A model generated the notes under the pieces. The model ran no database searches. It was not told where the DNA came from and was given only the letters and a program-made list of their open reading frames with translations. The translations under genes and the position numbers were made by a program. A DNA stretch of 64,000 nt, taken from the NCBI GenBank assembly GCA_902364065.1, contig CABJCJ010000004.1, positions 54,350-118,349 of the forward strand. Direction: 5' to 3'. The DNA comes from Veillonellaceae bacterium SB90. Its GTDB lineage: Bacteria > Bacillota > Negativicutes > Selenomonadales > Selenomonadaceae. Shown in pieces: positions 1 through 64,000 of this stretch (within the stretch, counting starts at the first letter, position 1; each line of letters opens with the position of its first letter).

Positions 1-192
1 CTCAAGCAGCGGCTTGGCAGCTTCGAGAATTTCGGCATGCGGGACGGCCGTGGCGCCGACCTTCAGCGTCTTGGCACCGCTCGACTGAGCAGCACCCGAC
101 GAAGAGGACGACGAGGACTGGCTGCCGCCGCAGCCGGCGAATGCCAGCGTCGCAACGACGAGCGCAGCGATGAGTGCGAGTACTTTTTTCAT
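1..192 (-). CDS. metQ: Methionine ABC transporter substrate-binding lipoprotein, 5' part only
   Basis: This is the first 64 codons of a minus-strand gene that runs off the left edge of the window. The visible protein starts with a lipoprotein signal (MKKVLALIAALVVATLAFAG followed by the lipobox Cys), then a Ser-rich linker, then LKVGATAVPHAEILE, the typical start of a NlpA/MetQ mature domain. It lies 19 bp after metI and is third in a metN-metI-metQ operon. The family binds L- or D-methionine outside the cytoplasmic membrane and delivers it to MetNI. A good Shine-Dalgarno (AAGGAGGAAAT) precedes ATG 192. The rest of the gene is not visible, so methionine specificity rests on its neighbours. 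Confidence 0.9.
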   Translation of the reverse strand, partial: MKKVLALIAALVVATLAFAGCGGSQSSSSSSSGAAQSSGAKTLKVGATAVPHAEILEAAKPLLE

Positions 193-211
193 ATGGATTT
201 CCTCCTTTTTT

Positions 212-865
212 TTATCTCTTGTCCAGGCGTTTGGCAAGCGTGTTGCCGACGAACTGGACGAGCTGGACGAGTACGATGAGGATGATGACGGTGGCCAGCA
301 TGATTTCCGGGCGGAAACGCTGATAGCCGTAACGGATGGCGAGGTCGCCGAGGCCGCCGCCGCCGACAGCGCCAGCCATGGCCGATTCGCCGACGAGGCT
401 GATGATGACGGTCGTGAGCTGTGCGACAATCGAGGACATCGATTCGGGCAGCAATACCTTCCAGATGATCTGAGCCGGCGTCGCACCCATGGACTGAGCA
501 GCCTCAATCAGGCCGAACGGCACTTCCTTGAGACTCGTTTCCACCTGGCGCCCGATGAACGGGATGGCCGCGATGACAAGTGGTACCATGGCCGCCGTGG
601 TGCCGATGGCCGTGCCGACGAGCAGTCGCGTGAACGGGATGATGGCGACGAGCAGGATGATGAACGGGATGGAGCGGACGGCATTGACGACGGCTCCGAC
701 CGTGCGGTTGAGCACCGGGGACTCGAGAATCTGTCCCTTGCTCGTCGTATGCAGCAGCACGCCGAGCGGCACGCCGATGACCGTGGCGACGATCATGGAG
801 ACGACGACCATGTAGACCGTCTCGCCGAGTGCCTTACTCAGCAGTGGAATCATGTCTGCGGACAT
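212..865 (-). CDS. metI: Methionine ABC transporter permease
   Basis: A 217-residue polytopic inner-membrane permease with about five predicted membrane segments. The BPD_transp_1 coupling loop sits near residues 115-150 (EVPFGLIEAAQSMGATPAQIIWKVLLPES), matching the EAA loop that docks on the ATPase. Length fits MetI. Start ATG 865 is preceded by AAGGAGGAGGTGATC at good spacing. An internal ATG at 853 is possible but less well placed. The start lies inside the 3' end of metN (32 bp overlap), implying translational coupling. It would form the channel of the MetNI-Q methionine importer. Confidence 0.93.
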   Translation of the reverse strand: MSADMIPLLSKALGETVYMVVVSMIVATVIGVPLGVLLHTTSKGQILESPVLNRTVGAVVNAVRSIPFIILLVAIIPFTRLLVGTAIGTTAAMVPLVIAAIPFIGRQVETSLKEVPFGLIEAAQSMGATPAQIIWKVLLPESMSSIVAQLTTVIISLVGESAMAGAVGGGGLGDLAIRYGYQRFRPEIMLATVIILIVLVQLVQFVGNTLAKRLDKR

Positions 866-1895
866 AACCGATCACCTCCTCCTTGAGATCTTTGCTGCGC
901 AGGTAGGCGATGGCTTCGCTGACCTTTGCCTCCGGCCCCGTGATGCCGATGATCATGCGTCCGAACGGCGTATTCTTGATCTGGTCGAGATTGCCGAAGA
1001 GCATTGTGACCTCGATTTCCGGGAATTTGCGGATCATGCCCGCAAGTACCGGATCGTCGGCTGATTCACCGATGAAGGTCAGGCGCAGCAGCAGGTAAGC
1101 GCCGGGGACCGGCACCTTCGAGATGGCGCCGCCGCGGAAGGCCGTCGGCAGTTCATTTGAGAGCAGCACGCTGATGAATTCCTTCGTGATGGGCTGCTGC
1201 GGGTTCGTGAAGACTTCAAGCACCGTGCCCTGCTCGGCGATGACACCGTTCTCGATGACGGCGACCTTATCGCAGATATCCTTGATGACCTGCATTTCAT
1301 GCGTGATGACGACGACTGTCAGCGAGAGCTTGCGGTTGATGCTCTGGATGAGTTCGAGAATGGATCGCGTCGTCTGCGGGTCAAGGGCGCTCGTGGCCTC
1401 GTCGCAGAGCAGCACCTTCGGCTCGCTCGCAAGTGCTCTGGCGATGCCCACGCGCTGCTTCTGGCCGCCCGAGAGCTGAGATGGATACTGATGGGCTTTG
1501 TCGGCAAGTCCGACGAGCTCCAGCAGGGGCTCCACCTTCTTGCGGATTTCTGCTTCCGGCGTGTGCGACAAGCGCAGCGGGAACGCGATGTTGTCGTAAA
1601 CCGTGGATGTGCTCAGCAGGTTGAAATGCTGGAAGATCATGCCGATGTTCTTGCGAGCCTTGCGCAGCTCCTTATCGCTCATGGCGGTCATGTCCTGTCC
1701 ATCCACGATGACCTTGCCGGCCGTCGGGCGTTCCAGCATGTTGATGCAGCGGATCAGGGTGGACTTGCCTGCACCGCTGAGGCCGATGATACCGTATATC
1801 TCACCGCGCTCGATTGTCAGGTCGATGCCCTTGAGGGCTTTTACCGGGCCTGAGGGGCTGTCGTACGTTTTTTCGATATGAGACAGCTGAATCAT
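834..1895 (-). CDS. metN: Methionine ABC transporter ATP-binding protein
   Basis: A 353-residue ABC ATPase. Walker A is GLSGAGKST (about residues 38-46), the Q-loop is IFQHFNLL, the ABC signature is LSGGQKQRVGIARAL (about 141-155), and Walker B is VLLCDEATSALD followed by the H-loop VVITHEM. A C-terminal NIL domain (about 265-345), which in MetN homologues binds methionine and inhibits transport, is present, so allosteric feedback is likely. First gene of the minus-strand metNIQ operon. ATG 1895 follows AGGAGGTAAGGCGCTAT. I see no SAM riboswitch or T-box in the short leader. Confidence 0.95.
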   Translation of the reverse strand: MIQLSHIEKTYDSPSGPVKALKGIDLTIERGEIYGIIGLSGAGKSTLIRCINMLERPTAGKVIVDGQDMTAMSDKELRKARKNIGMIFQHFNLLSTSTVYDNIAFPLRLSHTPEAEIRKKVEPLLELVGLADKAHQYPSQLSGGQKQRVGIARALASEPKVLLCDEATSALDPQTTRSILELIQSINRKLSLTVVVITHEMQVIKDICDKVAVIENGVIAEQGTVLEVFTNPQQPITKEFISVLLSNELPTAFRGGAISKVPVPGAYLLLRLTFIGESADDPVLAGMIRKFPEIEVTMLFGNLDQIKNTPFGRMIIGITGPEAKVSEAIAYLRSKDLKEEVIGYVRRHDSTAE

Positions 1896-1937
1896 ATAGC
1901 GCCTTACCTCCTAATCATAGTATTTTTATATGTTTTG

Positions 1938-1966
1938 ATACTAGCATATGTAGAATGGCTTGTCAA
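1938..1966 (-). promoter_or_regulatory. Sigma-70/A promoter of metNIQ
   Basis: Read on the minus strand: -35 TTGACA (1966-1961), a 17-bp spacer, and -10 TAGTAT (1943-1938). It lies about 45 bp upstream of the metN start, giving a short untranslated leader. Direct reading of the sequence, not tested. Confidence 0.7.
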
Positions 1967-2066
1967 TAACAGGCTGGCACATTCCATACACCATATGAAA
2001 CATTATATCATCAAATGTCTTCGACTCCTAGACACCTGTCACACATTCCTGAAAAATTTCTCGCGA

Positions 2067-2099
2067 TATATTGCAAATAAGAATTATTTGCAATATAAT
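2067..2099 (+). promoter_or_regulatory. Promoter with overlapping Fur-like palindromic operator
   Basis: A perfect 14-bp inverted repeat with a 3-base centre occupies 2067-2097 (arms TATATTGCAAATAA and TTATTTGCAATATA). It coincides with a promoter: -35 TTGCAA (2071-2076), 17-bp spacer, -10 TATAAT (2094-2099). A repressor bound here would block RNA polymerase. The core GCAAATAAGAATTATTTGC matches the 19-bp Fur consensus at about 12 positions by my own comparison, and the downstream flavodoxin fits iron control. Fur itself is not in the window, so the regulator is inferred. Confidence 0.65.
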
Positions 2100-2152
2100 A
2101 CAAACAGGGAAAATCCTGGCTGATGATTGGCTTTTGCTGAGGAGGGATAATT

Positions 2153-2722
2153 TTGGGGCGGAAAGGATTCGAGCAGCTGCTCGGCTTTCATGCAGCACCG
2201 TTGTTTGTCGGTATCAAGGCAGCCTGTCTGCTGTCGTTTCGCCGCAGCGCCTTTGAGGACTTCGATGCTTTGCTGGCCGAGTATGAACCGTGCCTGAACT
2301 GCAAGGGCATTGAGGTCTTCCGCGTGGTGGAGGGTGAGGAATTCGTGCTCCTGCTGTTCTATCGCCCGGCTGTGCTATGGCGGCGGCTGCAGGATGAAGC
2401 GGCCTGGGCCGTGCTCGCGCAGTACGGCTATACCCGTGAGAGCAGCCTTCAAGGCTGTCTCGAACATCTGCAGGCCCGCATGCGCCTGCAAAAATCTTTT
2501 CCGCATGAAATCGGGCTCTTCCTCGACTACCCAGTCGAAGATGTTGTAGGATTTATCACATACAAGGGAAAAAATTTTTGTTATAGTGGCTATTGGAAGG
2601 TTTACGCGAATGAACAGGAAACGAGAGCGCTCTTTGCGCGTTACGCCCGCTGCAGCGAGGAATTCTGTTCCCGCCTTGAGAAGGGGTGTGCATTTCCGGA
2701 TCTCGTGCAGGCCATTTCGTAG
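2153..2722 (+). CDS. DUF3793 family protein
   Basis: A 189-residue soluble protein of unknown biochemical function. Residues about 120-155 (FPHEIGLFLDYPVEDVVGFI, then a KGKNFCYSGYWKVY stretch) are the hallmark of the DUF3793 family, found mainly in anaerobic Firmicutes and often next to flavodoxin. It starts at a TTG codon 7 bases after GGAGG (2141-2145). A flavodoxin gene follows 27 bp downstream in the same orientation, so the two are probably co-transcribed from the palindrome-overlapped promoter. An iron- or redox-related role is inferred from that context only. Several cysteines are present (for example CLNC) but no recognised cofactor motif. Confidence 0.8.
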   Translation: MGRKGFEQLLGFHAAPLFVGIKAACLLSFRRSAFEDFDALLAEYEPCLNCKGIEVFRVVEGEEFVLLLFYRPAVLWRRLQDEAAWAVLAQYGYTRESSLQGCLEHLQARMRLQKSFPHEIGLFLDYPVEDVVGFITYKGKNFCYSGYWKVYANEQETRALFARYARCSEEFCSRLEKGCAFPDLVQAIS

Positions 2723-2749
2723 AAAACAGTCAAAACAGGAGGTTTTACC

Positions 2750-3181
2750 ATGAGCAAAGTAGCAGTCATCTATTGGAGCGGTACGGGCAATACGGAGGAA
2801 ATGGCGCAGTCTGTCAAGGCTGGTGCAGAGAAAGCCGGTGCTGCGGTGGATCTTTTTGAGGTCGAATCGTTCCCGGTAGAGAAGTTCGGCGAATACGACG
2901 GCTTCCTGTTCGGCTGTCCGGCAATGGGCGATGAGGTCCTTGAAGAAGGTTCCTATGAGCCGTTCTTTGCATCCGTTGAGGATAAGCTCTCTGGCGTTCC
3001 CGTCGGCCTGTTCGGCTCCTACGGCTGGGGCGGCGGTGCCTGGATGGAGGAGTGGGCCGAGCGCGCGCGCGGCGACGGTGCCAAACTCGTAGGCGACGGC
3101 CTGGCCGTTGAGAATTCTCCTTCCGACGAAGACCTCGCCAATTGCGAAGCCCTCGGCCAATCCCTCGTCGCAGCTCTTTAA
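2750..3181 (+). CDS. Flavodoxin
   Basis: A 143-residue flavodoxin, a small FMN electron carrier that can replace ferredoxin. The N-terminal phosphate-binding loop WSGTGNTE (about residues 9-16) and the isoalloxazine-side loop GSYGWGGGAWMEEW (about 88-101) are both intact. Length is typical of short-chain flavodoxins. The acidic composition fits a soluble cytoplasmic electron carrier. It is second in the operon with the DUF3793 gene, has AGGAGG 6 bases before ATG 2750, and is followed by a strong terminator. Induction under iron limitation is likely from the promoter architecture but is inferred. Confidence 0.93.
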   Translation: MSKVAVIYWSGTGNTEEMAQSVKAGAEKAGAAVDLFEVESFPVEKFGEYDGFLFGCPAMGDEVLEEGSYEPFFASVEDKLSGVPVGLFGSYGWGGGAWMEEWAERARGDGAKLVGDGLAVENSPSDEDLANCEALGQSLVAAL

Positions 3182-3200
3182 ACTGCATATGTTATTTCTA

Positions 3201-3236
3201 AAAAGTCCCTGCAAATGTTCGCAGGGACTTTTTTTA
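3201..3236 (+). terminator. Intrinsic terminator after flavodoxin
   Basis: AAGTCCCTGC / GCAGGGACTT stem with an 8-base loop and a following run of T. It lies 20 bp after the flavodoxin stop codon. The A-rich 5' flank would let it work on both strands. Confidence 0.85.
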
Positions 3237-3277
3237 GAACATAAATAGGATGGATTTAGAATATACAGGAAAACATA

Positions 3278-3307
3278 TTGACAAAGTATACTTTTGTAAG
3301 GTAGACT
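3278..3307 (+). promoter_or_regulatory. Probable promoter of the solute-binding protein operon
   Basis: Consensus -35 TTGACA at 3278-3283 and a weaker -10 TAGACT at 3302-3307 with an 18-bp spacer. It is about 60 bp upstream of the lipoprotein gene and just after the previous terminator. Confidence 0.5.
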
Positions 3308-3369
3308 GATCGTAAGTGTTTACATAGTTACATGATTGCTGACGATAGAAACGGGAAGGTGCGTGCGAT

Positions 3370-4167
3370 ATGAAACGATGGTTTGCTTTGCTGGGAGTGT
3401 TGCTCCTGGCGGGAGTCTTGGTGGCGGGATGCGGCGGTAATGCGGGTTCGGATGCGTCTTCCGGCAAGCAGGTCCTGCGCGTGGGCATGGATGCGAGTTA
3501 TCCGCCGTTTGGCTCACAGGATCAGGACACGCAGGATTACGTCGGTTACGATGTCGACATCATCCGCGCCATCGGTGAGCAGGAAGGCTTTGAGGTCCAG
3601 ATCAGCAACCGTTCCTTCGATGGCCTGATCCCGGCTTTGCAGTCACATGATATCGATGTGGCCATCAATGATATCACGATCACGGACGAACGACGTCAGA
3701 ATGTCGATTTTTCGAAGCGTTACTACATTGCCGGCCTCGGTGCCGTGGTCAAGGCGGACAACGATACGATCCATACGGCCAAGGACCTCGAGGGCAAGAC
3801 GCTCGGCGTTTCCATTGGTTCGACCGGTGAGGAGGCTGCCCGCAAGATCCCGGGAGCGAATGTCCGCGTGTTCAATGCCATCAATGAGGCCTTTCTCGAG
3901 GTGCAGAACGGCGGCGTTGATGCCGTCATCAACGATATCCCGACGAATGAATACTATGTCAGCCATACGGGTGGGCAGGGAGTGCGCACGGCAGAACTCG
4001 CCCTGACGCGCGAGGACCTCGGCATTGCCGTACTCAAGGGCAATGCGGAATTGCTCAACAAGATTGATGATGGCCTGGCCAAGATCAAAAAGAACGGCAA
4101 ATTCACGGAAATCTACAAGAAATGGTTCGGCAAGGAGCCGCCAGCCGAACTGCTTCAGGATGAATGA
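3370..4167 (+). CDS. Polar amino-acid ABC transporter substrate-binding lipoprotein
   Basis: A 265-residue SBP_bac_3-family binding protein. The N-terminus is a lipoprotein signal ending LVAGC (Cys about residue 21). The mature domain begins VLRVGMDASYPPFG, the standard opening of the family, and carries the GYDVDIIRAIG and YIAGLGAVV segments of the ligand cleft. It would sit lipid-anchored outside the inner membrane and capture an amino acid. No permease or ATPase lies beside it, so it must work with transporter parts encoded elsewhere. Ligand cannot be assigned, although downstream mmuM makes a sulfur amino acid plausible. Likely first gene of a three-gene operon with mmuM and the YhcH gene. 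Confidence 0.9.
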   Translation: MKRWFALLGVLLLAGVLVAGCGGNAGSDASSGKQVLRVGMDASYPPFGSQDQDTQDYVGYDVDIIRAIGEQEGFEVQISNRSFDGLIPALQSHDIDVAINDITITDERRQNVDFSKRYYIAGLGAVVKADNDTIHTAKDLEGKTLGVSIGSTGEEAARKIPGANVRVFNAINEAFLEVQNGGVDAVINDIPTNEYYVSHTGGQGVRTAELALTREDLGIAVLKGNAELLNKIDDGLAKIKKNGKFTEIYKKWFGKEPPAELLQDE

Positions 4168-4194
4168 CGATAGGTGGGGAAGGAGATGGGACGA

Positions 4195-5133
4195 ATGAAT
4201 GTGCTTGAATCGTATCTGCAGAAGTATCCTCTGATCGTGCTTGACGGTGCTTTTGGTACGGAGCTCGCGCGGCGCGGCTTCGATACGAATGATGCGCTCT
4301 GGTCGGCCAAGGCACTGTTTGAGCAGCCTGAGCTCGTCCGGGATGTCCATTACGATTACTATGCGGCCGGCGCCGACGTCTCGACGAGTGCGAGCTATCA
4401 GGCGACGGTCGAAGGCTTTGAGAAGAAGGGCTTCACGCGTGAGCAGGCAAAGGAGCTCATCGTGCGCTCCGTACAGCTCGTGCAGCAGGCGCGGGACATC
4501 TTCCTGCAGACGCAGCCTGTAGGCAAGGATCGCCCGCGGCCGCTCGCGGCTGCTTCCGTCGGCCCTTACGGGGCTTATCTGGCCGATGGCTCGGAGTATC
4601 GCGGCGATTACCGCGCGAGCCGTGCGGAACTCGCTGACTTTCATGCCGAGCGGCTGAGCCTGCTCGTCGGGGCCAAGCCCGATATCCTTGCCGTTGAGAC
4701 AATGCCGCTGCTCGAAGAAGCCCTCGCCGTGCTCGATGACCTCAAGCATCATCCGGAAGCCGATGCCTGGGTATCCTTCTCCTGTGCCGATGAAATGCAT
4801 ACGTGCGGCGGCGATGATGTGGCGGATTGTGCGCGGCTGCTTGACAAGAACCCGCAGGTGGCTGCCATCGGTGTCAACTGCACGGCGCCGCAGTATGTGG
4901 CATCGCTGGTCAAGCGCATCCATGCGCATACGGCCAAGCCCGTCGTCGTCTATCCGAATACGGGTGAGACGTACGATGCCGTGACCAAGACCTGGCATGG
5001 CAGCGAGGTGCCGTATCACGGCTATGTGCGCCAGTGGTACGAGGCCGGCGCGCGCCTCATTGGCGGCTGCTGCCGCACGACTCCAGACGATATCCGCGGT
5101 ATTGCGGCCCTGCGCCAGCATCTGTTAAAATGA
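4195..5133 (+). CDS. mmuM: Homocysteine S-methyltransferase
   Basis: A 312-residue zinc-dependent methyltransferase that makes methionine from homocysteine, using S-methylmethionine or SAM in characterised members. It opens VLDGAFGTELARRG, the family's usual first strand. Zinc ligands are Cys in GVNCTAP (about residue 225) and the pair in GGCCRTTP (about 290). I chose ATG 4195 because AAGGAG lies 9 bases upstream; in-frame GTG 4174 and ATG 4186 are less well placed. It lies between the binding protein and the YhcH gene with gaps of 27 and 18 bp, so co-transcription is likely. The metNIQ importer 2 kb away suggests a local methionine theme. Confidence 0.92.
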   Translation: MNVLESYLQKYPLIVLDGAFGTELARRGFDTNDALWSAKALFEQPELVRDVHYDYYAAGADVSTSASYQATVEGFEKKGFTREQAKELIVRSVQLVQQARDIFLQTQPVGKDRPRPLAAASVGPYGAYLADGSEYRGDYRASRAELADFHAERLSLLVGAKPDILAVETMPLLEEALAVLDDLKHHPEADAWVSFSCADEMHTCGGDDVADCARLLDKNPQVAAIGVNCTAPQYVASLVKRIHAHTAKPVVVYPNTGETYDAVTKTWHGSEVPYHGYVRQWYEAGARLIGGCCRTTPDDIRGIAALRQHLLK

Positions 5134-5151
5134 GGTGGGAGGATTGATAGC

Positions 5152-5616
5152 ATGATTTTTTCATCAATCGGTGTAAATAAGAGAAGCGTTGCCTTTCCAG
5201 CGGCCATCGAGAAGGCTCTTGACTATCTGAAAGCCCATGACTTCACGAAGATGGCGCCGGGCGTCTATGAGATTCAGGGCAAGGACATCTATGCACAGGT
5301 CTTTGATGCAGAGACGAAGCCTGTTGAGGAGCAGCGCCCCGAAGTTCATGAGAAATTTGTCGATGTGCAGTTCCTGGCTTCCGGACAGGAGAAGCTGGGC
5401 TTCACGCCGGATACGGGCAATTACGAAGTGGCAGAGCGTTTTGATGAACGCGACCTGATCTTCTACAAGGAAGTGGAGAACGAGAGCTTCATCGAGGCGC
5501 GCCCCGGCTGCTTCAGCATTTTCTTCCCCGAGGATGTACATCGCCCGGCCTGCGCATCGGGCAAGCCGATGACAGTCCGCAAGGTCGTCGTCAAAGTCAA
5601 TAAGAATCTGTTATAA
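5152..5616 (+). CDS. YhcH/YjgK/YiaL family protein
   Basis: A 154-residue cupin-like protein of the DUF386 family (EbgC/YhcH/YiaL). The features are PEVHEKFVDVQFLASGQEK in the first half, FFPEDVHRPAC near residue 125, and a VRKVVVKV C-terminus. The His and Glu residues in those motifs form the presumed metal site of the family. Relatives are linked to sugar-acid or sialic-acid metabolism and to the beta subunit of evolved beta-galactosidase, but the exact reaction here is unknown. It is last in the operon before a strong terminator. Confidence 0.88.
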   Translation: MIFSSIGVNKRSVAFPAAIEKALDYLKAHDFTKMAPGVYEIQGKDIYAQVFDAETKPVEEQRPEVHEKFVDVQFLASGQEKLGFTPDTGNYEVAERFDERDLIFYKEVENESFIEARPGCFSIFFPEDVHRPACASGKPMTVRKVVVKVNKNLL

Positions 5617-5636
5617 AGATACTTAAAAAACAATAC

Positions 5637-5694
5637 GATACCCCTCAGATAGGACAGCCTCCAAATAGACTGTCCTGTCTGAGGGGTATTATTA
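5637..5694. terminator. Bidirectional terminator between convergent genes
   Basis: A long hairpin: ATACCCCTCAGA then AGGACAG on the left arm pair with CTGTCC and TCTGAGGGGTAT on the right, with A/T-rich flanks on both sides. It separates the plus-strand YhcH operon from the minus-strand MFS gene. Confidence 0.8.
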
Positions 5695-5756
5695 TGCCAT
5701 GCCGCATAGAAAAAGCGGCTCACCTGTCAGGTGAACCGCAAGTTCATGAGGAAACA

Positions 5757-7109
5757 TTACGCCTCGGCTTCGAGCTTGGCGTTTTCAGACTGGACTTTTT
5801 CTGCAGCGAAGACATCCTTGCGCTGGCCGTTGAGCTTGTACTGGATGGTCAGCACGAGCAGGCCGGAGACGAGCATTGCCGCACCCATGATGTAGTAGCC
5901 GGCAGCGAAGGAACCCGTGTTGACTTTGACCCAGGCCATCATGTTCGGTCCGACCCAGCCGCCGAGATTGCCGCAGGAATTGATGAGAGCGACGGAACCA
6001 GCAGCCGCAGGACCCGTGAGGAACGTCGTCGGGATTGTCCACCAGACGCCCATGGCGGCGTGGATGCCGATAGCGGAGAGGCAGACGAGTGCGAGTGCGA
6101 CAGGCAGGCTCTGAGCGAACGGGGAGAGGCCGAGGCCAACAGCACCGACGAAGAGCGTGCCGGCTACATGCCAGACCTTATCGCCCGTCTTCGTAGCTGT
6201 CTTACTGATGATGAGCTGCACGATGAGAGCCGCCGTCATCGGGATGGCGATTGCACCGCCGAGCAGGGAAGTGGAGAGGCCGGAAAGTTCCTTGAGAACA
6301 GTCGGCATCCAGAAGTAGAAGCCCCAGAAACCAACGACCCAGAGGAAATAGATGAGGCAGAGCTTGAGGACTTTCGGATCATGGAAGGCCTGGAGAACCG
6401 TGTATTTCTTGCGGGCCTGCATGGCAGCCTGTTCTTTCTTGAAGTTGTCCGTCAGATATTCCTTTTCAGCATCCGTGAGCCAGCCAACTTGGTCCGGACG
6501 ATCCTTGACGCAGAAGAAGAAGAAAACAGCGAAGGCGAGAGCCGGGATGGCTTCGAGGATGAAGAGTTCCTGCCAGCCGTGCATGCCGAAGAAGGAGCTT
6601 TCAAGCAGTACGCCGGCAAGCGGTGCACCGATGATGTTCGAGAGCAGCAGCGACGTCAGCATGAGGCTCGTGGCGCGCGCTCTTTCACCTGCCGTGAACC
6701 AGCGCGGGAAGAGCACCGAGTAGATGACGGGGTAGAGGCTGGCTTCCGAGGCGCCCAGCAGGAACCGGCAGAGAAAGAATTGGAACTCCGTCGTCACGAA
6801 GGCCATGAAGATGCAGACAAGGCCCCAGGTGAACATGATGCGCGAGATCCATTTCGTTGCGGAGAAATGGGAGGCTACGAGTGAGCCCGGGATCTCGAAA
6901 ATCAGATAGCCGACAAAGAAGATGCCGGCGCCCATGCCGAAGACTTCCGGCGTTATCCACGGCAGATCGGCTGTCATCGTGAGCTTGGCATACGCGAGAT
7001 TGACGCGATCAATGCAGGCGATGATTGAGACGAGGAAGACCGGCAGGATGATGCGCCAGTCACGTGCCCGTTTCAGTCGTGCGAAATCAACGTTTGCTGC
7101 GTGTTCCAT
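5757..7109 (-). CDS. MFS transporter, anion:cation symporter type, under T-box control
   Basis: A 450-residue 12-segment MFS permease. The pattern RDWRIILPVFLVSIIACIDRVNLAYA at the N-terminus and the G-x-x-x-G-Y-L-I-F-E-I-P-G segment of TM2 are typical of the ACS subfamily, whose known members carry sugar acids and other organic anions. ATG 7109 follows GGAGG by 7 bases. The long T-box leader directly upstream means transcription depends on the charging state of one tRNA, probably tRNA-Ile. That is unusual for an ACS protein and suggests the substrate is an amino acid, a branched-chain precursor or a related keto acid. The substrate is inferred only. Confidence 0.85.
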   Translation of the reverse strand: MEHAANVDFARLKRARDWRIILPVFLVSIIACIDRVNLAYAKLTMTADLPWITPEVFGMGAGIFFVGYLIFEIPGSLVASHFSATKWISRIMFTWGLVCIFMAFVTTEFQFFLCRFLLGASEASLYPVIYSVLFPRWFTAGERARATSLMLTSLLLSNIIGAPLAGVLLESSFFGMHGWQELFILEAIPALAFAVFFFFCVKDRPDQVGWLTDAEKEYLTDNFKKEQAAMQARKKYTVLQAFHDPKVLKLCLIYFLWVVGFWGFYFWMPTVLKELSGLSTSLLGGAIAIPMTAALIVQLIISKTATKTGDKVWHVAGTLFVGAVGLGLSPFAQSLPVALALVCLSAIGIHAAMGVWWTIPTTFLTGPAAAGSVALINSCGNLGGWVGPNMMAWVKVNTGSFAAGYYIMGAAMLVSGLLVLTIQYKLNGQRKDVFAAEKVQSENAKLEAEA

Positions 7110-7156
7110 AATGATACCTCCAGGGAAAATAGAAAGAATAAAAGCTTTTGCTGAAA

Positions 7157-7462
7157 ATAAAAAATCCGTCCCTTTGAAAGGGACGGATTTGATTTCCGCG
7201 TTACCACCCAAGTTTCGTGCAAAAGCACGACGCTCTGACGTACTCAGGTATTCGATTCACGACGTACCATCATACGCGGCTCCTGTAACGGGGAGCAGTC
7301 GTGGCCGCTTACTTTTGGTTCAGCGCCATACCTCGAGGATGATTTTCGGCTTCCTGCTCATCTCCGGCTTTCACCATACCCGGCTCGCTATGCATCAGCG
7401 TGGGAAACTTACTCTTTCCTGTCATCGGCTGTTTTTGATGTAAGGACTGTTGTTCTTGATTA
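7157..7462 (-). promoter_or_regulatory. T-box riboswitch leader (probable Ile specifier)
   Basis: Read on the minus strand, this holds all T-box landmarks in order: an AGAGTAAG S-turn (about 7415), the distal stem I segment with AGCGAGCCGGG and GGTGAAAGCC, the specifier region GCCGAAAATCATCC (7350-7337), the T-box core TGGGTGGTAACGCGG (7211-7197), and the competing terminator TCCGTCCC/GGGACGGA (7190-7162) with a T run. The specifier triplet best fits ATC (7343-7341), an Ile codon. The acceptor-pairing bulge TGGT matches a tRNA ending ACCA, and tRNA-Ile has discriminator A. Uncharged tRNA would stabilise the antiterminator and switch on the MFS gene. The class is clear; the specifier is from alignment by eye. 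Confidence 0.9.
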
Positions 7463-7470
7463 CGTGTCTT

Positions 7471-7499
7471 ATCATAACGCTGCTATGTAAACTTGTCAA
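7471..7499 (-). promoter_or_regulatory. Promoter of the T-box/MFS transcript
   Basis: On the minus strand: consensus -35 TTGACA (7499-7494), 17-bp spacer, -10 TATGAT (7476-7471). Transcription would start near 7464, exactly at the 5' edge of the T-box fold. Confidence 0.8.
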
Positions 7500-7691
7500 C
7501 ATCTTTTTTGTTTTTCTCGAATATTTGTCTATGATGTGAATCTGACTGTATGCAAATGGGATCGCTGGCATGGTAATGTATTCGATTTTGATCGTTCGTA
7601 TTCGAAAGAGAAAATCTGATTTCTGCGCGATGGGAGAAGATTTTGGTATCGTTTTATAGTATAATAGAAACTATCAGAAAGGACGATTACC

Positions 7692-9368
7692 ATGATATAC
7701 GAAAAGGAAGCCGTCATCCATGATGAGGGCGGCATCCATGCCCGCGTGGCGGCCATGATCGTGCAGCGGGCGCAGGAACTGTCGAAGCGCTACGACTGCC
7801 ATCTGTTCCTGCGCAGCGAGCGCAGTGAGCGCTGTGAGATGCACAGCCTCATGAAGCTCATCGCGCTCAAGGTCAACCGCGGCGACTCGGTCTTTGTCTC
7901 GGCCGAAGGTGACAACGGCCGGCAGGCTGTGCTTGAGATGGTGCGTTTCCTCGAAGGTGATTTCGAGATGCATGAGGCGGCGGAAATCCACGGCGTGGAC
8001 AAGCTGCTGCATGAGAACGCACTGATCCAGGAACGCCTGCAGCTGATCCTGGAGGCCGTGCAGGACGGCATCTGCGTCGTGGACCGCACGGGAGAGATCA
8101 CATACGTCAATCCCTCCTACCTGCGCATCGTGCACAAGACGCCGGAAATGGTCATCGGGCAGAACGTCTTTGAGACGGCTCCGAACGGCAACCGCTCGGG
8201 CGTACTGCGCTCGGGCGTGGCGCGCATCGGCAGCATCAGCCACAAGAAAGATGGCACGACCGTTGTCGCGAACGTCAACCCGCTGTTTGTCGACGGGGAG
8301 ATTGCCGGCGTCGTCTCGGTCATCAAGGATATCACGGAAATCCAGACTCTGATGGAACGCCTGAGCCAGGTATCGGCCAAGGCGGAATACCTCGAGCAGG
8401 AACTCCTGCGCACGAAGAAGACGGCGCAGGCTTTCTCCAATTACATCGGCAAGAGCGGCAAGGTCATCGATGTGCTGGCCCTGGCGTCCAAGGCCGCGGA
8501 TTCCGGTGCCAATGTGCTCGTGCGCGGCGAGAGCGGCACGGGCAAAGAGGTCATCGCCGAGGGCATCCACTATGCGAGCTCGCGCCGCCGCGGCCCGTTC
8601 ATCCGTGTCAACTGCGGGGCCATCCCGGGAGCCTTGCTCGAATCCGAGCTCTTCGGTCATGAAAAGGGCGCCTTCACGGGAGCCGTGCGCCGCAAGCTCG
8701 GCAAGTTTGAGCTCGCGAATCACGGGACAATTTTCCTCGACGAGATCGGCGATCTCGACAAGAACATGCAGGTCAAGCTGCTGCGCGTCATCCAGCAGAA
8801 GGAATTTGACCGCGTGGGCGGCGAGGAAACCATCCATGTCGATGTGCGCATCATTGCGGCCACGAACCGCAACCTCGAGGAAATGGTAAAGGCCGGGGAG
8901 TTCCGCGACGACCTCTACTACCGGCTCAACGTCATTCCCATCCTGCTACCGCCGCTGCGTGACCGCGTGGAGGATATCCCGCTGCTCGTCGAGCACTTCA
9001 TCGAGAAGATCAGCTCGGAGGCGCAGAAGCGCGTGCGCGGCATCACGCCGGAGGCCATGCGCATGCTCATGCATTACCGCTGGCCCGGCAATGTGCGCGA
9101 GCTCGAGAACGTCATCGAGCGCGTGATTACACTCATGGATACCGAAGAGATCAACGAAGCCGTGCTGCCTTCCTACATCAAGGGTGAGATCGCCGGGCGC
9201 GAAGTCCAGAACATCGCTGACGACACGATCCTGCCCTGGGAGGAATACGAGAAGCAGATCATCGCCAATGCTCTGCGCCAGTGCAACAGCTTCAATGCGG
9301 CGGGAAAACTCCTGCGCATCAGCCACAAGACCGTGGCCGCCAAGGCGCGGAAATACGGCTTGGTATAA
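7692..9368 (+). CDS. Sigma-54-dependent activator with N-terminal HPr domain (HPr-PAS-AAA+-Fis)
   Basis: A 558-residue enhancer-binding protein. Residues 1-88 are an HPr-like domain with GGIHARVAAM, where His16 matches the phosphorylated His15 of HPr, and a Ser in HSLMKLIALKV at the Ser46 position. A PAS domain follows (about 115-225, starting AVQDGICVVDRTGEITYVNPSY). The AAA+ domain has Walker A GESGTGKE, the sigma-54 contact loop GAFTGA and Walker B GTIFLDEIGDL. The C-terminus is a Fis helix-turn-helix (about 515-558). It lies directly upstream of ptsH-ptsI, which carry a -24/-12 promoter and repeated upstream sites, so ptsHI are the obvious targets. A -10 TATAAT lies at 7660-7665. I know of no characterised protein with this architecture. 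Confidence 0.92.
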   Translation: MIYEKEAVIHDEGGIHARVAAMIVQRAQELSKRYDCHLFLRSERSERCEMHSLMKLIALKVNRGDSVFVSAEGDNGRQAVLEMVRFLEGDFEMHEAAEIHGVDKLLHENALIQERLQLILEAVQDGICVVDRTGEITYVNPSYLRIVHKTPEMVIGQNVFETAPNGNRSGVLRSGVARIGSISHKKDGTTVVANVNPLFVDGEIAGVVSVIKDITEIQTLMERLSQVSAKAEYLEQELLRTKKTAQAFSNYIGKSGKVIDVLALASKAADSGANVLVRGESGTGKEVIAEGIHYASSRRRGPFIRVNCGAIPGALLESELFGHEKGAFTGAVRRKLGKFELANHGTIFLDEIGDLDKNMQVKLLRVIQQKEFDRVGGEETIHVDVRIIAATNRNLEEMVKAGEFRDDLYYRLNVIPILLPPLRDRVEDIPLLVEHFIEKISSEAQKRVRGITPEAMRMLMHYRWPGNVRELENVIERVITLMDTEEINEAVLPSYIKGEIAGREVQNIADDTILPWEEYEKQIIANALRQCNSFNAAGKLLRISHKTVAAKARKYGLV

Positions 9369-9369
9369 A

Positions 9370-9426
9370 TTACCAACCGTAGGAAAAGATTACCAACAAA
9401 AATCTTGATTTTGGTAAATTTTACCA
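9370..9426 (+). promoter_or_regulatory. Probable upstream activator sites for the ptsHI promoter
   Basis: TTACCAAC occurs at 9370-9377 and again at 9390-9397, followed by a perfect 7-1-7 inverted repeat TGGTAAA-T-TTTACCA at 9412-9426. These four related half-sites lie roughly 130-190 bp upstream of the -24/-12 promoter, the usual distance for a sigma-54 enhancer. They are the likely targets of the Fis domain encoded just upstream. Seen in sequence; binding is inferred. Confidence 0.7.
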
Positions 9427-9557
9427 TAACCGCAAGCGAAACGTTTGGGATAAAATTGGAACAATACCAAAGACGAAAAAAGATTTTTCCCCTTGAGCCC
9501 TTCTGCCACAAGGGTTTAGGGCAAAAATAAAATAATCTGTCCAGCAGTATAAAGAAG

Positions 9558-9574
9558 TTGGCACGCGTCTTGCA
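9558..9574 (+). promoter_or_regulatory. Sigma-54 (-24/-12) promoter of ptsHI
   Basis: TTGGCAC, five bases, then TTGCA: matches the sigma-54 consensus TGGCAC-N5-TTGC at every conserved base, with GG at 9560-9561 and GC at 9572-9573. The predicted start is near 9585, leaving an 80-base leader to ptsH. A sigma-54 activator gene immediately precedes it. Confidence 0.9.
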
Positions 9575-9665
9575 ATAATTATAAGTGCTGATTATAGACC
9601 TGTTGGAACAGGTTGGGAAACATTCAGGTTTTAGGTGTTACATTTTTAAGATTGGAGAGATTGTA

Positions 9666-9932
9666 ATGACTCAGGAAACGATCACGATTGAAAACAAGAC
9701 TGGTATCCATGCCCGCCCGGCTTCCATCTTCGTTCAGACGGCTACGAAGTTCAAGTCCAAGGTTCAGCTCCAGGCTAAAGGCAAGACGATCGATGCCAAG
9801 AGCATCCTCATGATCATGAGCATGGGCCTCGTAAAGGGCACGGAAGTCACGATCATCGCAGACGGCCCGGATGAGGCTGAAGCAGTCAAGGCTCTGAAGG
9901 ATCTCATCGCTTCCAAGTTCGGCGAAGAATAA
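9666..9932 (+). CDS. ptsH: Phosphocarrier protein HPr
   Basis: An 88-residue HPr of the phosphotransferase system. His15 in TGIHARPAS accepts the phosphate from enzyme I and passes it to sugar-specific EIIA proteins. Ser46 in AKSILMIMSMG is the residue phosphorylated by HPr kinase in Firmicutes, so carbon-catabolite control through HPr(Ser-P) is possible. I chose ATG 9666 because the domain starts there and GGAGAG lies upstream; in-frame codons before it do not look coding. ptsI follows 74 bp later. The sigma-54 promoter upstream is unusual, since ptsHI normally use the housekeeping sigma factor. Confidence 0.96.
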   Translation: MTQETITIENKTGIHARPASIFVQTATKFKSKVQLQAKGKTIDAKSILMIMSMGLVKGTEVTIIADGPDEAEAVKALKDLIASKFGEE

Positions 9933-10006
9933 TCCGTTCGGCAACAAAAAGTGGGTGGCCTTCCTCCGGACCCGGTGGAAGGCTATTTTTCAGGGGGAAA
10001 AGGAAA

Positions 10007-11719
10007 ATGTCAGAAACTATTCGTGGCAAAGGTGTCATTTCCGGTATCGCGATGGGCAAGATCATGCTCGCAGGCCAGAATCTGGACGGTTATCTGGTGA
10101 ACTATGAGCCGGAAGACAAAGAGACGGAAAAGAAAAAGGCCAAAGATGCTCTGACGGCTGTTGCGGAAGTGCTGCGCGAGAGCATCGAGAAGCTCAAGAA
10201 GCAGGACATGATGGAACAGGCTGCCATCATGGAAGCACATCGCATGATGGTGCAGGATCCGATGATGAGCGACAACATCCTCGCCAAGATCGATGAGCTC
10301 GGCAATGCTCCGCAGGGCGTGCTCAAGGCAGCTGAGGAACAGGCTCAGATGTTCGAGCAGATGGACGACGAGTATTTCGCTGCCCGTGCCGTTGACCTGC
10401 GCGATGTCGGCAAGCGCGTTGCCAAGTACATCCTCGGCGTCAAGGAACCGGAAATCGGCGACGAGAAGGTCATTCTCTGCGGTCGTGAGATCGAGCCGTC
10501 GGTTATCGCCGGCATGGAAACGGAAAAGATCGCCGGTGTACTCCTGGGCTCCGGCAGCACGACGGCACATGCCGTCATCATCGCCAAGGCCCGTGCCATT
10601 CCGACGATCGTCGGCCTCAACAAAGAGGACCGCATCGACAAGATTGCAGATGGCGATCATGTTATCATGGATGGTGAGCGCGGCGTCATCGTCATCAATC
10701 CGACGGCTGAGGAGATTTCGAGCTACGATGAGAAGATTATCAAGCAGAAGGAACTCGCTGCTCATTACGCAGCTCTCAAAGATCTGCAGGCAGTCACGAC
10801 GGATGGCGTCAAAGTTGATCTCATGGCCAACATCGGCACGCACATGGATGTCGACAATGCTCTGAACTACGGTGCAGAGGGCGTCGGCCTGTTCCGTTCC
10901 GAGTTCGTCTTCATGGGCCGTCAGGAAATCCCGACGGAGGAAGACCAGTTCAAGGCTTACAAGGAAGCTGTTGAGAAATGCCAGGGCAAGCTCTGCGTCA
11001 TTCGCACGATGGATATCGGCGGTGACAAGCCGCTGCCGTACCTCAACATCCCGACGGAGGAGAATCCGTTCCTCGGCTACCGTGCTGTCCGCATCAGCCT
11101 GCAGCGCCGCGACCTCTTCCTGCCGCAGCTCAAGGCCATCCTGCGCGCCGGTGTTTACGGCAAGGCTGCCATCATGGTCCCGATGATCATCAACGTGGCG
11201 GAGTTCAAGAAGGTCAAGGAGTTCATCGAGGAAGCCAAACTCGAGCTGACGCATGAGGGCAAGGCATACTCCGATGATGTCCAGGTGGGCATCATGGTCG
11301 AGACACCGGCTGCTGCCATCATGACGCCGGTACTCGCCAAGTACGTTGACTTCTTCTCCATCGGCACGAACGACCTCGTCCAGTACACGCTGGCCGTTGA
11401 CCGCGGCAACGCGAACATCTCCTATCTCTACAACCACTTCAACCCGGCTGTGCTGCGCCTCGTTCAGCGCACGATCACGAGCGCTCGCGAGAACGGCATC
11501 TGGGCCGGCATGTGCGGCGAGATGGCTTCGGACCCGAATGCAGCTGTCCTGCTCATGGCTATGGGCATCAGCGAGCTTTCGATGAGCGCACCGTCCATCC
11601 CGCGCGTCAAGGAGAAGATCCGCTCCATCAGCTCCGTCAAGGCCAAGGAAATCCTTGGCGAAGTCATGGCCATGGAGGATGGCGACGAGATCAAGGCTTA
11701 CCTGCAGAAGGTACTTTGA
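10007..11719 (+). CDS. ptsI: Phosphoenolpyruvate-protein phosphotransferase (enzyme I)
   Basis: A 570-residue cytoplasmic enzyme I that moves phosphate from PEP to HPr. It opens RGKGVISGIAMGK. The phosphorylated His lies in GSTTAHAVIIAKARAIPTIVG (about residue 187), with Ala and Lys at places where other enzymes I often have Gly/Ser and Arg. The PEP-binding signature DFFSIGTNDLVQYTLAVDR (about 450-470) and the catalytic Cys segment GMCGEMASDP near 502 are intact. Length equals the usual 570-575. It is second in the operon with ptsH and is followed by a terminator. No sugar-specific enzyme II gene lies in the window. Confidence 0.96.
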   Translation: MSETIRGKGVISGIAMGKIMLAGQNLDGYLVNYEPEDKETEKKKAKDALTAVAEVLRESIEKLKKQDMMEQAAIMEAHRMMVQDPMMSDNILAKIDELGNAPQGVLKAAEEQAQMFEQMDDEYFAARAVDLRDVGKRVAKYILGVKEPEIGDEKVILCGREIEPSVIAGMETEKIAGVLLGSGSTTAHAVIIAKARAIPTIVGLNKEDRIDKIADGDHVIMDGERGVIVINPTAEEISSYDEKIIKQKELAAHYAALKDLQAVTTDGVKVDLMANIGTHMDVDNALNYGAEGVGLFRSEFVFMGRQEIPTEEDQFKAYKEAVEKCQGKLCVIRTMDIGGDKPLPYLNIPTEENPFLGYRAVRISLQRRDLFLPQLKAILRAGVYGKAAIMVPMIINVAEFKKVKEFIEEAKLELTHEGKAYSDDVQVGIMVETPAAAIMTPVLAKYVDFFSIGTNDLVQYTLAVDRGNANISYLYNHFNPAVLRLVQRTITSARENGIWAGMCGEMASDPNAAVLLMAMGISELSMSAPSIPRVKEKIRSISSVKAKEILGEVMAMEDGDEIKAYLQKVL

Positions 11720-11751
11720 TTTGTGGGCTTGTCCATAATCTGACAGACCAT

Positions 11752-11798
11752 AAGGGCTGCGGCACCAAGTCATACAGCTTGGCGCCCGCGGCCCTTTT
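11752..11798 (+). terminator. Intrinsic terminator after ptsI
   Basis: AAGGGCTGCGG pairs with CCGCGGCCCTT around an inner CCAAG/CTTGG hairpin, followed by TTTT. It ends the ptsHI operon 30 bp after the stop codon. Confidence 0.75.
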
Positions 11799-11945
11799 CG
11801 TGTCTGAAGAGCATCCACGGGGCTTTGCTGACTGGACAAAAATCATCTGGTAGAGTAAGATGAATAGGTATACACTGGTCACTTTGTATCGTTGTAAGGG
11901 TGGCCGGCAGTAAAAAAAGTATTTCTTATAAATGGAGGGAGAAAT

Positions 11946-13319
11946 TTGGAATCACGCGGGAGTTTCTCGACACGGCTCGGCTTTATCCTGGTATCGGCCG
12001 GTTGTGCCATCGGACTCGGTAATGTTTGGCGCTTCCCCTATATCACGGGACTTTATGGCGGCGCATCATTCGTTTTGATTTATCTGGTATTCCTGGCCAT
12101 CCTCGGCCTGCCCATCATGGTCGCGGAGTTTGCCGTCGGCCGCGCGAGCGTGCGCAGCGCCGCAATGTCCTTCGACGTGCTGGAACCGAAGGGAACGAAA
12201 TGGCACTGGTACAAGTACGGAGCCATCGCGGGCAATCTGCTGCTCATGATGTTCTACACGACGGTTTCCGGCTGGATGTTCTACTATCTTTACAAGATGG
12301 CTACGGGGGCCTTTGACGGGCTCGATGCTGACGGCGTCGGTGCCGTCTTCGGCGGCCTCTTGGCCGACCCCGTCACGATGGCCGGCTGCATGATTCTCGT
12401 CGTGCTGCTCTGCGGCGGCGTCTGCTACCTCGGCGTTGAGGCCGGCGTCGAGCGCATCACGAAGTGGATGATGCTCTGCCTGTTCCTGCTGATGGCCGTG
12501 CTCGTCGTCAATTCCATCATGCTGCCGAACAGCGAGATTGGCCTCAAGTATTATCTGTATCCGGATTTCAACAAGGTCATGGAATACGGCGTACAGGAAG
12601 TCGTCTTTGCGGCCATGGGGCAGGCATTCTTCACGCTGAGCCTCGGCATCGGCGCCCTGGCCATCTTCGGCAGCTACATCGGCAAGTCGAAGCGCCTGAC
12701 GGGCGAGGCCGTCTGGGTCATCATCCTCGACACGTTCGTCGCCATCATGGCCGGCCTCATCATCTTCCCGGCCTGCTTCAGCTATGGCGTCAACCCCGGC
12801 AGCGGCCCGAACCTCCTGTTCGTGACCCTGCCGAATGTCTTCAACCATATGGCCTTCGGTCATCTCTGGGGCGCACTGTTCTTCCTGTTCATGGCGTTCG
12901 CGTCCATGTCCACGGTCATCGCCGTCTTTGAGAACCTCATCTGCTGTTTCTTGGAGCTTTTGCGCAAGGACCGCAAGGTCATCATCCGCTGGGGTATCCT
13001 CGTCATCATCCTGCTCTCGCTGCCCTGCGTACTGGGCTTCAACCTCTGGAGCGGCTTTACGCCGTTCGGGCCGGGCTCCAACGTACTGAGCCTCGAGGAC
13101 TTCCTCGTCAGCAACAACCTGTTGCCGCTCGGCAGTCTCGTCTACCTGGCGTTCTGCACGAGTCGCTACGGCTGGGGCTGGGATAACTTCATCAAGGAAG
13201 CCGATACGGGCTACGGCATGAAGTTCCCGAAATGGATCCGCTTCTACGTGACCTGGATCCTGCCGCTCGTCGTGCTCTACATCTTCGCGGCGGGATATTA
13301 CGCGATGTTCTTTAAATAA
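11946..13319 (+). CDS. Sodium-dependent amino-acid transporter (NSS/SNF family)
   Basis: A 457-residue membrane protein of the neurotransmitter:sodium symporter family. The unwound TM1 motif GCAIGLGNVWRFPYI (about residues 18-32), which binds Na+ and substrate, is intact. About 11 membrane segments are present, as in the bacterial MhsT-type members. It would import an amino acid, by homology often tryptophan, leucine or another hydrophobic residue, using the Na+ gradient. The start is TTG 11946, preceded by GGAGGGAG. It stands alone between two terminators. The substrate cannot be read from the sequence. Confidence 0.92.
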   Translation: MESRGSFSTRLGFILVSAGCAIGLGNVWRFPYITGLYGGASFVLIYLVFLAILGLPIMVAEFAVGRASVRSAAMSFDVLEPKGTKWHWYKYGAIAGNLLLMMFYTTVSGWMFYYLYKMATGAFDGLDADGVGAVFGGLLADPVTMAGCMILVVLLCGGVCYLGVEAGVERITKWMMLCLFLLMAVLVVNSIMLPNSEIGLKYYLYPDFNKVMEYGVQEVVFAAMGQAFFTLSLGIGALAIFGSYIGKSKRLTGEAVWVIILDTFVAIMAGLIIFPACFSYGVNPGSGPNLLFVTLPNVFNHMAFGHLWGALFFLFMAFASMSTVIAVFENLICCFLELLRKDRKVIIRWGILVIILLSLPCVLGFNLWSGFTPFGPGSNVLSLEDFLVSNNLLPLGSLVYLAFCTSRYGWGWDNFIKEADTGYGMKFPKWIRFYVTWILPLVVLYIFAAGYYAMFFK

Positions 13320-13336
13320 GCGATTCATCGAAATAA

Positions 13337-13386
13337 AAAAGTCCCCCGGACATCGGAGTTTCCATCCGATGTCCGGGGGACTTTGT
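13337..13386. terminator. Bidirectional terminator, NSS gene / porin gene
   Basis: AAAGTCCCCCGGACATCGG pairs perfectly with CCGATGTCCGGGGGACTTT around a 9-base loop, with A and T runs outside. It lies between convergent genes. Confidence 0.85.
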
Positions 13387-13410
13387 ATGTCTGATCAGAT
13401 ATTTGTCAAA

Positions 13411-14745
13411 TCAGAAGAAGAACTGGACACGACCCCAGAGCGTATCTACATCGCGGTCGGAATCAATGCCTTTGCCGTTGAAGTACTTGGCCGTAGCGAC
13501 TACGTTGCGGAACGGAGCGTAGTTGGCACCGACTTCCCAGCCCTTGGCACCGACTACCTGAGCATCTTCCGTGCCGAAGATGGAGGTGTAGGTACCGAGG
13601 TAACGGTAAGCGGCATAAGCGCCCCACGTGCCCTTGTTCTCAGCCTGAGCACCCTTGTAGTTGTAGAGGACCTGCCAGGACTTGTCGAGGTTGTCAGCCG
13701 AGGTGTTGTTGGCATAAGCGGCGAACAGGCGGCTCGTGCCATCGAAGTTGTAGCCGAGGTTTGCGGACCAGATGTTGGCGTTATCCTCGTCGTTGCTGTT
13801 CGTGTACGGATCGTTGTCGTTCAGTCCAACTGCTTTAGCGCCTTCCTCATATACCTTCTTGAATGCGTCAGAATTCAGATGATAGTAAGCAGCGCCGCCG
13901 GTCCACTTGCTGGCCGGGGATGCATACTGCAGCGTGATGCCCTGCATGTTGGCGGCATCATCCTTCTTCAGGCCGTTGTAGAGGCCCTTGTCATCGCTGA
14001 CATCGATGCGGCCGGCATAGATCGTAGCCTTGAGGTCTTTGCCGAACGATACGTTGGCACCGGACATCTCATCGTCGAAGACAAGGCCCTGCTCCGGCGT
14101 GTAGAGGCCGAACTTACCGAGCTGCGTCTGGAAGTTGCCGTAGTTGCCCTGTGCGTAGATACGCTGCAGTTTAACCTGATCTTCATCATGGTTAGTGCCC
14201 GAGCCTTTATCGTCGGACATCTCCGTCGTGGCATCGAGACGGGCGTTTACATGCCAGTTGCTGTTGACCTCAGCGGACGGCTCGAGACGGAACAGCAGCT
14301 TATCGGAGTTCTTGCGGTTCTTGTGGCCGTCTTTGTTTGCATCCTCAGCGCGCAGGCTGCGGTACGTGTAACGTGCCTGGCCATTCCATTTTACCATGTC
14401 GGCATTGCGCTCGAGGTTGCTGACGCGGACGCCGAGGTTGTTGAGCTCATCGGAGAACTCAGCAGCGAGTTTGTCGATGAGGGCCTTATCAGCAGCGGAG
14501 ACATCGCTCTTGGCCATAGCCTTGGCGATCATCTGAGCCATCTCATAACGCGTGATGTTCTGGTTGCCACGGAACGTCGTGTCGCCATAGCCTTCGATGA
14601 CGCCGTCAGCTGCGAGCTGGGATACAGCATCGTATGCCCAGTGGTCAGCCGGTACATCGGAGAACGGGTTGGCAGCTGCAAACGTCGTGGAAGCAGCGCC
14701 GACGACGAGAGCCGTCGTCAAAGCAGATACGAGAGTCTTTTTCAT
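13411..14745 (-). CDS. SLH-domain outer-membrane porin (OmpM type)
   Basis: A 444-residue protein with a Sec signal (MKKTLVSALTTALVVGAASTTFAA), one SLH domain (about residues 25-75, FSDVPADHWAYDAVSQLAADGVIEG and ITRYEMAQMI), a coiled linker, and a C-terminal beta-barrel that ends in Phe (VQFFF). This is the OmpM layout of Negativicutes: the SLH domain binds peptidoglycan polyamine-linked material while the barrel spans the outer membrane, so the protein tethers the membrane and acts as a general porin. ATG 14745 follows AGGAGGAGATTCTC. It is monocistronic and likely highly expressed. It is strong evidence that the host is a diderm Firmicute. Confidence 0.93.
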   Translation of the reverse strand: MKKTLVSALTTALVVGAASTTFAAANPFSDVPADHWAYDAVSQLAADGVIEGYGDTTFRGNQNITRYEMAQMIAKAMAKSDVSAADKALIDKLAAEFSDELNNLGVRVSNLERNADMVKWNGQARYTYRSLRAEDANKDGHKNRKNSDKLLFRLEPSAEVNSNWHVNARLDATTEMSDDKGSGTNHDEDQVKLQRIYAQGNYGNFQTQLGKFGLYTPEQGLVFDDEMSGANVSFGKDLKATIYAGRIDVSDDKGLYNGLKKDDAANMQGITLQYASPASKWTGGAAYYHLNSDAFKKVYEEGAKAVGLNDNDPYTNSNDEDNANIWSANLGYNFDGTSRLFAAYANNTSADNLDKSWQVLYNYKGAQAENKGTWGAYAAYRYLGTYTSIFGTEDAQVVGAKGWEVGANYAPFRNVVATAKYFNGKGIDSDRDVDTLWGRVQFFF

Positions 14746-14959
14746 GAGAATCTCCTCCTAAAATAAAGATAAAACGGTTAGTTTTGCAGGAGATTCAAAA
14801 GCATTCGCAAGTGTCCATGTTTCCTTGGTCTTCTTTTGAACATCCTACTAAGCTTATCTTAATCCATAGTTTGCAAAGTGTCCATTATTAAACGATTAGA
14901 TTTATATTATAGATTGTATTGAATTTTTAATAATCCTGTCTGTGCCGGATGGCCAGACA

Positions 14960-15132
14960 AAAAAGAGCTCCTGGAAAAATCCAGGAGCAAATGCATAGAA
15001 AATAGTAAGAATGGTTATGAGAGAAGAAGCGCCTCGTGAACGACATGAGGGAAAGAAAAGAAGATGTGTTCACGAGTTTTGCCTCTTACTGGCAATTTAG
15101 TGATGGGTGATTTTTAACCTGTATCACGCTGT
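14960..15132 (-). ncRNA. Candidate small RNA with CU-rich loop
   Basis: This roughly 170-base minus-strand transcript starts just after a strong promoter and ends at a strong terminator. Between them I see three hairpins. GTGAT/ATCAC is weak. TTGCC/GGCAA is short. CTCGTGAAC/GTTCACGAG is a perfect 9-bp stem holding a 26-base loop that contains TCTTCTTTTCTTTCCCTC. A pyrimidine-rich exposed loop like this can pair with purine-rich Shine-Dalgarno sequences, as in known antisense regulators. An in-frame ATG exists but lacks a ribosome-binding site. It lies about 215 bp upstream of the porin gene on the same strand, so a porin leader with a terminator is the main alternative. No known family recognised. 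Confidence 0.6.
14961..14988 (-). terminator. Terminator of a small minus-strand transcript
   Basis: On the minus strand, GCTCCTGGA pairs with TCCAGGAGC around a 4-base loop, followed by CTCTTTTTT. No annotated minus-strand gene ends here; it closes the small RNA candidate upstream. Confidence 0.75.
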
Positions 15133-15139
15133 TAATGTT

Positions 15140-15168
15140 ATAGTAATATGTAATTTGCTAAATGTCAA
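15140..15168 (-). promoter_or_regulatory. Promoter of the small RNA candidate
   Basis: On the minus strand: consensus -35 TTGACA (15168-15163), 17-bp spacer, -10 TACTAT (15145-15140). Predicted start near 15132. Confidence 0.75.
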
Positions 15169-15231
15169 CTATTAGTTTGCGAAACGTCTGCTATTTGAAC
15201 AGAATGCCACGTCGATGCATGGCAGGAAACC

Positions 15232-15260
15232 TTGTTCAAGAGGTCGTTCTATACTATAAT
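15232..15260 (+). promoter_or_regulatory. Promoter of the TetR-family gene
   Basis: -35 TTGTTC at 15232-15237, 17-bp spacer, consensus -10 TATAAT at 15255-15260, about 40 bp before the start codon. Confidence 0.7.
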
Positions 15261-15297
15261 GATAGATGTAATTTTATGTTAGTAAAGAAGGAATGTT

Positions 15298-15972
15298 ATG
15301 TCATTTCAACGTGCACGCAAAGCGGAACAGATTCAAGAACGGCGGCAGGAAATCCTCGATGCTGCCTGGGACCTCTTCGTGGAGGGCGGACTGGAGATGG
15401 TGACGTTCTCGACGATCGCCATGAAAATTTCTTTTACGCGTCAGACCATCTACACCTATTATCGGTCGAGAGATGAAGTCCTGCTCGATTTGCTCGGCAT
15501 TCATGTCAAAGAGTTTTACGAACAGATCAAGCAGATGTTTCCCAAGGGAGAATATGTCACCCAGCACGAGTTCTGTCATCGTCTTGCCACGCATCTGCTG
15601 ACACATAAGAACCTGCTGCTGCTGTTTTCTCTTCATATTATGCTGGAGCAAAATTCGCGGTATGAGAATATCCTGGTCTATAAACGCATCATGTATGAAG
15701 CGTTCCCGACATTTGATGTCATCCTGCATGAACAGTGCCCGGATACGCCGGACGAGGCATTCTGCCATTTCTGTATCACGATCATGATTTATATTGGCAG
15801 CATCTATCCGCTGCTCGACCAGACGCCTCTGCAGATGAAAGCTCTGCGCGAGGCAATGGGCGGACTGGAAGTGCCGTCTGAGGAAGAGACGATCATGTCT
15901 TCTCTGACGCTCATGACGGCTTCGTTCCATTTTGTGGGTGACACGCTGGCAGGGACATCGGAGCAGGGGTGA
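15298..15972 (+). CDS. TetR/AcrR family transcriptional regulator
   Basis: A 224-residue one-component regulator. The N-terminal DNA-binding domain (about 15-60) is typical: RRQEILDAAWDLFVEGGLEMVTFSTIAMKISFTRQTIYTYYRSRDEVL, with the recognition helix at TRQTIYTYY. The C-terminal ligand domain is not assignable to a known effector. ATG 15298 follows AAAGAAGGAATGTT. The GH3 lipoprotein gene starts 24 bp downstream in the same direction, so the pair may be co-transcribed. Its target is unknown. Confidence 0.9.
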   Translation: MSFQRARKAEQIQERRQEILDAAWDLFVEGGLEMVTFSTIAMKISFTRQTIYTYYRSRDEVLLDLLGIHVKEFYEQIKQMFPKGEYVTQHEFCHRLATHLLTHKNLLLLFSLHIMLEQNSRYENILVYKRIMYEAFPTFDVILHEQCPDTPDEAFCHFCITIMIYIGSIYPLLDQTPLQMKALREAMGGLEVPSEEETIMSSLTLMTASFHFVGDTLAGTSEQG

Positions 15973-15996
15973 TGAATCGCAGAGAGGGTGGACTGG

Positions 15997-17139
15997 ATGA
16001 TGCGGAAGCGAAAGAAATTTTTAGGAGTATTATTCGCTGCTATTGTGGGGATGACAGTACTCTTGGCAGGCTGTGGTACTTCTGCCGGAGAGCAGGGACA
16101 GGCAGCGAAAGAAAAGACGCTTGACGAGCAGGTCGATGATATCGTTGCTTCGATGTCGCTGACGGAGAAAGTTGGGCAGATGGTCATGATTGGCGTCAAG
16201 GGTACGGACGTCAACGATGACAGCCTCTACATGCTGCATCAGTACCATATGGGCGGCGTCATCCTGTTTGACCGCAACATGGAGTCATCTGAGCAGACGA
16301 AGAAGCTTATTGCCGATCTGCAGGCGCAGGCCGAGCAGAAGGTACCGCTTTTCATCGGCGTCGATGAGGAGGGCGGCGACGTGGTGCGCGGCAAGAGCTT
16401 CCTGACGCCGCCGCCGTCGCAGCGGGAAATCGGCCAGACCGGCGAAGTGACGAAGGCAGAGGATTCGGCAGACAAGACGGCCGTGGCACTCAAGAATCTG
16501 GGCTTCAACGTCAATTTCGCGCCGGTGGCCGATGTCGACAGCGATGCGCGCTCCTTCGGTCCTGACGGCGAGCAGACGACCAAGTTCGTGCAGGCGGCGT
16601 CCCAGGGCTATGAGAAGAACCGCATGATGTATGCCCTCAAGCATTTTCCGGGCATCGGCCGCGGCACGGTGGACTCGCATCAGGACATTTCCACGATCGC
16701 GGCTTCGAAGGAGGAGCTCGAGAAGCGTGACCTCCTGCCGTTCAAGGCCATCATCGATGAACGCCAGCCCGAGGATTATTTCATCCTCGTCTCGCATCTG
16801 CGCTATCCGGCCTACGATGCCGAGAATCCGGCCAGCCTTTCGAAGGCCATCCAGACGGATCTTCTGCGCGGCGAGCTCGGCTACCGCGGCCTCATCATCA
16901 CGGATGACACGGAGATGGGGGCGCTCGCGAAGCATTACAGCTTCCGTGAACTCGGCGTGCGTGCCGTGACAGCCGGTGCCGATGTCGTCATGGTCTGCCA
17001 CGAGTACGAGCATGAGACGGATGTTTACCTCGGCCTGCTGGATGCCGTGAAGGACGGCACGATTTCGGAAGACCGCATCAATGAATCGGTGCGTCGCATC
17101 GTCAAGGCCAAGCTGCTGCACGCGAAGACAGAGGCATAA
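15997..17139 (+). CDS. Glycoside hydrolase family 3 lipoprotein (beta-N-acetylhexosaminidase/NagZ-like)
   Basis: A 380-residue GH3 enzyme with a lipoprotein signal ending VLLAGC, so it is membrane-anchored on the outside rather than cytoplasmic like E. coli NagZ. The family motif KHFPGIGRGTVDSH (about residue 213) keeps the Asp-His pair used as acid/base in NagZ enzymes, although the usual FPGHG is FPGIG here. The nucleophile Asp lies in LIITDDTEMGAL (about 307). A role in cutting GlcNAc-anhydroMurNAc linkages of peptidoglycan is likely by homology. ATG 15997 is chosen over GTG 15988 because of GAGG 9 bases upstream. Confidence 0.88.
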   Translation: MMRKRKKFLGVLFAAIVGMTVLLAGCGTSAGEQGQAAKEKTLDEQVDDIVASMSLTEKVGQMVMIGVKGTDVNDDSLYMLHQYHMGGVILFDRNMESSEQTKKLIADLQAQAEQKVPLFIGVDEEGGDVVRGKSFLTPPPSQREIGQTGEVTKAEDSADKTAVALKNLGFNVNFAPVADVDSDARSFGPDGEQTTKFVQAASQGYEKNRMMYALKHFPGIGRGTVDSHQDISTIAASKEELEKRDLLPFKAIIDERQPEDYFILVSHLRYPAYDAENPASLSKAIQTDLLRGELGYRGLIITDDTEMGALAKHYSFRELGVRAVTAGADVVMVCHEYEHETDVYLGLLDAVKDGTISEDRINESVRRIVKAKLLHAKTEA

Positions 17140-17144
17140 ATAAA

Positions 17145-17190
17145 AAAACGGGTGAACTCACAATCGGCAAGTGAGTTCACCCGTTTTGTT
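17145..17190. terminator. Bidirectional terminator, GH3 / mqnA
   Basis: AAAACGGGTGAACTCAC pairs with GTGAGTTCACCCGTTTT around a 9-base loop, with A and T runs outside. It separates convergent genes. Confidence 0.88.
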
Positions 17191-17212
17191 TTGTTGGCTG
17201 AGGCAGCTGGTA

Positions 17213-18052
17213 TCAGCGGCGTACGTGTGCCAAGCGGATCTCCGGCACATGGTCGATGAGGTTCATCTCGTGTGCGAGCCGGTAGAAGGTCTTGAGCCCG
17301 TCGAGATACTCGTCGGTCAGTTCCCAGCGGATCGTGGGACCGAGATAATGATCGAGCTGTTCGTAGGTAAACGGCTTATGCGGCAGTACGGCTTCGATGG
17401 CCTCTTTTTTATGGGTCAGGCCCGTGGCGAAGGCATGGTGGATGCGGTCGTAAACGAGCTGCAGGAGTTCGGGGGATTCTTCGGCGAATTTCCTGCTGGC
17501 CACCCAGAGCGCATAGACCATTTTCTTGCCCGTGAGCTTCTTCCACTCACGGCCCAGGTCGTAGTAGTAATAGCCAGGCTGCTGGTGGTAGTAGAGCCAG
17601 AGCGCATCGTCGCCGATGAGCAGCGAGCCCGTCGCGTCCTCGGGAATCGGGTCCTCAGGGGTGATGTGGCGCACATAATAATTGGGGATGGCACCGTACC
17701 CGAGGCGCAGGATGATCTTGAGCAGACAGTGCGACGTGGCGGATTTGGCCGTGAGGATGAGCTTGTCATCCTGGAGTTCTTCAATCGGCTTGCGTGAAAC
17801 CAGAAGGATGCTTTCGACGTCGCCATCCGTCGAGACGCAGACATCCGGCAGTACGACGAGCTCCTCGCTCTGACGGGCGTAGACGATGGACGAGACATTG
17901 CTGACATCGAGGCGGTGATTGATGATGTCGTTATTGAGCACGGCGGGCACGCCACGCGTGATCGCAAGTTCCCGGTCCGCGCCGTGTGCGTAGCTCCAGG
18001 AAAGCGGCAGTACATTCAGGAAATTGATGTGTCCGACTCTTGGGTAAGGCAT
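17213..18052 (-). CDS. mqnA: Menaquinone biosynthesis protein, chorismate dehydratase type
   Basis: A 279-residue protein of the MqnA/MqnD (periplasmic-binding-protein-like) family. It opens RVGHINFLNVLPLSW, matching the start of chorismate dehydratase MqnA, which forms 3-enolpyruvylbenzoate in the futalosine route to menaquinone. The lobe motifs VSNVSSIVYARQSEELVVLP and LLIGDDALWL also fit. No signal peptide, so cytoplasmic. ATG 18052 has AAAGGGG upstream; in-frame ATGs further upstream lie across its probable promoter. No other mqn gene lies nearby, which is common. MqnD is the main alternative, but the N-terminal motif favours MqnA. Confidence 0.85.
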   Translation of the reverse strand: MPYPRVGHINFLNVLPLSWSYAHGADRELAITRGVPAVLNNDIINHRLDVSNVSSIVYARQSEELVVLPDVCVSTDGDVESILLVSRKPIEELQDDKLILTAKSATSHCLLKIILRLGYGAIPNYYVRHITPEDPIPEDATGSLLIGDDALWLYYHQQPGYYYYDLGREWKKLTGKKMVYALWVASRKFAEESPELLQLVYDRIHHAFATGLTHKKEAIEAVLPHKPFTYEQLDHYLGPTIRWELTDEYLDGLKTFYRLAHEMNLIDHVPEIRLAHVRR

Positions 18053-18148
18053 GAAAGGTCCCCTTTCTTGTTTCGATGCTAGTGTTTCCATTATACACGT
18101 TAAGCGTCGCAAAATACATGACATTTCTTTATGTATACCGTATTTCTG

Positions 18149-18205
18149 TTGAACATGGTGTTCCAATATGCTACAATGGGCATGTATGATAATTGATTAA
18201 ATCAA
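18149..18205 (+). promoter_or_regulatory. Promoter and palindromic operator of the marR-efflux operon
   Basis: -35 TTGAAC at 18149-18154, 17-bp spacer, -10 TACAAT at 18172-18177. A 6-1-6 palindrome TTGATT-A-AATCAA at 18193-18205 lies just past the predicted start site, where a MarR dimer would block transcription. Autoregulation by the MarR protein encoded 74 bp downstream is inferred. Confidence 0.7.
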
Positions 18206-18278
18206 CTTAATCGAAGAGAGAGCAATGAAAATCTGCCAGGGGATAGGTGGATGCATGCTTTTGAGGGGAGGAATTATC

Positions 18279-18773
18279 ATGGATGAGTATATCAATATCG
18301 GGCGTTGGTTCTCGGTGTTGCACCGGCGTTCTCAGATTTTTGTCGTTGAGGCCAGCGCCAAACTGAAACTGACGTATTCCGAAAACGTCATGCTGCTGCG
18401 CATCTTCGACCATGAGGGCGCGCGCCAGGATGAGCTGGCGGCGATGCTGTATCTTGACAAGGCCGTCGTGACGCGCACGATGAACATGCTGCAGCAGAAG
18501 GGCCTCATCTACCGTGAACAGGACCCGAACGACAAGCGGGCCAAGCACGTCTATCTGACGGATTATGGCCGTGAGCAGCACACGTACCTGCGCAATATCA
18601 TCCAGCGCTGGGTCGATTACCTCGTGGAGGGCATGGACCCTGCGGAAGTCGATACGATCGTGCGCGGGCTCGACCGCCTCGTGGCGCGGGCCTGCAGCGC
18701 GGATATCCCGCAGCTGGCCAAGGATATACCGGCTGACCATCCGATTGGAGGGAAACATGTTGGGAAAAAATAA
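18279..18773 (+). CDS. MarR family transcriptional regulator
   Basis: A 164-residue winged-helix regulator. The core (about 30-110) carries LKLTYSENVMLLRIFDHEGARQDELAAMLYLDKAVVTRTMNMLQQKGLIYREQDPNDKRAKHVYLT, with the recognition helix near KAVVTRTMNML and the wing at DPNDKRAKHVYLT. ATG 18279 follows GGAGG by 7 bases. It overlaps the adaptor gene by 17 bp, making a marR-adaptor-RND operon. The usual logic is repression of the pump until a toxic ligand binds MarR. The ligand is unknown. Confidence 0.92.
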   Translation: MDEYINIGRWFSVLHRRSQIFVVEASAKLKLTYSENVMLLRIFDHEGARQDELAAMLYLDKAVVTRTMNMLQQKGLIYREQDPNDKRAKHVYLTDYGREQHTYLRNIIQRWVDYLVEGMDPAEVDTIVRGLDRLVARACSADIPQLAKDIPADHPIGGKHVGKK

Positions 18774-19839
18774 GGGAATCATCCTGCTGCTCCTGCTGGC
18801 CATGGCCTGCGCACTGCTGACGGGCTGCGGCAAAGACGCCAAGCAAGCGGACAAGGCGCCGCTCGTCAAGACCCAGCAGGCCGGCAGCGGCACGGAAAAC
18901 AATCAGGACACGTACTCAGGTACCGTGCGCGGCCGCTATGAGACAAACCTTTCCTTCCAGGTCGGCGGGCAGATTCTCGCGCGCAATGTCCAGGCGGGCA
19001 GCCGGGTCAGCGCCGGCGATGTACTCATGGTCATCAATGCCAAGGATGTTGTGCAGAAGGCCAATGAGGGCGATGCGCAGGTATCGCAGGCCCGCGCACA
19101 GCTCGATCTGGCTCAGCGTAATTTAGCCCGCTACAGCGAACTCTATCAGGAAGACGCCGTCGCGGCGTCCGTGCTCGACCAGTATCAGGCCAATTACGAT
19201 GCGGCGTTTGCCACGTATCAGCAGGCTCTCGCGGCCGCTGCCCAAGGGCATAACGCCGTGGGCTATACGAATCTGACGGCCGGCGCGGATGGCGTCATCT
19301 CCCAGGTTACGGCGGAGGAAGGCCAGGTGGTCGCCGCCGGACAGACTGTCATGACGCTCGTGCAGACCGGCGAGCTCGAGATTGAGATCAACGTGCCGGA
19401 AAACCGCATTCAGGGCATCCAGACAGGCATGCCGGCCACGGTTTCCTTCTGGGCGCTCTCCACGACGGCTGACGGCGTGATCCGCGAAATCTCGCCGATG
19501 GCGGACAGTGCTTCCCGCACGTACAAGGTGCGCGTCTCCGTGCCGCAGCCGCCTGAAGGCATGCAGCTCGGCATGACGGCAAGCGTGACCCTGGCGGATG
19601 CCGGTGCGCCGGCACCGGGGGCCGTGCTGCCGCTTTCCGCCATCTACCAGACGGGCGATACGCCGCAGGTCTGGGTCGTCACGGATGACGACACGGTCGA
19701 GCTCAAATCCGTCGAGGTCGAGGATTTCGGCGATAATACCGTGCTCGTCCACAGCCTGCAGCCGACGGATCTCGTGGTCACGGCCGGCGTGCACAAGCTG
19801 CGTGAGGGCCAGGCCGTGCGGACGGAGGCGGGACAATGA
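18757..19839 (+). CDS. RND efflux periplasmic adaptor lipoprotein
   Basis: A 360-residue membrane-fusion protein. The N-terminus is a lipoprotein signal ending ALLTGC. Next come a biotinyl-lipoyl half (YSGTVRGRYETNLSFQVGGQI), a short alpha-hairpin (about 90-145, QLDLAQRNLARYSELYQEDAVAAS), the second lipoyl half (GVISQVTAEEGQVV) and beta-barrel/membrane-proximal domains. It would bridge the RND pump to an outer-membrane channel. ATG 18757 sits 5 bases after GGAGG inside the end of marR, so translation is coupled. No TolC-like gene follows, so the outer channel must be encoded elsewhere. Confidence 0.92.
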   Translation: MLGKNKGIILLLLLAMACALLTGCGKDAKQADKAPLVKTQQAGSGTENNQDTYSGTVRGRYETNLSFQVGGQILARNVQAGSRVSAGDVLMVINAKDVVQKANEGDAQVSQARAQLDLAQRNLARYSELYQEDAVAASVLDQYQANYDAAFATYQQALAAAAQGHNAVGYTNLTAGADGVISQVTAEEGQVVAAGQTVMTLVQTGELEIEINVPENRIQGIQTGMPATVSFWALSTTADGVIREISPMADSASRTYKVRVSVPQPPEGMQLGMTASVTLADAGAPAPGAVLPLSAIYQTGDTPQVWVVTDDDTVELKSVEVEDFGDNTVLVHSLQPTDLVVTAGVHKLREGQAVRTEAGQ

Positions 19840-22800
19840 GAAATCTGACAGAAGTCTCCCTGAAGAACAAGGTCCTCGTCTGGTATTTCATCATCGTGAC
19901 AGCCATTGGCGGCATCTTTGCCTACAATGAACTCGGCCGCATGGAGGACCCGCAGTTCACGATCCGCCAGATGGTCATCTCGGCGGTCTGGCCGGGTGCG
20001 ACGGCCCAGGAGATGCAGGACCAGGTCACGGACAAGCTCGAGAAACGCCTGCAGGATACGCAGGGCCTCGACTACATCAAGAGCGAGACGCGCGACGGGC
20101 AGACCGTCATCTACATTTCCCTCGATGAGACGCTGCCGAAGGCCAAGATCCGGGATACCTGGAAGGATGTGCGCAACCTCTGCGAGGACATCAAGAAGGA
20201 TTTGCCGGAAGGCGTCTACGGTCCGTATTACAATGACCGCTTCGACGATGTCTACGGCTCCATCTACGCCGTGACCGGCGACGGGTATTCGTATGAGGAG
20301 ATGCGCCAGCAGGCGGAAAAGACGCGGCGGCTGCTCCTCAATGTCGACAGCGTCCAGAAGGTCGAGCTCATCGGCGTGCAGGCAGAGAAGGTCTATGTGG
20401 AGATGGACCGCGCGAAGCTCGCGGAGCTCGGCATCAGCCCGCAGGTCATCGCCGATGCGCTTTCCTCGCAGAATGCCATGACGCCGGCCGGTGAGGTCGA
20501 GACGGATACCGACAATGTCTACATCCGTGTGACGGGGCAGTTCGACGATGTTGAGGCCATCCGCCAGATGCCGGTGAATGCGGGCGGCAAGATCCTGCGG
20601 CTCGGCGATATTGCCAAGGTGGAGCGGCGCTACGAGGAGCCGGCGGAGCCGAAGATGTTCTACAACGGTGAGCCGGCCATCGGCATCGCCGTTTCGATGG
20701 AAAACGGCGGCAATATCCTGAAGCTCGGACAGGATCTCAAATCCCTGATCGGCACGATCCAGCAGGACCTGCCGGTCGGCCTTGAGATCCACCAGGTATC
20801 GGATCAGCCGAGCGTCGTCGATGAATCCATCCACGATTTCGTCAAGACGCTGGTTGAGGCCATCGTCATCGTGCTGGCCGTGAGCTTCCTGTCCCTCGGC
20901 TTCCGCACGGGCCTCGTCGTGGCCGGCTGCATCCCGCTCGTGCTCTGCGGTGTTTTTGTCGTCATGTATGCTGCGGGCATTGACCTCCACAAGGTTTCGC
21001 TGGGCTCCCTGATCATCGCGCTGGGCCTCCTGGTCGACGATGCGATCATCGCCGTCGAGATGATGAGCGTCAAGCTGGAGATGGGACTCAACCGCTTCGA
21101 TGCGGCCTGCTACGCCTTCCGGGCGACGGCCAAGCCGATGCTGACCGGCACGCTCATCACGTGCTGCGGCTTCATCCCCGTGGCCTTTGCCGACGGCATG
21201 GCGAGTGAGTTCTGCAGCGCGCTCTTCCCCGTCATCGGGACGGCTCTGCTGCTCTCCTGGATTGTATCGGTCATGGTGGCACCGCTTTACGGCTACTATC
21301 TGATTCGCGTGGACGTCAAGAAGGATGCGGAAGGCAGGATCGATTCGTATCAGAGCCGGTTCTATACCTGGTTCCGCGAGATCCTCACTTGGTTCATGAC
21401 GCACCGCAAGCTCGTGCTCGTCACGACGGCCTGCGTCTTTGCCGTTTCCGTGTTCATGATGAAATTCATCAAGCAGGAATTCTTCCCGCCGTCGCTGCGC
21501 CCGGAAATCCTCGTGGAGCTGCAGCTGCCGAATGGCTCTTCAATGGCGGCTTCGCAGGAAGTCTGCGACCGCATGTCGGCGTTCCTGCAGGAGCACAGCG
21601 ATAAGCTGGAAAATTACTCGTATTACGTCGGCCAGTATGCGCCGCGCTTCGTGCTGACCGTTGATCCGAAGGCCTCGGCCGACAACTGTTCGCAGTTCGT
21701 CATCGTGGCCAAGGATACCGAGGCGCGTGAAGCGCTCAAACAGGAGCTCGAGAATGCTCTGCAGAATGAGTTCTCGGATGTGCGCGGCAACATCCAGTAC
21801 ATCCAGACGGGGCCACCGGCCGACCATCCGCTGATGCTGCGGGCCACGGGCTACACCGTGGAGCAGGCCAAGGAGATCGCGGCGGATGTCGCGGACATCG
21901 TGGCCAAGGATCCGAACAACTACAACATCGGCATGGACTGGGGCGAGAAGAGCAAGGTCCTGCACCTGGAACTCGATCAGGACAAGCTGCGCTCGCTGGG
22001 CATCTCGTCTGAGGGTGTCGCCAAGACCATCTACACGGAGGTCACGGGAGCCAAGGCTGCTGAGTTCTACACGGGCGACCGCACGATCGACATCGACCTG
22101 CGCCTCGCGGCTGTCGACCGCAGCAACCTCGCCGAACTCAAGGACCTGCCCGTCTATCTCGGCCAGGCCGGCTATGTGCCGCTCGGGCAGATCGCCAAGA
22201 TTTCCTACGATGCGGAGGAAGGGCTCATCAAGCGCCGCAACCTCATGCCGACTGTGACGGTTTACGCCGATGTCCATGAGGGCACGGCCAACGACGCGAC
22301 GAAGAAGGCGTACGACGCCACGGAAACGCTGCGCCAGGATCTGCCGCTCGGCTGCTCCATCGAGGAGGCCGGTTCCCTTGAGGACAGCAACAACTCGATG
22401 AAGTACCTCGTCAAGCCCATCCCGGTCATGATCTTCCTCATCATGACGCTTTTGATGTTCCAGCTCAGGAATGCCAGGGACATGGTGCTGACCCTCCTGA
22501 CGGCACCGCTTGGCATCATCGGCGTGACGGCGGGCATGCTGCTGCTCGACAAAGCCATGGGCTTCGTCGCCATCCTCGGCGTCCTGGCACTGTCGGGCAT
22601 GATCATCCGCAACTCCGTCATCCTCATCGACCAGATTCAGAAACATCTGGCCGACGGCGAATCGCCCTGGGATGCCGTCGTCGACTCGGCCGTCCTGCGC
22701 TTCCGGCCTATCATGCTGACGGCTGCGGCCGCTATCCTCGGCATGATGCCGCTGATGGCCAGCACGTTCTGGGGCCCGATGGCCGTCGCCATCGCTAGCG

Positions 22801-22886
22801 GCCTGCTCGTCGCGACCGTGCTGACTCTGCTCGTGCTGCCGACCATGTACGTGGCCATGTACAAGATCCATCAGGACAGTGACTGA
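19836..22886 (+). CDS. RND multidrug efflux permease (HAE-type)
   Basis: A 1016-residue inner-membrane proton antiporter, near the usual 1020-1050. Two repeats each consist of one TM helix, a large periplasmic porter domain and five or more TM helices. The TM4 motif GLLVDDAIIAVE (about residues 395-406) holds the two Asp of the proton relay. The first periplasmic segment AVWPGATAQEMQDQVTDKLEKRL is typical of the family. Its ATG overlaps the adaptor stop codon (ATGA), showing translational coupling. It probably exports drugs or toxic hydrophobic compounds together with the adaptor. Substrate range cannot be read from the sequence. Confidence 0.95.
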   Translation: MRNLTEVSLKNKVLVWYFIIVTAIGGIFAYNELGRMEDPQFTIRQMVISAVWPGATAQEMQDQVTDKLEKRLQDTQGLDYIKSETRDGQTVIYISLDETLPKAKIRDTWKDVRNLCEDIKKDLPEGVYGPYYNDRFDDVYGSIYAVTGDGYSYEEMRQQAEKTRRLLLNVDSVQKVELIGVQAEKVYVEMDRAKLAELGISPQVIADALSSQNAMTPAGEVETDTDNVYIRVTGQFDDVEAIRQMPVNAGGKILRLGDIAKVERRYEEPAEPKMFYNGEPAIGIAVSMENGGNILKLGQDLKSLIGTIQQDLPVGLEIHQVSDQPSVVDESIHDFVKTLVEAIVIVLAVSFLSLGFRTGLVVAGCIPLVLCGVFVVMYAAGIDLHKVSLGSLIIALGLLVDDAIIAVEMMSVKLEMGLNRFDAACYAFRATAKPMLTGTLITCCGFIPVAFADGMASEFCSALFPVIGTALLLSWIVSVMVAPLYGYYLIRVDVKKDAEGRIDSYQSRFYTWFREILTWFMTHRKLVLVTTACVFAVSVFMMKFIKQEFFPPSLRPEILVELQLPNGSSMAASQEVCDRMSAFLQEHSDKLENYSYYVGQYAPRFVLTVDPKASADNCSQFVIVAKDTEAREALKQELENALQNEFSDVRGNIQYIQTGPPADHPLMLRATGYTVEQAKEIAADVADIVAKDPNNYNIGMDWGEKSKVLHLELDQDKLRSLGISSEGVAKTIYTEVTGAKAAEFYTGDRTIDIDLRLAAVDRSNLAELKDLPVYLGQAGYVPLGQIAKISYDAEEGLIKRRNLMPTVTVYADVHEGTANDATKKAYDATETLRQDLPLGCSIEEAGSLEDSNNSMKYLVKPIPVMIFLIMTLLMFQLRNARDMVLTLLTAPLGIIGVTAGMLLLDKAMGFVAILGVLALSGMIIRNSVILIDQIQKHLADGESPWDAVVDSAVLRFRPIMLTAAAAILGMMPLMASTFWGPMAVAIASGLLVATVLTLLVLPTMYVAMYKIHQDSD

Positions 22887-22893
22887 TACCATC

Positions 22894-22930
22894 AAAAAAC
22901 TCCGCCCGGATTGAGCGGAGTTTTTTGATA
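22894..22930. terminator. Bidirectional terminator, RND operon / hypothetical gene
   Basis: ATCAAAAAACTCCGC pairs with GCGGAGTTTTTTGAT around a 9-base loop; runs of A and T lie within the arms. It sits between convergent genes. Confidence 0.88.
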
Positions 22931-22934
22931 CGGG

Positions 22935-24035
22935 TTATGGCAGATTCGGGATGTTGCGGCTTACGGCCGTATGGCGGATGATGTCATCGACGCGCAGGTC
23001 GGTGGCCAGGGCCTTCTTGTGCAGGCTTTCGGCCTTGGCAAACTCGTCGGGGTTGTCATCGGAGATGCCCTGCAGGAAGTGCTGCCAGGCTTCAATCGTG
23101 ATCGCGGTGGCCTGCTGGCGCTGCGAAGCGAGGTAGCGGGCTCCTGAGGGGACATCGATGGCGTCGAGCTTCTGCTGGCGCTCCTGCAGGGCCGGGATGA
23201 CCTCCTGCTGCAAAAGGGCCGTGAGACTCTGTTTCTGGGCCGGTGTGAAATTGCCGGGGCCGGCGCTCGCAAGTGCCGTGAAGCGCTGCTTGTATGCTTC
23301 GAATTTTTCGTTATAGGCCGCGACGATATCCTTCGTGCTGTCGATGTACTGGGCGATGTCGTTGTTGTGCAGCGGAGTGACGGCATCGAGGTAGGCGCGG
23401 TAATTCTTGATGTAGGTGACCTGCCAATGGCCATCGGCCGCCTGCTCCATCGCGAGCTCCAGCGTGAACTCCGTCTGGGTGTCCTCGTCCCTTACGGTCA
23501 TCTCCGCCGTGGCTGTCGTGCCGTCGCGCTCGACCTTGCCGAACTGGACAAAGGAGGTATGACGCATCTGCGTGCGTTCGAGGAAGCGCTCGTAGTCAAT
23601 GCCGAGCTGGCGTCCCTTGAGAATATCGGTCCCCTCGGGCATCGTCCAGCTGCCGTCTGCCACGCGGCGCAAGATGGTATCTTCTGTACCGCTCGTGAGC
23701 TGCGGCTTCACCATGATGTAGAATTTCTCATAGGAAGCCTTGGTGGCCGCGGTCAGCGTCGCGTCGTAGGAAAAGAGGTCGGCCGTGAGGTCGTCGTAGG
23801 CGCGCGAGGTCAGGAGATCGAGATTGACGTAATGACGGAACGTATCGGCGTCGTGCTTCTCGATGGAGGCCTGGATTTCCTTCAGGGCGTATGAAGGCGA
23901 GTGGCGCTGGTTGTAAAAATACCAGGCTGTGCCCGCGATGGCGGCAATGATCAGGAGCACGACGAGCCCGAAGACTTGCCGGTTCCGATGGATGCGCCGC
24001 CTGCGTATCGTTTTTTTCCAAGTATAGTCGTCCAT
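22935..24035 (-). CDS. Membrane-anchored protein, DUF2939-like
   Basis: A 366-residue protein of unknown function. The first 22 residues are strongly basic (KKTIRRRRIHRNRQ), followed by one membrane helix (about 22-42), so the bulk is outside the inner membrane. The segment SYALKEIQASIEKHDADTFRHYVNLDLLTSRAYDDL (about 52-87) resembles the DUF2939 pattern, in which a short helical repeat is followed by a lipocalin-like domain. The second half (about 240-300) is predicted helical and Gln-rich. It stands alone with a terminator just after its stop codon. No catalytic motif is visible. Confidence 0.7.
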   Translation of the reverse strand: MDDYTWKKTIRRRRIHRNRQVFGLVVLLIIAAIAGTAWYFYNQRHSPSYALKEIQASIEKHDADTFRHYVNLDLLTSRAYDDLTADLFSYDATLTAATKASYEKFYIMVKPQLTSGTEDTILRRVADGSWTMPEGTDILKGRQLGIDYERFLERTQMRHTSFVQFGKVERDGTTATAEMTVRDEDTQTEFTLELAMEQAADGHWQVTYIKNYRAYLDAVTPLHNNDIAQYIDSTKDIVAAYNEKFEAYKQRFTALASAGPGNFTPAQKQSLTALLQQEVIPALQERQQKLDAIDVPSGARYLASQRQQATAITIEAWQHFLQGISDDNPDEFAKAESLHKKALATDLRVDDIIRHTAVSRNIPNLP

Positions 24036-24231
24036 TCTAGTCCTTCCATTTCGTTTGTACTGCGTGCTGTTATTACCAATTCATTATACTATACTGTCCT
24101 GCCCGCGTCCAAGGGGACTGGGAAAAGGCTTGTGGCACGCAGTCCGGACGATAAATTTCGTCGATTTTGTGCAAGGATTGTGATAAGATTGGATAAAGAA
24201 GAAAATGAGAAGGAAGGGGTTTCGTTTTTTT

Positions 24232-24684
24232 ATGAAATGGGTCAATCACCAGGTGCTGACGGGCGTGATCGTCTATGCCGCGACAGATGATATGCTGCTG
24301 ACGATTTACAGCATGGCGGGGGCTATCCTGCCGGACAAGGTGGAGGGCAATCCGCGTTCCGGCAATTACTGGCGCTGGCGCAGCCGCCACCGCGGCTGGT
24401 CGCACTGGCCCATCCTGTATCTCGGCATCATCGGGCTGATCCTGCACTGGGAGACGCAGCCACTGGCGAATCTTCCCATGACGGATCTTTCACGCATTGG
24501 CATCTTCCTTTGCATCGGCGCCCTGCTGCACATCGCAGAGGATGCGGTCTGCGGCAAGGTGCCGTTTTTGACCCCGTATCAAAAGATTGGCATCCGGCTT
24601 TTCCAGGTGGGATCCGTGGCGGAATACCTCTTCACGATTGCGGCCGTGCTGCTCTGCTACGGACTGCGCACGTACATGGCCTGA
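24232..24684 (+). CDS. YdjM-type metal-dependent membrane hydrolase (DUF457)
   Basis: A 150-residue polytopic membrane protein with about four helices. The motifs HRGWSHWP (about 57-64) and ALLHIAEDAVCGKVPFLTPYQ (about 93-113) are the His/Asp metal-site segments of the DUF457/YdjM family, whose members are predicted metal-dependent membrane hydrolases. I favour ATG 24232 (MKWVNHQVLTG), where the domain begins, with GGAAGGGG about 12 bases upstream; an in-frame ATG 24205 would add nine basic residues. It is flanked by an unrelated hypothetical gene and by fbp. Substrate unknown. Confidence 0.8.
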   Translation: MKWVNHQVLTGVIVYAATDDMLLTIYSMAGAILPDKVEGNPRSGNYWRWRSRHRGWSHWPILYLGIIGLILHWETQPLANLPMTDLSRIGIFLCIGALLHIAEDAVCGKVPFLTPYQKIGIRLFQVGSVAEYLFTIAAVLLCYGLRTYMA

Positions 24685-24770
24685 AAATCCGGATGGAAGA
24701 CTTGGATGAATCAAACAGAAGTGGCACAAGATAGGGTAGAAACTGTTTCTAGCGAATGGAGCGATGCAGC

Positions 24771-26700
24771 ATGATGTATCTGAACGATCCCAACACCGGC
24801 AAGAAAGTCAGCAAGATCCTGCGCCTGATGGCAGAGAAATATCCCACGAAGGAAGCCGTTTACGAGAAACTCATCTATTTGCAGTCTTACCTCTCGCTGC
24901 CCAAGGGCATCGAGCATTTCATGAGCGACCTGCACGGCGAATACGCGTCATTCTTCCATATCCTCAACAACTGCTCCGGCGTCATCCGTGAAAAGGTCGA
25001 TTACGTCTTCGGCGCACGGCTGACGGAGGAGCAGAAAGCGGAGTTCTGCACGCTCATTTATTATCCACAGGAAAAGATCGAGCAGATGCGCGAGTCGCGG
25101 CGGGCGACGCCGGCCTGGTACCGGGAGAATCTCGCGCGGCTGCTGGAACTCGCCAAGCTCATGAGTTATAAATATCCGGTTTCAAAGGTCAGCGGCTTCA
25201 TCCCGCAGCGGTATGCCTCGGTCATCGTCGAGCTCATGAATACGCGGCCGGAGGCCGATCAGGCGCAGTTCATTTATCTCAAGAAACTGCTCAACACCAT
25301 CGTCCAGATCGACAGCGGCGCGGATTTCATCGAGGCGTTCACGGTGCTCATCAAACGGCTGGCCGTCGACCGGCTGCATATCGTCGGCGATTTCTTCGAC
25401 CGCGGCAACCGGCCCGATGCCATCCTCAATCTTTTGATGCAGCACCCCGCGGTCGACATCCAGTGGGGCAATCACGATGTGCTCTGGATGGGCGCGGCGC
25501 TCGGCAGCGAAGCGTGCATCGCGACGGTTGTGCGTAATTCCCTGCGCTATCACAATACCGATGTACTCGAGCGCGGCTACGGCATCAGCCTGCGGCCGCT
25601 CACGACGTTTGCCGCGCGCATTTACCCTGATGAGGCACCGCTCAAGGCGGCAGAACGGGCCATTACGATGATGATGTTCAAGCTGGAAGGCCAGCTCATC
25701 GCCCGCTGCCCGGATTTCCAGATGCAGAGCCGCCGCCTGCTCGACCGGATCGATTTTCGTTCCTCGTATGCGGAGCTCGGTGACGGGAAACGGTATGAGC
25801 TCGAAAGCGCGTATTTCCCGACGATTGACACCTCGAACGCGACGACTGATGTCTATGCGCTTACGGAGGCCGAGCAGGCCATCATTGCCGATCTGCGCTC
25901 GTACTTCCTTGAGAGCACGGTGCTGCACCGTCATGTGGATTACCTCTATCAGAAGGGCAATATGTATCTGCGCTGCAATGGCAATCTGCTCTTCCATGGC
26001 TGCGTGCCGCTCAACGAAGACGGCAGCTTCCGCACTATCGTGTATGCGGGCAGGGAATATCGCGGGCGCAGCTGGTTCGATTTCTGCGAGAAGATGGCGC
26101 GCTCGGCCTGGCTGCACGGCGGGCAGGAAGCCCTCGACTTCATGTACTTCCTCTGGTGCGGGCGCCTGTCACCGCTCTCGGGCCGCGAATTCAAGACGTT
26201 TGAGCGGGCTCTGATTTCCGATGAAAGCACCTGGAAGGAGCCGTCCGACCCGTATTTCCGCTATATCGATACCGTGGAATGCTGTGAGCACGTCCTGCAG
26301 GAATTCGGCCTGGACCCGCAGCGCGGGCGGGCATATCATCAACGGTCATGTGCCGGTCAAGGTCAAGAAGGGGGAGAGTCCCGTGAAGGCAGGCGGCCGG
26401 GCCATCATCATCGATGGCGGCTTCTGCCGGGCCTATCACAGCAAGACGGGTATCTCCGGCTACACCCTGATTTCCAATTCCCGCGGCCTCCGGCTCCTGC
26501 AGCATCAGAAGATTGCCGATGTCCGGGAAGCCCTGCGGGCCAATCACGATATCGAGTCGGTGTCGGAGACCCTCGAGCTCCAGTCCTGCCACAACACGGT
26601 CGGTGATACGGACCAGGGCTGTGCCATCCAGGATGAGATCACGGATCTTTACAATCTGCTGCTGGCCTATCAGAATGGTCTAATCAAGCCGCAGGCCTGA
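24771..26700 (+). CDS. fbp: Fructose-1,6-bisphosphatase class III, frameshifted near 26,324
   Basis: This encodes the Firmicute-type FBPase of gluconeogenesis, which removes the 1-phosphate of fructose-1,6-bisphosphate. The metallophosphatase motifs are intact: SDLHGEY (about 43), VGDFFDRGNRPD (about 206), and GNHDVLWMG (about 233). At EFGLDPQRG the frame breaks: reading on in frame 1 gives junk and stops at 26606, while frame 2 resumes GHIINGHVPVKVKKGE and runs in-register to 26700 (about 640 residues in total, the usual length). The break coincides with a 4-bp tandem duplication CGGG-CGGG at 26324-26331; deleting one copy restores QRGHIINGHVPV. It is therefore a pseudogene, a revertible slippage allele or a sequencing error. 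ATG 24771 follows GGAG by 9 bases. Confidence 0.9.
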
Positions 26701-26746
26701 GATTCATCATCATCGCGTTTGTTTATACTATTGAGGAGAAATATCC

Positions 26747-27577
26747 ATGGAAGAACCAATTCGTCCGGAGCTGGCTGAGAAATATGAGAAGCTGCAGGAT
26801 ATCCTGCGCAGCCTCGGGAGCGTGGCTGTCGCGTTCTCGAGCGGCGTGGACTCGACCTTTCTCGTCAAGGTGGCGCATGATGTGCTCGGTGAAAAAGCCG
26901 TGGCGTTCACGGCTGCGTCCGATTTCGTGCCGCAGCGCGACGTGGAAGAGGCTGCGGCCTTCACGAAAAAGGAAGGTATTGAATTTCACCGCGTGCCATT
27001 CCCCATCCTCACGGTGCCGCATGTCAAAGAGAATCCCTCGGACCGCTGCTACTACTGCAAGCATGCGCTGTTTTCCCATATGAAGGAACTGGCGCAGCAG
27101 TACGGCCTCTCCTGTGTCGTCGACGGCTCGAACCTCGACGACGACGGCGATTACCGGCCGGGCCACCGTGCCCTGCGGGAGCTCGGCATCGTGAGTCCGC
27201 TGCATGAGGCCGGGCTCCATAAGCAGGATATCCGCGACCTTTCTCATATGCTGGGGCTGCCGACCTGGGACAAGCCGTCGTTTGCCTGCTTGGCTTCGCG
27301 TTTCCCGTATGGCATGGAACTCACGCCCGACGGGCTTAAACGCGTCAATCAGGCTGAAGAATTCCTGATGGTGCGGGGCTTCCGGCAGCTGCGCGTGCGC
27401 TCGTACGGCGACATGGCGCGCATCGAACTTTTGCCCGAGGATATCCCGCGCATGCTGTCGCGCGATCTGCGGGAGGAAACCGCGGTTTTTTTCAAGAGCA
27501 TCGGCTTTTTATACACCTCGCTGGATCTTCGCGGGTACCGCACGGGCAGCATGAATGAAGAACTCGCGCAGCACTGA
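26747..27577 (+). CDS. larE: ATP-dependent sacrificial sulfur transferase
   Basis: A 276-residue PP-loop enzyme of the LarE family. The ATP-pyrophosphatase motif is FSSGVDSTFL (about residues 30-39). The sulfur-donating Cys of LarE lies in PSFACLASRFPYG (about 183), and an upstream DRCYYCKHALFSH motif is typical of the family. In Lactobacillus, LarE uses its own Cys sulfur to build the nickel-pincer cofactor of lactate racemase, together with LarB and LarC. Neither is nearby here. ATG 26747 follows GAGGAG. The gene may serve a racemase encoded elsewhere or a related enzyme. Confidence 0.88.
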   Translation: MEEPIRPELAEKYEKLQDILRSLGSVAVAFSSGVDSTFLVKVAHDVLGEKAVAFTAASDFVPQRDVEEAAAFTKKEGIEFHRVPFPILTVPHVKENPSDRCYYCKHALFSHMKELAQQYGLSCVVDGSNLDDDGDYRPGHRALRELGIVSPLHEAGLHKQDIRDLSHMLGLPTWDKPSFACLASRFPYGMELTPDGLKRVNQAEEFLMVRGFRQLRVRSYGDMARIELLPEDIPRMLSRDLREETAVFFKSIGFLYTSLDLRGYRTGSMNEELAQH

Positions 27578-27580
27578 TAT

Positions 27581-27609
27581 TTGCGCTGCGGGCGGCTATG
27601 ATGTACTAT
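27581..27609 (+). promoter_or_regulatory. Probable promoter of the lptD/heptose operon
   Basis: -35 TTGCGC at 27581-27586, 17-bp spacer, -10 TACTAT at 27604-27609, about 38 bp before the lptD-like start. The hexamers are moderately good. Confidence 0.55.
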
Positions 27610-27646
27610 AGAGGTTAGCAGTCTTTTTTGAATGGAGATTTTTTGG

Positions 27647-29179
27647 ATGAAGGTATCAAATAAGATTTTATCGGGCTTGATTGTCGCAGCCCTGTGCGTG
27701 CCGGGCACGGTCAGCGCTGCGACGTACCGGTCCGATTCCGATACGAGCCTCGGGCTCCTCGACTACCTGGAAAATGAACATCGTGCTGCCCGGGACAAGC
27801 AGAAGGTGACGCCGGAAGAAACGCAGCTCCTCAAGGATACGGCGGAGATGGCCAAGCACCTGCGCTATCCGGTGGACCCGACGAAGGCCGCGCCTGTGGC
27901 CTTTGAGGGTGATGACCTGACCTGGAATCAGGCGACCGGCGATTTCGAGGCCAAGGGCAAGGTCAAGATCACGCAGATTGACAATCACCGCTTTACGGGT
28001 GAGGATGTCGATGGCAATACCATCACGCAGCGCATCCATATCCCCGGCAAAGGCCATATGATGCAGCTGACGCCGGGACAGACGAAGGTGCTGCTCGACG
28101 GCTACGAGACGAATTACAACTACAAGGACCGTACGGGCACGATGGAGCGCGCCAAGGGCCAGGTCGCGGACAGCTACATGTCGGGCAAGCGCTTTGAGTT
28201 CTATCCGGATAAGATCATCATCTACGATGGCACGAAGACCAAGTGCAGTGCGCAGCATCCGGACTACAACCTTTACGCGCAGAAGATAGAAATCTACCCC
28301 AACGACAAGATGGTCATGCACCATGTCAAATTCCTGCTCAAGGGCAATGTCATCATGACGAAGTCGACGTATGAGGTGGATTTGACGAAAGACCAGAACC
28401 CGACGGACTGGCTGCCGCGCGTCGGCTACGACAAGACGAACGGCGTCTGGGTCGAGCAGAGCTACCATACGCCTGTTGCACCGCATGTGGATGCCAATCT
28501 CAATCTCATGTATACGTCGAAAAAAAGCTGGCGCAACGATGTCAATATGGGCTGGTCGAACCGTACCGTCTACACGCGTGTCGTTTACGGCTATTTCGAT
28601 GACAACGATGATAACTGGCTGAAAAAGGAACCATCCCTGCTCTGGGGCCATAACCGGCGCATCGGGCATACGCCGTTCCATTACGGCATCAACGGCGAGT
28701 ACGGCCGCTGGTATCAGAACGGCATTCGCAGTAATCACAACCGCTATACATTCGGCATCAACCGTGATGCCATTACATTCGCCGGCTGGCGCCTGCACCT
28801 GAGCACCAGCTATGAGGTCACGAAGGAATCGTACGATGATTCGACGGTTCGCGGCTTTAACTATGATGCCGTACTGATCAAAGACTTTGATGACCGCTGG
28901 TCCGGCTATGCGGCTTATCGTTATCAGAAGAACAACACGCAGAATTCGCTCTTCGATTTTGATAACGACAGTTTCTCCCGCAAGATTGAAACGGGCTTCA
29001 GCTACCGCCTGGATGATAAGAACCGCATCGCGTTCGGTGCTAAATATAACGTAGAGGGCAGTGACTGGGACAAGCTCGATTACTACTGGTTCCACGATAT
29101 GCACTGCTCGCAGATCATCCTGCATTATGAAGGCCGCGACAACACCTGGAAGGTCAAATGGCATTTCCTGCCGTTCTGA
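27647..29179 (+). CDS. LptD-like LPS-assembly outer-membrane protein
   Basis: A 510-residue protein with a Sec signal (MKVSNKILSGLIVAALCVPGTVSA). An OstA/LptA-type jellyroll follows (about 95-220: FEGDDLTWNQATGDFEAKGKVKITQID ... DGYETNYNYKDRTGTMERAKG). The C-terminal half alternates short aromatic strands and ends in Phe (WHFLPF), as outer-membrane barrels do. The layout matches LptD, which inserts LPS into the outer leaflet. It is much shorter than the roughly 780 residues of E. coli LptD, as is common in Negativicutes. It heads the ADP-heptose gene cluster, which supports an LPS role. ATG 27647 is 9 bases after GGAG. Confidence 0.8.
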   Translation: MKVSNKILSGLIVAALCVPGTVSAATYRSDSDTSLGLLDYLENEHRAARDKQKVTPEETQLLKDTAEMAKHLRYPVDPTKAAPVAFEGDDLTWNQATGDFEAKGKVKITQIDNHRFTGEDVDGNTITQRIHIPGKGHMMQLTPGQTKVLLDGYETNYNYKDRTGTMERAKGQVADSYMSGKRFEFYPDKIIIYDGTKTKCSAQHPDYNLYAQKIEIYPNDKMVMHHVKFLLKGNVIMTKSTYEVDLTKDQNPTDWLPRVGYDKTNGVWVEQSYHTPVAPHVDANLNLMYTSKKSWRNDVNMGWSNRTVYTRVVYGYFDDNDDNWLKKEPSLLWGHNRRIGHTPFHYGINGEYGRWYQNGIRSNHNRYTFGINRDAITFAGWRLHLSTSYEVTKESYDDSTVRGFNYDAVLIKDFDDRWSGYAAYRYQKNNTQNSLFDFDNDSFSRKIETGFSYRLDDKNRIAFGAKYNVEGSDWDKLDYYWFHDMHCSQIILHYEGRDNTWKVKWHFLPF

Positions 29180-29218
29180 CCGAGAATATAAAGAGATGAC
29201 GCAGAAAGGAAGAGATAC

Positions 29219-30208
29219 ATGAAGCAGGAATTCAGTTCCGTGATCGCGGCTTTGCAGGGGAAACGCATCCTGGTCATCGGGGATATGGTGGCGGATATCT
29301 ACCTCGACGGGCGCATCTCGCGTATCTCCCGGGAAGCGCCGGTACTTGTGCTGGAACAGGTCGGCGAGAAAATCGTGGCGGGCGGTGCGGCCAATGTCGT
29401 CAACAATATCGCGACGTTAGGCGGCACGGTCTATGCGGCCGGCCTCGTCGGCGCGGATAAGGGAGCCAAAGGGATCAGGGAGATTCTGGCGAAGAATGGC
29501 GCGCACACGGAAGGCATGCTGACCGACCCGTCACGGCCGACGATTTCCAAGACGCGCATCATCGCAGGCGGCCGCGCTACGGTCAGTCAGCAGATCGTGC
29601 GGATCGACAAGGAGAGCCGCGAGACCATGAACCCCGTCCTCGAGGCGGAGATGGAGCGCTATCTGAAGAAAGTCCTGCCGGAAATCGATGGTGTGGTCAT
29701 CAGCGACTATGGAGCCGGCACGGTGACGGAAGGCTTGCAGCAGGCACTCATTGCGTACTGCCGGCAGCACGATCTGCCGAGCATCGTGGATTCTCGCTAT
29801 GCCATCCGCCGCTTCCGCCATATCGGCTACGTCAAGCAGAATGATGCAGAGCTGGCGGCTGCCGTCGGCCGTTCACTGCATGGCGCGGAGGAAATTATTG
29901 CCGCGGGGCGTGAGCTCCTGCAGGACCTGGAGGCAGACGGCGTGCTCGTGACGCGCGGGGAACTCGGCATGATCCTCATCGAGAAGGATGGAGCCGTGCA
30001 CGACATCCCCGTTTCGGATAAAAGCGAGGTCTTCGATGTCTCCGGCGCCGGTGATACCTGCGTGGCCACGGTCATCCTCGCCCTGGCAGCCGGCGTGCAG
30101 CCGGCCAGAGCCGCAGAGCTCAGCAACATCGCCAGCGGCATTGCCGTGCGCAAGCTGGGCACGAGCACTGTTTCCTCGCAGGAACTCCTGCAGGCCCTGC
30201 AGCGCTGA
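29219..30208 (+). CDS. PfkB-family kinase, divergent HldE-type heptose kinase
   Basis: A 329-residue ribokinase-fold sugar kinase. It resembles domain I of HldE: SRISREAPVLVLEQ, GGAANVVNNIATLGG and the PfkB signature DVSGAGDTCVATVI (about residue 275) with its catalytic Asp. However, the DPKG motif of true heptose-7-phosphate kinases is replaced by VDSRYAIRRFRHIGY, and the acceptor region is altered. It is followed 71 bp later by the adenylyltransferase gene, so the two would form a split HldE. A second, more canonical kinase lies at 33019. Either the two are redundant or this one acts on another sugar phosphate. Confidence 0.8.
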   Translation: MKQEFSSVIAALQGKRILVIGDMVADIYLDGRISRISREAPVLVLEQVGEKIVAGGAANVVNNIATLGGTVYAAGLVGADKGAKGIREILAKNGAHTEGMLTDPSRPTISKTRIIAGGRATVSQQIVRIDKESRETMNPVLEAEMERYLKKVLPEIDGVVISDYGAGTVTEGLQQALIAYCRQHDLPSIVDSRYAIRRFRHIGYVKQNDAELAAAVGRSLHGAEEIIAAGRELLQDLEADGVLVTRGELGMILIEKDGAVHDIPVSDKSEVFDVSGAGDTCVATVILALAAGVQPARAAELSNIASGIAVRKLGTSTVSSQELLQALQR

Positions 30209-30279
30209 ACCGGAATCATCCATTCACCCATTCAGACGAAAGACACTTGCCGTGACGGATAAGAGAGAGGAAGGAAAAC

Positions 30280-30747
30280 ATGCTGATCGATGGCAGAGAT
30301 ATTGCCGAATTTTGCCGCATCCTGCGGGAAGCGGGCACGAAAATCGTATTTACCAACGGGTGCTTTGACATCCTGCATGCCGGCCATGTCCGCTACCTGG
30401 AAAAAGCGCGTTCCTTTGGCGATGTGCTCGTGTTGGGACTCAACACCGACGCCTCTGTGCGGGAGAACAAGGGACCGACGCGTCCCATCAATCATGAGCT
30501 TGACCGTGCGGAGGTGGTCGGCGCGCTGAAGGCCGTGGATTACGTCGTCCTGTTCGGTGAGAAGACGGCGGAGTCAATCATCGCACAGGTCAAGCCGGAT
30601 GTTTACGTCAAGGGCGGCGACTACACGCTGGATACCCTGCCTGAGGCCAAGATTGTGCAGAGCTACGGCGGTGAAGTCAAATTCGTCAACATGGTGGAGG
30701 GCCGCTCCACGACAAACATCATCAAGAAGATTCAGGCGGAGAGTTAA
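30280..30747 (+). CDS. rfaE2: D-glycero-beta-D-manno-heptose 1-phosphate adenylyltransferase
   Basis: A 155-residue cytidylyltransferase-fold enzyme equal to the second domain of HldE. The nucleotide-binding motif is FTNGCFDILHAGH (about 24-36, HxGH), followed by GLNTDASVRENKGPTRPIN and the C-terminal VEGRSTTNIIKKI. It transfers AMP to heptose-1-phosphate to give ADP-D,D-heptose, the substrate of the HldD epimerase downstream. In E. coli the kinase and adenylyltransferase are fused; here they are separate genes, as in many other bacteria. It starts at ATG 30280 and is followed within 10 bp by a heptosyltransferase gene. Confidence 0.93.
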   Translation: MLIDGRDIAEFCRILREAGTKIVFTNGCFDILHAGHVRYLEKARSFGDVLVLGLNTDASVRENKGPTRPINHELDRAEVVGALKAVDYVVLFGEKTAESIIAQVKPDVYVKGGDYTLDTLPEAKIVQSYGGEVKFVNMVEGRSTTNIIKKIQAES

Positions 30748-30754
30748 GAGCATC

Positions 30755-31816
30755 ATGAAGAATATCCTGATTGTCAAACTCAGCTCCATCGGCGATGTCA
30801 TCCATGCCCTGCCTGTCAGCCATGCCATCAAGGAAACGTATCCTGAGGCACATCTGACCTGGGTCGTGGAGCCGCCGGCCTATGACATCGTGGCGATGGC
30901 TGACTGCGTCGATGAGATCATCGTTTTCCATAAGAAGGAATTTCGTTCACTGGGCGGCTTCCTCAGTCATATCGGCCCCTTCCGGAAGAAGATCCAGGAG
31001 CGCACGTACGATGTCGTCCTCGATCTGCAGGGCCTCTTTAAATCGGCAGCCATCGCTTACCTGGCCAAGGCACCGAAGAATCAGAAATTCGGCATGTGGA
31101 ATATGCGCGAGGGCAGCCAGCTCATCTCGCAGCCTGTTCGAGGTGCACACGTCCACGACCATGTCATTGAGCGCTATCTCGATACGGCCCGTGCCATCGG
31201 CTGCGACGTACAGGATGTCCGGCTGCCGCTTTCCGTGCCGGCGAAGGAACAGGACCTCACGCGCCGCATCGTTGCGCAGGCCGGCGCCGATATGAAGAAT
31301 CCCTACGTCGTGCTCGTCGTCGGTGCCAGCTGGCCGACAAAATGCTGGCCGGACAAGCACTTTGCCGCACTCGGCGACTGGCTTTATGAGCAGAAAATCA
31401 TCCCCGTGCTCGTGGGCAGCGGCCCCGTGGAATCGCAGAAGGCTGCCGCGATTGCCGCGCAGATGGAGATTCCGCCCATCAATCTCGTGGGCAGCCTGAA
31501 CTTCAAGCAGCTCGCCTATCTGTTCCAGCAGGCTGCTGCCGTCGTGGGCGGCGATACGGGCCCGACGCATCTCTCCGTCGGGCTCAAGGCGCCGACCATC
31601 ATGATGATGGGCCCGACGCTGCCGAGGCGAACCGGCCCCTATGGCCAGATGGACAATCTCCTCGTCGCCGACCGCAGCTGCAAGGAATGCATGAAGCGCG
31701 CGTGCCCGCTCGGTCATGACTGCCTCGACATCATCACGCCGGCACAGGTGGAAGAGAAGCTGCTGACAATCCTGCGGAACGGCACGAAGCAATCATCCGC
31801 AACTACAGCCAAGTGA
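30755..31816 (+). CDS. Glycosyltransferase family 9, LPS heptosyltransferase
   Basis: A 353-residue GT9 enzyme. The opening ILIVKLSSIGDVIHALPVSHAIKETYP is the classical heptosyltransferase N-terminal motif, similar to WaaC. The donor-site segment GDTGPTHLSVGLKAPTIMMMGPT (about 268-290) and the C-terminal cysteine cluster CKECMKRACPLGHDC are also typical. It would transfer heptose from ADP-heptose to the Kdo/lipid A acceptor on the cytoplasmic side of the inner membrane. It starts 7 bp after rfaE2. A weak ribosome-binding site suggests translational coupling. WaaC versus WaaF assignment is not certain. Confidence 0.9.
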   Translation: MKNILIVKLSSIGDVIHALPVSHAIKETYPEAHLTWVVEPPAYDIVAMADCVDEIIVFHKKEFRSLGGFLSHIGPFRKKIQERTYDVVLDLQGLFKSAAIAYLAKAPKNQKFGMWNMREGSQLISQPVRGAHVHDHVIERYLDTARAIGCDVQDVRLPLSVPAKEQDLTRRIVAQAGADMKNPYVVLVVGASWPTKCWPDKHFAALGDWLYEQKIIPVLVGSGPVESQKAAAIAAQMEIPPINLVGSLNFKQLAYLFQQAAAVVGGDTGPTHLSVGLKAPTIMMMGPTLPRRTGPYGQMDNLLVADRSCKECMKRACPLGHDCLDIITPAQVEEKLLTILRNGTKQSSATTAK

Positions 31817-31846
31817 TCAATCGTCAGGAAGAAGAAAGGGCTTTTC

Positions 31847-32974
31847 ATGTATCAGAATATCCTGGTCATCAATACGATGCACATTGGTGACCTCATGCTG
31901 GTGACGCCGGCGCTCCGGACGCTCCGGACGAATTACCCGCAGGCGCATATCGCGCTGCTCACGGATAAGCCGCTCGGCGATCTCGTGCGCTGCAACCAGA
32001 ACATCGACGAATGCATCCTCATCGACAAACACGGCAGGGACAAGGGCCTGCTGGCCCTCCTGCGCTTCATCCACAAGATCCGCCGGCGCCATTTCGACCT
32101 CGTGATCAATTTCCATCGCAATGAGCGGGCTTCGGCTATTGCGGCCTTTTCGGGCGGCAAACGCATTGTCGGTTATTCTCAGCCGGGCTTCAAGCGGTTC
32201 TTCGATCAGGTACTGCCGAACTGCGCCATGGCGGATACGCCGCAGGACAAGGTCAAGCATCAGGTGCTCTGTCATCTCGATGTGCTCAGAGAGGCCGTCG
32301 GCGTCAAGACCATCGATGACCGCGGCCTTGAGATGTGGCTGCCGCCTGAAGCCGAAGCGGAAACGCAGCGCCTCTGGCAAAAGGAAATCGGGCCGGATGC
32401 CAAGGTTGTGGCCTTCAACATCGGCGCGAGCTGGCTGACGAAACGCTGGCTCGACAGCTATTTTGCCGCCTGTGCCGACCGGCTCATCCGCCGCGGCTAT
32501 GACATCGCTTTCCTCGGCGGCCCGACCGACGTATCCATCGTCGACAAATGCGTGGCACAGATGGAGGAGCGCGAGAGCCCGCGCATCCATATCTTCACGG
32601 GCAAGGTCAGTCTGACGGTGCTTGCAGGGCTCCTGCGGCGCTGCTGCCTGTTCCTCACGACGGATTCCGGCCCCATGCATGTCGGTGTCGCCATGAACGT
32701 CCCGATTGTCACGATGTTCGGCGCGAGTCCGGTGCCGACCTTCTATCCCTATGATGGCAGGGACGTCCTCATCAAGACGCCGGAGAAATGCCATCCCTGC
32801 GGCATCCACGAATGTCCGCGCAAGGGGAAGGATAACATGGCCTGCATGAAGAATATACCCGTAGATGTCGTCATGAAGTACGTGGACGAGCTGCTCGCTG
32901 CGTATCACGGGGAACCCGCGTACAAGCTTCCTCGGCCGCAGGGGCAGTACCAATGCCGTGTCGTAGAACTTTGA
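31847..32974 (+). CDS. Glycosyltransferase family 9, LPS heptosyltransferase
   Basis: A 375-residue GT9 enzyme, second of two adjacent heptosyltransferases. It opens ILVINTMHIGDLMLVTPALRTLRTNYP, and has VVAFNIGASWLTKRWLDSYF near residue 188 and TTDSGPMHVGVAMNVPIVTMFGAS near 268-291 (nucleotide-sugar site). The C-terminus carries CHPCGIHECPRKGKDNMAC. Together with the upstream enzyme it would add successive heptoses to the inner core. SD AAGAAAGG precedes ATG 31847. Its 3' end is 44 bp from the canonical heptose kinase gene, so the cluster is one operon. Confidence 0.9.
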   Translation: MYQNILVINTMHIGDLMLVTPALRTLRTNYPQAHIALLTDKPLGDLVRCNQNIDECILIDKHGRDKGLLALLRFIHKIRRRHFDLVINFHRNERASAIAAFSGGKRIVGYSQPGFKRFFDQVLPNCAMADTPQDKVKHQVLCHLDVLREAVGVKTIDDRGLEMWLPPEAEAETQRLWQKEIGPDAKVVAFNIGASWLTKRWLDSYFAACADRLIRRGYDIAFLGGPTDVSIVDKCVAQMEERESPRIHIFTGKVSLTVLAGLLRRCCLFLTTDSGPMHVGVAMNVPIVTMFGASPVPTFYPYDGRDVLIKTPEKCHPCGIHECPRKGKDNMACMKNIPVDVVMKYVDELLAAYHGEPAYKLPRPQGQYQCRVVEL

Positions 32975-33018
32975 GTGAGATGCTTGATAAAGCATGGAGT
33001 ATCAGGAAGAGGTGCCAG

Positions 33019-34002
33019 ATGGATAAAGAAGCCTTATACGATTTCGTTGCCCGTAAGACCGGGAAGTGCAAGATCCTTGTGGTCGGCGATGTCATGCTGG
33101 ATAAGTATTATTACGGAGAGGTCACGCGTATCTCGCCGGAAGCGCCAGTACCCATTAATCATGTGTATAATACGAAAGAAACGCTCGGTGGTGCTGCCAA
33201 CGTCGCGCACAACCTGGCTTTGCTTGGCTGTGAGACAAGCATATGCGGCTTCGTCGGCGATGATTACCATTGCCAGAGCCTGCTCGACAAATTCACGGCT
33301 CGCGGCATCGACTATCATGGCCTTATTACGACGGACCGGCCGACGACGACGAAACTGCGCGTTATCGGCGGGCATCAGCAGATGCTGCGCCTCGACTTCG
33401 AGGAATCGGCACCCATCGACGGTCCCTACGCGGAACGCTTCCTCGGCTACATTCGCCAGAAGCTCAATGAGAGCCTGGACTGCGTGATCATCTCGGATTA
33501 CGGCAAGGGAGCCTGCACCGAGGACAACTGCCAGAAAATCATCAAACTCTGTCATGAACACGGCGTTCCCGTCGTCGTCGACCCGAAAGGCACGAACTGG
33601 GTCAAATACGCACATGCGGACTACATCACGCCGAACCTCAAGGAAATCAATCAGGTCCTGCTGGAACCCATCCGCAACGAGGACAAGCCGGTCGAGAAGG
33701 CCGCGCATTATGTCATGCGCAAATTCAAGCTCAAGAACATCATTGTCACGCGTTCGGAGCACGGCCTCTCCCTCGTGCGCGACGGCGAGATCGTCCATAT
33801 CCCGACGAAGGCGCAGGAAGTCTTCGATGTCTCGGGTGCCGGCGATACCGTCATCGCCGTCTTTGCCATGGCACTGGCCGGCGGGCTCTCGGCAGCCGAT
33901 GGCGCGTACATGGCCAACCTCGCCGCCAGCGTTGTCGTCGCCAAGCTCGGTACGTATGCCGTCAGCCGCGAAGAACTCCTTAAGGTCCTCGAGGCACTCT
34001 GA
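33019..34002 (+). CDS. rfaE1: D-glycero-beta-D-manno-heptose-7-phosphate kinase
   Basis: A 327-residue PfkB-family kinase that closely follows the E. coli HldE kinase domain. Examples are VVGDVMLDKYYYGEVTRISPEAPVPI, TTTKLRVIGGHQQMLRLDFEE, VVVDPKGTNWVKY and the catalytic signature EVFDVSGAGDTVIAVFA (about residue 270). It phosphorylates the 1-position of heptose-7-phosphate to give the 1,7-bisphosphate. It lies between the heptosyltransferases and hldD-gmhB, so three successive pathway enzymes surround it. ATG 33019 has GAGG 6 bases upstream; in-frame upstream codons overlap the previous gene and do not look coding. It is a second kinase beside the divergent one at 29219. Confidence 0.92.
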   Translation: MDKEALYDFVARKTGKCKILVVGDVMLDKYYYGEVTRISPEAPVPINHVYNTKETLGGAANVAHNLALLGCETSICGFVGDDYHCQSLLDKFTARGIDYHGLITTDRPTTTKLRVIGGHQQMLRLDFEESAPIDGPYAERFLGYIRQKLNESLDCVIISDYGKGACTEDNCQKIIKLCHEHGVPVVVDPKGTNWVKYAHADYITPNLKEINQVLLEPIRNEDKPVEKAAHYVMRKFKLKNIIVTRSEHGLSLVRDGEIVHIPTKAQEVFDVSGAGDTVIAVFAMALAGGLSAADGAYMANLAASVVVAKLGTYAVSREELLKVLEAL

Positions 34003-34062
34003 TGGTCTTTTCCTGCCGGGACAATGTGCCTGGCAGTTTTATCTGGAAAGGGGAATTTTTCA

Positions 34063-35049
34063 ATGATTATTGTAACGGGTGGTGCCGGTTTCATCGGCAG
34101 CAACATCGTCAAGGAACTCAACCGTCGTGGCCGTTCGGACATCCTGATCGTCGACGACCTCAAGGATGGACAGAACTACAAGAACCTGCGCGGCTTGCAG
34201 TTCATCGACTACCAGTACAAGGATGACTTCCTTCAGTCCATCGAGGATGACGACTTCGACGGCACGGATATCGACGCGGTCTTCCATGAAGGCGCCTGCT
34301 CCGATACCATGGAATACGACGTCAACTTCATGATGCGCGTGAACTACGAATACTCCAAATCCCTGCTGCACTTCTGCCTGCAGCATCGCATCCCGTTCTT
34401 CTATGCCAGCTCGGCTTCGACGTATGGCGCCGGCAAGCATGGCTTCCGTGAAGGCGATGCATGTGAGGATGCCCTGAATCCGTATGCCTTCTCGAAGCTC
34501 GCCTTCGATCGCTATGTGCGCCAGGTCATGCCGGAAGCGCACAGCCAGATCGTCGGCCTCAAGTACTTCAACGTCTACGGCCCGCAGGAGCATCACAAGG
34601 GCAAGATGGCCTCCATCTTCTATCAGCTCTACAACCAGATCAACGAGACGGGCAAGGCACACCTGTTCCGCGGCTGGGGCGAGATCGCCGGCAAACCGGT
34701 CGAGGACGGCGAGCAGCGCCGCGACTTCGTCTACGTCAAGGACGTCGTCCGCGTCAATCTCTGGTTCTGGGAAAACCACGGCCCGTCCGGCATCTACAAC
34801 TGCGGCACCGGCCATGCACACAGCTACAAGGAAGTAGCCCAGTCCGTCATCAAGGCCATGGGCAAGGGTGAAATCGCCTACCGCGACTTCCCGGAAGTCC
34901 TCAAGGGCAAATACCAGAACTTCACGGAATCCGACCCGACCCACCTGCTCGCCGCCGGCTACGACCAGGGCTTCACGGACATGGATGAAGCCGTAAAGGA
35001 ATACGTAGACTTCCTCGACAACGGCGGTTACTATGAATACGGAAAATAA
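34063..35049 (+). CDS. hldD: ADP-L-glycero-D-manno-heptose 6-epimerase
   Basis: A 328-residue short-chain NADP-dependent epimerase. The Rossmann motif VTGGAGFIGSN (about 4-14), the ASSASTYG segment (about 115) and the catalytic YAFSK (about 140-144) are intact. It inverts C6 of ADP-D,D-heptose to the L,D form used by heptosyltransferases. The helices downstream keep FNVYGPQEHHKGKMAS and RDFVYVKDVV, as in HldD. ATG 34063 follows GGGGAATTTTTCA. The 3' end overlaps gmhB by 17 bp. Confidence 0.95.
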   Translation: MIIVTGGAGFIGSNIVKELNRRGRSDILIVDDLKDGQNYKNLRGLQFIDYQYKDDFLQSIEDDDFDGTDIDAVFHEGACSDTMEYDVNFMMRVNYEYSKSLLHFCLQHRIPFFYASSASTYGAGKHGFREGDACEDALNPYAFSKLAFDRYVRQVMPEAHSQIVGLKYFNVYGPQEHHKGKMASIFYQLYNQINETGKAHLFRGWGEIAGKPVEDGEQRRDFVYVKDVVRVNLWFWENHGPSGIYNCGTGHAHSYKEVAQSVIKAMGKGEIAYRDFPEVLKGKYQNFTESDPTHLLAAGYDQGFTDMDEAVKEYVDFLDNGGYYEYGK

Positions 35050-35683
35050 AGCCTTCCCCGCGCACGGGGAAGGTGGCACCCGCAGGGTGACGGAAGAGGT
35101 CCTTGGGCATCTGTCGACTTTTGATGAGAAGCGAGAGCCTTCCCCTCTGGGGAAGGGGGACCGCAACGCGGTGGATGAGGTCTTCCGCAGAGCCGTCTTC
35201 TTCGACCGCGACGGCACCCTCAACGTCGACATCGCCTACCTGCACCGTCCCGAAGACTTCATCTGGATTCCCGGCGCCAAAGAAGCCATTAAGTATGTCA
35301 ATGACCATGGCTATCTCGCCATCCTCGTGACGAATCAGTCCGGCGTTGCCCGCGGCTACTACCCCGAGAGCGACGTTCGGCACGTCTACGACTGGATGAA
35401 TGAGGAACTTCAGAGCATTGGCGCCCACCTCGATGCGCTCTACTACTGCCCGCATCATCCACAGGGCTCCGTGCCGGCCTACACCAGGACGTGCAATTGC
35501 CGCAAGCCGGCCACCGGCCTCATCGACGAGGCATGTGCCCGCTTCCACATCGACCGCGCTGCCTCGTACTTTGTCGGCGACCGCGAAAGTGACATGCTCT
35601 GTGCCAGGAACGCCGGCCTCACGGGCCTGCGCTACGAAGGCGGAAGCCTGTACGATCTCGTGCGGGCAGGCATTTCCTGCTAA
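35033..35683 (+). CDS. gmhB: Heptose-1,7-bisphosphate 7-phosphatase with repeat-derived N-terminal extension
   Basis: A 216-residue HAD phosphatase. The catalytic core begins near residue 53: RAVFFDRDGTLNVDIAYLH with the DxD nucleophile pair, then VTNQSGVARGYY, the zinc-binding YYCPHHP ... RTCNCRKP loop, and VGDRESDM. It removes the 7-phosphate of heptose-1,7-bisphosphate before adenylylation. The first about 50 residues are not part of the family and are translated from two copies of a repeat element (35051-35182) that lie in frame. If translation instead begins at GTG 35171 (preceded by AAGGGGG), the protein is about 170 residues, the normal size. The ATG 35033 start overlaps the end of hldD. 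Confidence 0.9.
   Translation: MNTENKAFPAHGEGGTRRVTEEVLGHLSTFDEKREPSPLGKGDRNAVDEVFRRAVFFDRDGTLNVDIAYLHRPEDFIWIPGAKEAIKYVNDHGYLAILVTNQSGVARGYYPESDVRHVYDWMNEELQSIGAHLDALYYCPHHPQGSVPAYTRTCNCRKPATGLIDEACARFHIDRAASYFVGDRESDMLCARNAGLTGLRYEGGSLYDLVRAGISC
35051..35101 (+). repeat. Palindromic repeat element, copy A
   Basis: Starts GCCTTCCCC, with an inverted partner GGGGAAGG, then a small hairpin GGCACCCGCAGGGTGA, then GGAAGAGGTC. It is a direct, diverged copy of the element at 35137. It lies in the 5' part of the gmhB reading frame. Confidence 0.75.
35137..35182 (+). repeat. Palindromic repeat element, copy B
   Basis: GCCTTCCCC-TCT-GGGGAAGG palindrome, a small hairpin ACCGC-AA-CGCGGT, and a GGATGAGGTC tail. 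It has the same order and orientation as copy A, 86 bp away. It is also translated in gmhB in the same frame (KREPSPLGKG versus AFPAHGEGG in copy A). Confidence 0.75.
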
Positions 35684-35711
35684 CCGCTCGCAATCCAATA
35701 TTGAACGTTGC

Positions 35712-35740
35712 AAGCCCTGTCAGATGATAGGGCTTTTCGT
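35712..35740 (+). terminator. Intrinsic terminator after gmhB
   Basis: AGCCCT/AGGGCT stem with a 10-base loop and a short T run. It closes the LptD-heptose operon. Confidence 0.65.
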
Positions 35741-35769
35741 TTGATTATCGTCAGCGAATAGGGTAGAAT
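35741..35769 (+). promoter_or_regulatory. Promoter of the VirK/ATPase genes
   Basis: -35 TTGATT at 35741-35746, 17-bp spacer, -10 TAGAAT at 35764-35769, just after the terminator and 54 bp before the DUF535 gene. It could drive the following genes as well. Confidence 0.65.
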
Positions 35770-35823
35770 GAAAAAGACAGAAACATGCATTGAGATAGAG
35801 AGATCATTCATAAGGGATACGAC

Positions 35824-36723
35824 ATGCTTGACTACATACATTTAGGAAAAAAGATCTATAATACCGATAACCCGCGCGAGGCCAGACGTATGGCCGTCTT
35901 CGTGGTGCGCTGCCTGCTGAACAACAGCCGCATGCAGCGCCTGCACCAGTTCTTCTCGCAGAACGACATGTATCGAAAAATCGCGGACGAATATCCGTTT
36001 GTCTACGAACAGCCGACCAGAGCTTTCTTCTACAACAAGTCGACGTTCGACGAGCGCGCCCGCCTGGTAGAAAAGCATATGGAGTTCCTCGTCACGCACC
36101 TGCAGGAAGATGTCGTTTTAAGCCTTTATGCGGGAAAGCCCTATGTGCTCTGGGAAAGCCAGGACGAAATGGGCCATCTGCGCTTTGAGCTCTTTTACCA
36201 TCCGGGGCAGCGCAAGGAAGGATTGCTGTCCATCGTGCTGCGCCTGGATGAGCACGACCTTTACCAGATGATGTTCTGGATTGCGCCGAACAAGGCCGGT
36301 GAATGGGCTCTCTGGATCGGGGCCATGCAGGGGCCGAACATGGAAAATGCGAAAGAAGTCGTTAAGAATGTCACGAAACGCTGCCATGCCTATCGCACGA
36401 AAAACTTCATCCTGCATGCGACGCAGGAGGCAGCGAAGGCACTCGGCCTCAAGCAGATTTATGCGGTCACGAACTACGGCTATTACGCGAACAACCACAT
36501 TCGCCGCGACCGCAAGCTCAAGACGAGCTTCAGCGACTTCTGGAAAGAATCTGGCGGCCGCCCCTGCGCAGACCAGCGCTTCTACGAGCTGCCGATGACC
36601 GAATACCGCAAGACCATGGAGGAAATCCCGACGCGCAAGCGCTCGAATTACCGCAAGCGCTACGCCCTGCTCGATGAAGTGGATGCCGCTATTGCGAATC
36701 AAATAAAATCCTTGTTGAGGTGA
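35824..36723 (+). CDS. VirK/YbjX family (DUF535) protein
   Basis: A 299-residue cytoplasmic protein of the DUF535 family. Landmarks are FFSQNDMYRKIADEYPFVYEQPTRAFFYNKSTFDERARLVEKHMEFL (about 45-93) and ALGLKQIYAVTNYGYYANN near 210. Family members VirK and YbjX affect envelope or surface-protein properties and resistance to cationic peptides, but no biochemical activity is established. It sits between the heptose operon and the ATPase/nuclease cassette, 6 bp before the latter, so they may be transcribed together. A link to LPS is suggested by location only. Confidence 0.85.
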   Translation: MLDYIHLGKKIYNTDNPREARRMAVFVVRCLLNNSRMQRLHQFFSQNDMYRKIADEYPFVYEQPTRAFFYNKSTFDERARLVEKHMEFLVTHLQEDVVLSLYAGKPYVLWESQDEMGHLRFELFYHPGQRKEGLLSIVLRLDEHDLYQMMFWIAPNKAGEWALWIGAMQGPNMENAKEVVKNVTKRCHAYRTKNFILHATQEAAKALGLKQIYAVTNYGYYANNHIRRDRKLKTSFSDFWKESGGRPCADQRFYELPMTEYRKTMEEIPTRKRSNYRKRYALLDEVDAAIANQIKSLLR

Positions 36724-36729
36724 GACAAT

Positions 36730-37752
36730 ATGTACATCAAGCATCTGGAATTGGAAAATTTTACGGTCTTACATGAACTCAATATGGACTTTTCGCGCGG
36801 CATCAATGTCTTTATTGGTGAGAATGGTATGGGAAAGACGCATATCATGAAAGCTCTCTACAGTGCATGCCAGGCGGTCAAACCGGATGTTTCCTTTTCG
36901 CAGAAGCTGGTACGTGTCTTTCGCCCCGATGGATTTGGCATTCATCGGTTGCTCAGTCGTTCAAATCGCGGCGGACGTGCGCGTGTCAAAGTCGTTTCGG
37001 ATGGCGCAACTGTCGAGATGACGTTTACGAATCGTACCGCCAAGTACGGGGCAACTGTCACAGGAGAGGAAAAGTGGGAGAACCAGAAGGGAAATGTTGA
37101 AAGTACATTTATTCCAGCTAAGGAAATCCTCTCAAATTCCCGAAATCTTCCCGAAGCCGTGATGAAGGGAAACGTCGAATTTGATGATACCTATATCGAC
37201 ATCATTGCCGCAGCGCGTGTCGACTTATCCCATGGCCCTGATACAGCAGAGCGCAAGCGCTACTTGAAAATTCTGCATCAAATTACGCAGGGGCGTGTAA
37301 CAGTGGCCGATGAGCGCTTTTATCTTAAACCAGGTAATCAGGCCCGGATTGAGTTTAACTTAGTGGCAGAAGGAATCCGCAAAATTGCGTTACTCTGGCA
37401 GCTGATCAAGAACGGCACATTGGAAAAAGGTGCGATGCTGTTCTGGGATGAACCTGAGGCGAATATCAATCCAAAGTATATTCCCATTTTGGCAGAGATG
37501 CTTCTTGAGCTGCAGCGCAATGAAGTTCAGATCTTTATTTCCACACATGACTATGTCCTGGCGAAATACTTGGAAATCAAGCAAAAAAAGGATGATAAGC
37601 TACAGTATCATTCGTTTTATGTAGAGAATCAGGAAATTTGCTTTGAGACAGGAGCTTTTTCGGAGCTTAAACATAATTCTATCATGGATGCATTTTCACG
37701 TCTGATGGATGAGGTCTACAGCATTACTACTGGGGTCAATACGCATGGGTGA
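36730..37752 (+). CDS. AAA/ABC-type ATPase of a two-gene ATPase-nuclease cassette
   Basis: A 340-residue SMC/OLD-like ATPase. Walker A is GENGMGKTHI (about 32-41). A signature-like EGIRKIALLWQL occurs near 217, Walker B is MLFWDEPEANINPKY (about 236-250), and a switch His follows in IFISTHDYVLAK (about 268-279). No transmembrane segment or DNA-cleavage domain is present; ATPase activity would be regulatory or mechanical. Its stop codon overlaps the start of the next gene by 8 bp, marking a strict pair. Such ATPase-plus-nuclease pairs are typical of anti-phage systems (PARIS, Septu, AbiL-like), but I cannot place this one in a named family. Codon use is less GC-rich than in the upstream genes. 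Confidence 0.8.
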   Translation: MYIKHLELENFTVLHELNMDFSRGINVFIGENGMGKTHIMKALYSACQAVKPDVSFSQKLVRVFRPDGFGIHRLLSRSNRGGRARVKVVSDGATVEMTFTNRTAKYGATVTGEEKWENQKGNVESTFIPAKEILSNSRNLPEAVMKGNVEFDDTYIDIIAAARVDLSHGPDTAERKRYLKILHQITQGRVTVADERFYLKPGNQARIEFNLVAEGIRKIALLWQLIKNGTLEKGAMLFWDEPEANINPKYIPILAEMLLELQRNEVQIFISTHDYVLAKYLEIKQKKDDKLQYHSFYVENQEICFETGAFSELKHNSIMDAFSRLMDEVYSITTGVNTHG

Positions 37753-38266
37753 AGTATATTGGGAAGAAAATCACAACTATCAGATTGATTTACGCAATGC
37801 GAGATGGTCAATAGAACTTCAGCCAATCTATCGGGATGCACATTTGCCTTTAGCCGATGTGGATTGGATCTGCGAGTTCAATAATAAAATTTTACTGATT
37901 GAGTACAAAAATGCCAAACTTCCTTATGAAAAGGGATTGCGAGCTGCTGCACAATTCAATCCGTATAGTGATAAGATGGTTGCAAATATCGCAAGAAAGT
38001 TTTTTGACAGTTTCTTTTACTTGGCAGCGCATCAGCGAAAAAAGCCTGTCATCTATATCTATATTTTAGAATGGCCAAAAGGAGATGCTTTTTCACGCAG
38101 AGCATTACGTGAAAAGATTGCAAAATCTTTGCCATTTTGCTTCCAACAGCAAAATGATTTGAATCCTTTGGTTATTGATGATTTTCAAGTCGTTTCCATT
38201 GATGAGTGGAATAAGTTGTATGTTGATATGCCGATATCAGCGTGTGATTACGATAAGACAGAATGA
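37745..38266 (+). CDS. Small PD-(D/E)XK nuclease-like partner protein
   Basis: A 173-residue protein paired with the preceding ATPase. The central segment DVDWICEFNNKILLIEYKNAK (about 38-58) has the shape of a PD-(D/E)XK nuclease core: an acidic residue in a strand turn, then a hydrophobic strand ending E-x-K. A preceding Glu-rich helix could provide the remaining acidic ligand. The start ATG 37745 lies within the end of the ATPase gene (overlap ATGGGTGA). A DNA- or RNA-cleaving effector is inferred from the motif; no specificity can be given. There is no signal peptide. Upstream in-frame codons lie inside the ATPase gene. Confidence 0.65.
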   Translation: MGEVYWEENHNYQIDLRNARWSIELQPIYRDAHLPLADVDWICEFNNKILLIEYKNAKLPYEKGLRAAAQFNPYSDKMVANIARKFFDSFFYLAAHQRKKPVIYIYILEWPKGDAFSRRALREKIAKSLPFCFQQQNDLNPLVIDDFQVVSIDEWNKLYVDMPISACDYDKTE

Positions 38267-38274
38267 GGAATACT

Positions 38275-39030
38275 ATGAGCTCACTGGCCATCTTGATCCT
38301 GACATGTAATGAAGAAGAGAATATTGTTTCTGTGGTGGAGAACGCCAAGAAATGTACGGATGAAGTCGTCATCATTGATTCCGGCAGCACAGACAAAACG
38401 GTTGAACTGGCGAAGGCGCACGGTGCAAAAGTCGCGTTCCGCGCCTGGACGAATGATTTTGCCGCACAGCGAAACTTCGCGCTGAAGCAGACGGAAGCGG
38501 ACTGGGTCCTTTATCTCGATGCGGATGAGCGTCTTAATGAGGAGTTGGTTGATGAAGTCAAGCGTATTTTGGCTTCTGGCAATATGGATGCTCAGTATGC
38601 AATTACAAGGAAGTCCGTGGCTTTTGGCGTGACGTTCAGTTACGGTGTCCTCTATCCAGACCGTGTTTTGCGCATGTTCCCGCGTCAGGAGGTCTCCTGG
38701 GTCAACAAGGTCCATGAACATCCGACGTGTAAACTTCCGGAAAGGCGGTTATCCGGCCATATTGAGCATCATACGTATCGTGATTGGCATGAATGGGAAG
38801 AAAAGCTCTGCCTTTATACGACCATCTGGGCAGAAGATGCATATAAACGCGGCAAGAGAATTTCCATGCCGGATATATTCTTTCACAGCGTGGGCGGATT
38901 TTTTAAGATGTTTATCGTTCGCAGAGGATTTCTTGATGGAGGGATAGGAACGTATCTGTGCTGTACCCATTTTTTCTATACCATGCTCAAGTATTTGAAA
39001 CTTCACGAGTTGCAGCGGAGAGGAGATTGA
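38275..39030 (+). CDS. Glycosyltransferase family 2, LPS core glucosyltransferase-like
   Basis: A 251-residue inverting glycosyltransferase. It opens LAILILTCNEEENIVSVVENAKKCTDEVVIIDSGSTDKT, the GT2 nucleotide-binding strand set, then the metal motif DWVLYLDADERL (about 80-91). The pattern KGWWEWEEK-like HEWEEKLCLY and the C-terminal KYLKLHE resemble WaaE, which adds glucose to heptose in inner core LPS. Membrane association is likely through the basic C-terminus. ATG 38275 follows GAGG by 6 bases. It is first of a run of sugar-transfer genes, 8 bp after the nuclease gene. Confidence 0.85.
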   Translation: MSSLAILILTCNEEENIVSVVENAKKCTDEVVIIDSGSTDKTVELAKAHGAKVAFRAWTNDFAAQRNFALKQTEADWVLYLDADERLNEELVDEVKRILASGNMDAQYAITRKSVAFGVTFSYGVLYPDRVLRMFPRQEVSWVNKVHEHPTCKLPERRLSGHIEHHTYRDWHEWEEKLCLYTTIWAEDAYKRGKRISMPDIFFHSVGGFFKMFIVRRGFLDGGIGTYLCCTHFFYTMLKYLKLHELQRRGD

Positions 39031-39033
39031 CAG

Positions 39034-40164
39034 ATGAGAGTTGCTATTCTGGAATCCATTGTCATGCCGGCTGGCCACGAGGTGGAATTTGACCGCATTC
39101 TTGTCGAAGAACTCCGGAAACAGGGACATGATCCTGTTTTCTTTGTGCCGGAGCGCTTTCCGTTTAAGTTAGATTATCATTGTGATGTCGAATACCTTGA
39201 AGGTGGCGAAGTCGTCACCTATGCTGGTGCGGGCAAGCTGAAGAAGATATTTCTGTCTTTGCTGAGAGAGCGCCGCCGTGTTGCCTGGTTTAATTCAGCC
39301 TATGCCAAGGCCTGCGCACATCACTGTGACGCCATTATTATCCCCACTGGGACATGGCGGTATATCCGTACAATCTTGCGCAGCAAACTGAAGGATTCGC
39401 CGGTTCCCGTGTATATGGTTTTTCATGGTATCAATCCGCATGAGCAACCAAAATTTGAGAAACAGGCACGTCGAGTGGAATCCTGCCACAATATCCATCT
39501 CAAGGTCATCACCTTGCGGGATGACTTCAAGAACAGCGGCCTTCATAATATTGATTTGATTTCGCCACCTGTTTTCAAGCCATGGGAATTGCCCGTGAAT
39601 AAACAACTCTCTTTTAAGCCGCCGATTAAGATTGGCTTCTTTGGCCAGTTTCGCAAGGAGAAGAATCTTGGCTTTTTCCTCGAAGCTTTTACAAAGGCCA
39701 AATTTTCAGTGCCAGTTGAGTTGATTGTACAAGGTGCGACGGCCAAACCGGAAGACGGAGAGTTGTTCGAGCAGTTTGCACGGGATTACCATGGATATGG
39801 GAACATCACTTTTTGGCACAAGAATCTCATTGGCTTGGAATGGCAGAAGGCGCTCTTGGGAGTAGATGCCATCATGATGCCTTACGCGGCTGAGCGTTAT
39901 CGATACCATTGGGGCGCGATGCTGTTTACCGCGATTGGCTTTTACAAACCGGTATTGATTTCTCCAGAACTCAATCCGGAAGTCTTGGAAAACTATACAA
40001 TTGGGCAGGCCATCAAATTGACATCCGTTGAAGATTTCGCAAAACAATTGGAAAAGTTTATTGATGATCTAACGAATAATACGACTACCTATCAACATGG
40101 GTTGGACTTGGCAAATGCCGCGTACAGTCAGGAACGATTGATTCAAAACATTTTGATGTCCTGA
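39034..40164 (+). CDS. Glycosyltransferase, GT-B fold (GT4-like)
   Basis: A 376-residue GT-B enzyme. The N-terminal Rossmann half opens MRVAILESIVMPAGHEVEFDRILVEELRKQGHDP. The second half has the donor-binding features IKIGFFGQFRKEKNLGFFLEAF (about 190-211) and a later GVDAIMMPYAAERYRYHWGAMLFTAIGFYKPVLI, resembling the E-x7-E region of GT4 enzymes, although the acidic pair is not clear. It starts 3 bp after the GT2 gene, implying coupling. It would add a sugar to the LPS core or a surface glycan. Donor and acceptor are unknown. Confidence 0.7.
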   Translation: MRVAILESIVMPAGHEVEFDRILVEELRKQGHDPVFFVPERFPFKLDYHCDVEYLEGGEVVTYAGAGKLKKIFLSLLRERRRVAWFNSAYAKACAHHCDAIIIPTGTWRYIRTILRSKLKDSPVPVYMVFHGINPHEQPKFEKQARRVESCHNIHLKVITLRDDFKNSGLHNIDLISPPVFKPWELPVNKQLSFKPPIKIGFFGQFRKEKNLGFFLEAFTKAKFSVPVELIVQGATAKPEDGELFEQFARDYHGYGNITFWHKNLIGLEWQKALLGVDAIMMPYAAERYRYHWGAMLFTAIGFYKPVLISPELNPEVLENYTIGQAIKLTSVEDFAKQLEKFIDDLTNNTTTYQHGLDLANAAYSQERLIQNILMS

Positions 40165-40199
40165 TACGGTAATTTGCCCAGACATACGGAGAAGCTATC

Positions 40200-41267
40200 A
40201 TGACAAACGTGAAAAATGGGGAATATCGCAATATCTTAGTGAATGCTTTAGTCAATCTTGGCGATGTCGTCCTGACGACAAGTGCGATTGCCTTGTTGAA
40301 ACAAGCATATCCGAAAGCCAGGATTACGATGCTGGCCAGACCCGTCGTCCGTCAGGCTGTGGAGAACAATCCTGTCATTGATGAGGTCATTATATTTGAT
40401 TACAAGGCAAAACAAAACTCATTCCATAAGATGATGGATATGGTCAAAACCATTAAGTCGCATTATTTTGATCTCAGCGTTTCATTTGACCGGAAATTGC
40501 GTCCGGCCTTATTGTGCTGGCTGGCAGGCATCCCTGTGAGAATTGGCCCGGATCGTGTTTTTGATGATAAACCGAGCCGTGTAACGTGGCTGTATACGAA
40601 AACGATACATATCAAACACAATTTGGAGACTACCCTTCAAGCAGAGACGTATCAGGAAATCGTACGGGGGTTCACCGGACAGACTGGCCATGAACGTCCC
40701 GTTTTTGCGCGCATTATGCCTGAAAATGAAAAAAAGGCAGATGCATTAATGGCGACCCTTCCCCTGACAGAAAAGCGTATTGCTTTATGTGTGAAGGGGA
40801 CCTTCCCTTTAAAGACCTGGCCAAAAGAATATTTTGTCAAAGTAGTCGATGGGCTGAGCAAGGAATATAATGCGAGCTTCTTTATCGTCGGTGCTCCCGG
40901 TGACAGGGCTTATGCGGATGAAGTTATCGCGGATATGCATGTACCCGTAGCGAACTTCTGCGGTCAAACCAATCTGGTAGATTTGGCAGCCGTCATCAAA
41001 AAATCCGATCTTTTTGTGACTGTAGATACAGGTGCAACGCATATTGCAGCGACTACAAGAGTACCCATGGTTACGATGTACGGCTGCACGAGCCCGAAAC
41101 GCTGGCATCCAATCAACGACAATGCTCGTGTACTTACAACGGATGAACCATGCTGTCCATGCAAATGTCGTGCGGATGAATGTCCGAGCAATCCTAAACC
41201 GAACTGCTTATGGCATGTGACACCCGATATGGTGCTAAAGGAATGTTACACATTAATTCCAAGGTAA
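40200..41267 (+). CDS. Glycosyltransferase family 9 (third heptosyltransferase-like)
   Basis: A 355-residue GT9 enzyme. N-terminus ILVNALVNLGDVVLTTSAIALLKQAYPKARITML, nucleotide site VTVDTGATHIAATTRVPMVTMYGCT (about 275-299), and a Cys-rich tail CCPCKCRADECPSNPKPNC. The family usually transfers heptose from ADP-heptose, but distal GT9 enzymes may use other donors. It follows the GT4-like gene and precedes another GT9 gene by 12 bp. GC content drops after this gene. The specific step is unassigned. Confidence 0.85.
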   Translation: MTNVKNGEYRNILVNALVNLGDVVLTTSAIALLKQAYPKARITMLARPVVRQAVENNPVIDEVIIFDYKAKQNSFHKMMDMVKTIKSHYFDLSVSFDRKLRPALLCWLAGIPVRIGPDRVFDDKPSRVTWLYTKTIHIKHNLETTLQAETYQEIVRGFTGQTGHERPVFARIMPENEKKADALMATLPLTEKRIALCVKGTFPLKTWPKEYFVKVVDGLSKEYNASFFIVGAPGDRAYADEVIADMHVPVANFCGQTNLVDLAAVIKKSDLFVTVDTGATHIAATTRVPMVTMYGCTSPKRWHPINDNARVLTTDEPCCPCKCRADECPSNPKPNCLWHVTPDMVLKECYTLIPR

Positions 41268-41279
41268 TATGTGTAAGTA

Positions 41280-42290
41280 ATGAATAAGATCAAAAATATG
41301 AAAAAAATATTTGTAACAAAACAGGGTGGTATTGGTGATGTTATTTTAGCAACACCGATACTGTCTGAATTGAAAAAAATATATTCGGATAGTTATATTA
41401 CGTTTATGATTCTTCCCAATGCTGTTGATGTCGTAAAGGGATTACCATTCATTGATGAGATATTTGTCTATGATAAACGCAAAGATAGTTTTTTTAAACT
41501 GTGGAATAAAATGCGGGGATATGATATAGCAATATATTTAGATTTGACTTACCGACCTGCGTTGATTGGCTCATTTGCAAGAATTCCTCTTCGCATAGGG
41601 ATTGAACATAAGCGAGGATTTTGGCTGACAAAGAAGATAAAATGGCAAGAATATATGGATCATACATATGAACCATATGTTATGGGAAATGTTGTTAGTG
41701 AAGGATTGGGAATAACATTACCACGTAACTGTTTAAATCAGTTATATGTGGCTGCTGCCAATCAAAATGATATAACAGATCTTTGCAACAAGATGTCAGA
41801 TACTGGACTTTTGCCAGGAGAAAAATATGTAGTATCATCGCCTATAACAGCATTTTATTTAAAAGATTGGTCATTAGATAAATGGAATATGCTATATCGT
41901 CGTATATATCGGAATTACGGAATAAAAAGCGTCGTTTTTGGTAATGGGAATTTAAGTTATCAATGGGATAAAGAAGCAGTTATTGATTTATGGGGGATGC
42001 TGAATTTAAGACAAGTTGGTGAGCTTATAAAAAATGCATCTTTGCTGGTAAACTCTTGTAGTATGCCAATTCACATAGCTGCAGCAATGAAAACATCGTG
42101 TGTCATTTTATACGGATATACTGACCCTAAGCGGTGGGCCCCTAGACAGGCATGCCAGATTGTTCAATCCAATTTAAGTTGTAGCCCCTGTGATGGATAT
42201 CATGGAAGTACTTGTACGGATCCACGTTGCATGAAGAAGATTGCAGTGGATGATGTATATGATGCCTGTAAAAAATTTTTAGATGCATAA
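41280..42290 (+). CDS. Glycosyltransferase family 9
   Basis: A 336-residue GT9 enzyme in AT-rich DNA. It opens IFVTKQGGIGDVILATPILSELKKIYS. The acceptor/donor part contains KYVVSSPITAFYLKDWSLDKWNMLYRRI and LLVNSCSMPIHIAAAMKTSCVILYGYTDPKRW (about 258-289), with the C-terminal CSPCDGYHGSTCTDPRC cluster. It probably acts after the core heptosyltransferases. ATG 41280 is assumed; ATG 41298 is equally possible as neither has a strong ribosome-binding site. Codon use differs from the upstream heptose operon, suggesting lateral exchange. Confidence 0.82.
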   Translation: MNKIKNMKKIFVTKQGGIGDVILATPILSELKKIYSDSYITFMILPNAVDVVKGLPFIDEIFVYDKRKDSFFKLWNKMRGYDIAIYLDLTYRPALIGSFARIPLRIGIEHKRGFWLTKKIKWQEYMDHTYEPYVMGNVVSEGLGITLPRNCLNQLYVAAANQNDITDLCNKMSDTGLLPGEKYVVSSPITAFYLKDWSLDKWNMLYRRIYRNYGIKSVVFGNGNLSYQWDKEAVIDLWGMLNLRQVGELIKNASLLVNSCSMPIHIAAAMKTSCVILYGYTDPKRWAPRQACQIVQSNLSCSPCDGYHGSTCTDPRCMKKIAVDDVYDACKKFLDA

Positions 42291-42334
42291 TTAGATGTAA
42301 ATATTATGAATTTTATTGAAAGAAGATGATAATA

Positions 42335-43555
42335 ATGGCAATACACCGATATGTGTATTATATGGTATTATTAATAGCACTAGGAAGTAATATATCACCT
42401 TTTTTAACTCTATGGGGAATAATATTAGGATTCCTCTTTTTATTATATATGGGGATTTATCAAAAAAAGAATATCTCATTTATTTGTAAGGACACTTTTC
42501 TTCGAATAAGTATTCTCTATTTTATACTGTGGCTAATTTTATCCACCCAATCCATAGAGCCAATACGAAGTATGGAATCAGTATGCTCTACTGCATATCG
42601 ATTAATACCATTTTTCTTAGTTGTGGTAGCGATTTCAAACCAAAAATATTTAAAGATGGTATTCCTGCTTTTCTCAATATCTGTTTTGATTACAGATATT
42701 GCTGCACTTTACCAGCTTATTACGCGCGCTGAATCTGATTGGGGAATCCGGGTGTTGGGACTTAGCAACTCTCCTACCTTTTTTGCAACACATATGTTGA
42801 TGGCTATTCCAGTCTTATGGTGGTGTGCAAATAAGAAATATTTTTCAAATAAAGAAAAAATATTTTTGCAGATTGTATTAATACTGTCAGTTTTTATGCT
42901 TATTGCATCTCAAACGCGAGGAGCATGGATTTCATTTTTTGTGACTGGTATTATATATGCTGCTTGTTGTGAAAATATGAGAAAGAAAATATTGATAGGC
43001 TTAACATCGGTATTAATATTAATTGGAGGATTGTCCGTTATTTATCCAACACTTCAGTACCGTCTTAATAGTGTAACGGATATGCAGTTTACAAGTAATA
43101 GTGAACGTGTTTTGATGTGGAAGGCTGCTATTGAAATAACCAAGGATTATCCCCTGGCTGGAATTGGCTCTGATGAATTTGGCTATGTTTATAATACGGA
43201 GTATATTTCACCATTGGCGAAGGAGCGCTCACAAGCAAATGATCCAAGAAGTGGACATGGACATCCACATAACAATATCTTAAAGCGTTTATCTGAAGGT
43301 GGGATTATTGGCGGAAGTGCATTTATTCTTTTTAATTTGTATATTTTATATCGATTGATTAAACAGTATAGATGTCGACGTAGCGAGAATGATTATTCAT
43401 TTGCCTTGATGGGAATATTGGTGCTTGTTGCAGTGCATATAGAAGGGTTAACAGATACAAATTTTACATGTGTTCCGATTATGCGAGAATTTTGGCTTTT
43501 GATGGGATTGGCATGGATTGGCGATAATGCCGAAATGATAAAACGAGTTGATTGA
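42335..43555 (+). CDS. O-antigen ligase family membrane protein
   Basis: A 406-residue polytopic membrane protein with about ten to twelve hydrophobic helices. It has the large periplasmic loop and the motif ERVLMWKAAIEITKDYPLAGIGSDEFG (about 253-280) followed by DPRSGHGHPHNNILKRLSEGGIIGG, the pattern of Wzy_C/WaaL proteins, including the conserved His. It would transfer a lipid-linked glycan to the LPS core outside the inner membrane, or polymerise units. ATG 42335 follows AAAGAAG by 9 bases. The gene is the most AT-rich of the region (13 of the 60 bases at 42421-42480 are G or C). Confidence 0.85.
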   Translation: MAIHRYVYYMVLLIALGSNISPFLTLWGIILGFLFLLYMGIYQKKNISFICKDTFLRISILYFILWLILSTQSIEPIRSMESVCSTAYRLIPFFLVVVAISNQKYLKMVFLLFSISVLITDIAALYQLITRAESDWGIRVLGLSNSPTFFATHMLMAIPVLWWCANKKYFSNKEKIFLQIVLILSVFMLIASQTRGAWISFFVTGIIYAACCENMRKKILIGLTSVLILIGGLSVIYPTLQYRLNSVTDMQFTSNSERVLMWKAAIEITKDYPLAGIGSDEFGYVYNTEYISPLAKERSQANDPRSGHGHPHNNILKRLSEGGIIGGSAFILFNLYILYRLIKQYRCRRSENDYSFALMGILVLVAVHIEGLTDTNFTCVPIMREFWLLMGLAWIGDNAEMIKRVD

Positions 43556-43620
43556 TTTTCTAGTATGATAATATTGTATCATATCTTTATAAGCCTTTTT
43601 ATTAAAATGAGGTGAAGTTT

Positions 43621-44664
43621 ATGTATCGACGCATAATTATGAGTCGCTTCGGTGGCCTAGGCGATATGGTTATGCTGACTCCATTGCTGCGAGGAATAAA
43701 GACACTTTATCCAGAAACGAGACTTACAGTTATCGGTAATGATAATGCAAAAGAGATGATGGAAGCATGCCCATTCGTTGATGAGTATTTTACATATGAT
43801 AAGAGTCTGAAAAATACGTTGTTTTTGATAAAGAAATTATGGAAATCCGATGTGGTTTATTTGATGGATACTCTTTATCGAATATCAACAGTATACGCGA
43901 TGGCTCGAATTAAAGAAAGAGTAGGACTGCCTCATAAAAGAAAGGCTTTTCTTACTAAATGTCTGACTGTTGAACCGTGGATGAATTATGCTTACGAACC
44001 TGTAGTATATGCATATTTTCTAAAAAAAGGTTTAGGAATCGATGTTACAACTTTACCTGATTGGGATAAACTTTATTTCCCGAAATTGTCGATGAACCAA
44101 CAAGCGCATGTAAAATATTTATTGGGGGATTTTTTAGAAGAGGGATATATAGTCTGTAGTCTTAATACAGGAAGTACGGTCAAGGACTGGCCGTTAAAAC
44201 ATTGGCTGATTCTTTTTGATAAAATAAAAGAAAAAAACAAAAAAGTTGTTATTATTGGTGCAGAACCTAAGTCTAGTACAAAAGTGAATTTTTCAGATAA
44301 TGTATTAGATTTACGTGGTAAAACTAATTTATTAGAAACTGGTTTCGTTATTGATAAAGCAGAGTTGCTTGTGAATGGGTGTAGTTTTCCTGTTCATGTG
44401 GCAAACGCAATGGATACACCAGTCATTGGATTATATGGATCACAACCGGATTATAGGGCTCGTCCACAAAGAATATATGCAAGTATATGCTCTACAAAGA
44501 AATGTGCTCCATGCGATACATTATTTAATAGTCCTGGATATTGTATACATCCGACTTGTATGGAAAGCATAACGCCAAATATAGTGATGGATACTATCGA
44601 GAAATTTTATAATGAAGGCAGATCGTTGGGAGTATATAGATTATTTACAGGGGATAAAAGTTGA
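43621..44664 (+). CDS. Glycosyltransferase family 9
   Basis: A 347-residue GT9 enzyme, the fifth in the window. It opens RIIMSRFGGLGDMVMLTPLLRGIKTLYP and has YIVCSLNTGSTVKDWPLKHWLILF (about 171-194), ELLVNGCSFPVHVANAMDTPVIGLYGSQPD and the C-terminal CAPCDTLFNSPGYCIHPTC. ATG 43621 follows GAGG by 8 bases. Its 3' end meets the acetyltransferase gene directly. With 41280 it forms an AT-rich pair around the ligase gene, so both probably extend the outer glycan. Confidence 0.82.
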   Translation: MYRRIIMSRFGGLGDMVMLTPLLRGIKTLYPETRLTVIGNDNAKEMMEACPFVDEYFTYDKSLKNTLFLIKKLWKSDVVYLMDTLYRISTVYAMARIKERVGLPHKRKAFLTKCLTVEPWMNYAYEPVVYAYFLKKGLGIDVTTLPDWDKLYFPKLSMNQQAHVKYLLGDFLEEGYIVCSLNTGSTVKDWPLKHWLILFDKIKEKNKKVVIIGAEPKSSTKVNFSDNVLDLRGKTNLLETGFVIDKAELLVNGCSFPVHVANAMDTPVIGLYGSQPDYRARPQRIYASICSTKKCAPCDTLFNSPGYCIHPTCMESITPNIVMDTIEKFYNEGRSLGVYRLFTGDKS

Positions 44665-44665
44665 T

Positions 44666-45310
44666 ATGGAAAACCTAAAGAAAAAATATAAAATAAGTCA
44701 ATATGATTATTATTTAGCGGCTATAACAAGAAAACTAAGAGGCTGTAGGAAATGCCCAAATTGGCTATATTCATATTCTTTAAAAAGATATGGATTTAAG
44801 GACAATTTGGCACGATATTATTTTGAAAAGTATTCGGGTATTCCTATTGGTAAATATACATGGGGATATAGATATGTTGATGATTCTATACTAAAATCTG
44901 TAGGAGCGTTTTCTTCAATTGCTATAAATCAGTTAGTGGTACCAAATGGTCATAGAATTGATTATGTAAGTACTTGGAATTCTGAAATTAATTATCCCGA
45001 TATGCCTCCTATAAGTCATAGCTTAGAAATTGGCAATGATGTATGGATTGGTGCCCGATGTATTTTACTTAACAATATTAAAATTGGTGATGGCGCTGTT
45101 ATCGGCGCTGGAAGCATCATCACTAAAGATGTTCCTCCGTATGCTGTTGTCGTGGGAGCAAATAGAATTGTAAAATATCGGTTTTCCCAGGACATTATTA
45201 ATAAATTATTAAGGATAAAATGGTGGGAATGGGAAGATGAAAAAATCAAGGAAAGCTTTAAGCTTTTTCCTGATCCGAAGAGTTTTGTAAAAAAATATTT
45301 TCAGGAGTAA
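44666..45310 (+). CDS. CatB-related O-acetyltransferase (hexapeptide repeat)
   Basis: A 214-residue left-handed beta-helix acetyltransferase. The repeat region (about 75-165) includes KSVGAFSSIAINQLVVPNGHRIDYV, HSLEIGNDVWIGARCILLNNIKIGDGAVIGAGSIITKDVPPYAVVVGANR, typical of the CatB/streptogramin acetyltransferase branch, with the catalytic His in NGHRID. It would O-acetylate a sugar of the surface glycan from acetyl-CoA. ATG 44666 begins 1 bp after the previous stop codon, with AGGGG 12 bases upstream; an upstream start inside the previous gene is possible. Substrate not known. Confidence 0.85.
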   Translation: MENLKKKYKISQYDYYLAAITRKLRGCRKCPNWLYSYSLKRYGFKDNLARYYFEKYSGIPIGKYTWGYRYVDDSILKSVGAFSSIAINQLVVPNGHRIDYVSTWNSEINYPDMPPISHSLEIGNDVWIGARCILLNNIKIGDGAVIGAGSIITKDVPPYAVVVGANRIVKYRFSQDIINKLLRIKWWEWEDEKIKESFKLFPDPKSFVKKYFQE

Positions 45311-45318
45311 TGATTATA

Positions 45319-46476
45319 ATGAGAAGAAAAATAGGTCTAATTTTATTTGGTCTATCCGATTCTTCAGTTATAGCATATAAAGATGCAGGTATGTTTTTGC
45401 ATGCTTTGTCAAAGAATAGTGGGTGGATTTCTAAGTATATCTTCTTTAAAACTAAAGAGGAGGATGTTGTTTGGCCAAGCTCGTTTCTTGAATATGTAGA
45501 ACCTATTTGTATAGGGTGTGCTATTGACTATAAGGAACAAGTTCCTTTGGCCAATCACTATATAAAAGAACATGCAAGTGATTTTGACGTATTAATGTTT
45601 TTAAACTATGGCAACACTATTTGGAAATTAGCTTGGTTGTGTAAACGATACAATCCACATATCCTTGTGTATAGTAAATTGGATATGGGACATGGCGGAT
45701 TTCATCATTTTGAAAATAACAGTCCAATTTTATCAATAAAAAATCACTTGGAAAAAATTAAGAGTAGATATGTTGACTGGTTTACAGTGGAAACTAATAA
45801 ATATTATGAAATATTAAAAAATAACGTCGTTTTTAGAAATCGTATAGGCTATCTGCCCAATGGTGTTTCCTTATTGGATGTTGATACAGATGATCTGGAC
45901 AAAAAGCATAAGGAAAATATCCTTATAACTGTGGGACGATTAGGAACTTATGAAAAAAATAATGAATTATTAATAGATGCTATTACTAAAATTCCTCCGA
46001 AAAAATTGGGAACATGGAAATTCTATTTTATAGGACCATATACAGATGCATTTTATACATATGTAATGGAAATTAAGAATAAATATTTTTATTTAGCAGA
46101 TAAAATAATTTTAACGGGAAATATATCTGATAGAAATAAATTATATTCATTCTACAAGCGAGCAAAAATCATGTGTATGACAAGTCGGTCTGAAAGTGTA
46201 TGTATAGCTGTTGTCGAAGCTATGTATTTTGCGGCCTATCCTATTATTACATATTATAGTGATTTTGCTCTTGATGCTACAGATCATTGTAAATGCGGTG
46301 AAATTGTTCAATCGAATCCTGATGATGTAGCAAATTCATTACTGAAGGCGATATCTGATCCTTGTTTAGAAGAAAAGGGAAAAGTCGCGCAGTCATATGC
46401 ACAAAGTATGTTCGATTATAAAGTTTTATCGAACAACTTAAATCAACAGTTAGAAGTTGTTATGAATAGAAAATAG
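45319..46476 (+). CDS. Glycosyltransferase family 4-like
   Basis: A 385-residue GT-B glycosyltransferase. The central strand-helix YLPNGVSLLDVD marks the start of the donor half, followed by ILITVGRLGTYEKNNELLIDAITKI (about 200-225). The E-x7-E catalytic region is SRSESVCIAVVEAMYFAAYPIITYYSDFALDA (about 297-327). Both Glu residues appear in place. The N-terminal half contains RRKIGLILFGLSDSS. ATG 45319 lies 11 bases after AGGAG; ATG 45310 is in frame but too close to it. Part of the AT-rich LPS-outer-region run. Confidence 0.8.
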   Translation: MRRKIGLILFGLSDSSVIAYKDAGMFLHALSKNSGWISKYIFFKTKEEDVVWPSSFLEYVEPICIGCAIDYKEQVPLANHYIKEHASDFDVLMFLNYGNTIWKLAWLCKRYNPHILVYSKLDMGHGGFHHFENNSPILSIKNHLEKIKSRYVDWFTVETNKYYEILKNNVVFRNRIGYLPNGVSLLDVDTDDLDKKHKENILITVGRLGTYEKNNELLIDAITKIPPKKLGTWKFYFIGPYTDAFYTYVMEIKNKYFYLADKIILTGNISDRNKLYSFYKRAKIMCMTSRSESVCIAVVEAMYFAAYPIITYYSDFALDATDHCKCGEIVQSNPDDVANSLLKAISDPCLEEKGKVAQSYAQSMFDYKVLSNNLNQQLEVVMNRK

Positions 46477-46504
46477 TTGGATTTTATTTTAGGATGAAGA
46501 GAAA

Positions 46505-47548
46505 ATGCGTAATAATGTATGCCGGGATTTTATAATTATAGGGCCTAATTATTATAATTATGCATATAGCACTGTTCGGACAATAAAAAATATGGGATAT
46601 TCAGTATCCTTTTTTGAGGAAAAAGAGTTTTATAATCATTGTTCCTATTTACAAAGAAAATTTTATAAATTTGGGCTTCAATTTATAAAAGATAAGTGGG
46701 ATAAAAGGTGGAATGATGATTTATTAACTTTTATAAGAAAAAATGCAGATGAGAATACAGTACTGTTATTTTTAGCTGGTGGAGAACTTATTAGTACGAA
46801 TACCTTGCTGGAGCTGAGTAAGTATAGAAAAATATTGATGTTATGGGATTCCATAAGAAGATTTTCTATAGGGGCACAGAAACAACTTGGATTATATGAT
46901 AAAGTGTATGTATTTGAATACGATGATATATCTTATATAAAAGACACCTTTGATATGAACAATATAAGTTATCTGCCACTTGGTTATGATGAAAATATTT
47001 ATTTTGCTAGACAAGAAGAACGACGTATCGATATGGCATTTGTAGGAGCAGTTACTCCGGACCGATTCCGTATATTAGAACATGTGGCAAAATATGCAAT
47101 AACTCATCATCTTCATCTAGTTGTAGTTGGGAAATGGTTTAATGATAAATGGCCATGGATGGTATGGAAATTCAAGCGGAAACATCCAGAATTATATTCT
47201 TGTTTAATCAATCATAATGTGCCTCCAGAAGAAACGGCACATATATATAGGCACAGTAAAATTGTATTAAATATAAATAATTCTGTTCATAAAAGTATAT
47301 CACCAAGAACGTTTGAGATATTGGCAACAAGAACCTTTCAACTTATGAATAAAGGACAAGAGTCCAATGGTACATTGAATCTTGATTCAGATTTAGTTAT
47401 GTTTGAAAATGATGCGGATTTATTACAAAAGATAAGATATTTTATTTCGAATGAAAAAGAGAGAATCCGTATTATGGAAAAAGGGCACATGGATGTTCAA
47501 AAATTCTCATTATCCAATTTATTACAAAGGGTTGTACATGAACTGTGA
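46505..47548 (+). CDS. CgeB-like glycosyltransferase
   Basis: A 347-residue protein of the CgeB/GT1-like type. Signature regions are MAFVGAVTPDRFRILEHVAKYA (about 178-199) and SISPRTFEILATRTFQLMNKGQESNGTL (about 260-287), where the conserved R-x-F-E-x-x-A motif is R-T-F-E-I-L-A. CgeB relatives decorate spore or cell surface proteins and glycans. The N-terminal half opens FIIIGPNYYNYAYSTVRTIKNMGYSVSFFEE. It closes the AT-rich section; GC rises in the next gene. The linkage it forms is unknown. Confidence 0.75.
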   Translation: MRNNVCRDFIIIGPNYYNYAYSTVRTIKNMGYSVSFFEEKEFYNHCSYLQRKFYKFGLQFIKDKWDKRWNDDLLTFIRKNADENTVLLFLAGGELISTNTLLELSKYRKILMLWDSIRRFSIGAQKQLGLYDKVYVFEYDDISYIKDTFDMNNISYLPLGYDENIYFARQEERRIDMAFVGAVTPDRFRILEHVAKYAITHHLHLVVVGKWFNDKWPWMVWKFKRKHPELYSCLINHNVPPEETAHIYRHSKIVLNINNSVHKSISPRTFEILATRTFQLMNKGQESNGTLNLDSDLVMFENDADLLQKIRYFISNEKERIRIMEKGHMDVQKFSLSNLLQRVVHEL

Positions 47549-47610
47549 TTGATTGTAATTTATGCTGTGATAAATTATGTAAATGATAATAAAAGGATTG
47601 CATCTTGTTT

Positions 47611-47638
47611 TTGAACAATTTAGCGGGTATTATATACT
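47611..47638 (+). promoter_or_regulatory. Promoter of the LTA-synthase-like pair
   Basis: -35 TTGAAC at 47611-47616, 16-bp spacer, -10 TATACT at 47633-47638, about 36 bp before the start codon. Confidence 0.6.
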
Positions 47639-47674
47639 TTATGATACAGTGTATTGAACAAAAGAGGAGTATAT

Positions 47675-49708
47675 ATGTTCGAATGTTTCTTTCAGGGAAT
47701 ACAACAGGATATAAAATTGTTTCTTTTTTCCCCTGTATTAAGTGCAATCTTCCGCTTGATTTTTATAAAGGTCTATCAGCCGTACCCTTCTCTTAAAGGT
47801 CGTGGCAAGGCATTGCGGGAGTGTTTTCGTTTTGGCTTCTGGTGGGGGATGGACTTTAATGCGTACGTGTTCCTTGCATCGATGGTCCTGGTATCTCTTC
47901 CCTCGCTGTTTGTCGGCTTTTTCCAGCAGTACGGGCTGGAGCTGCGTATTTTTCTGGGCTGCCTTTATGGTGCCATCCTGTATACGGCGTTTGCCGGCAA
48001 GATGATTTTTTATCATCATTTTCATGATACCTTCAACTACCTTGTTCACATGGGCAGGAATGCAGAGAAGCATAATCTGGTGGACGTGTTCTTCCATCAG
48101 GATCATGGTGGATGGATCCTCCTGGGGTATTTGCTCTATATCCCGTTTGTCGGGGTGGGCTGCTGGCTGTTTCAGCAGCTGCCGTCGCTTCCTGCTCCTC
48201 ACATTGCGTCGTCGCTGGCGCAATATGTGCTGACGGCGGGGCTTTTCCTGCTGGCGATTCTGGGATTTTACTGGGTGCGTTATGGCGGGACGCTGAATCA
48301 TCGCAATAAACCGGAGTGGGATACGATCCCTTCGCTTGTCAAGGAAGATGCATTCCTGGCCAGGGCCTGTGTAGATGATCTTGTGGCGCTCAAATGGGTG
48401 AGACGGAAACCGTTGGCCGAGGAGATGCAGCATAGTGATGAGGAGCTGGAGCAGTCAATCTCGCGTCTCCTGCCCGCCGGAAGCAAGTGGCAGCCGCAGG
48501 ATAATCCGCTGCAGCTGTTTCGGCGCACGGCGCGTGGTCCTGTGATACGCAAGCCGTCGCAGGTATTTGTCATTGTCGGGGAGAGTGTTCCGCAGTGGGC
48601 CTTGGATCCTCTTTATGCCGATCTTCATATCCTGGATGCGACGAAGGACTGGATTGCTGATCCGCATACGGCTTATCTGAAGAATTTCCTGCCGACCGGC
48701 AATATCTCGCGTCCGTCCATCGTTTCTTTGATGAGCGGTATCTATGATGCTCAGCTGGAGCTGAATGAGATGGAATCATTCTGGCAGGGGCAGACCATTA
48801 CGTCGTTTGCCGGTCAGATGAAAAAACTGGGCTATCGGACGATTTACTGGTATGGCGGCAATGCTTCGAACGGGAATTTCAACCATTTTGGCCATGCGCA
48901 GGGGTTTGATGAGGTCCGGAGTGCTACGGATTTCTGCGGCCCGGATGCACCGCGTACCTGGGTCGGTATATATGACCATGTGTTCTTGACGGAAGCGGCC
49001 AAGCAAATGGAGACAATTGAGGAACCGACTTTCCATTTTGTTTATACGACTTCGAACCATGGTCCGTACAAGATTCCCATGGATGTGTTGGGCGGCGATC
49101 CCGATGAAATGCTGAAGGATGTCGGGCCGGATATCCGGGAGAATGAAGAACGCCGCAAGGCATTCAGCACGGCCCGTTATGCGGATCGGGCTGTTCAGTC
49201 CTTTATCCGGAAGATCCAGACGCGTTTCCCGGATGCTTTGATTCTCTATACGGGAGATCATTCCAATCTTTATGGCGACTTGAGCAATTCTTCCTTGGTG
49301 CCGCGCGATTATATGTATCGCGAGCTTTATTGCACGCCGCTGCTTGTGCATCAACGCGATATTGGGCAGGGATTCTTCGGAGAAAACACCATCGGCACGC
49401 ATCTGAACATCATGCCGACGGTACTGGAAATGATTGCGCCGCAAGGCTTTACGTATTATTCGCTGTACCCGTCCCTGACGCTTCCGCAGCCGGCCGGCCT
49501 CGTTACGCCAAAGCAGTGGATTACGCCGCTGGAACTTGGCGAGGTGGCATCCGGACTGGTGGAAGAAGTCAAAGAGGCAGATCGGGAAGGCACGAAGAAG
49601 CATGAGCCCGACAACAAGATGTGGCGCCAGTTGTCGTCGGATATGACGTCGCTGACAGCATGGGTGGTTCGTCATGCTGACAAGTGCTTGGATCATGATG
49701 TAAGGTGA
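47675..49708 (+). CDS. LTA-synthase/sulfatase-family membrane phosphotransferase (1)
   Basis: A 677-residue protein with about five N-terminal membrane helices and a C-terminal alkaline-phosphatase-fold domain facing outward. Metal-site motifs are VFVIVGESVP (about 292), TSNHGPYKIP (about 453) and YTGDHSNLYGD (about 525). At the nucleophile site it reads PTGNISRPSIVSLMSG, with Ser where most relatives, and the neighbouring paralogue, have Thr. Relatives transfer phosphoglycerol or phosphoethanolamine to glycolipids or glucans. ATG 47675 follows GAGGAG by 5 bases. In a diderm host the substrate may be LPS or a periplasmic glycan rather than lipoteichoic acid. Confidence 0.82.
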   Translation: MFECFFQGIQQDIKLFLFSPVLSAIFRLIFIKVYQPYPSLKGRGKALRECFRFGFWWGMDFNAYVFLASMVLVSLPSLFVGFFQQYGLELRIFLGCLYGAILYTAFAGKMIFYHHFHDTFNYLVHMGRNAEKHNLVDVFFHQDHGGWILLGYLLYIPFVGVGCWLFQQLPSLPAPHIASSLAQYVLTAGLFLLAILGFYWVRYGGTLNHRNKPEWDTIPSLVKEDAFLARACVDDLVALKWVRRKPLAEEMQHSDEELEQSISRLLPAGSKWQPQDNPLQLFRRTARGPVIRKPSQVFVIVGESVPQWALDPLYADLHILDATKDWIADPHTAYLKNFLPTGNISRPSIVSLMSGIYDAQLELNEMESFWQGQTITSFAGQMKKLGYRTIYWYGGNASNGNFNHFGHAQGFDEVRSATDFCGPDAPRTWVGIYDHVFLTEAAKQMETIEEPTFHFVYTTSNHGPYKIPMDVLGGDPDEMLKDVGPDIRENEERRKAFSTARYADRAVQSFIRKIQTRFPDALILYTGDHSNLYGDLSNSSLVPRDYMYRELYCTPLLVHQRDIGQGFFGENTIGTHLNIMPTVLEMIAPQGFTYYSLYPSLTLPQPAGLVTPKQWITPLELGEVASGLVEEVKEADREGTKKHEPDNKMWRQLSSDMTSLTAWVVRHADKCLDHDVR

Positions 49709-51609
49709 GTTTGTTGCGTTTCTTAAAATCATTGCAGCAGGTCGGCAAGCTGTTCTTGTATATCTACGTCCTGCTCATGGTATTTCGTATTGCATTTTTG
49801 CTGATTTATGCCGGCCAGCTGCGAAGTGCCGGCTGGGAGGATATTGTCGAGGCGCTCTGGCTTGGGGCCCGCATTAGCTTGAAGACGACGGCGTTTTTGG
49901 CGGCGTTTCCGTTTGTGTTTGGTACGCTGCCGTATGCCGTCTGGGCCTGGTGGCCGGAAAAACGGATCCGTGAGATCTTGGGCAGTGCGGCTGTGGCCCT
50001 GATGACGCTGCTTTTCATGATCCGCATCCCGTATTATGAAGTCTTTCATCAGGGCTTCAACATCATGCTGTTCAACGGCTGGAAGGATGACCATTCGGCC
50101 ATCTGGGATACGGCGGTGCAGCAGTATCAGCTTTGGCCGCGCCTGACCGGCGCGGTCCTGCTCATGGCGCTTTTCATCTGGCTCTGGCTCAGGATCGCGC
50201 GTACGCCGGTCTGGCTGCCGAAACGCCATGTCCGGCGGTATGCTGTCCTGGCGGCAGTCCTTGTGCCGGTCTTTGGCATTTTCTGCCGGTTTGGCGGAGC
50301 GTTTCATTCGGACAGCGGCGTGCCGTGGGAGAGTGCTGCGCGCACGCGATATGTGGTCCTGAATGAAGCGGTGCTCGATGACGGACAGGCGCTTTACCGC
50401 GCGTACAGTACGCATGAGCGCGCCACGGAGCGTGCGCTGCGGCCGATTTCAGCGGATGAACTGGATGAGGCGGTTGCCACGCTGGGCGGCGATTTGAATG
50501 CCGAGACTGTCGAAGGAGCGTTTTCCCGCCAAAAGAGTACGGCGCCGCTGGCCAGGCGGCCGCATCATGTCGTGGTGATACTCGGCGAGAATTATGCACT
50601 CTGGCCGCTTTTGCCGGAGTACCGTTCGCTGGGGCTGGCGCAGACGGGCGAGTGGCTCGAGGCGCATGGTGCGCATACGTATCATTTCCTGCCGAACGGC
50701 AACGGCACGATGACCTCGCTCAATGGTTTCCTGACGGGCCTGCCCGATGTGGGGCTGTATGTCAATTATACGATGGGCTTTCAGGGCCATGTCGATGGAC
50801 TCGGCATTGGCGCGACGATGAAGCGCATGGGGTACAAGACGGTCTTCTGGTACGGCGGCCTGCGCAGCTGGCAGGAGATCGGACATTTTACCCTGCGCGA
50901 GGGCTTTGATGAATTCCACTGTGCTGACGAATTGCCGGAGCAGGGAGAGAGCTCGTCGTGGGGCGTGCCGGATGGCGCATTGTTCGATGCGATTCGCGGG
51001 CAGATGGAGACGGATGAGCAGGATACGTTCTACTTCATCCTGACGACGAGCAACCATCCGCCGTTTGCCTACGATGTGGATGCCGAGGGCTTCCCGCGGA
51101 GCGAGGTGGCGGCGAAACTGCCGCCGTCCATCCCCGCGGATAAGGCGACGTTGGATCAGCTGGGCCATATCTGGTATGCGGATCAGGTCATGGGGAAATT
51201 CATCCGTCAGGCGCAGCAGGATGATCCGTCGACGCTCTTTGTCGTGACGGGGGACCATGCGGAGCGATTCAATTTCGCGACGGATGTCTCGCTCTGGGCA
51301 TTGAGCGGGATTCCCTGTTATTTCTATGGCGACGGCGTGCCTGTGGATCTCTTTTCCGAGCAGCAGGCCGGCAGTCATCTCCAGATTGCGCCGACACTGG
51401 CGGAGCTCATCCTGCCGGCCGGCAGCAGTTATTCTTCGCTGCTGCCACCGCTCACGCAGTCTGACCGTGCGTTCAATCATCGTCTGTATATCGAGGATGG
51501 CGAGATCGGTGAGGAGAAGGATTTGCAGGACCAGGATTTTCATCGTTATATCGAAGCCGCGCGCACTGTTGCGTCCTGGGTCGTGATGCACGATGACGGC
51601 ACGCGGTGA
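49705..51609 (+). CDS. LTA-synthase/sulfatase-family membrane phosphotransferase (2)
   Basis: A 634-residue paralogue of the preceding gene. Five N-terminal membrane helices lead to an extracytoplasmic catalytic domain with VVILGENYALWP (metal Glu), the nucleophile region NGNGTMTSLNGFLTG (Thr), TSNHPPFAYD and VTGDHAERFNF (metal Asp-His). All metal ligands and the Thr nucleophile appear intact, as in OpgB/LtaS-like enzymes. GTG 49705 overlaps the stop codon of the first gene (GTGA), so they are translationally coupled. Transfer of a phospho-alcohol group to a surface glycan is inferred; the donor lipid cannot be read from the sequence. Confidence 0.85.
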   Translation: MSLLRFLKSLQQVGKLFLYIYVLLMVFRIAFLLIYAGQLRSAGWEDIVEALWLGARISLKTTAFLAAFPFVFGTLPYAVWAWWPEKRIREILGSAAVALMTLLFMIRIPYYEVFHQGFNIMLFNGWKDDHSAIWDTAVQQYQLWPRLTGAVLLMALFIWLWLRIARTPVWLPKRHVRRYAVLAAVLVPVFGIFCRFGGAFHSDSGVPWESAARTRYVVLNEAVLDDGQALYRAYSTHERATERALRPISADELDEAVATLGGDLNAETVEGAFSRQKSTAPLARRPHHVVVILGENYALWPLLPEYRSLGLAQTGEWLEAHGAHTYHFLPNGNGTMTSLNGFLTGLPDVGLYVNYTMGFQGHVDGLGIGATMKRMGYKTVFWYGGLRSWQEIGHFTLREGFDEFHCADELPEQGESSSWGVPDGALFDAIRGQMETDEQDTFYFILTTSNHPPFAYDVDAEGFPRSEVAAKLPPSIPADKATLDQLGHIWYADQVMGKFIRQAQQDDPSTLFVVTGDHAERFNFATDVSLWALSGIPCYFYGDGVPVDLFSEQQAGSHLQIAPTLAELILPAGSSYSSLLPPLTQSDRAFNHRLYIEDGEIGEEKDLQDQDFHRYIEAARTVASWVVMHDDGTR

Positions 51610-51654
51610 CGGCGTGCTCATGATGGTGCTGGCAGATTGCGGCCATTCCAGGGC

Positions 51655-51683
51655 TTGCCAGCGGGCGGGATTCTTTGTATAAT
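51655..51683 (+). promoter_or_regulatory. Promoter of the Rrf2-family gene
   Basis: -35 TTGCCA at 51655-51660, 17-bp spacer, consensus -10 TATAAT at 51678-51683, about 30 bp before ATG. Confidence 0.7.
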
Positions 51684-51713
51684 GTCATAGATGAAATAAA
51701 CGAGGTGACATCT

Positions 51714-52151
51714 ATGCAGATTTCGACGAAGTTCACGATAGCCGTACATGTCCTAACGGCTGTCCAATATTTTTCGGGGACGTATAAGATCACAAGCGAT
51801 TTCCTGGCAGGGAGCATCGGCTCGAATCCGGTCATCATCCGGAATATCATGTCGCAGCTCCGAGAAGCGGGAATCATCGTGGTCAAGCGCGGTCCGGGCG
51901 GTATCACGATTGACCGTCCCTTGGCGGAAATCACGTTCCTTGATGTGTACAAGGCCGTGGAGACGAACAGCGAGGAAAATCTCTTCCGTTTCCATGAGAA
52001 TCCAAACCCGGCCTGCCCGGTCGGGCGCAACATCCATCGTGCACTCGACAAGTCCCTGCGGGAGATTCAGCAGCATTTTGAAGATGATTTGCGCCGTTAT
52101 ACGCTGGCTGACGTATACGACGAGATGGTCGAGGCGGTGCGGATCGAATGA
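51714..52151 (+). CDS. Rrf2 family transcriptional regulator
   Basis: A 145-residue winged-helix regulator. The DNA-binding region is STKFTIAVHVLTAVQYFSG ... GSNPVIIRNIMSQLREAGIIVVKRGPGGITIDRPLAEITFLDVYKAVE. Only one Cys (NPNPACPVGRNI, about residue 98) is present, so it lacks the three-Cys iron-sulfur site of IscR or NsrR and resembles YwnA-like members. ATG 51714 follows GAGGTGACATCT. It is monocistronic, ending at a hairpin, convergent with brnQ. The ligand and targets are unknown. Confidence 0.9.
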   Translation: MQISTKFTIAVHVLTAVQYFSGTYKITSDFLAGSIGSNPVIIRNIMSQLREAGIIVVKRGPGGITIDRPLAEITFLDVYKAVETNSEENLFRFHENPNPACPVGRNIHRALDKSLREIQQHFEDDLRRYTLADVYDEMVEAVRIE

Positions 52152-52152
52152 C

Positions 52153-52187
52153 AAAACGCCCCGGTGCAATGGTGCATCGGGGCGTTT
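52153..52187. terminator. Terminator, Rrf2 gene / brnQ
   Basis: AACGCCCCGGTGCA pairs with a TGCA-TCGGGGCGTT arm (one bulge) around a short loop. It lies between convergent genes and has A-rich and T-containing flanks. Confidence 0.7.
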
Positions 52188-52206
52188 GCCATAATGTGGT
52201 CTGAAT

Positions 52207-53550
52207 TCAATTTTTTCGGGGCTGCTCGAGTACCGGTACCGTTTCGCCGCTGATGCGGCCGGGCAGGACGAGGGAGAGTACCAGGCCGATGAGGACGGGC
52301 AGCAGCCAGGCGAGGCTGCTTTCGGCAAGCGGCAGGCTCGCGATGATGCTGCCGGCCCATTCGAGACCGGCGAACTGATGCAGGATGTCGAGCGCCGATA
52401 CGAGGGCCGCGAGTGCGACTGTCAGGCGCATGCCGGGGCGGGAGAGACGAACGAATTTGTTGAGGATGGTCATCATGACGACGGTGATGGCGATCGGGTA
52501 GACGAAGAGCAGGACCGGCAGCGATACCTTGATGATCTGGTTGAGGCCGAGATTGGCCAGGAGGAAGCTGACGATGCTGATGATCGTGGCGTATTTCTTG
52601 TACGATACGATGGGGAATTCTTCGTAGAAGAAGGCCGAGACGGCGGCGATGAGGCCGACCGTGGTCGTGAAGCAGGTCAGTGTGACCATGATGGCCAGGA
52701 ACCACATGCCGACGTTGCCGAAGAGCGCGAGCGAGGTCTGGGAGAGCACGTAGGCGCCGAGGTTGATATGGGCGTCACCGTAGACCTGCGGCGGGATGGG
52801 GAAGTGGTTGCCGAGCAGGGCCAGACCAAGGTAGAGGGAGCCCATGAGCACGGCTACGGCAAGCCCTGCCATCCAGACGCTGACGTAGTAGGCTCTGGTG
52901 GAGGAGAAGGAAATGCGGCGCATCTCGTTGAGTGCGAGGATGCAGAAGGCGAAGGAGGCGAGGGTATCCATGGTGTTGTAGCCCTCGATGAAGCCATTGC
53001 CGAAGGCCGAGGATGCATATTTGCCGAGCGGCGTGATGAGCGCAGGGTCCGTGTAGGTGAGAAGTCCCGCGAGCATGAGCACGACGATGAGCAGGGCGAA
53101 GAGCGGCGTCAGGACCTTGCCGAGGCGGGGCAGCAGCTTGCTCGGCGTGATGGCGAGCCACCAGGCAAAGGCGAAGTAGAAGAGCGTGAAGATGGCAAGC
53201 GGCAGCACGCCGTCGCCGCTGATGGGCAGCACGCCAATCGAGAACGACGTGGCTGCCGTGCGCGGGATGGCCATCAGGGGGCCGATGGAAAGGTAGATGA
53301 GTGCGAGCAGCAGCAGCGAGAAGAGCGGCGAGATCTTGCGGCTCATCTCAGCGCGGAAGCCGCCGGGGTTGAAGGTGCCGATGATGAGCGCGATGACCGG
53401 CATGCCGATGCCGGAGAGCAGGAAGCCCAGGATGGCCGGTGTGAACTGGCTGGCAGCTTGGAAGCCGAGCGACGGCGGAAAGATGAGATTGCCTGCGCCG
53501 AAGAACATGCCGAACAGCATCAGGCCAATCTGTAAACCATTTTTGAACAT
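52207..53550 (-). CDS. brnQ: Branched-chain amino acid transport system II carrier protein
   Basis: A 447-residue membrane protein of the LIVCS family with about 12 helices. It opens NGLQIGLMLFGMFFGAGNLIFPPSLGF, the strongly conserved BrnQ first helix and G-A-G-N-L-I-F motif. The family imports leucine, isoleucine and valine with Na+ or H+. I chose ATG 53550, with AAAGGGG 9 bases upstream, over an in-frame codon at 53571. It lies next to the Crp/Fnr gene on the same strand but is separated by about 100 bp and probably has its own promoter. I see no T-box or other leader. Confidence 0.93.
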   Translation of the reverse strand: MFKNGLQIGLMLFGMFFGAGNLIFPPSLGFQAASQFTPAILGFLLSGIGMPVIALIIGTFNPGGFRAEMSRKISPLFSLLLLALIYLSIGPLMAIPRTAATSFSIGVLPISGDGVLPLAIFTLFYFAFAWWLAITPSKLLPRLGKVLTPLFALLIVVLMLAGLLTYTDPALITPLGKYASSAFGNGFIEGYNTMDTLASFAFCILALNEMRRISFSSTRAYYVSVWMAGLAVAVLMGSLYLGLALLGNHFPIPPQVYGDAHINLGAYVLSQTSLALFGNVGMWFLAIMVTLTCFTTTVGLIAAVSAFFYEEFPIVSYKKYATIISIVSFLLANLGLNQIIKVSLPVLLFVYPIAITVVMMTILNKFVRLSRPGMRLTVALAALVSALDILHQFAGLEWAGSIIASLPLAESSLAWLLPVLIGLVLSLVLPGRISGETVPVLEQPRKN

Positions 53551-53653
53551 AGAACGAGACCCCTTTCGCAACGCCGGCGGCGCTGCTTTGCTGGAATGAT
53601 AACGTTGTTTATTTTACGGGGTTTCTGCGATGCTGTCAAACTTCTGCCGGCAT

Positions 53654-54319
53654 TCAGTCTTCGGCAAATTTCGTTTCGCGCAGGGCTTCCTGCTGCTCTT
53701 TGTCGATGGCAATCTTGCCGTGGATGAGGCTGATGAGGCCGGCGTCCTTGAGCTTGGTGACGCCGCGGTTCACGGTCTTGACGCTGGTGCCGATGTCGTC
53801 GGCGATCTGCTGGCGGCTCGTGTGCAGGATGAAGAGGTCGGTGTCGATGTCGCCGAGCCGCTTGAGCAGATAATGCTGGAGGCGTTCGAGGCTCGGCTGG
53901 AACTTGATGCGGCCGTTCTCGTTGGACGTCGGATACATCTTGGCCGCGAGCAGCCGGGCAACGGCGAAGGAGAAATGGTTGTCGAGCTGCATCCACTGCA
54001 GGAACGTCTCGGCTGTCATCGAGATGACTTCGCAGGTGGTCAAAGCTTCGTTCGTCGTGGAAAAGATCGGCTGACCGGCCAGTACCTCGAGGTCGCCGAT
54101 GAGATCCGGGACATTCTGGCGCGCAAAGGTGTAGCGCTGGCCGCTGGCGAATTCGTTGCTGACGCGCGTACTGCCCTTCGTCAGGATATAGACGTGATCA
54201 GCACTCTCCCCCTTGCGGACCACGGCTTCACCGGGCAGGAAGATGCGCCGGCTCGTCAGGCGTTTGATTTCTTCCGGCATATGCTCCAGCATGTAGTCGA
54301 GTTGCATATCAAATGACAT
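53654..54319 (-). CDS. Crp/Fnr family transcriptional regulator
   Basis: A 221-residue regulator with an N-terminal cyclic-nucleotide-binding-like barrel (about 20-120, RIFLPGEAVVRKGESADHVYILTKGSTRVSNEFASGQRYTFA) and a C-terminal HTH (about 165-205, TSRQQIADDIGTSVKTVNRGVTKLKDAGLI). No N-terminal Cys cluster, so it is not an oxygen-sensing Fnr. The ATG 54319 region is preceded by AAAGGATGTC. A -10 TATAATG lies about 60 bp upstream on the minus strand. Effector and targets are unknown; nearby brnQ and the divergently oriented purine permease gene are the closest candidates. Confidence 0.9.
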   Translation of the reverse strand: MSFDMQLDYMLEHMPEEIKRLTSRRIFLPGEAVVRKGESADHVYILTKGSTRVSNEFASGQRYTFARQNVPDLIGDLEVLAGQPIFSTTNEALTTCEVISMTAETFLQWMQLDNHFSFAVARLLAAKMYPTSNENGRIKFQPSLERLQHYLLKRLGDIDTDLFILHTSRQQIADDIGTSVKTVNRGVTKLKDAGLISLIHGKIAIDKEQQEALRETKFAED

Positions 54320-54338
54320 CCTTTCTTTGTACAGATTT

Positions 54339-54471
54339 TTGAGCGGCAGAGTATGAGACGGTATGATGCCCTCATTATATCATATTTCGTTCCGAAAACA
54401 GGTGCGAGAACTGTTTTCAGAAAATAACAAGAAGAAAAATTTTAGGACACTCCGGACGAGTGTCCTTTTTT
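54339..54471 (+). promoter_or_regulatory. Promoter followed by hairpin and terminator in the NCS2 permease leader
   Basis: -35 TTGAGC at 54339-54344, 17-bp spacer, -10 TATGAT at 54362-54367. The predicted roughly 100-base transcript forms a GAAAACAG/CTGTTTTC hairpin (54394-54418), then an A-rich stretch, then a strong terminator GGACACTC/GAGTGTCC with TTTTTT (54444-54471). No coding gene lies between them. This is the layout of an attenuator, small riboswitch or short RNA ahead of the purine permease. It does not fit the purine riboswitch consensus that I know. Confidence 0.6.
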
Positions 54472-54583
54472 ATTGGAGGCAGAATGAGTAGACTAAAGGT
54501 ATAGTCAAAGAATACGAAATTTGAAAGAATCCCCACTGGGGAATATGAGAGCATGGGCAGAATTGCTTTGAGGAGGAAACGTT

Positions 54584-55861
54584 ATGACGCTGTTCGATGG
54601 AGTGCTGAAGGACCGCCGCCTGTGGCAGAGGGAAATCCTCGCGGGCATCACGGCATTCTTTGCCATTTCCTATATTATCGTGGTCAACCCGATGATCCTG
54701 GCCGACGCCGGCATTCCCGCCGAGCTGTCCGTGTTTGCGACAATCTTCTCTTCAATCATCGGCTGCCTGATCATGGCTTTTGTGGCCGATGCGCCGATCG
54801 TGCTGACGCCGGGCATGGGCGTCAATGCGTTTTTCACGTATACGATCTGCGTGCAGATGGGACTGACGTGGCAGGAAGCCATCGCAATCTCGCTCGTATC
54901 GGGCCTGATCTTTGCGTATGTGGCCTGCACGAAATGGCGGGAGCGCCTCGCCAGCGCCGTGCCGAATTCCCTTAAATGTGCAATTACGGCTGGCATCGGC
55001 CTGTTCCTCGTGGAGATCGGCCTCGAGAAGGCGCAGCTCATACGCTCGGGCACGAATGCGATCATTGAGCTCGGTTCGTTGACGAACCCGATGGCGCTCC
55101 TCGCCATCTTCGGCCTCATTGTGAGTCTTGCACTTTACCTGCGCGGCGTGACGGGTAGTTTCTTTCTGGCCATTGTCGTGACGACGGTCGTCGCACAGAT
55201 TTTCGGCCTGCACGACGAAGTGCCGCTTGACCTCGAATTCTCGCATATCGCAGCGTATCCGCAGCTGCTCTTCCAGGCGGATTTCCATTCCTTCCTGAGC
55301 ATCCCATTCCTGCTCTCGGTTTTCTCGATGTCGATGATCATGATTTTTGAGACGATGGGCCTCCTGGAGGGCATCCTGCCGGACCGCAGGAAATTCTCGC
55401 GCACGTACATCGGCTCGGCCTTCACAACGCTGATTTCGAGCGTTCTCGGCACGAGCCCGACGGTTGCCGCGGCGGAGAGTGCCGCCGGCATCGCGAGCGG
55501 CGGGCGCACGGGCCTCATGGCGCTGACGGCTGCTGTGCTGTTTTGCATCTCGCTTTTCTTTATCCCGTTCCTTTCCTATGTGCCGCAGGCTGCCATCGCA
55601 CCGGTCATCATCATCACGGGCGCGATGATGATGCAGCAGCTGCAGTACATGGATTTCAAGGATTTCTCGGAGTGGTTCCCGGCGTTCCTCGTCGTCGTGC
55701 TAATTCCGCTTTCGGGCAGCATCTCGACGGGCCTGGCCTTCGGCTTCACGGCATATCCCCTGTTGAAGCTCATGAACGGCCGTTCGCGTGAGATCCATGC
55801 ACTCAGCTATTGCCTGGGCTTCCTGTTCTTCATGAATCTCATCTGCCAGGCGAGTCTCTAA
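54584..55861 (+). CDS. NCS2 family purine/xanthine-type permease
   Basis: A 425-residue membrane protein of the AzgA-like branch of NCS2. It opens EILAGITAFFAISYIIVVNPMILADAG, with the diagnostic VLTPGMGVNAFFTYT (about 69-83) and TMGLLEGILPDRR in the middle; 12-14 helices are expected. It imports adenine, guanine or hypoxanthine in studied members. ATG 54584 follows GAGGAGG by 7 bases. It is preceded by the attenuator-like leader, so expression may respond to a small molecule. Specificity within the purines is not resolved. Confidence 0.92.
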   Translation: MTLFDGVLKDRRLWQREILAGITAFFAISYIIVVNPMILADAGIPAELSVFATIFSSIIGCLIMAFVADAPIVLTPGMGVNAFFTYTICVQMGLTWQEAIAISLVSGLIFAYVACTKWRERLASAVPNSLKCAITAGIGLFLVEIGLEKAQLIRSGTNAIIELGSLTNPMALLAIFGLIVSLALYLRGVTGSFFLAIVVTTVVAQIFGLHDEVPLDLEFSHIAAYPQLLFQADFHSFLSIPFLLSVFSMSMIMIFETMGLLEGILPDRRKFSRTYIGSAFTTLISSVLGTSPTVAAAESAAGIASGGRTGLMALTAAVLFCISLFFIPFLSYVPQAAIAPVIIITGAMMMQQLQYMDFKDFSEWFPAFLVVVLIPLSGSISTGLAFGFTAYPLLKLMNGRSREIHALSYCLGFLFFMNLICQASL

Positions 55862-55959
55862 GAAAAAATCCTCCCCGTCATTGGTGACGATAATACTGCG
55901 ATGGGCTATAATAGTCTTTAGACATGCAGTGTTTCGTACGATGACTAGGAGGAATTTTT

Positions 55960-56613
55960 TTGCGACCAGCAGCTTTTATCTTTGATATGGATGGCGTTAT
56001 CATAGACAGTGAACTTCTTCATTCCCGGACTAAACTGGATACTTGTCATCATTTTGGTCTGCCGTTTGATGAAAAGGATCTCATTCATTATATGGGGCGT
56101 ACCAGTGATGATATGTTTGCAGAGGTGATTGCAAGGGAACATCGTGATGATCTCAGACTTGAAGATTTGGTATCGTATAAACGGGAACATTATCTTAGCT
56201 TGATCCTGCAGGGAGAGGCAAAGCCGATTCCGGGCGCCATCGATTTGATTCGAGCACTCCATCAGGTTCATATTCCTTTGGCTTTGGCGACATCGTCGTG
56301 GCAGAAAGTCATGGATGCTGTATTGGATTCCTTTGCCATTCGTCTCTATTTCCAGTCGGTATTGTCCGGCAGCACGTTGCCCAAGAGTAAGCCGGATCCG
56401 ACTATTTATCGGTTGAGTGCTGAGCGGTTGGGGGTCAGTCCGCAAACGTGCATGGTTCTGGAGGATACAAAGAGCGGTGTAACTGCCGCCAAGCGGGCTG
56501 GTATGTACTGCATCGGTTTCCGGAGTCCGCATTCTGGAGGCCAGGATCTGAGTCTTGCCGACCGCATCGTGGACAAGCTGTCGGAGATCGTGCCGGATAA
56601 ACTCACGCTTTAA
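55960..56613 (+). CDS. HAD family hydrolase, beta-phosphoglucomutase-like
   Basis: A 217-residue HAD phosphatase. The catalytic strand is FIFDMDGVIIDSELLH (DxD nucleophile at about residues 8-10), followed by motif II LALATSSWQK (about 110), the Lys region LPKSKPDPTIY and motif IV VLEDTKSGVTAAKRAGM. The cap insertion is the C1 helical type. It probably dephosphorylates a sugar phosphate; the exact substrate is unknown. TTG 55960 lies 7 bases after AGGAGG. It stands alone with a -10 TATAAT about 50 bp upstream. Confidence 0.88.
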   Translation: MRPAAFIFDMDGVIIDSELLHSRTKLDTCHHFGLPFDEKDLIHYMGRTSDDMFAEVIAREHRDDLRLEDLVSYKREHYLSLILQGEAKPIPGAIDLIRALHQVHIPLALATSSWQKVMDAVLDSFAIRLYFQSVLSGSTLPKSKPDPTIYRLSAERLGVSPQTCMVLEDTKSGVTAAKRAGMYCIGFRSPHSGGQDLSLADRIVDKLSEIVPDKLTL

Positions 56614-56616
56614 GCA

Positions 56617-56691
56617 ATAAAAAAGTGCTGCCGTTCCGCAGCCCTGCTCGATGTATGTGGCAGGGCTGACCGGAACAGGCAGCGCTTTTTG
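56617..56691. terminator. Large bidirectional terminator hairpin
   Basis: AAAAAGTGCTGCC-GTTCCG-CAGCCCTG pairs with CAGGGCTG-CGGAAC-GGCAGCGCTTTTT in three adjacent stem blocks. It lies between the convergent HAD gene and the 90-residue gene. Confidence 0.8.
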
Positions 56692-56696
56692 CTTGC

Positions 56697-56969
56697 TCAG
56701 ACAATCGGAAACGCCTCGATGATGCCATACTGGATGTAGTCACTGGCTTTCGTCGGGTCACCATTCAAGATGGCTTCGCGGATGGCCGGGATGTCTTCTT
56801 CTTTGGCGTGGATGCGGCCGGCGGCCAGTTCCTCTTCAATCTTTGCGTAGAGGGCCCGGCGGGCAAGCTTGAGGTCACGGTAGATTTCCTTGTTGTAGAA
56901 CAAGTTCATGGATTTCTGGCTCTTCTCTTCGTCACAGTTGAAGAAGATGTAAGCGTTTTTCTCTTTCAT
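56697..56969 (-). CDS. Small conserved hypothetical protein
   Basis: A 90-residue, highly charged, probably helical protein with no signal peptide or membrane segment. It begins MKEKNAYIFFNCDEEKSQKSMN and ends DYIQYGIIEAFPIV. ATG 56969 follows a strong GGGGGAATCATC site, which supports translation. Nearby genes give no functional clue. I do not recognise its family. Confidence 0.65.
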   Translation of the reverse strand: MKEKNAYIFFNCDEEKSQKSMNLFYNKEIYRDLKLARRALYAKIEEELAAGRIHAKEEDIPAIREAILNGDPTKASDYIQYGIIEAFPIV

Positions 56970-57116
56970 GATGATTCCCCCTTGTGATTATTGAAAAAGG
57001 ATAATGAAAATGAATGTTCTAGGAAAAATGAATTACAGCACAATTATAGCATAATTACCGCAATTTGTTTATAGCCGGCCGGATGGGGCGTATTTCCGGC
57101 TGGGCCGGCAAGGTGA

Positions 57117-57145
57117 TTGACAAAAAGACGAATAAAGAGTAAAGT
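57117..57145 (+). promoter_or_regulatory. Promoter of the mutarotase gene
   Basis: Consensus -35 TTGACA at 57117-57122, 17-bp spacer, -10 TAAAGT at 57140-57145. About 70 bp upstream of ATG 57217. Confidence 0.7.
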
Positions 57146-57216
57146 GGAATCGCATAGAATTGTCCGAAATGATAAGCAATTCGGCGATATCAAATTCTTC
57201 TTGGAGGGATGTATCC

Positions 57217-58344
57217 ATGGCTATTATCAAGAAAGAATCGTTTGGCAAACTCAGTGACGGACGCGAGGCCGAGCTCTACACACTCCGCAACACCAAGGGG
57301 ACGGAGGTCAAGGTCACGACGTATGGCGCACGTCTGGTCGGCTGGAGTGCCTACGGCAGGGACTGCAAGCGCACGGATATCGTGCTCGGGTACGACAGTG
57401 CCGCATCCTACGAGAAGGATGACACGAGCATGGGCGGCCTCGTCGGACGCCATGCCAACCGCATTGCCGGCGGCAAGGTTGTCATTGACGGCAAGACGTA
57501 TCAGCTGGACCTCAACACGGGCTCGCACAACCAGAACCACATCCATGGCGGCTTCCAGGGCTTCCATCAGAAACTCTGGACGGCAGAGGAGACGGATGAG
57601 GGCGTGAAGCTCACGTATCACGCCGCAGATGGCGAGGGCGGCTATCCTGGTAACATGACAGTAAACGTTCTCTATTCGCTGTCGAATGACAACGAGCTGT
57701 CCATCCGCTACGAGGCAGTGTCCGATGCCGATACGGTCTGCAATCTGACGAATCACGCCTACTTCAATCTCGATGGTTTTGCCGCAGGCCCGGTGCTTGA
57801 CCAGAAAATCCAGATCTTTGCCGACAAATACACCTGGGCCGACGAGGAATCGCTGCCGGATGGCCGCATCCTGCCCGTTGACGGCACGCCCATGGATCTG
57901 CGCCAGCTGACGCGCATCGGCGAGCACATCGATGATGATTTCGATGAACTCGTCATGGGCCATGGCTATGACCACAACTGGGTCATCCGCGATGAGAAGC
58001 CTGTCGTTGAGCAGAAGCCCGGCATGTTCGGCTTCGACCCGGGCTGCCCAATCGATTACGTCAACGGCGGCCTCAAGAAGGCGGCGTATGCCGAGTCCGA
58101 CAAATCGGGCTTCACGCTGACCTGCTACACGACGCAGCCGGGCGTGCAGTTCTACACGGGCAATTATCTCGATGGCAGCCTGCCGGGCAAGGATGGCGTG
58201 CGCTTTGGGTGCCGCACGGGCTTCTGCCTTGAGACGCAGTATTTCCCGAATGCGTTTGCAAATCCAAATTTCCCGCAGCCGCTCTTGAAGAAGGGCGATA
58301 CGTGGCGTGCGCAGACGGTTTATGTGCTGGGCCGCAAAGACTGA
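57217..58344 (+). CDS. galM: Aldose 1-epimerase (galactose mutarotase)
   Basis: A 375-residue beta-sandwich enzyme that interconverts alpha and beta anomers of aldoses. Substrate-site motifs are GRHANRIAGGKV (about 83-94), HIHGGFQGFHQKLW (about 109-122), NLTNHAYFNLDG (catalytic His about residue 175) and a C-terminal LETQYFPNAF (catalytic Glu about 335). ATG 57217 follows GGAGG by 9 bases; upstream in-frame codons lie close to the promoter and do not resemble the family. No galactose operon lies beside it. A cytoplasmic role in hexose use is likely. Confidence 0.93.
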   Translation: MAIIKKESFGKLSDGREAELYTLRNTKGTEVKVTTYGARLVGWSAYGRDCKRTDIVLGYDSAASYEKDDTSMGGLVGRHANRIAGGKVVIDGKTYQLDLNTGSHNQNHIHGGFQGFHQKLWTAEETDEGVKLTYHAADGEGGYPGNMTVNVLYSLSNDNELSIRYEAVSDADTVCNLTNHAYFNLDGFAAGPVLDQKIQIFADKYTWADEESLPDGRILPVDGTPMDLRQLTRIGEHIDDDFDELVMGHGYDHNWVIRDEKPVVEQKPGMFGFDPGCPIDYVNGGLKKAAYAESDKSGFTLTCYTTQPGVQFYTGNYLDGSLPGKDGVRFGCRTGFCLETQYFPNAFANPNFPQPLLKKGDTWRAQTVYVLGRKD

Positions 58345-58378
58345 GTGAACGAGTTATCCTTGAGAGGAGGACCCCAAA

Positions 58379-59491
58379 ATGGAAGGCAGATATACCATGA
58401 CATTTCCGGACTACACGATCGGTGTGGAGGCGTATGAGAAGATTCGCGAGGTCTGTCCGCGCTACGGCAAGAGTGTAGTCGTGATCGGCGGACGCACGGG
58501 CATCGAGGTGGCACAGGAGAAGATGGTGCGGGCCGTCGAGGGCGTGGGCCTGGAGTTTACCGGCTTCATCCATGCTGGCGGCCAATCCTCGTATGAGCTC
58601 ATCGAGAAAATCATCCGGGATGAGGCCGTGCAGGCGGCCGACATGGTCTTTGCTGTCGGCGGCGGCAAGGCCATCGATACGGCCAAGGCTGTGGCACATG
58701 CCCAGCATAAGCCGTTCTTCACGTTCCCGACGGTGGCGGGCAGCTGCGCGGCTGCCGCCAGCATCGCGACGATCTACACGCCGCAGGGCAAATTCCGTGA
58801 GTACCTGTACTCCACGGTCCCTCCTGTCCATGTATTCCTCTGCAGCCGCATCATGGCGCAGGCTCCGGTTGAGTATCTGCTGCGCGGCATCGGCGATACG
58901 ATGGCGAAGTATTATGAGGCGACCATTGCGTCAAGGGGCCGCAAGCTCTGCCACCGCGACGGTATGGGCATCGCACTGGCCAAGATGTGCCTGGATCCGC
59001 TTTACAATTACGGTGCGCAGGCTGTCGAGGATAACCGCCGCCATGTCGTTAGCGACGCCTTCGAGGAGGTTGTGCTCTCGATTGTCATAACGAGCGGCCT
59101 TGTCTCGAATTTCGCGGCACCGGAATACAACGGTCATATGGCCCATCGCCTGTTCGTGGAGCTGGCTGACCTGCCGGCTGCCGAACAGTGCCGTCAGCAC
59201 GGCGGCCTCGTGGCGTACGGCACGCTGCTTCTGCTGCTCTGCGATGGCCAGAAGGAGGAGTTTGAGCGCTTCTTCCGGTTCTGCCGCAGCATTGGCCTGC
59301 CGACCTGCCGCGAGGATACGTGCGCGAGTGAAGCCGATATCCACCGCGTGTTCCAGGCGACGGAGAAGAAGCAGGATGTCAGCGTGATGCCGTACAAGAT
59401 CACGCAGGATATGCTGCATGCAGCTGCCCGTGATCTCGAGGCATATCATGTCCAACAGGATAAACCAGAAAAAATTTTGGGTAAAAAATAA
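58379..59491 (+). CDS. Iron-containing alcohol dehydrogenase family protein (glycerol dehydrogenase-like)
   Basis: A 370-residue dehydroquinate-synthase-fold dehydrogenase. The NAD-binding motif is FAVGGGKAIDTAKAVA (about 91-106). Metal-binding residues are suggested by the Asp in GIGDTMAKYYEA (about 168), and the His residues in NGHMAHRLF and RQHGGLVAYG (about 250-275). It resembles the GldA-like subgroup. It follows galM by 34 bp in the same direction and may share its promoter. ATG 58379 follows GAGGAGG by 8 bases. The alcohol substrate cannot be determined. Confidence 0.88.
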   Translation: MEGRYTMTFPDYTIGVEAYEKIREVCPRYGKSVVVIGGRTGIEVAQEKMVRAVEGVGLEFTGFIHAGGQSSYELIEKIIRDEAVQAADMVFAVGGGKAIDTAKAVAHAQHKPFFTFPTVAGSCAAAASIATIYTPQGKFREYLYSTVPPVHVFLCSRIMAQAPVEYLLRGIGDTMAKYYEATIASRGRKLCHRDGMGIALAKMCLDPLYNYGAQAVEDNRRHVVSDAFEEVVLSIVITSGLVSNFAAPEYNGHMAHRLFVELADLPAAEQCRQHGGLVAYGTLLLLLCDGQKEEFERFFRFCRSIGLPTCREDTCASEADIHRVFQATEKKQDVSVMPYKITQDMLHAAARDLEAYHVQQDKPEKILGKK

Positions 59492-59498
59492 GAAAACC

Positions 59499-59528
59499 TA
59501 GACAATATGATAGTTTTTAAGATATAAT
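59499..59528 (+). promoter_or_regulatory. Promoter of sucCD
   Basis: -35 TAGACA at 59499-59504, 18-bp spacer, consensus -10 TATAAT at 59523-59528, with a leader of about 100 bases before sucC. Confidence 0.65.
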
Positions 59529-59633
59529 ATGCATGTATCGATTCGTTTTGCAATATAAACGATAATTATTGCGCGACAACTGCAAAAATAGCAGTGGGCG
59601 CTCAACCCATACAAAAAGGGGGCGGATTGATTT

Positions 59634-60830
59634 ATGAATATCCATGAGTATCAAAGCAAGGCAATCCTGCGTTCGTACGGCGTCAATGTCCCGGAAGGCC
59701 AGCCGGCCTTTTCGGTCGATGAGGCGGTACAGAAGGCAGCGGAGCTCGGCACGGACGTCGTAGTCGTCAAGGCACAGATCCATGCGGGTGGCCGCGGCAA
59801 GGCCGGCGGTGTCAAGATTACCCATTCGCAGGACGAGGTGCGCGCAGCCGCACAGGAACTTCTCGGCAAGACGCTCGTCACGCATCAGACGGGGCCGGAG
59901 GGCAAACAGGTGAACCGTCTGCTCATTGAAGCGAGTTCCAACATTGCGAAGGAGTATTACCTTTCGTTCGTCATTGACCGCCAGACGGGCCGCATCGTCA
60001 TGATGGGCTCGGAAGAAGGCGGCATGGAGATCGAGAAGGTCGCAGCCGAGATGCCGGACAAGATCCTCAAGGAGTTCATTGATCCCGCTACGGGGCTCTT
60101 GCCGTTCCAAGCCAGCCGCATGGCATATGGCATGCATTTCCCGCAGGAGACGATCCGCAAGGTCACGAAATTCATGATGGGACTCTATCAGGTTTTCGTG
60201 GGCAAGGACTGCAGCCTGGCGGAAATCAATCCGCTGGTCGTCACGAAGGAAGGCGACGTCATCGCACTCGATGCCAAGCTGAATTTCGACGACAGTGCGC
60301 TTTTCCGTCATCCGGATATCGAGGCGCTGCGCGATGAGAGCGAGGAAGACCCGAAGGAGCGCCGCGCGGCAAAAGCCGGCCTCAACTACGTCAACCTCGG
60401 CGGCGACGTGGCCTGCATGGTCAATGGCGCCGGCCTCGCGATGGCAACGGTCGACATCATCAAGTTCTACGGCGGCGAGCCGGCGAACTTCCTCGATGTA
60501 GGTGGCGATTCGACGCCGGAGAAGATTGCGGAAGCCTTCCGCATCATGCTGGACGGCGGTCAGGCTAAGGGCATCTTCGTCAATATCTTTGGCGGCATCA
60601 ATAAATGCGACCTCGTCGCACAGGGCATCGTCGATGCGGCGAAACTCATTTCGCCGGATGGCCGTTCGCTGCCGGTTCCGGTTGTCGTACGACTGGAAGG
60701 CACGAATGTCGAGAGAGGCCGTGAGATTCTCCGGGATACGCCGATCGAGAATGTCATCATGGCGCCGACGATGGAAGGCGGCGCAGAAACCATCGTGCGG
60801 CTTGTCAAAGAAGCCGGCGCCAAGGCTTGA
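59634..60830 (+). CDS. sucC: Succinate-CoA ligase (ADP-forming) subunit beta
   Basis: A 398-residue ATP-grasp subunit. It opens [22 protein letters not shown] with [16 protein letters not shown] at the nucleotide loop (about 46-61), [17 protein letters not shown] near 258 and [11 protein letters not shown] (about 320), all typical of SucC. With SucD it converts succinyl-CoA to succinate and NTP, or the reverse, in the branched citrate cycle and the succinate/propionate routes of Negativicutes. It is first in the sucCD operon with a 13-bp gap to sucD. AAAGGGGGCGG precedes ATG 59634. Confidence 0.96.
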
Positions 60831-60843
60831 GGAGGGTCGCATC

Positions 60844-61749
<906 letters not shown>

Positions 61750-61780
61750 CAGTTCTTCAGGCAGATCCATAGATAACGAA

Positions 61781-61816
61781 AAAAATCCGCAGTACGTTTT
61801 TGCTGCGGATTTTTTA
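61781..61816. terminator. Intrinsic terminator after sucD
   Basis: AATCCGCAG/CTGCGGATT stem flanked by A and T runs; terminates sucCD and may also catch minus-strand read-through. Confidence 0.85.
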
Positions 61817-61828
61817 TGTGCGACAGAC

Positions 61829-61866
61829 AACAAAAAATCCTGCAGGCTACTGCCTGCAGGATACGA
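61829..61866 (-). terminator. Terminator of the tRNA-Gly transcript
   Basis: On the minus strand ATCCTGCAGGC pairs with GCCTGCAGGAT across a 4-base loop and is followed by TTTTTT. It lies 8 bp after the tRNA 3' end. Confidence 0.8.
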
Positions 61867-61873
61867 TGGCAAA

Positions 61874-61947
61874 TGGAGCGGGCAAGCGGAATCGAACCGC
61901 CCTCTAAAGCTTGGGAAGCTTTCATTCTACCGATGAACTATGCCCGC
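61874..61947 (-). tRNA. tRNA-Gly (anticodon UCC)
   Basis: A 74-base tRNA on the minus strand. The acceptor stem pairs GCGGGC with GCCCGC, and the 3' CCA is encoded. The D arm reads AGTTCATCGGTAGAAT, the anticodon stem-loop AAGCTTCCCAAGCTT has anticodon TCC, and the T arm is GGCGGTTCGATTCCGCT. It would read GGA/GGG. It sits between the sucD terminator and a HAD gene, with its own terminator. Confidence 0.95.
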
Positions 61948-62010
61948 ATCGTTACTGACTTAATTATTCTAGCATTTTTTTTGCTTTTTGGCAAGTATGA
62001 CGGGGAACGG

Positions 62011-62664
62011 TCAGTCCTGCAGCGTGGTGACGAGCTCGGCGATATCGTCAAAGATGGCGACGTGCGGATAGGAAGCGAGCGTTTCGTGGCTCGTCGTGCC
62101 CGTCGTGACGCCTGCGAAGTCCAGGCCGGCGTTGCGGGCGGCCTCGGCGTCGACAAAACTGTCGCCGATGTAGAGTGCATCCTCTTTTGCAATCTGGAAA
62201 TGTTCGAGTGCCGTCAGCAGGCCTGTCGGATCGGGCTTGTGCGCCTCGACATCGTTGCTGCCGATGATGAGGTCGATGAGTTCCGGAACGCCGTCGAGGT
62301 CGAATTTCTCCTGGATGCGGTGATGCGTCTTGTTGGAGATGATGGCAATCCTGGCTCCGTTTTCGCGCAGCCGGCGCAATGTTGCGACCGTATGCGGGAA
62401 AAAAGTCGTGCCGGGTGTCATATAGCGGTCGGCTTCCGGGGTATAGGCGCGCACGAAGGCTTTGGCCTCTTCCTCATCGTCCGTCGGCAGGATCTTCTTG
62501 ACGGCCTCGACCATGGGCAGTCCGATGGTGACGCGGATCACATCATCCGTGCGGTCGCCGTAGCCGAGCTTCTGCAGCGTGATATGGAAGCATTTGAGGA
62601 TGGCCGGCTCGGAATTGACGAGGGTATAGTCAAAATCGAAGAGATAGAGACGGTAAGCGTGCAC
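62011..62664 (-). CDS. HAD family phosphatase, phosphoglycolate phosphatase-like
   Basis: A 217-residue HAD hydrolase. The nucleophile motif is LYLFDFDYTLVNSE (DxD about residues 9-11), motif II is IAIISNKTH (about 115), the Lys lies in EAHKPDPTGL and motif IV is YIGDSFVDAEAARNAG. It resembles PGP/Gph-type enzymes. The start is probably GTG 62664, 8 bases after GGAG; codons at 62670 and 62673 overlap that site. It lies just beyond the end of the IS605-type element, so its own promoter may have been replaced by the insertion. Substrate unknown. Confidence 0.85.
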   Translation of the reverse strand: MHAYRLYLFDFDYTLVNSEPAILKCFHITLQKLGYGDRTDDVIRVTIGLPMVEAVKKILPTDDEEEAKAFVRAYTPEADRYMTPGTTFFPHTVATLRRLRENGARIAIISNKTHHRIQEKFDLDGVPELIDLIIGSNDVEAHKPDPTGLLTALEHFQIAKEDALYIGDSFVDAEAARNAGLDFAGVTTGTTSHETLASYPHVAIFDDIAELVTTLQD

Positions 62665-62689
62665 AGGCAACACTCCTTTCTGATATGCG

Positions 62690-62930
62690 GTAAGAATCCG
62701 TTACTGAAAACTTATAAAAAGCCATATTCTATTGATGAAAAACTGACTTTTACGTTTCATTCCTCGTTCATCGCATCCGTTTTTGCTGTCCCGAAGAACA
62801 AGCTACTTGCGTTTGATGTAATGCTCCAGAGGCTTTGACTTACTTCCTTTCTCTCGCAAGGGAGTACGTCTGTTCCCGACTAACGAATCGGTACATATCT
62901 ACATGGACTTCTTTCTATCAGCTTGCAGAT
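62690..62930 (-). ncRNA. Probable IS605-type right end with omega RNA
   Basis: This roughly 240-base non-coding stretch directly follows the tnpB stop codon on the same strand. It contains local inverted stretches such as GTACTCCCTTGCGAG and the segment TTGTTCTTCGGGACAGCAAAA, like the conserved right ends of tnpB-only elements from which the omega (guide) RNA is made in characterised systems. The guide would read the flanking DNA toward lower coordinates, near 62,690. The exact element end was not located by a repeat comparison, so boundaries are approximate. Nothing else coding is visible here. Confidence 0.45.
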
Positions 62931-64000
62931 TTCATTTGTTCTGCTTTCCCGTAGTATTTGAGGTTCAGTGCTGCCTGGAAGTCACGATCGATTATATTGC
63001 CACATACAGGACAGACATACGTCCTTTCCGATAGGTTCAGTTCTTTCTTTACATGACCGCAGATAACACAAGTTTTGGAGCTCGGATACCATCTATCTGC
63101 TATGACAACGGGTATCTTGGCCCAGTGTGCCTTGTATTCAATCTGTCTGCGGAATTCATAAAGATTCTGTTCCTGAATCTTCTCGGATAAATATCGATTC
63201 TTCATCATACCACGGACATTCAGGTCTTCGAGGCACACAAAGCTTGGTTTTCGCTTTATGATTGATGTCGTAGCCTGATGCACATGGTTCTGACGAATAT
63301 TTGCCAGTCTGTGATTGATCCGTAAAAGCTGTTTTTCGCTTTTTATAAGGTTGCTCGTTTTGCAGTAACTATCTCCTTTCTTATTCATCTGGTATTTTCG
63401 AGATACCTGACGCTGCAACCGGCGTCTTTTCTTCTTGAGTCTTCTTATTGCACGGGTCTTGTTGATATTCTTGACCTTAGTGGCGTCAGAGAGTATCGCC
63501 AAGTCCTTGATGCCTAAATCAATGCCAATTCCTTCTGAGCGAGCATATCGCCGTTTCTTGCAAACAAACGACAGTCCGCGCAAAGGTTCCAGCTTTCGGG
63601 CTGTCTGTATCCCTACCGAGAGCCACCAGCGCTCACCATCGAACGCGATCCGCGGGTTCGTGTATTTTGCTCGGACAGGAATCCTGTTCCTTTCAGCAAG
63701 CCGAACCCAGTTCAAACGCTGGCGGTTCTTCCGCCTGCTTCCTGCAAGGCTCTCCAGTTTGACGTGCGTTCCTGTGAATTGAATCTTGACATTGTCCTGA
63801 TAGAAACGGAAGTCTCCGTTCTTCTTGCTCCTGAACTTGGGATGCCCGTTCATGTCATAGACGGTCAAACTCTTACCGATGCGGTTATAATGAGCAATTT
63901 TCTTCGAAGTGTACTTGATGTAGCTGGGCTGCTTTTGCTTGCGGAAGAAGTTCTTGTAAGCAATGCACAAGTCTTTGATGGCCTGCTTCGTGACGTTGTT
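62918..64000 (-). CDS. tnpB: IS200/IS605-family TnpB RNA-guided nuclease, 5' end cut by window
   Basis: The frame stays open to the window edge (residues VTKQAIKDLCIAYKNFF lie upstream of any internal start), so the N-terminus is missing; about 360 residues are visible. RuvC catalytic residues appear intact: Asp in GIDLGIKDLAI, Glu in FVCLEDLNVRGM and Asp in IIDRDFQAALNL. The zinc finger CVICG ... CPVCG is complete. TnpB cleaves DNA guided by the omega RNA from the element's right end and helps retain the transposon. No tnpA transposase is visible within the window. Two TnpB landmarks, the PKFRSKKN motif and the Arg/Lys-rich helix RRLKKKRRRLQRQVSRK, are present. Confidence 0.9.
   Translation of the reverse strand, partial: NNVTKQAIKDLCIAYKNFFRKQKQPSYIKYTSKKIAHYNRIGKSLTVYDMNGHPKFRSKKNGDFRFYQDNVKIQFTGTHVKLESLAGSRRKNRQRLNWVRLAERNRIPVRAKYTNPRIAFDGERWWLSVGIQTARKLEPLRGLSFVCKKRRYARSEGIGIDLGIKDLAILSDATKVKNINKTRAIRRLKKKRRRLQRQVSRKYQMNKKGDSYCKTSNLIKSEKQLLRINHRLANIRQNHVHQATTSIIKRKPSFVCLEDLNVRGMMKNRYLSEKIQEQNLYEFRRQIEYKAHWAKIPVVIADRWYPSSKTCVICGHVKKELNLSERTYVCPVCGNIIDRDFQAALNLKYYGKAEQMKSAS

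Follow-up and report, generated by a model that had tools for sequence, protein, structure and literature searches.

Organization of the regulator-ptsHI locus

Within the window, the whole 64-kb stretch of DNA that was analysed, a gene for a 558-residue regulator is followed by ptsH and then by ptsI (Table 1). Open reading frames and a Pfam domain search place an HPr domain, a PAS domain, an AAA+ domain with a GAFTGA motif and a helix-turn-helix (HTH) in one chain, as a preliminary description of the DNA had proposed. The sequence TTGGCAC-N5-TTGCA (9558-9574) and the TTACCA sites that it placed ahead of ptsH and ptsI are likewise present, and the observation as described is confirmed.

Table 1. 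Features of the regulator-ptsHI locus, numbered by position in the window
Feature	Position	Strand	Basis
HPr-PAS-AAA+-HTH sigma-54 activator, 558 aa	7692..9368	+	ORF, Pfam, orthologues
HPr domain, residues 4-88; His16 codon 7737-7739	7701..7955	+	PF00381, 57.8 bits (cut-off 23)
Single PAS domain, residues 114-216	8031..8339	+	Pfam (PAS 114-172, PAS_9 125-216); alignment
AAA+ sigma-54 interaction domain, residues 252-417	8445..8942	+	Sigma54_activat PF00158, 240.5 bits
GAFTGA, residues 326-331	8667-8684	+	Sequence
C-terminal HTH, residues 517-557	9240..9362	+	HTH_50, 30.5 bits (cut-off 27)
Putative upstream activator dyad 1, TTGGTATAAATTACCA	9360..9375		Sequence; overlaps regulator stop codon
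Putative upstream activator half-site 2, TTACCAA	9390..9396		Sequence; conservation
Putative upstream activator dyad 3, TTGGTAAATTTTACCA	9411..9426		Sequence; conservation
-24/-12 promoter, TGGCACG-N4-TTGCA, 12/12	9559..9574	+	Sequence, conservation in relatives
ptsH (HPr)	9666..9932	+	PF00381, 111 bits
ptsI (enzyme I)	10007..11719	+	TIGR01417, 586 bits

The regulator has the features of a sigma-54 enhancer-binding protein: an AAA+ domain with GAFTGA, a C-terminal HTH and a -24/-12 promoter preceded by upstream sites; its relatives have rpoN (16/16 related genomes). The window protein misses the NCBIfam equivalog cut-offs for PrdR (467 vs 795), NifA (385 vs 529), AtoC (373 vs 714) and DhaR (270 vs 551), and Pfam detects in it neither a PRD nor an EII-like domain, which rules out membership of the PRD activators. 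A PAS domain was detected in all eight family members scanned with Pfam, and alignment identifies the single PAS of the window protein as the counterpart of the second PAS in two-PAS relatives. A Foldseek search with the whole regulator model was uninformative on the HPr domain, the 50 matches listed being AAA+ activators.

The HPr domain of the regulator

The predicted fold of the regulator domain has HPr topology, with His16 immediately preceding the helix at residues 17-34. His16 and Arg18 are each invariant in an alignment of 74 regulators (74 of 76 rows; L054 and L175 were left out), although positions 15, 17 and 19 around them vary. The residue after His-Ala-Arg is Val, Ile, Ala or Met in the regulators and Pro in none of the 74; the ptsH products of the same loci have Pro there in 71/71. 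Since the usual Pro is missing throughout, phosphotransfer competence of the regulator domain is not to be assumed.

The Ser46-equivalent is missing from 15/74 regulators. HPr kinase was detected in Propionispora, Orenia, Natroniella, Pelosinus and Clostridium brassicae with the Natroniella HPr kinase as query, which found none in Sporomusa malonica. Neither this query nor a Pfam profile found an HPr kinase in the 13 Selenomonadaceae/Massilibacillus genomes; the Natroniella query was added because the Pfam search had also missed its control, Bacillus subtilis, which possesses the enzyme. Serine phosphorylation is therefore unlikely in these genomes, and control through HPr kinase and Ser46 was ruled out for Selenomonadaceae.

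Conservation of the promoter and upstream sites

The site before ptsH is the sole match to TGGCAC-N5-TTGCW on either strand of the window. Between the regulator and the gene that follows it, the highest -24/-12 score reaches 9/12 or more in 71/71 rows; 67 of them score 10 or more, 55 score 11 or more and 34 have all 12. The corresponding shares of first-order resampled control regions are 4.1%, 0.9%, 0.13% and 0.0%; GG and GC were demanded in every match, and the 71 rows (70 related loci plus the window) are not independent because the loci share ancestry. The count left out five of 76 rows: L010 runs into a contig end, L054 has a 34-base gap and lacks the HPr domain, the regulator closes its operon in L038 and L042 (best scores 7 and 9), and no pts or dha gene was detected downstream in L043 (best score 11). 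In an unanchored intergenic alignment of all 37 rows in which a single-PAS regulator lies directly upstream of ptsHI, 42 of 300 window columns hold one base in at least 90% of rows, of which 21 fall in the TTGGTA/TTACCA stretch, 14 in AAGTTGGCAC/TTGC, five near the ribosome site and two elsewhere, and all ten columns of the promoter core are kept in 35-37 of 37. An exact -24/-12 element occurs at ptsH in 7/8 genomes, each with only 1-4 exact matches, and a match also lies upstream of dhaK in relatives.

The unanchored alignment was preferred to a separate one of 18 leaders, which used the -24 element as its anchor and did not include L016, L018, L020 and L021 with their imperfect elements. Two further candidates were rejected: a ptsH-leader hairpin that seemed conserved by eye, but whose CCTG/CAGG stem is found in only about half of the 18 leaders, and a GC-rich dyad upstream of the -24 element, seen by eye in 12 rows, which forms no block in the 37-row alignment.

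The two TTGGTA-N4-TTACCA dyads of Table 1 are the only matches to TTGGTA-N4/5-TTACCA in the window, and the TTACCA sequences are spaced by 20 and 31 bp. In L002 and L003 half-site 2 is extended to a complete dyad, and its TACCA is kept in 35-37 of 37 rows. Related dyads lie before dhaK in part of the dha-linked relatives. Across 16 genomes, the strict dyad pattern gives 43 matches in total against 19 for a reversed control and picks out the regulator-ptsHI locus in eight; it is absent from the locus in the other eight (G006, G010-G013, G019, G025 and G026), where matches, if any, lie elsewhere. A looser dyad was not found at 6/14 loci checked (L033, L157, L048, L050, L165 and L170). A TTGGTA/TTACCA pair stands at the regulator's own promoter only in the window and L001 among 18 upstream regions, and autoregulation is not claimed.

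Two outcomes that would have counted against the preliminary description, a lack of conserved sites in relatives and loss of the HPr His in orthologues, were thus not found: a -24/-12 match recurs in every usable locus, the window's clade retains the TTACCA sites, and His16 is kept throughout.

Phylogeny and probable origin of the arrangement

Enzyme I (EI) is encoded by a single gene, at the regulator locus, in all 15 genomes searched that have ptsHI directly after the regulator, and such genomes carry 3-24 EIIC matches alongside the single EI. Of the 72 regulators placed in a tree, 28 have a dhaKLM link and 43 lie directly upstream of ptsHI (L010, L043, L054 and L175 of the 76 rows were left out, and L056, whose regulator is cut by a contig end, was never included). 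The window's clade sits inside the dha-linked regulators, and its sister, L156, retains dhaKLM-ptsHI. A single clade of all loci with ptsHI next to the regulator was rejected (p-AU 2e-5). No dha gene lies between the window regulator and ptsH. The window's lineage therefore looks derived from a dha-linked state, and its locus resembles a dha operon that has been reduced; loss of dhaKLM, as opposed to insertion, is read from the nesting in a quick tree, midpoint-rooted for drawing. The arrangement is probably the outcome of losing older dihydroxyacetone-pathway genes that once separated the regulator from the targets it retains.

A different lineage, L165, keeps dhaM and an N-terminal remnant of dhaK at the locus; the remnant matches L047 at 12 of 24 positions picked by eye (0/20000 shuffles), and no DhaK was found in its genome. 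Judged from these remains, L165 is an independent partial loss of dha genes. The Selenomonadaceae clade lacks the first of two PAS domains, and L033, L045 and L051, also with ptsHI next, keep both, so PAS loss and dha loss are not tied and the former as a result of the latter was ruled out.

DhaK is present in 13/25 genomes with ptsHI next to the regulator, so a distant dha target is possible, and was not found in 12/25; several of the genomes are MAGs, and completeness is not given. Sixteen DhaK genes from six of the 13 genomes have neither the promoter (best score at most 9/12) nor either dyad form within 500-600 bp; single half-sites lie near some of them, and the DhaK fragment L085 lies outside this set.

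Comparison with known systems

The preliminary description held that no circuit of this kind had been described, a claim that is not supported. DhaQ of Clostridiales is listed as a predicted sigma-54 activator of dhaKLM and ptsI in Table 1 of Nie et al. 2019 (PMC6615313), which also lists PTS-HPr domains among clostridial activators. HPr-domain sigma-54 activators of Clostridia appear in Francke et al. 2011 (PMC3162934), where reference is made to Reizer et al. 1999, a paper whose title points to PEP-dependent phosphorylation of such a regulator. The HPr-domain sigma-54 activator class itself is therefore not new; what held of the earlier interpretation is the joint conservation of regulator, sigma-54 promoter and HPr His in relatives.

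By lineage, the window regulator is orthologous to the HPr-activator beside dhaKLM, and the Clostridium orthologues L046 and L050 lie upstream of dhaKLM and carry the HPr domain (Pfam on L046; alignment). By predicted targets and locus, it resembles DhaQ in being a sigma-54 activator with ptsI as target, ptsH-ptsI standing behind the -24/-12 element, but differs in that its locus lacks dhaKLM, ptsHI is the only target seen and one PAS is missing. The activators of Francke et al. 2011 (PMC3162934) share its architecture class, whereas the passages there that deal with them make no connection to ptsHI being controlled as the only general PTS operon. LevR/CelR-type PRD activators are also sigma-54 activators tied to PTS phosphorylation, but have PRD and EII-like domains, which the window protein lacks, and ptsHI is the predicted target of the latter. 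E. coli DhaR is an AAA+ family regulator of dhaKLM that is not known to carry an HPr domain and whose activity follows PTS phosphorylation via the Dha subunits; the window protein falls well short of the cut-off of its model, as given above. DhaR is, moreover, sigma-54 independent (Francke et al. 2011, PMC3162934).

Proposed circuit and alternative explanations

The explanation as a whole that we consider likely is that the 7692 gene product is a DhaQ-type, HPr-fused activator of ptsH-ptsI that reads PTS charge and owes its present arrangement to dha loss. The promoter and activator target are inferred from conserved anatomy: the enhancer-binding protein would bind the putative TTGGTA/TTACCA sites, which lie some 90-150 bp ahead of the -24/-12 promoter, and activate ptsH-ptsI. 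From general knowledge of the PTS, PEP-charged EI would phosphorylate His16 of the HPr domain, by which the activator would read PTS charge. The sign is a guess; we tentatively take the charged form as off and the uncharged form as on, an arrangement in which EI and HPr would increase as sugar flux draws phosphate away. Tree and gene order suggest an ancestral operon dhaK-dhaL-dhaM-ptsH-ptsI under the same activator, in which loss of the dha genes would have left the cell's only EI gene under sigma-54.

The opposite sign, in which His16 phosphorylation is needed for activity and charged EI promotes its own synthesis, is rather unlikely. It draws on analogy with LevR, for which HPr-dependent phosphorylation is required for activity, and in two scanned relatives a LevR-kind PRD/EIIA-man regulator precedes mannose-type PTS genes; the invariant His16 and Arg18 are as compatible with a positive as with a negative requirement, but general PTS proteins under positive feedback would need another brake. 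That the HPr domain is instead a docking module or relic, with the PAS binding the true signal, would account for the missing Pro18-equivalent (74/74), the Ser46-equivalents that are absent and the PAS found in every member scanned. A relic is unlikely to keep His16 and Arg18, the pair that forms the active site, in 74/74 while its neighbours vary, and we regard this explanation as unlikely.

Read-through is a further matter, since no terminator-like site was detected in 9300-9720 and transcripts from the regulator gene may thus continue into ptsH. A TATAAT box (7660-7665) lies 5' of the regulator and is seen again in the majority of 18 upstream regions. At the thresholds applied, the + strand from the regulator to ptsH gave no sigma-70-like match. 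That ptsHI is expressed mainly in this way, the sigma-54 promoter being minor, is nevertheless improbable given the near-invariant -24/-12 core in the unanchored alignment and the exact element at ptsH in genomes with so few exact matches. Persistence as a dihydroxyacetone/glycerol regulator with ptsHI as a passenger would agree with the 28/72 dhaKLM-linked orthologues, with the DhaQ targets predicted in Nie et al. 2019 (PMC6615313) and with DhaK in 13/25 genomes, but DhaK was not found in the other 12 and the 16 DhaK genes examined in six genomes lack the promoter and dyads, making it highly improbable.

Under the preferred explanation, EI charging of the HPr domain would tune expression of the cell's only EI. 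Its fullest form, to which we give slightly less than an even chance, is a closed loop on the whole sugar PTS: the only EI would charge the HPr domain of its own operon's sigma-54 activator, and EI/HPr supply would track PTS charge with no sugar-specific sensor. The loop would have been made by deleting the genes of a dha kinase operon while keeping its control region, with direct ptsHI control in three separate Bacillota lineages.

In the Mitsuokella/Selenomonas group of gut and rumen, the sugar-uptake phosphate relay appears, from its conserved gene and promoter anatomy, to be switched on by a regulator with its own copy of a relay protein. If true, sigma-54 is needed for PTS-sugar entry in a common gut and rumen bacterial family, whose general PTS proteins are directly controlled by their own phosphorylation state, for which we know of no case in model PTS systems. 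The locus would also mark a path from an accessory-pathway regulator to a core-system controller, with the unreduced sister L156 and the independent, partly reduced L165 available for comparison.

Domain composition of the regulator

Pfam analysis recovered all the domains that the preliminary description had assigned to a single chain: in the 558-residue regulator, HPr occupies residues 4-88 and is followed by a single PAS domain, a sigma-54 AAA+ domain that bears the GAFTGA motif, and a C-terminal HTH. It has a full-length match of ~100% (rounded) in a protein named Mitsuokella sp. AF33-22, and the window host, as judged from sequence, is Mitsuokella or close to it. The HPr part matches 33 PDB sequences, which are HPr-family proteins, and adopts an HPr topology in the predicted structure, with His16 directly ahead of the first helix (17-34). 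Mean pLDDT is 77 and pTM 0.44, so domain placement in the model is unreliable. An alignment of 74 regulators, from which the broken L175 gene was excluded, as from all protein counts, bears out the proposed retention of the HPr histidine in orthologues: His16 and Arg18 are present in all 74. The position after Arg is Pro in none of the 74, and HARP is present in 71/71 ptsH products; at the position corresponding to Ser46, 59/74 regulators have a serine.

Promoter and putative activator sites

The ptsH and ptsI genes lie downstream of the regulator on the same strand. To the loci from a genome-contig scan (56) were added 20 stretches from a draw of 200 genomes of the class, 49 of which strongly matched the regulator's HPr part (E <=1.3e-18). 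The sigma-54 promoter element (-24/-12), whose conservation had been proposed as a check, was confirmed in relatives: each of the 71 usable rows, the window among them, has a best score of 9/12 or higher, and 34 reach 12/12, versus 4.1% and 0.0%, respectively, of resampled regions. When the 37 single-PAS rows in which the regulator directly precedes ptsH-ptsI (ptsHI-next) were all aligned without an anchor, one base reached >=90% in 42 of 300 columns, of which 21 fall in the TTGGTA/TTACCA stretch, 14 in AAGTTGGCAC/TTGC, five near the ribosome site and two elsewhere.

Features at the regulator locus and related loci
Feature	Positions	Location	Remark
TTGGTA/TTACCA sites	window 9360-9426	between regulator and ptsH	strict form found nowhere else in the 64-kb window
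-24/-12 element TGGCACG-N4-TTGCA	window 9559-9574	between regulator and ptsH	strict form unique in the 64-kb window
Small hairpin CCTGTT-GG-AACAGG	window 9602-9615	ptsH leader	paired changes in some relatives
TTGGTA and TTACCA half-sites	window 7643-7692	either side of TATAAT box/regulator gene start	
dhaK N-terminal remnant	L165 4040-4370		promoter retained
Regulator broken across two frames	L175 2011-3683 (G181)		mutation or assembly error
Enzyme I matched as three pieces	L049 10634-11868 (Sporomusa acidovorans)		mutation or assembly error

TTACCA spacing, measured in 14 selected ptsHI-next loci, is 20 + 31 bp in five (window, L002, L003, L004 and L026), 31 bp in five, 18 + 33 bp in two and 51 bp in two. 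The final site lies 91-149 bp upstream of the -24 element in 13/14 loci, and locus L017 possesses an extra TTACCA 21 bp upstream of this element. A looser dyad, TTGRTA-N4..6-TAYCAA, occurs in 8 of 14 loci checked, of both ptsHI-next and dha kinds, and was not found in the remaining six; in dha-next loci a -24/-12 match precedes dhaK. The CCTG/CAGG stem of the leader hairpin is present in approximately half of 18 leaders, and both half-sites precede the regulator only in the window and L001 among 18 upstream regions. In Fonticella (L043), an HPr-activator with an 11/12 -24/-12 match precedes not pts or dha genes but a gene whose product appears glycerol kinase-like by eye.

Genome-wide, the strict dyad is confined to the regulator locus in five of 16 genomes (G001, G002, G003, G005 and G008), partly located there in G004 (3/4 matches), G007 (3/4) and G009 (4/6), and absent from that locus in the other eight; matches total 43 versus 19 in the reversed control. 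Eight genomes contain 1-4 exact -24/-12 matches each (21 in total versus one in the reversed control), and in seven of the eight the ptsH element is among them. Five genomes encode 3-5 sigma-54 activator domains apiece (each E <1e-39), and rpoN is present in 16/16.

Gene order and phylogeny

The 72 regulators in the tree comprise 43 before ptsH-ptsI, 28 linked to dhaKLM and one before dhaM-ptsH-ptsI. The dha-linked loci are arranged as dhaKLM-ptsH-ptsI (14), dhaKLM-ptsH (10), dhaKLM only (Clostridium L046 and L050), or dhaKLM-EI-HPr followed by the regulator (clostridial MAGs L038 and L042), EI being enzyme I. Longer regulators possess two PAS domains in 6/6 scanned, including Pelosinus, Clostridium, Propionispora, Orenia and Massilibacillus, so one PAS marks the Selenomonadaceae clade, but this feature and the ptsHI-next arrangement are not always coupled.

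The Selenomonadaceae/Massilibacillus ptsHI-next clade is nested among dha-linked rows, with L156 (dhaKLM-ptsHI) as its sister (SH-aLRT 98-100, quick tree). The ptsHI-next label requires three changes, and a single clade of all such rows was rejected (p-AU 2e-5). The remaining two groups are Propionispora with two further genomes, and Orenia/Natroniella, in which this gene order could be ancient and not derived. L165 (regulator-dhaM-ptsH-ptsI) lies on the Sporomusa side of the tree and is therefore a case independent of the Selenomonadaceae clade. Its post-promoter stretch matches the DhaK N-terminus at 12/24 hand-chosen positions (0/20000 shuffles); DhaL was not seen at the locus, nor DhaK found in the genome. 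L165 thus appears to represent an independent partial loss of the dha operon and, together with the nesting in the tree, suggests that dhaKLM was lost from ptsHI-next loci and not inserted into the dha-linked ones.

DhaK was not found in 12 of 25 ptsHI-next genomes (10/16 and 2/9; drafts and MAGs of unstated completeness included). In six of the 13 DhaK-bearing genomes, 16 DhaK genes have some single half-sites but lack a promoter (best <=9/12) and either dyad form within 500-600 bp. EI is single and at the regulator locus in 15/15 ptsHI-next genomes, and single in the genome of L156 (G042); Pelosinus and Sporomusa malonica each possess two. EIIC matches occur in 18/18 genomes (3-24 apiece), and HPr kinase was not found in 13/13 Selenomonadaceae/Massilibacillus genomes with two queries, the first of which missed the B. 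subtilis control.

Proposed circuit and its implications

Nie 2019 (PMC6615313) places PTS-HPr domains among clostridial activators and lists DhaQ with the targets dhaKLM and ptsI, Francke 2011 (PMC3162934) describes HPr-signal-domain activators in Clostridia with Reizer 1999 as source, and for the dihydroxyacetone kinase genes of Clostridia a dependence on sigma-54 has been reported or inferred in work on C. beijerinckii and in a survey from 2025. The covered parts of a PTS phylogeny and a dha regulon survey do not mention the HPr-fused regulator, and no account of such an activator over a stand-alone ptsHI operon was met in the literature searched, where subscription papers are thinly represented. 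HPr-fused sigma-54 activators and the predicted action of DhaQ on dhaKLM/ptsI are already described; the proposed control of stand-alone ptsHI seems new.

The circuit is real and conserved at the sequence level, as seen in its architecture, promoter, sites, retained active-site pair and single EI. The regulator would activate ptsHI and EI would charge His16 of its HPr domain, the charged form perhaps being off and the uncharged form on; the main ground for doubting phosphotransfer to this domain is the missing Pro. In G001, G003 and G009 (loci L193, L196 and L186), a second exact sigma-54 promoter follows a PRD-type regulator and precedes mannose-type PTS genes, as called from ORFs, with Pfam for L193 and L196 only. 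Sigma-54 therefore seems to serve the PTS twice in these bacteria, and may act on both the general and the mannose PTS.
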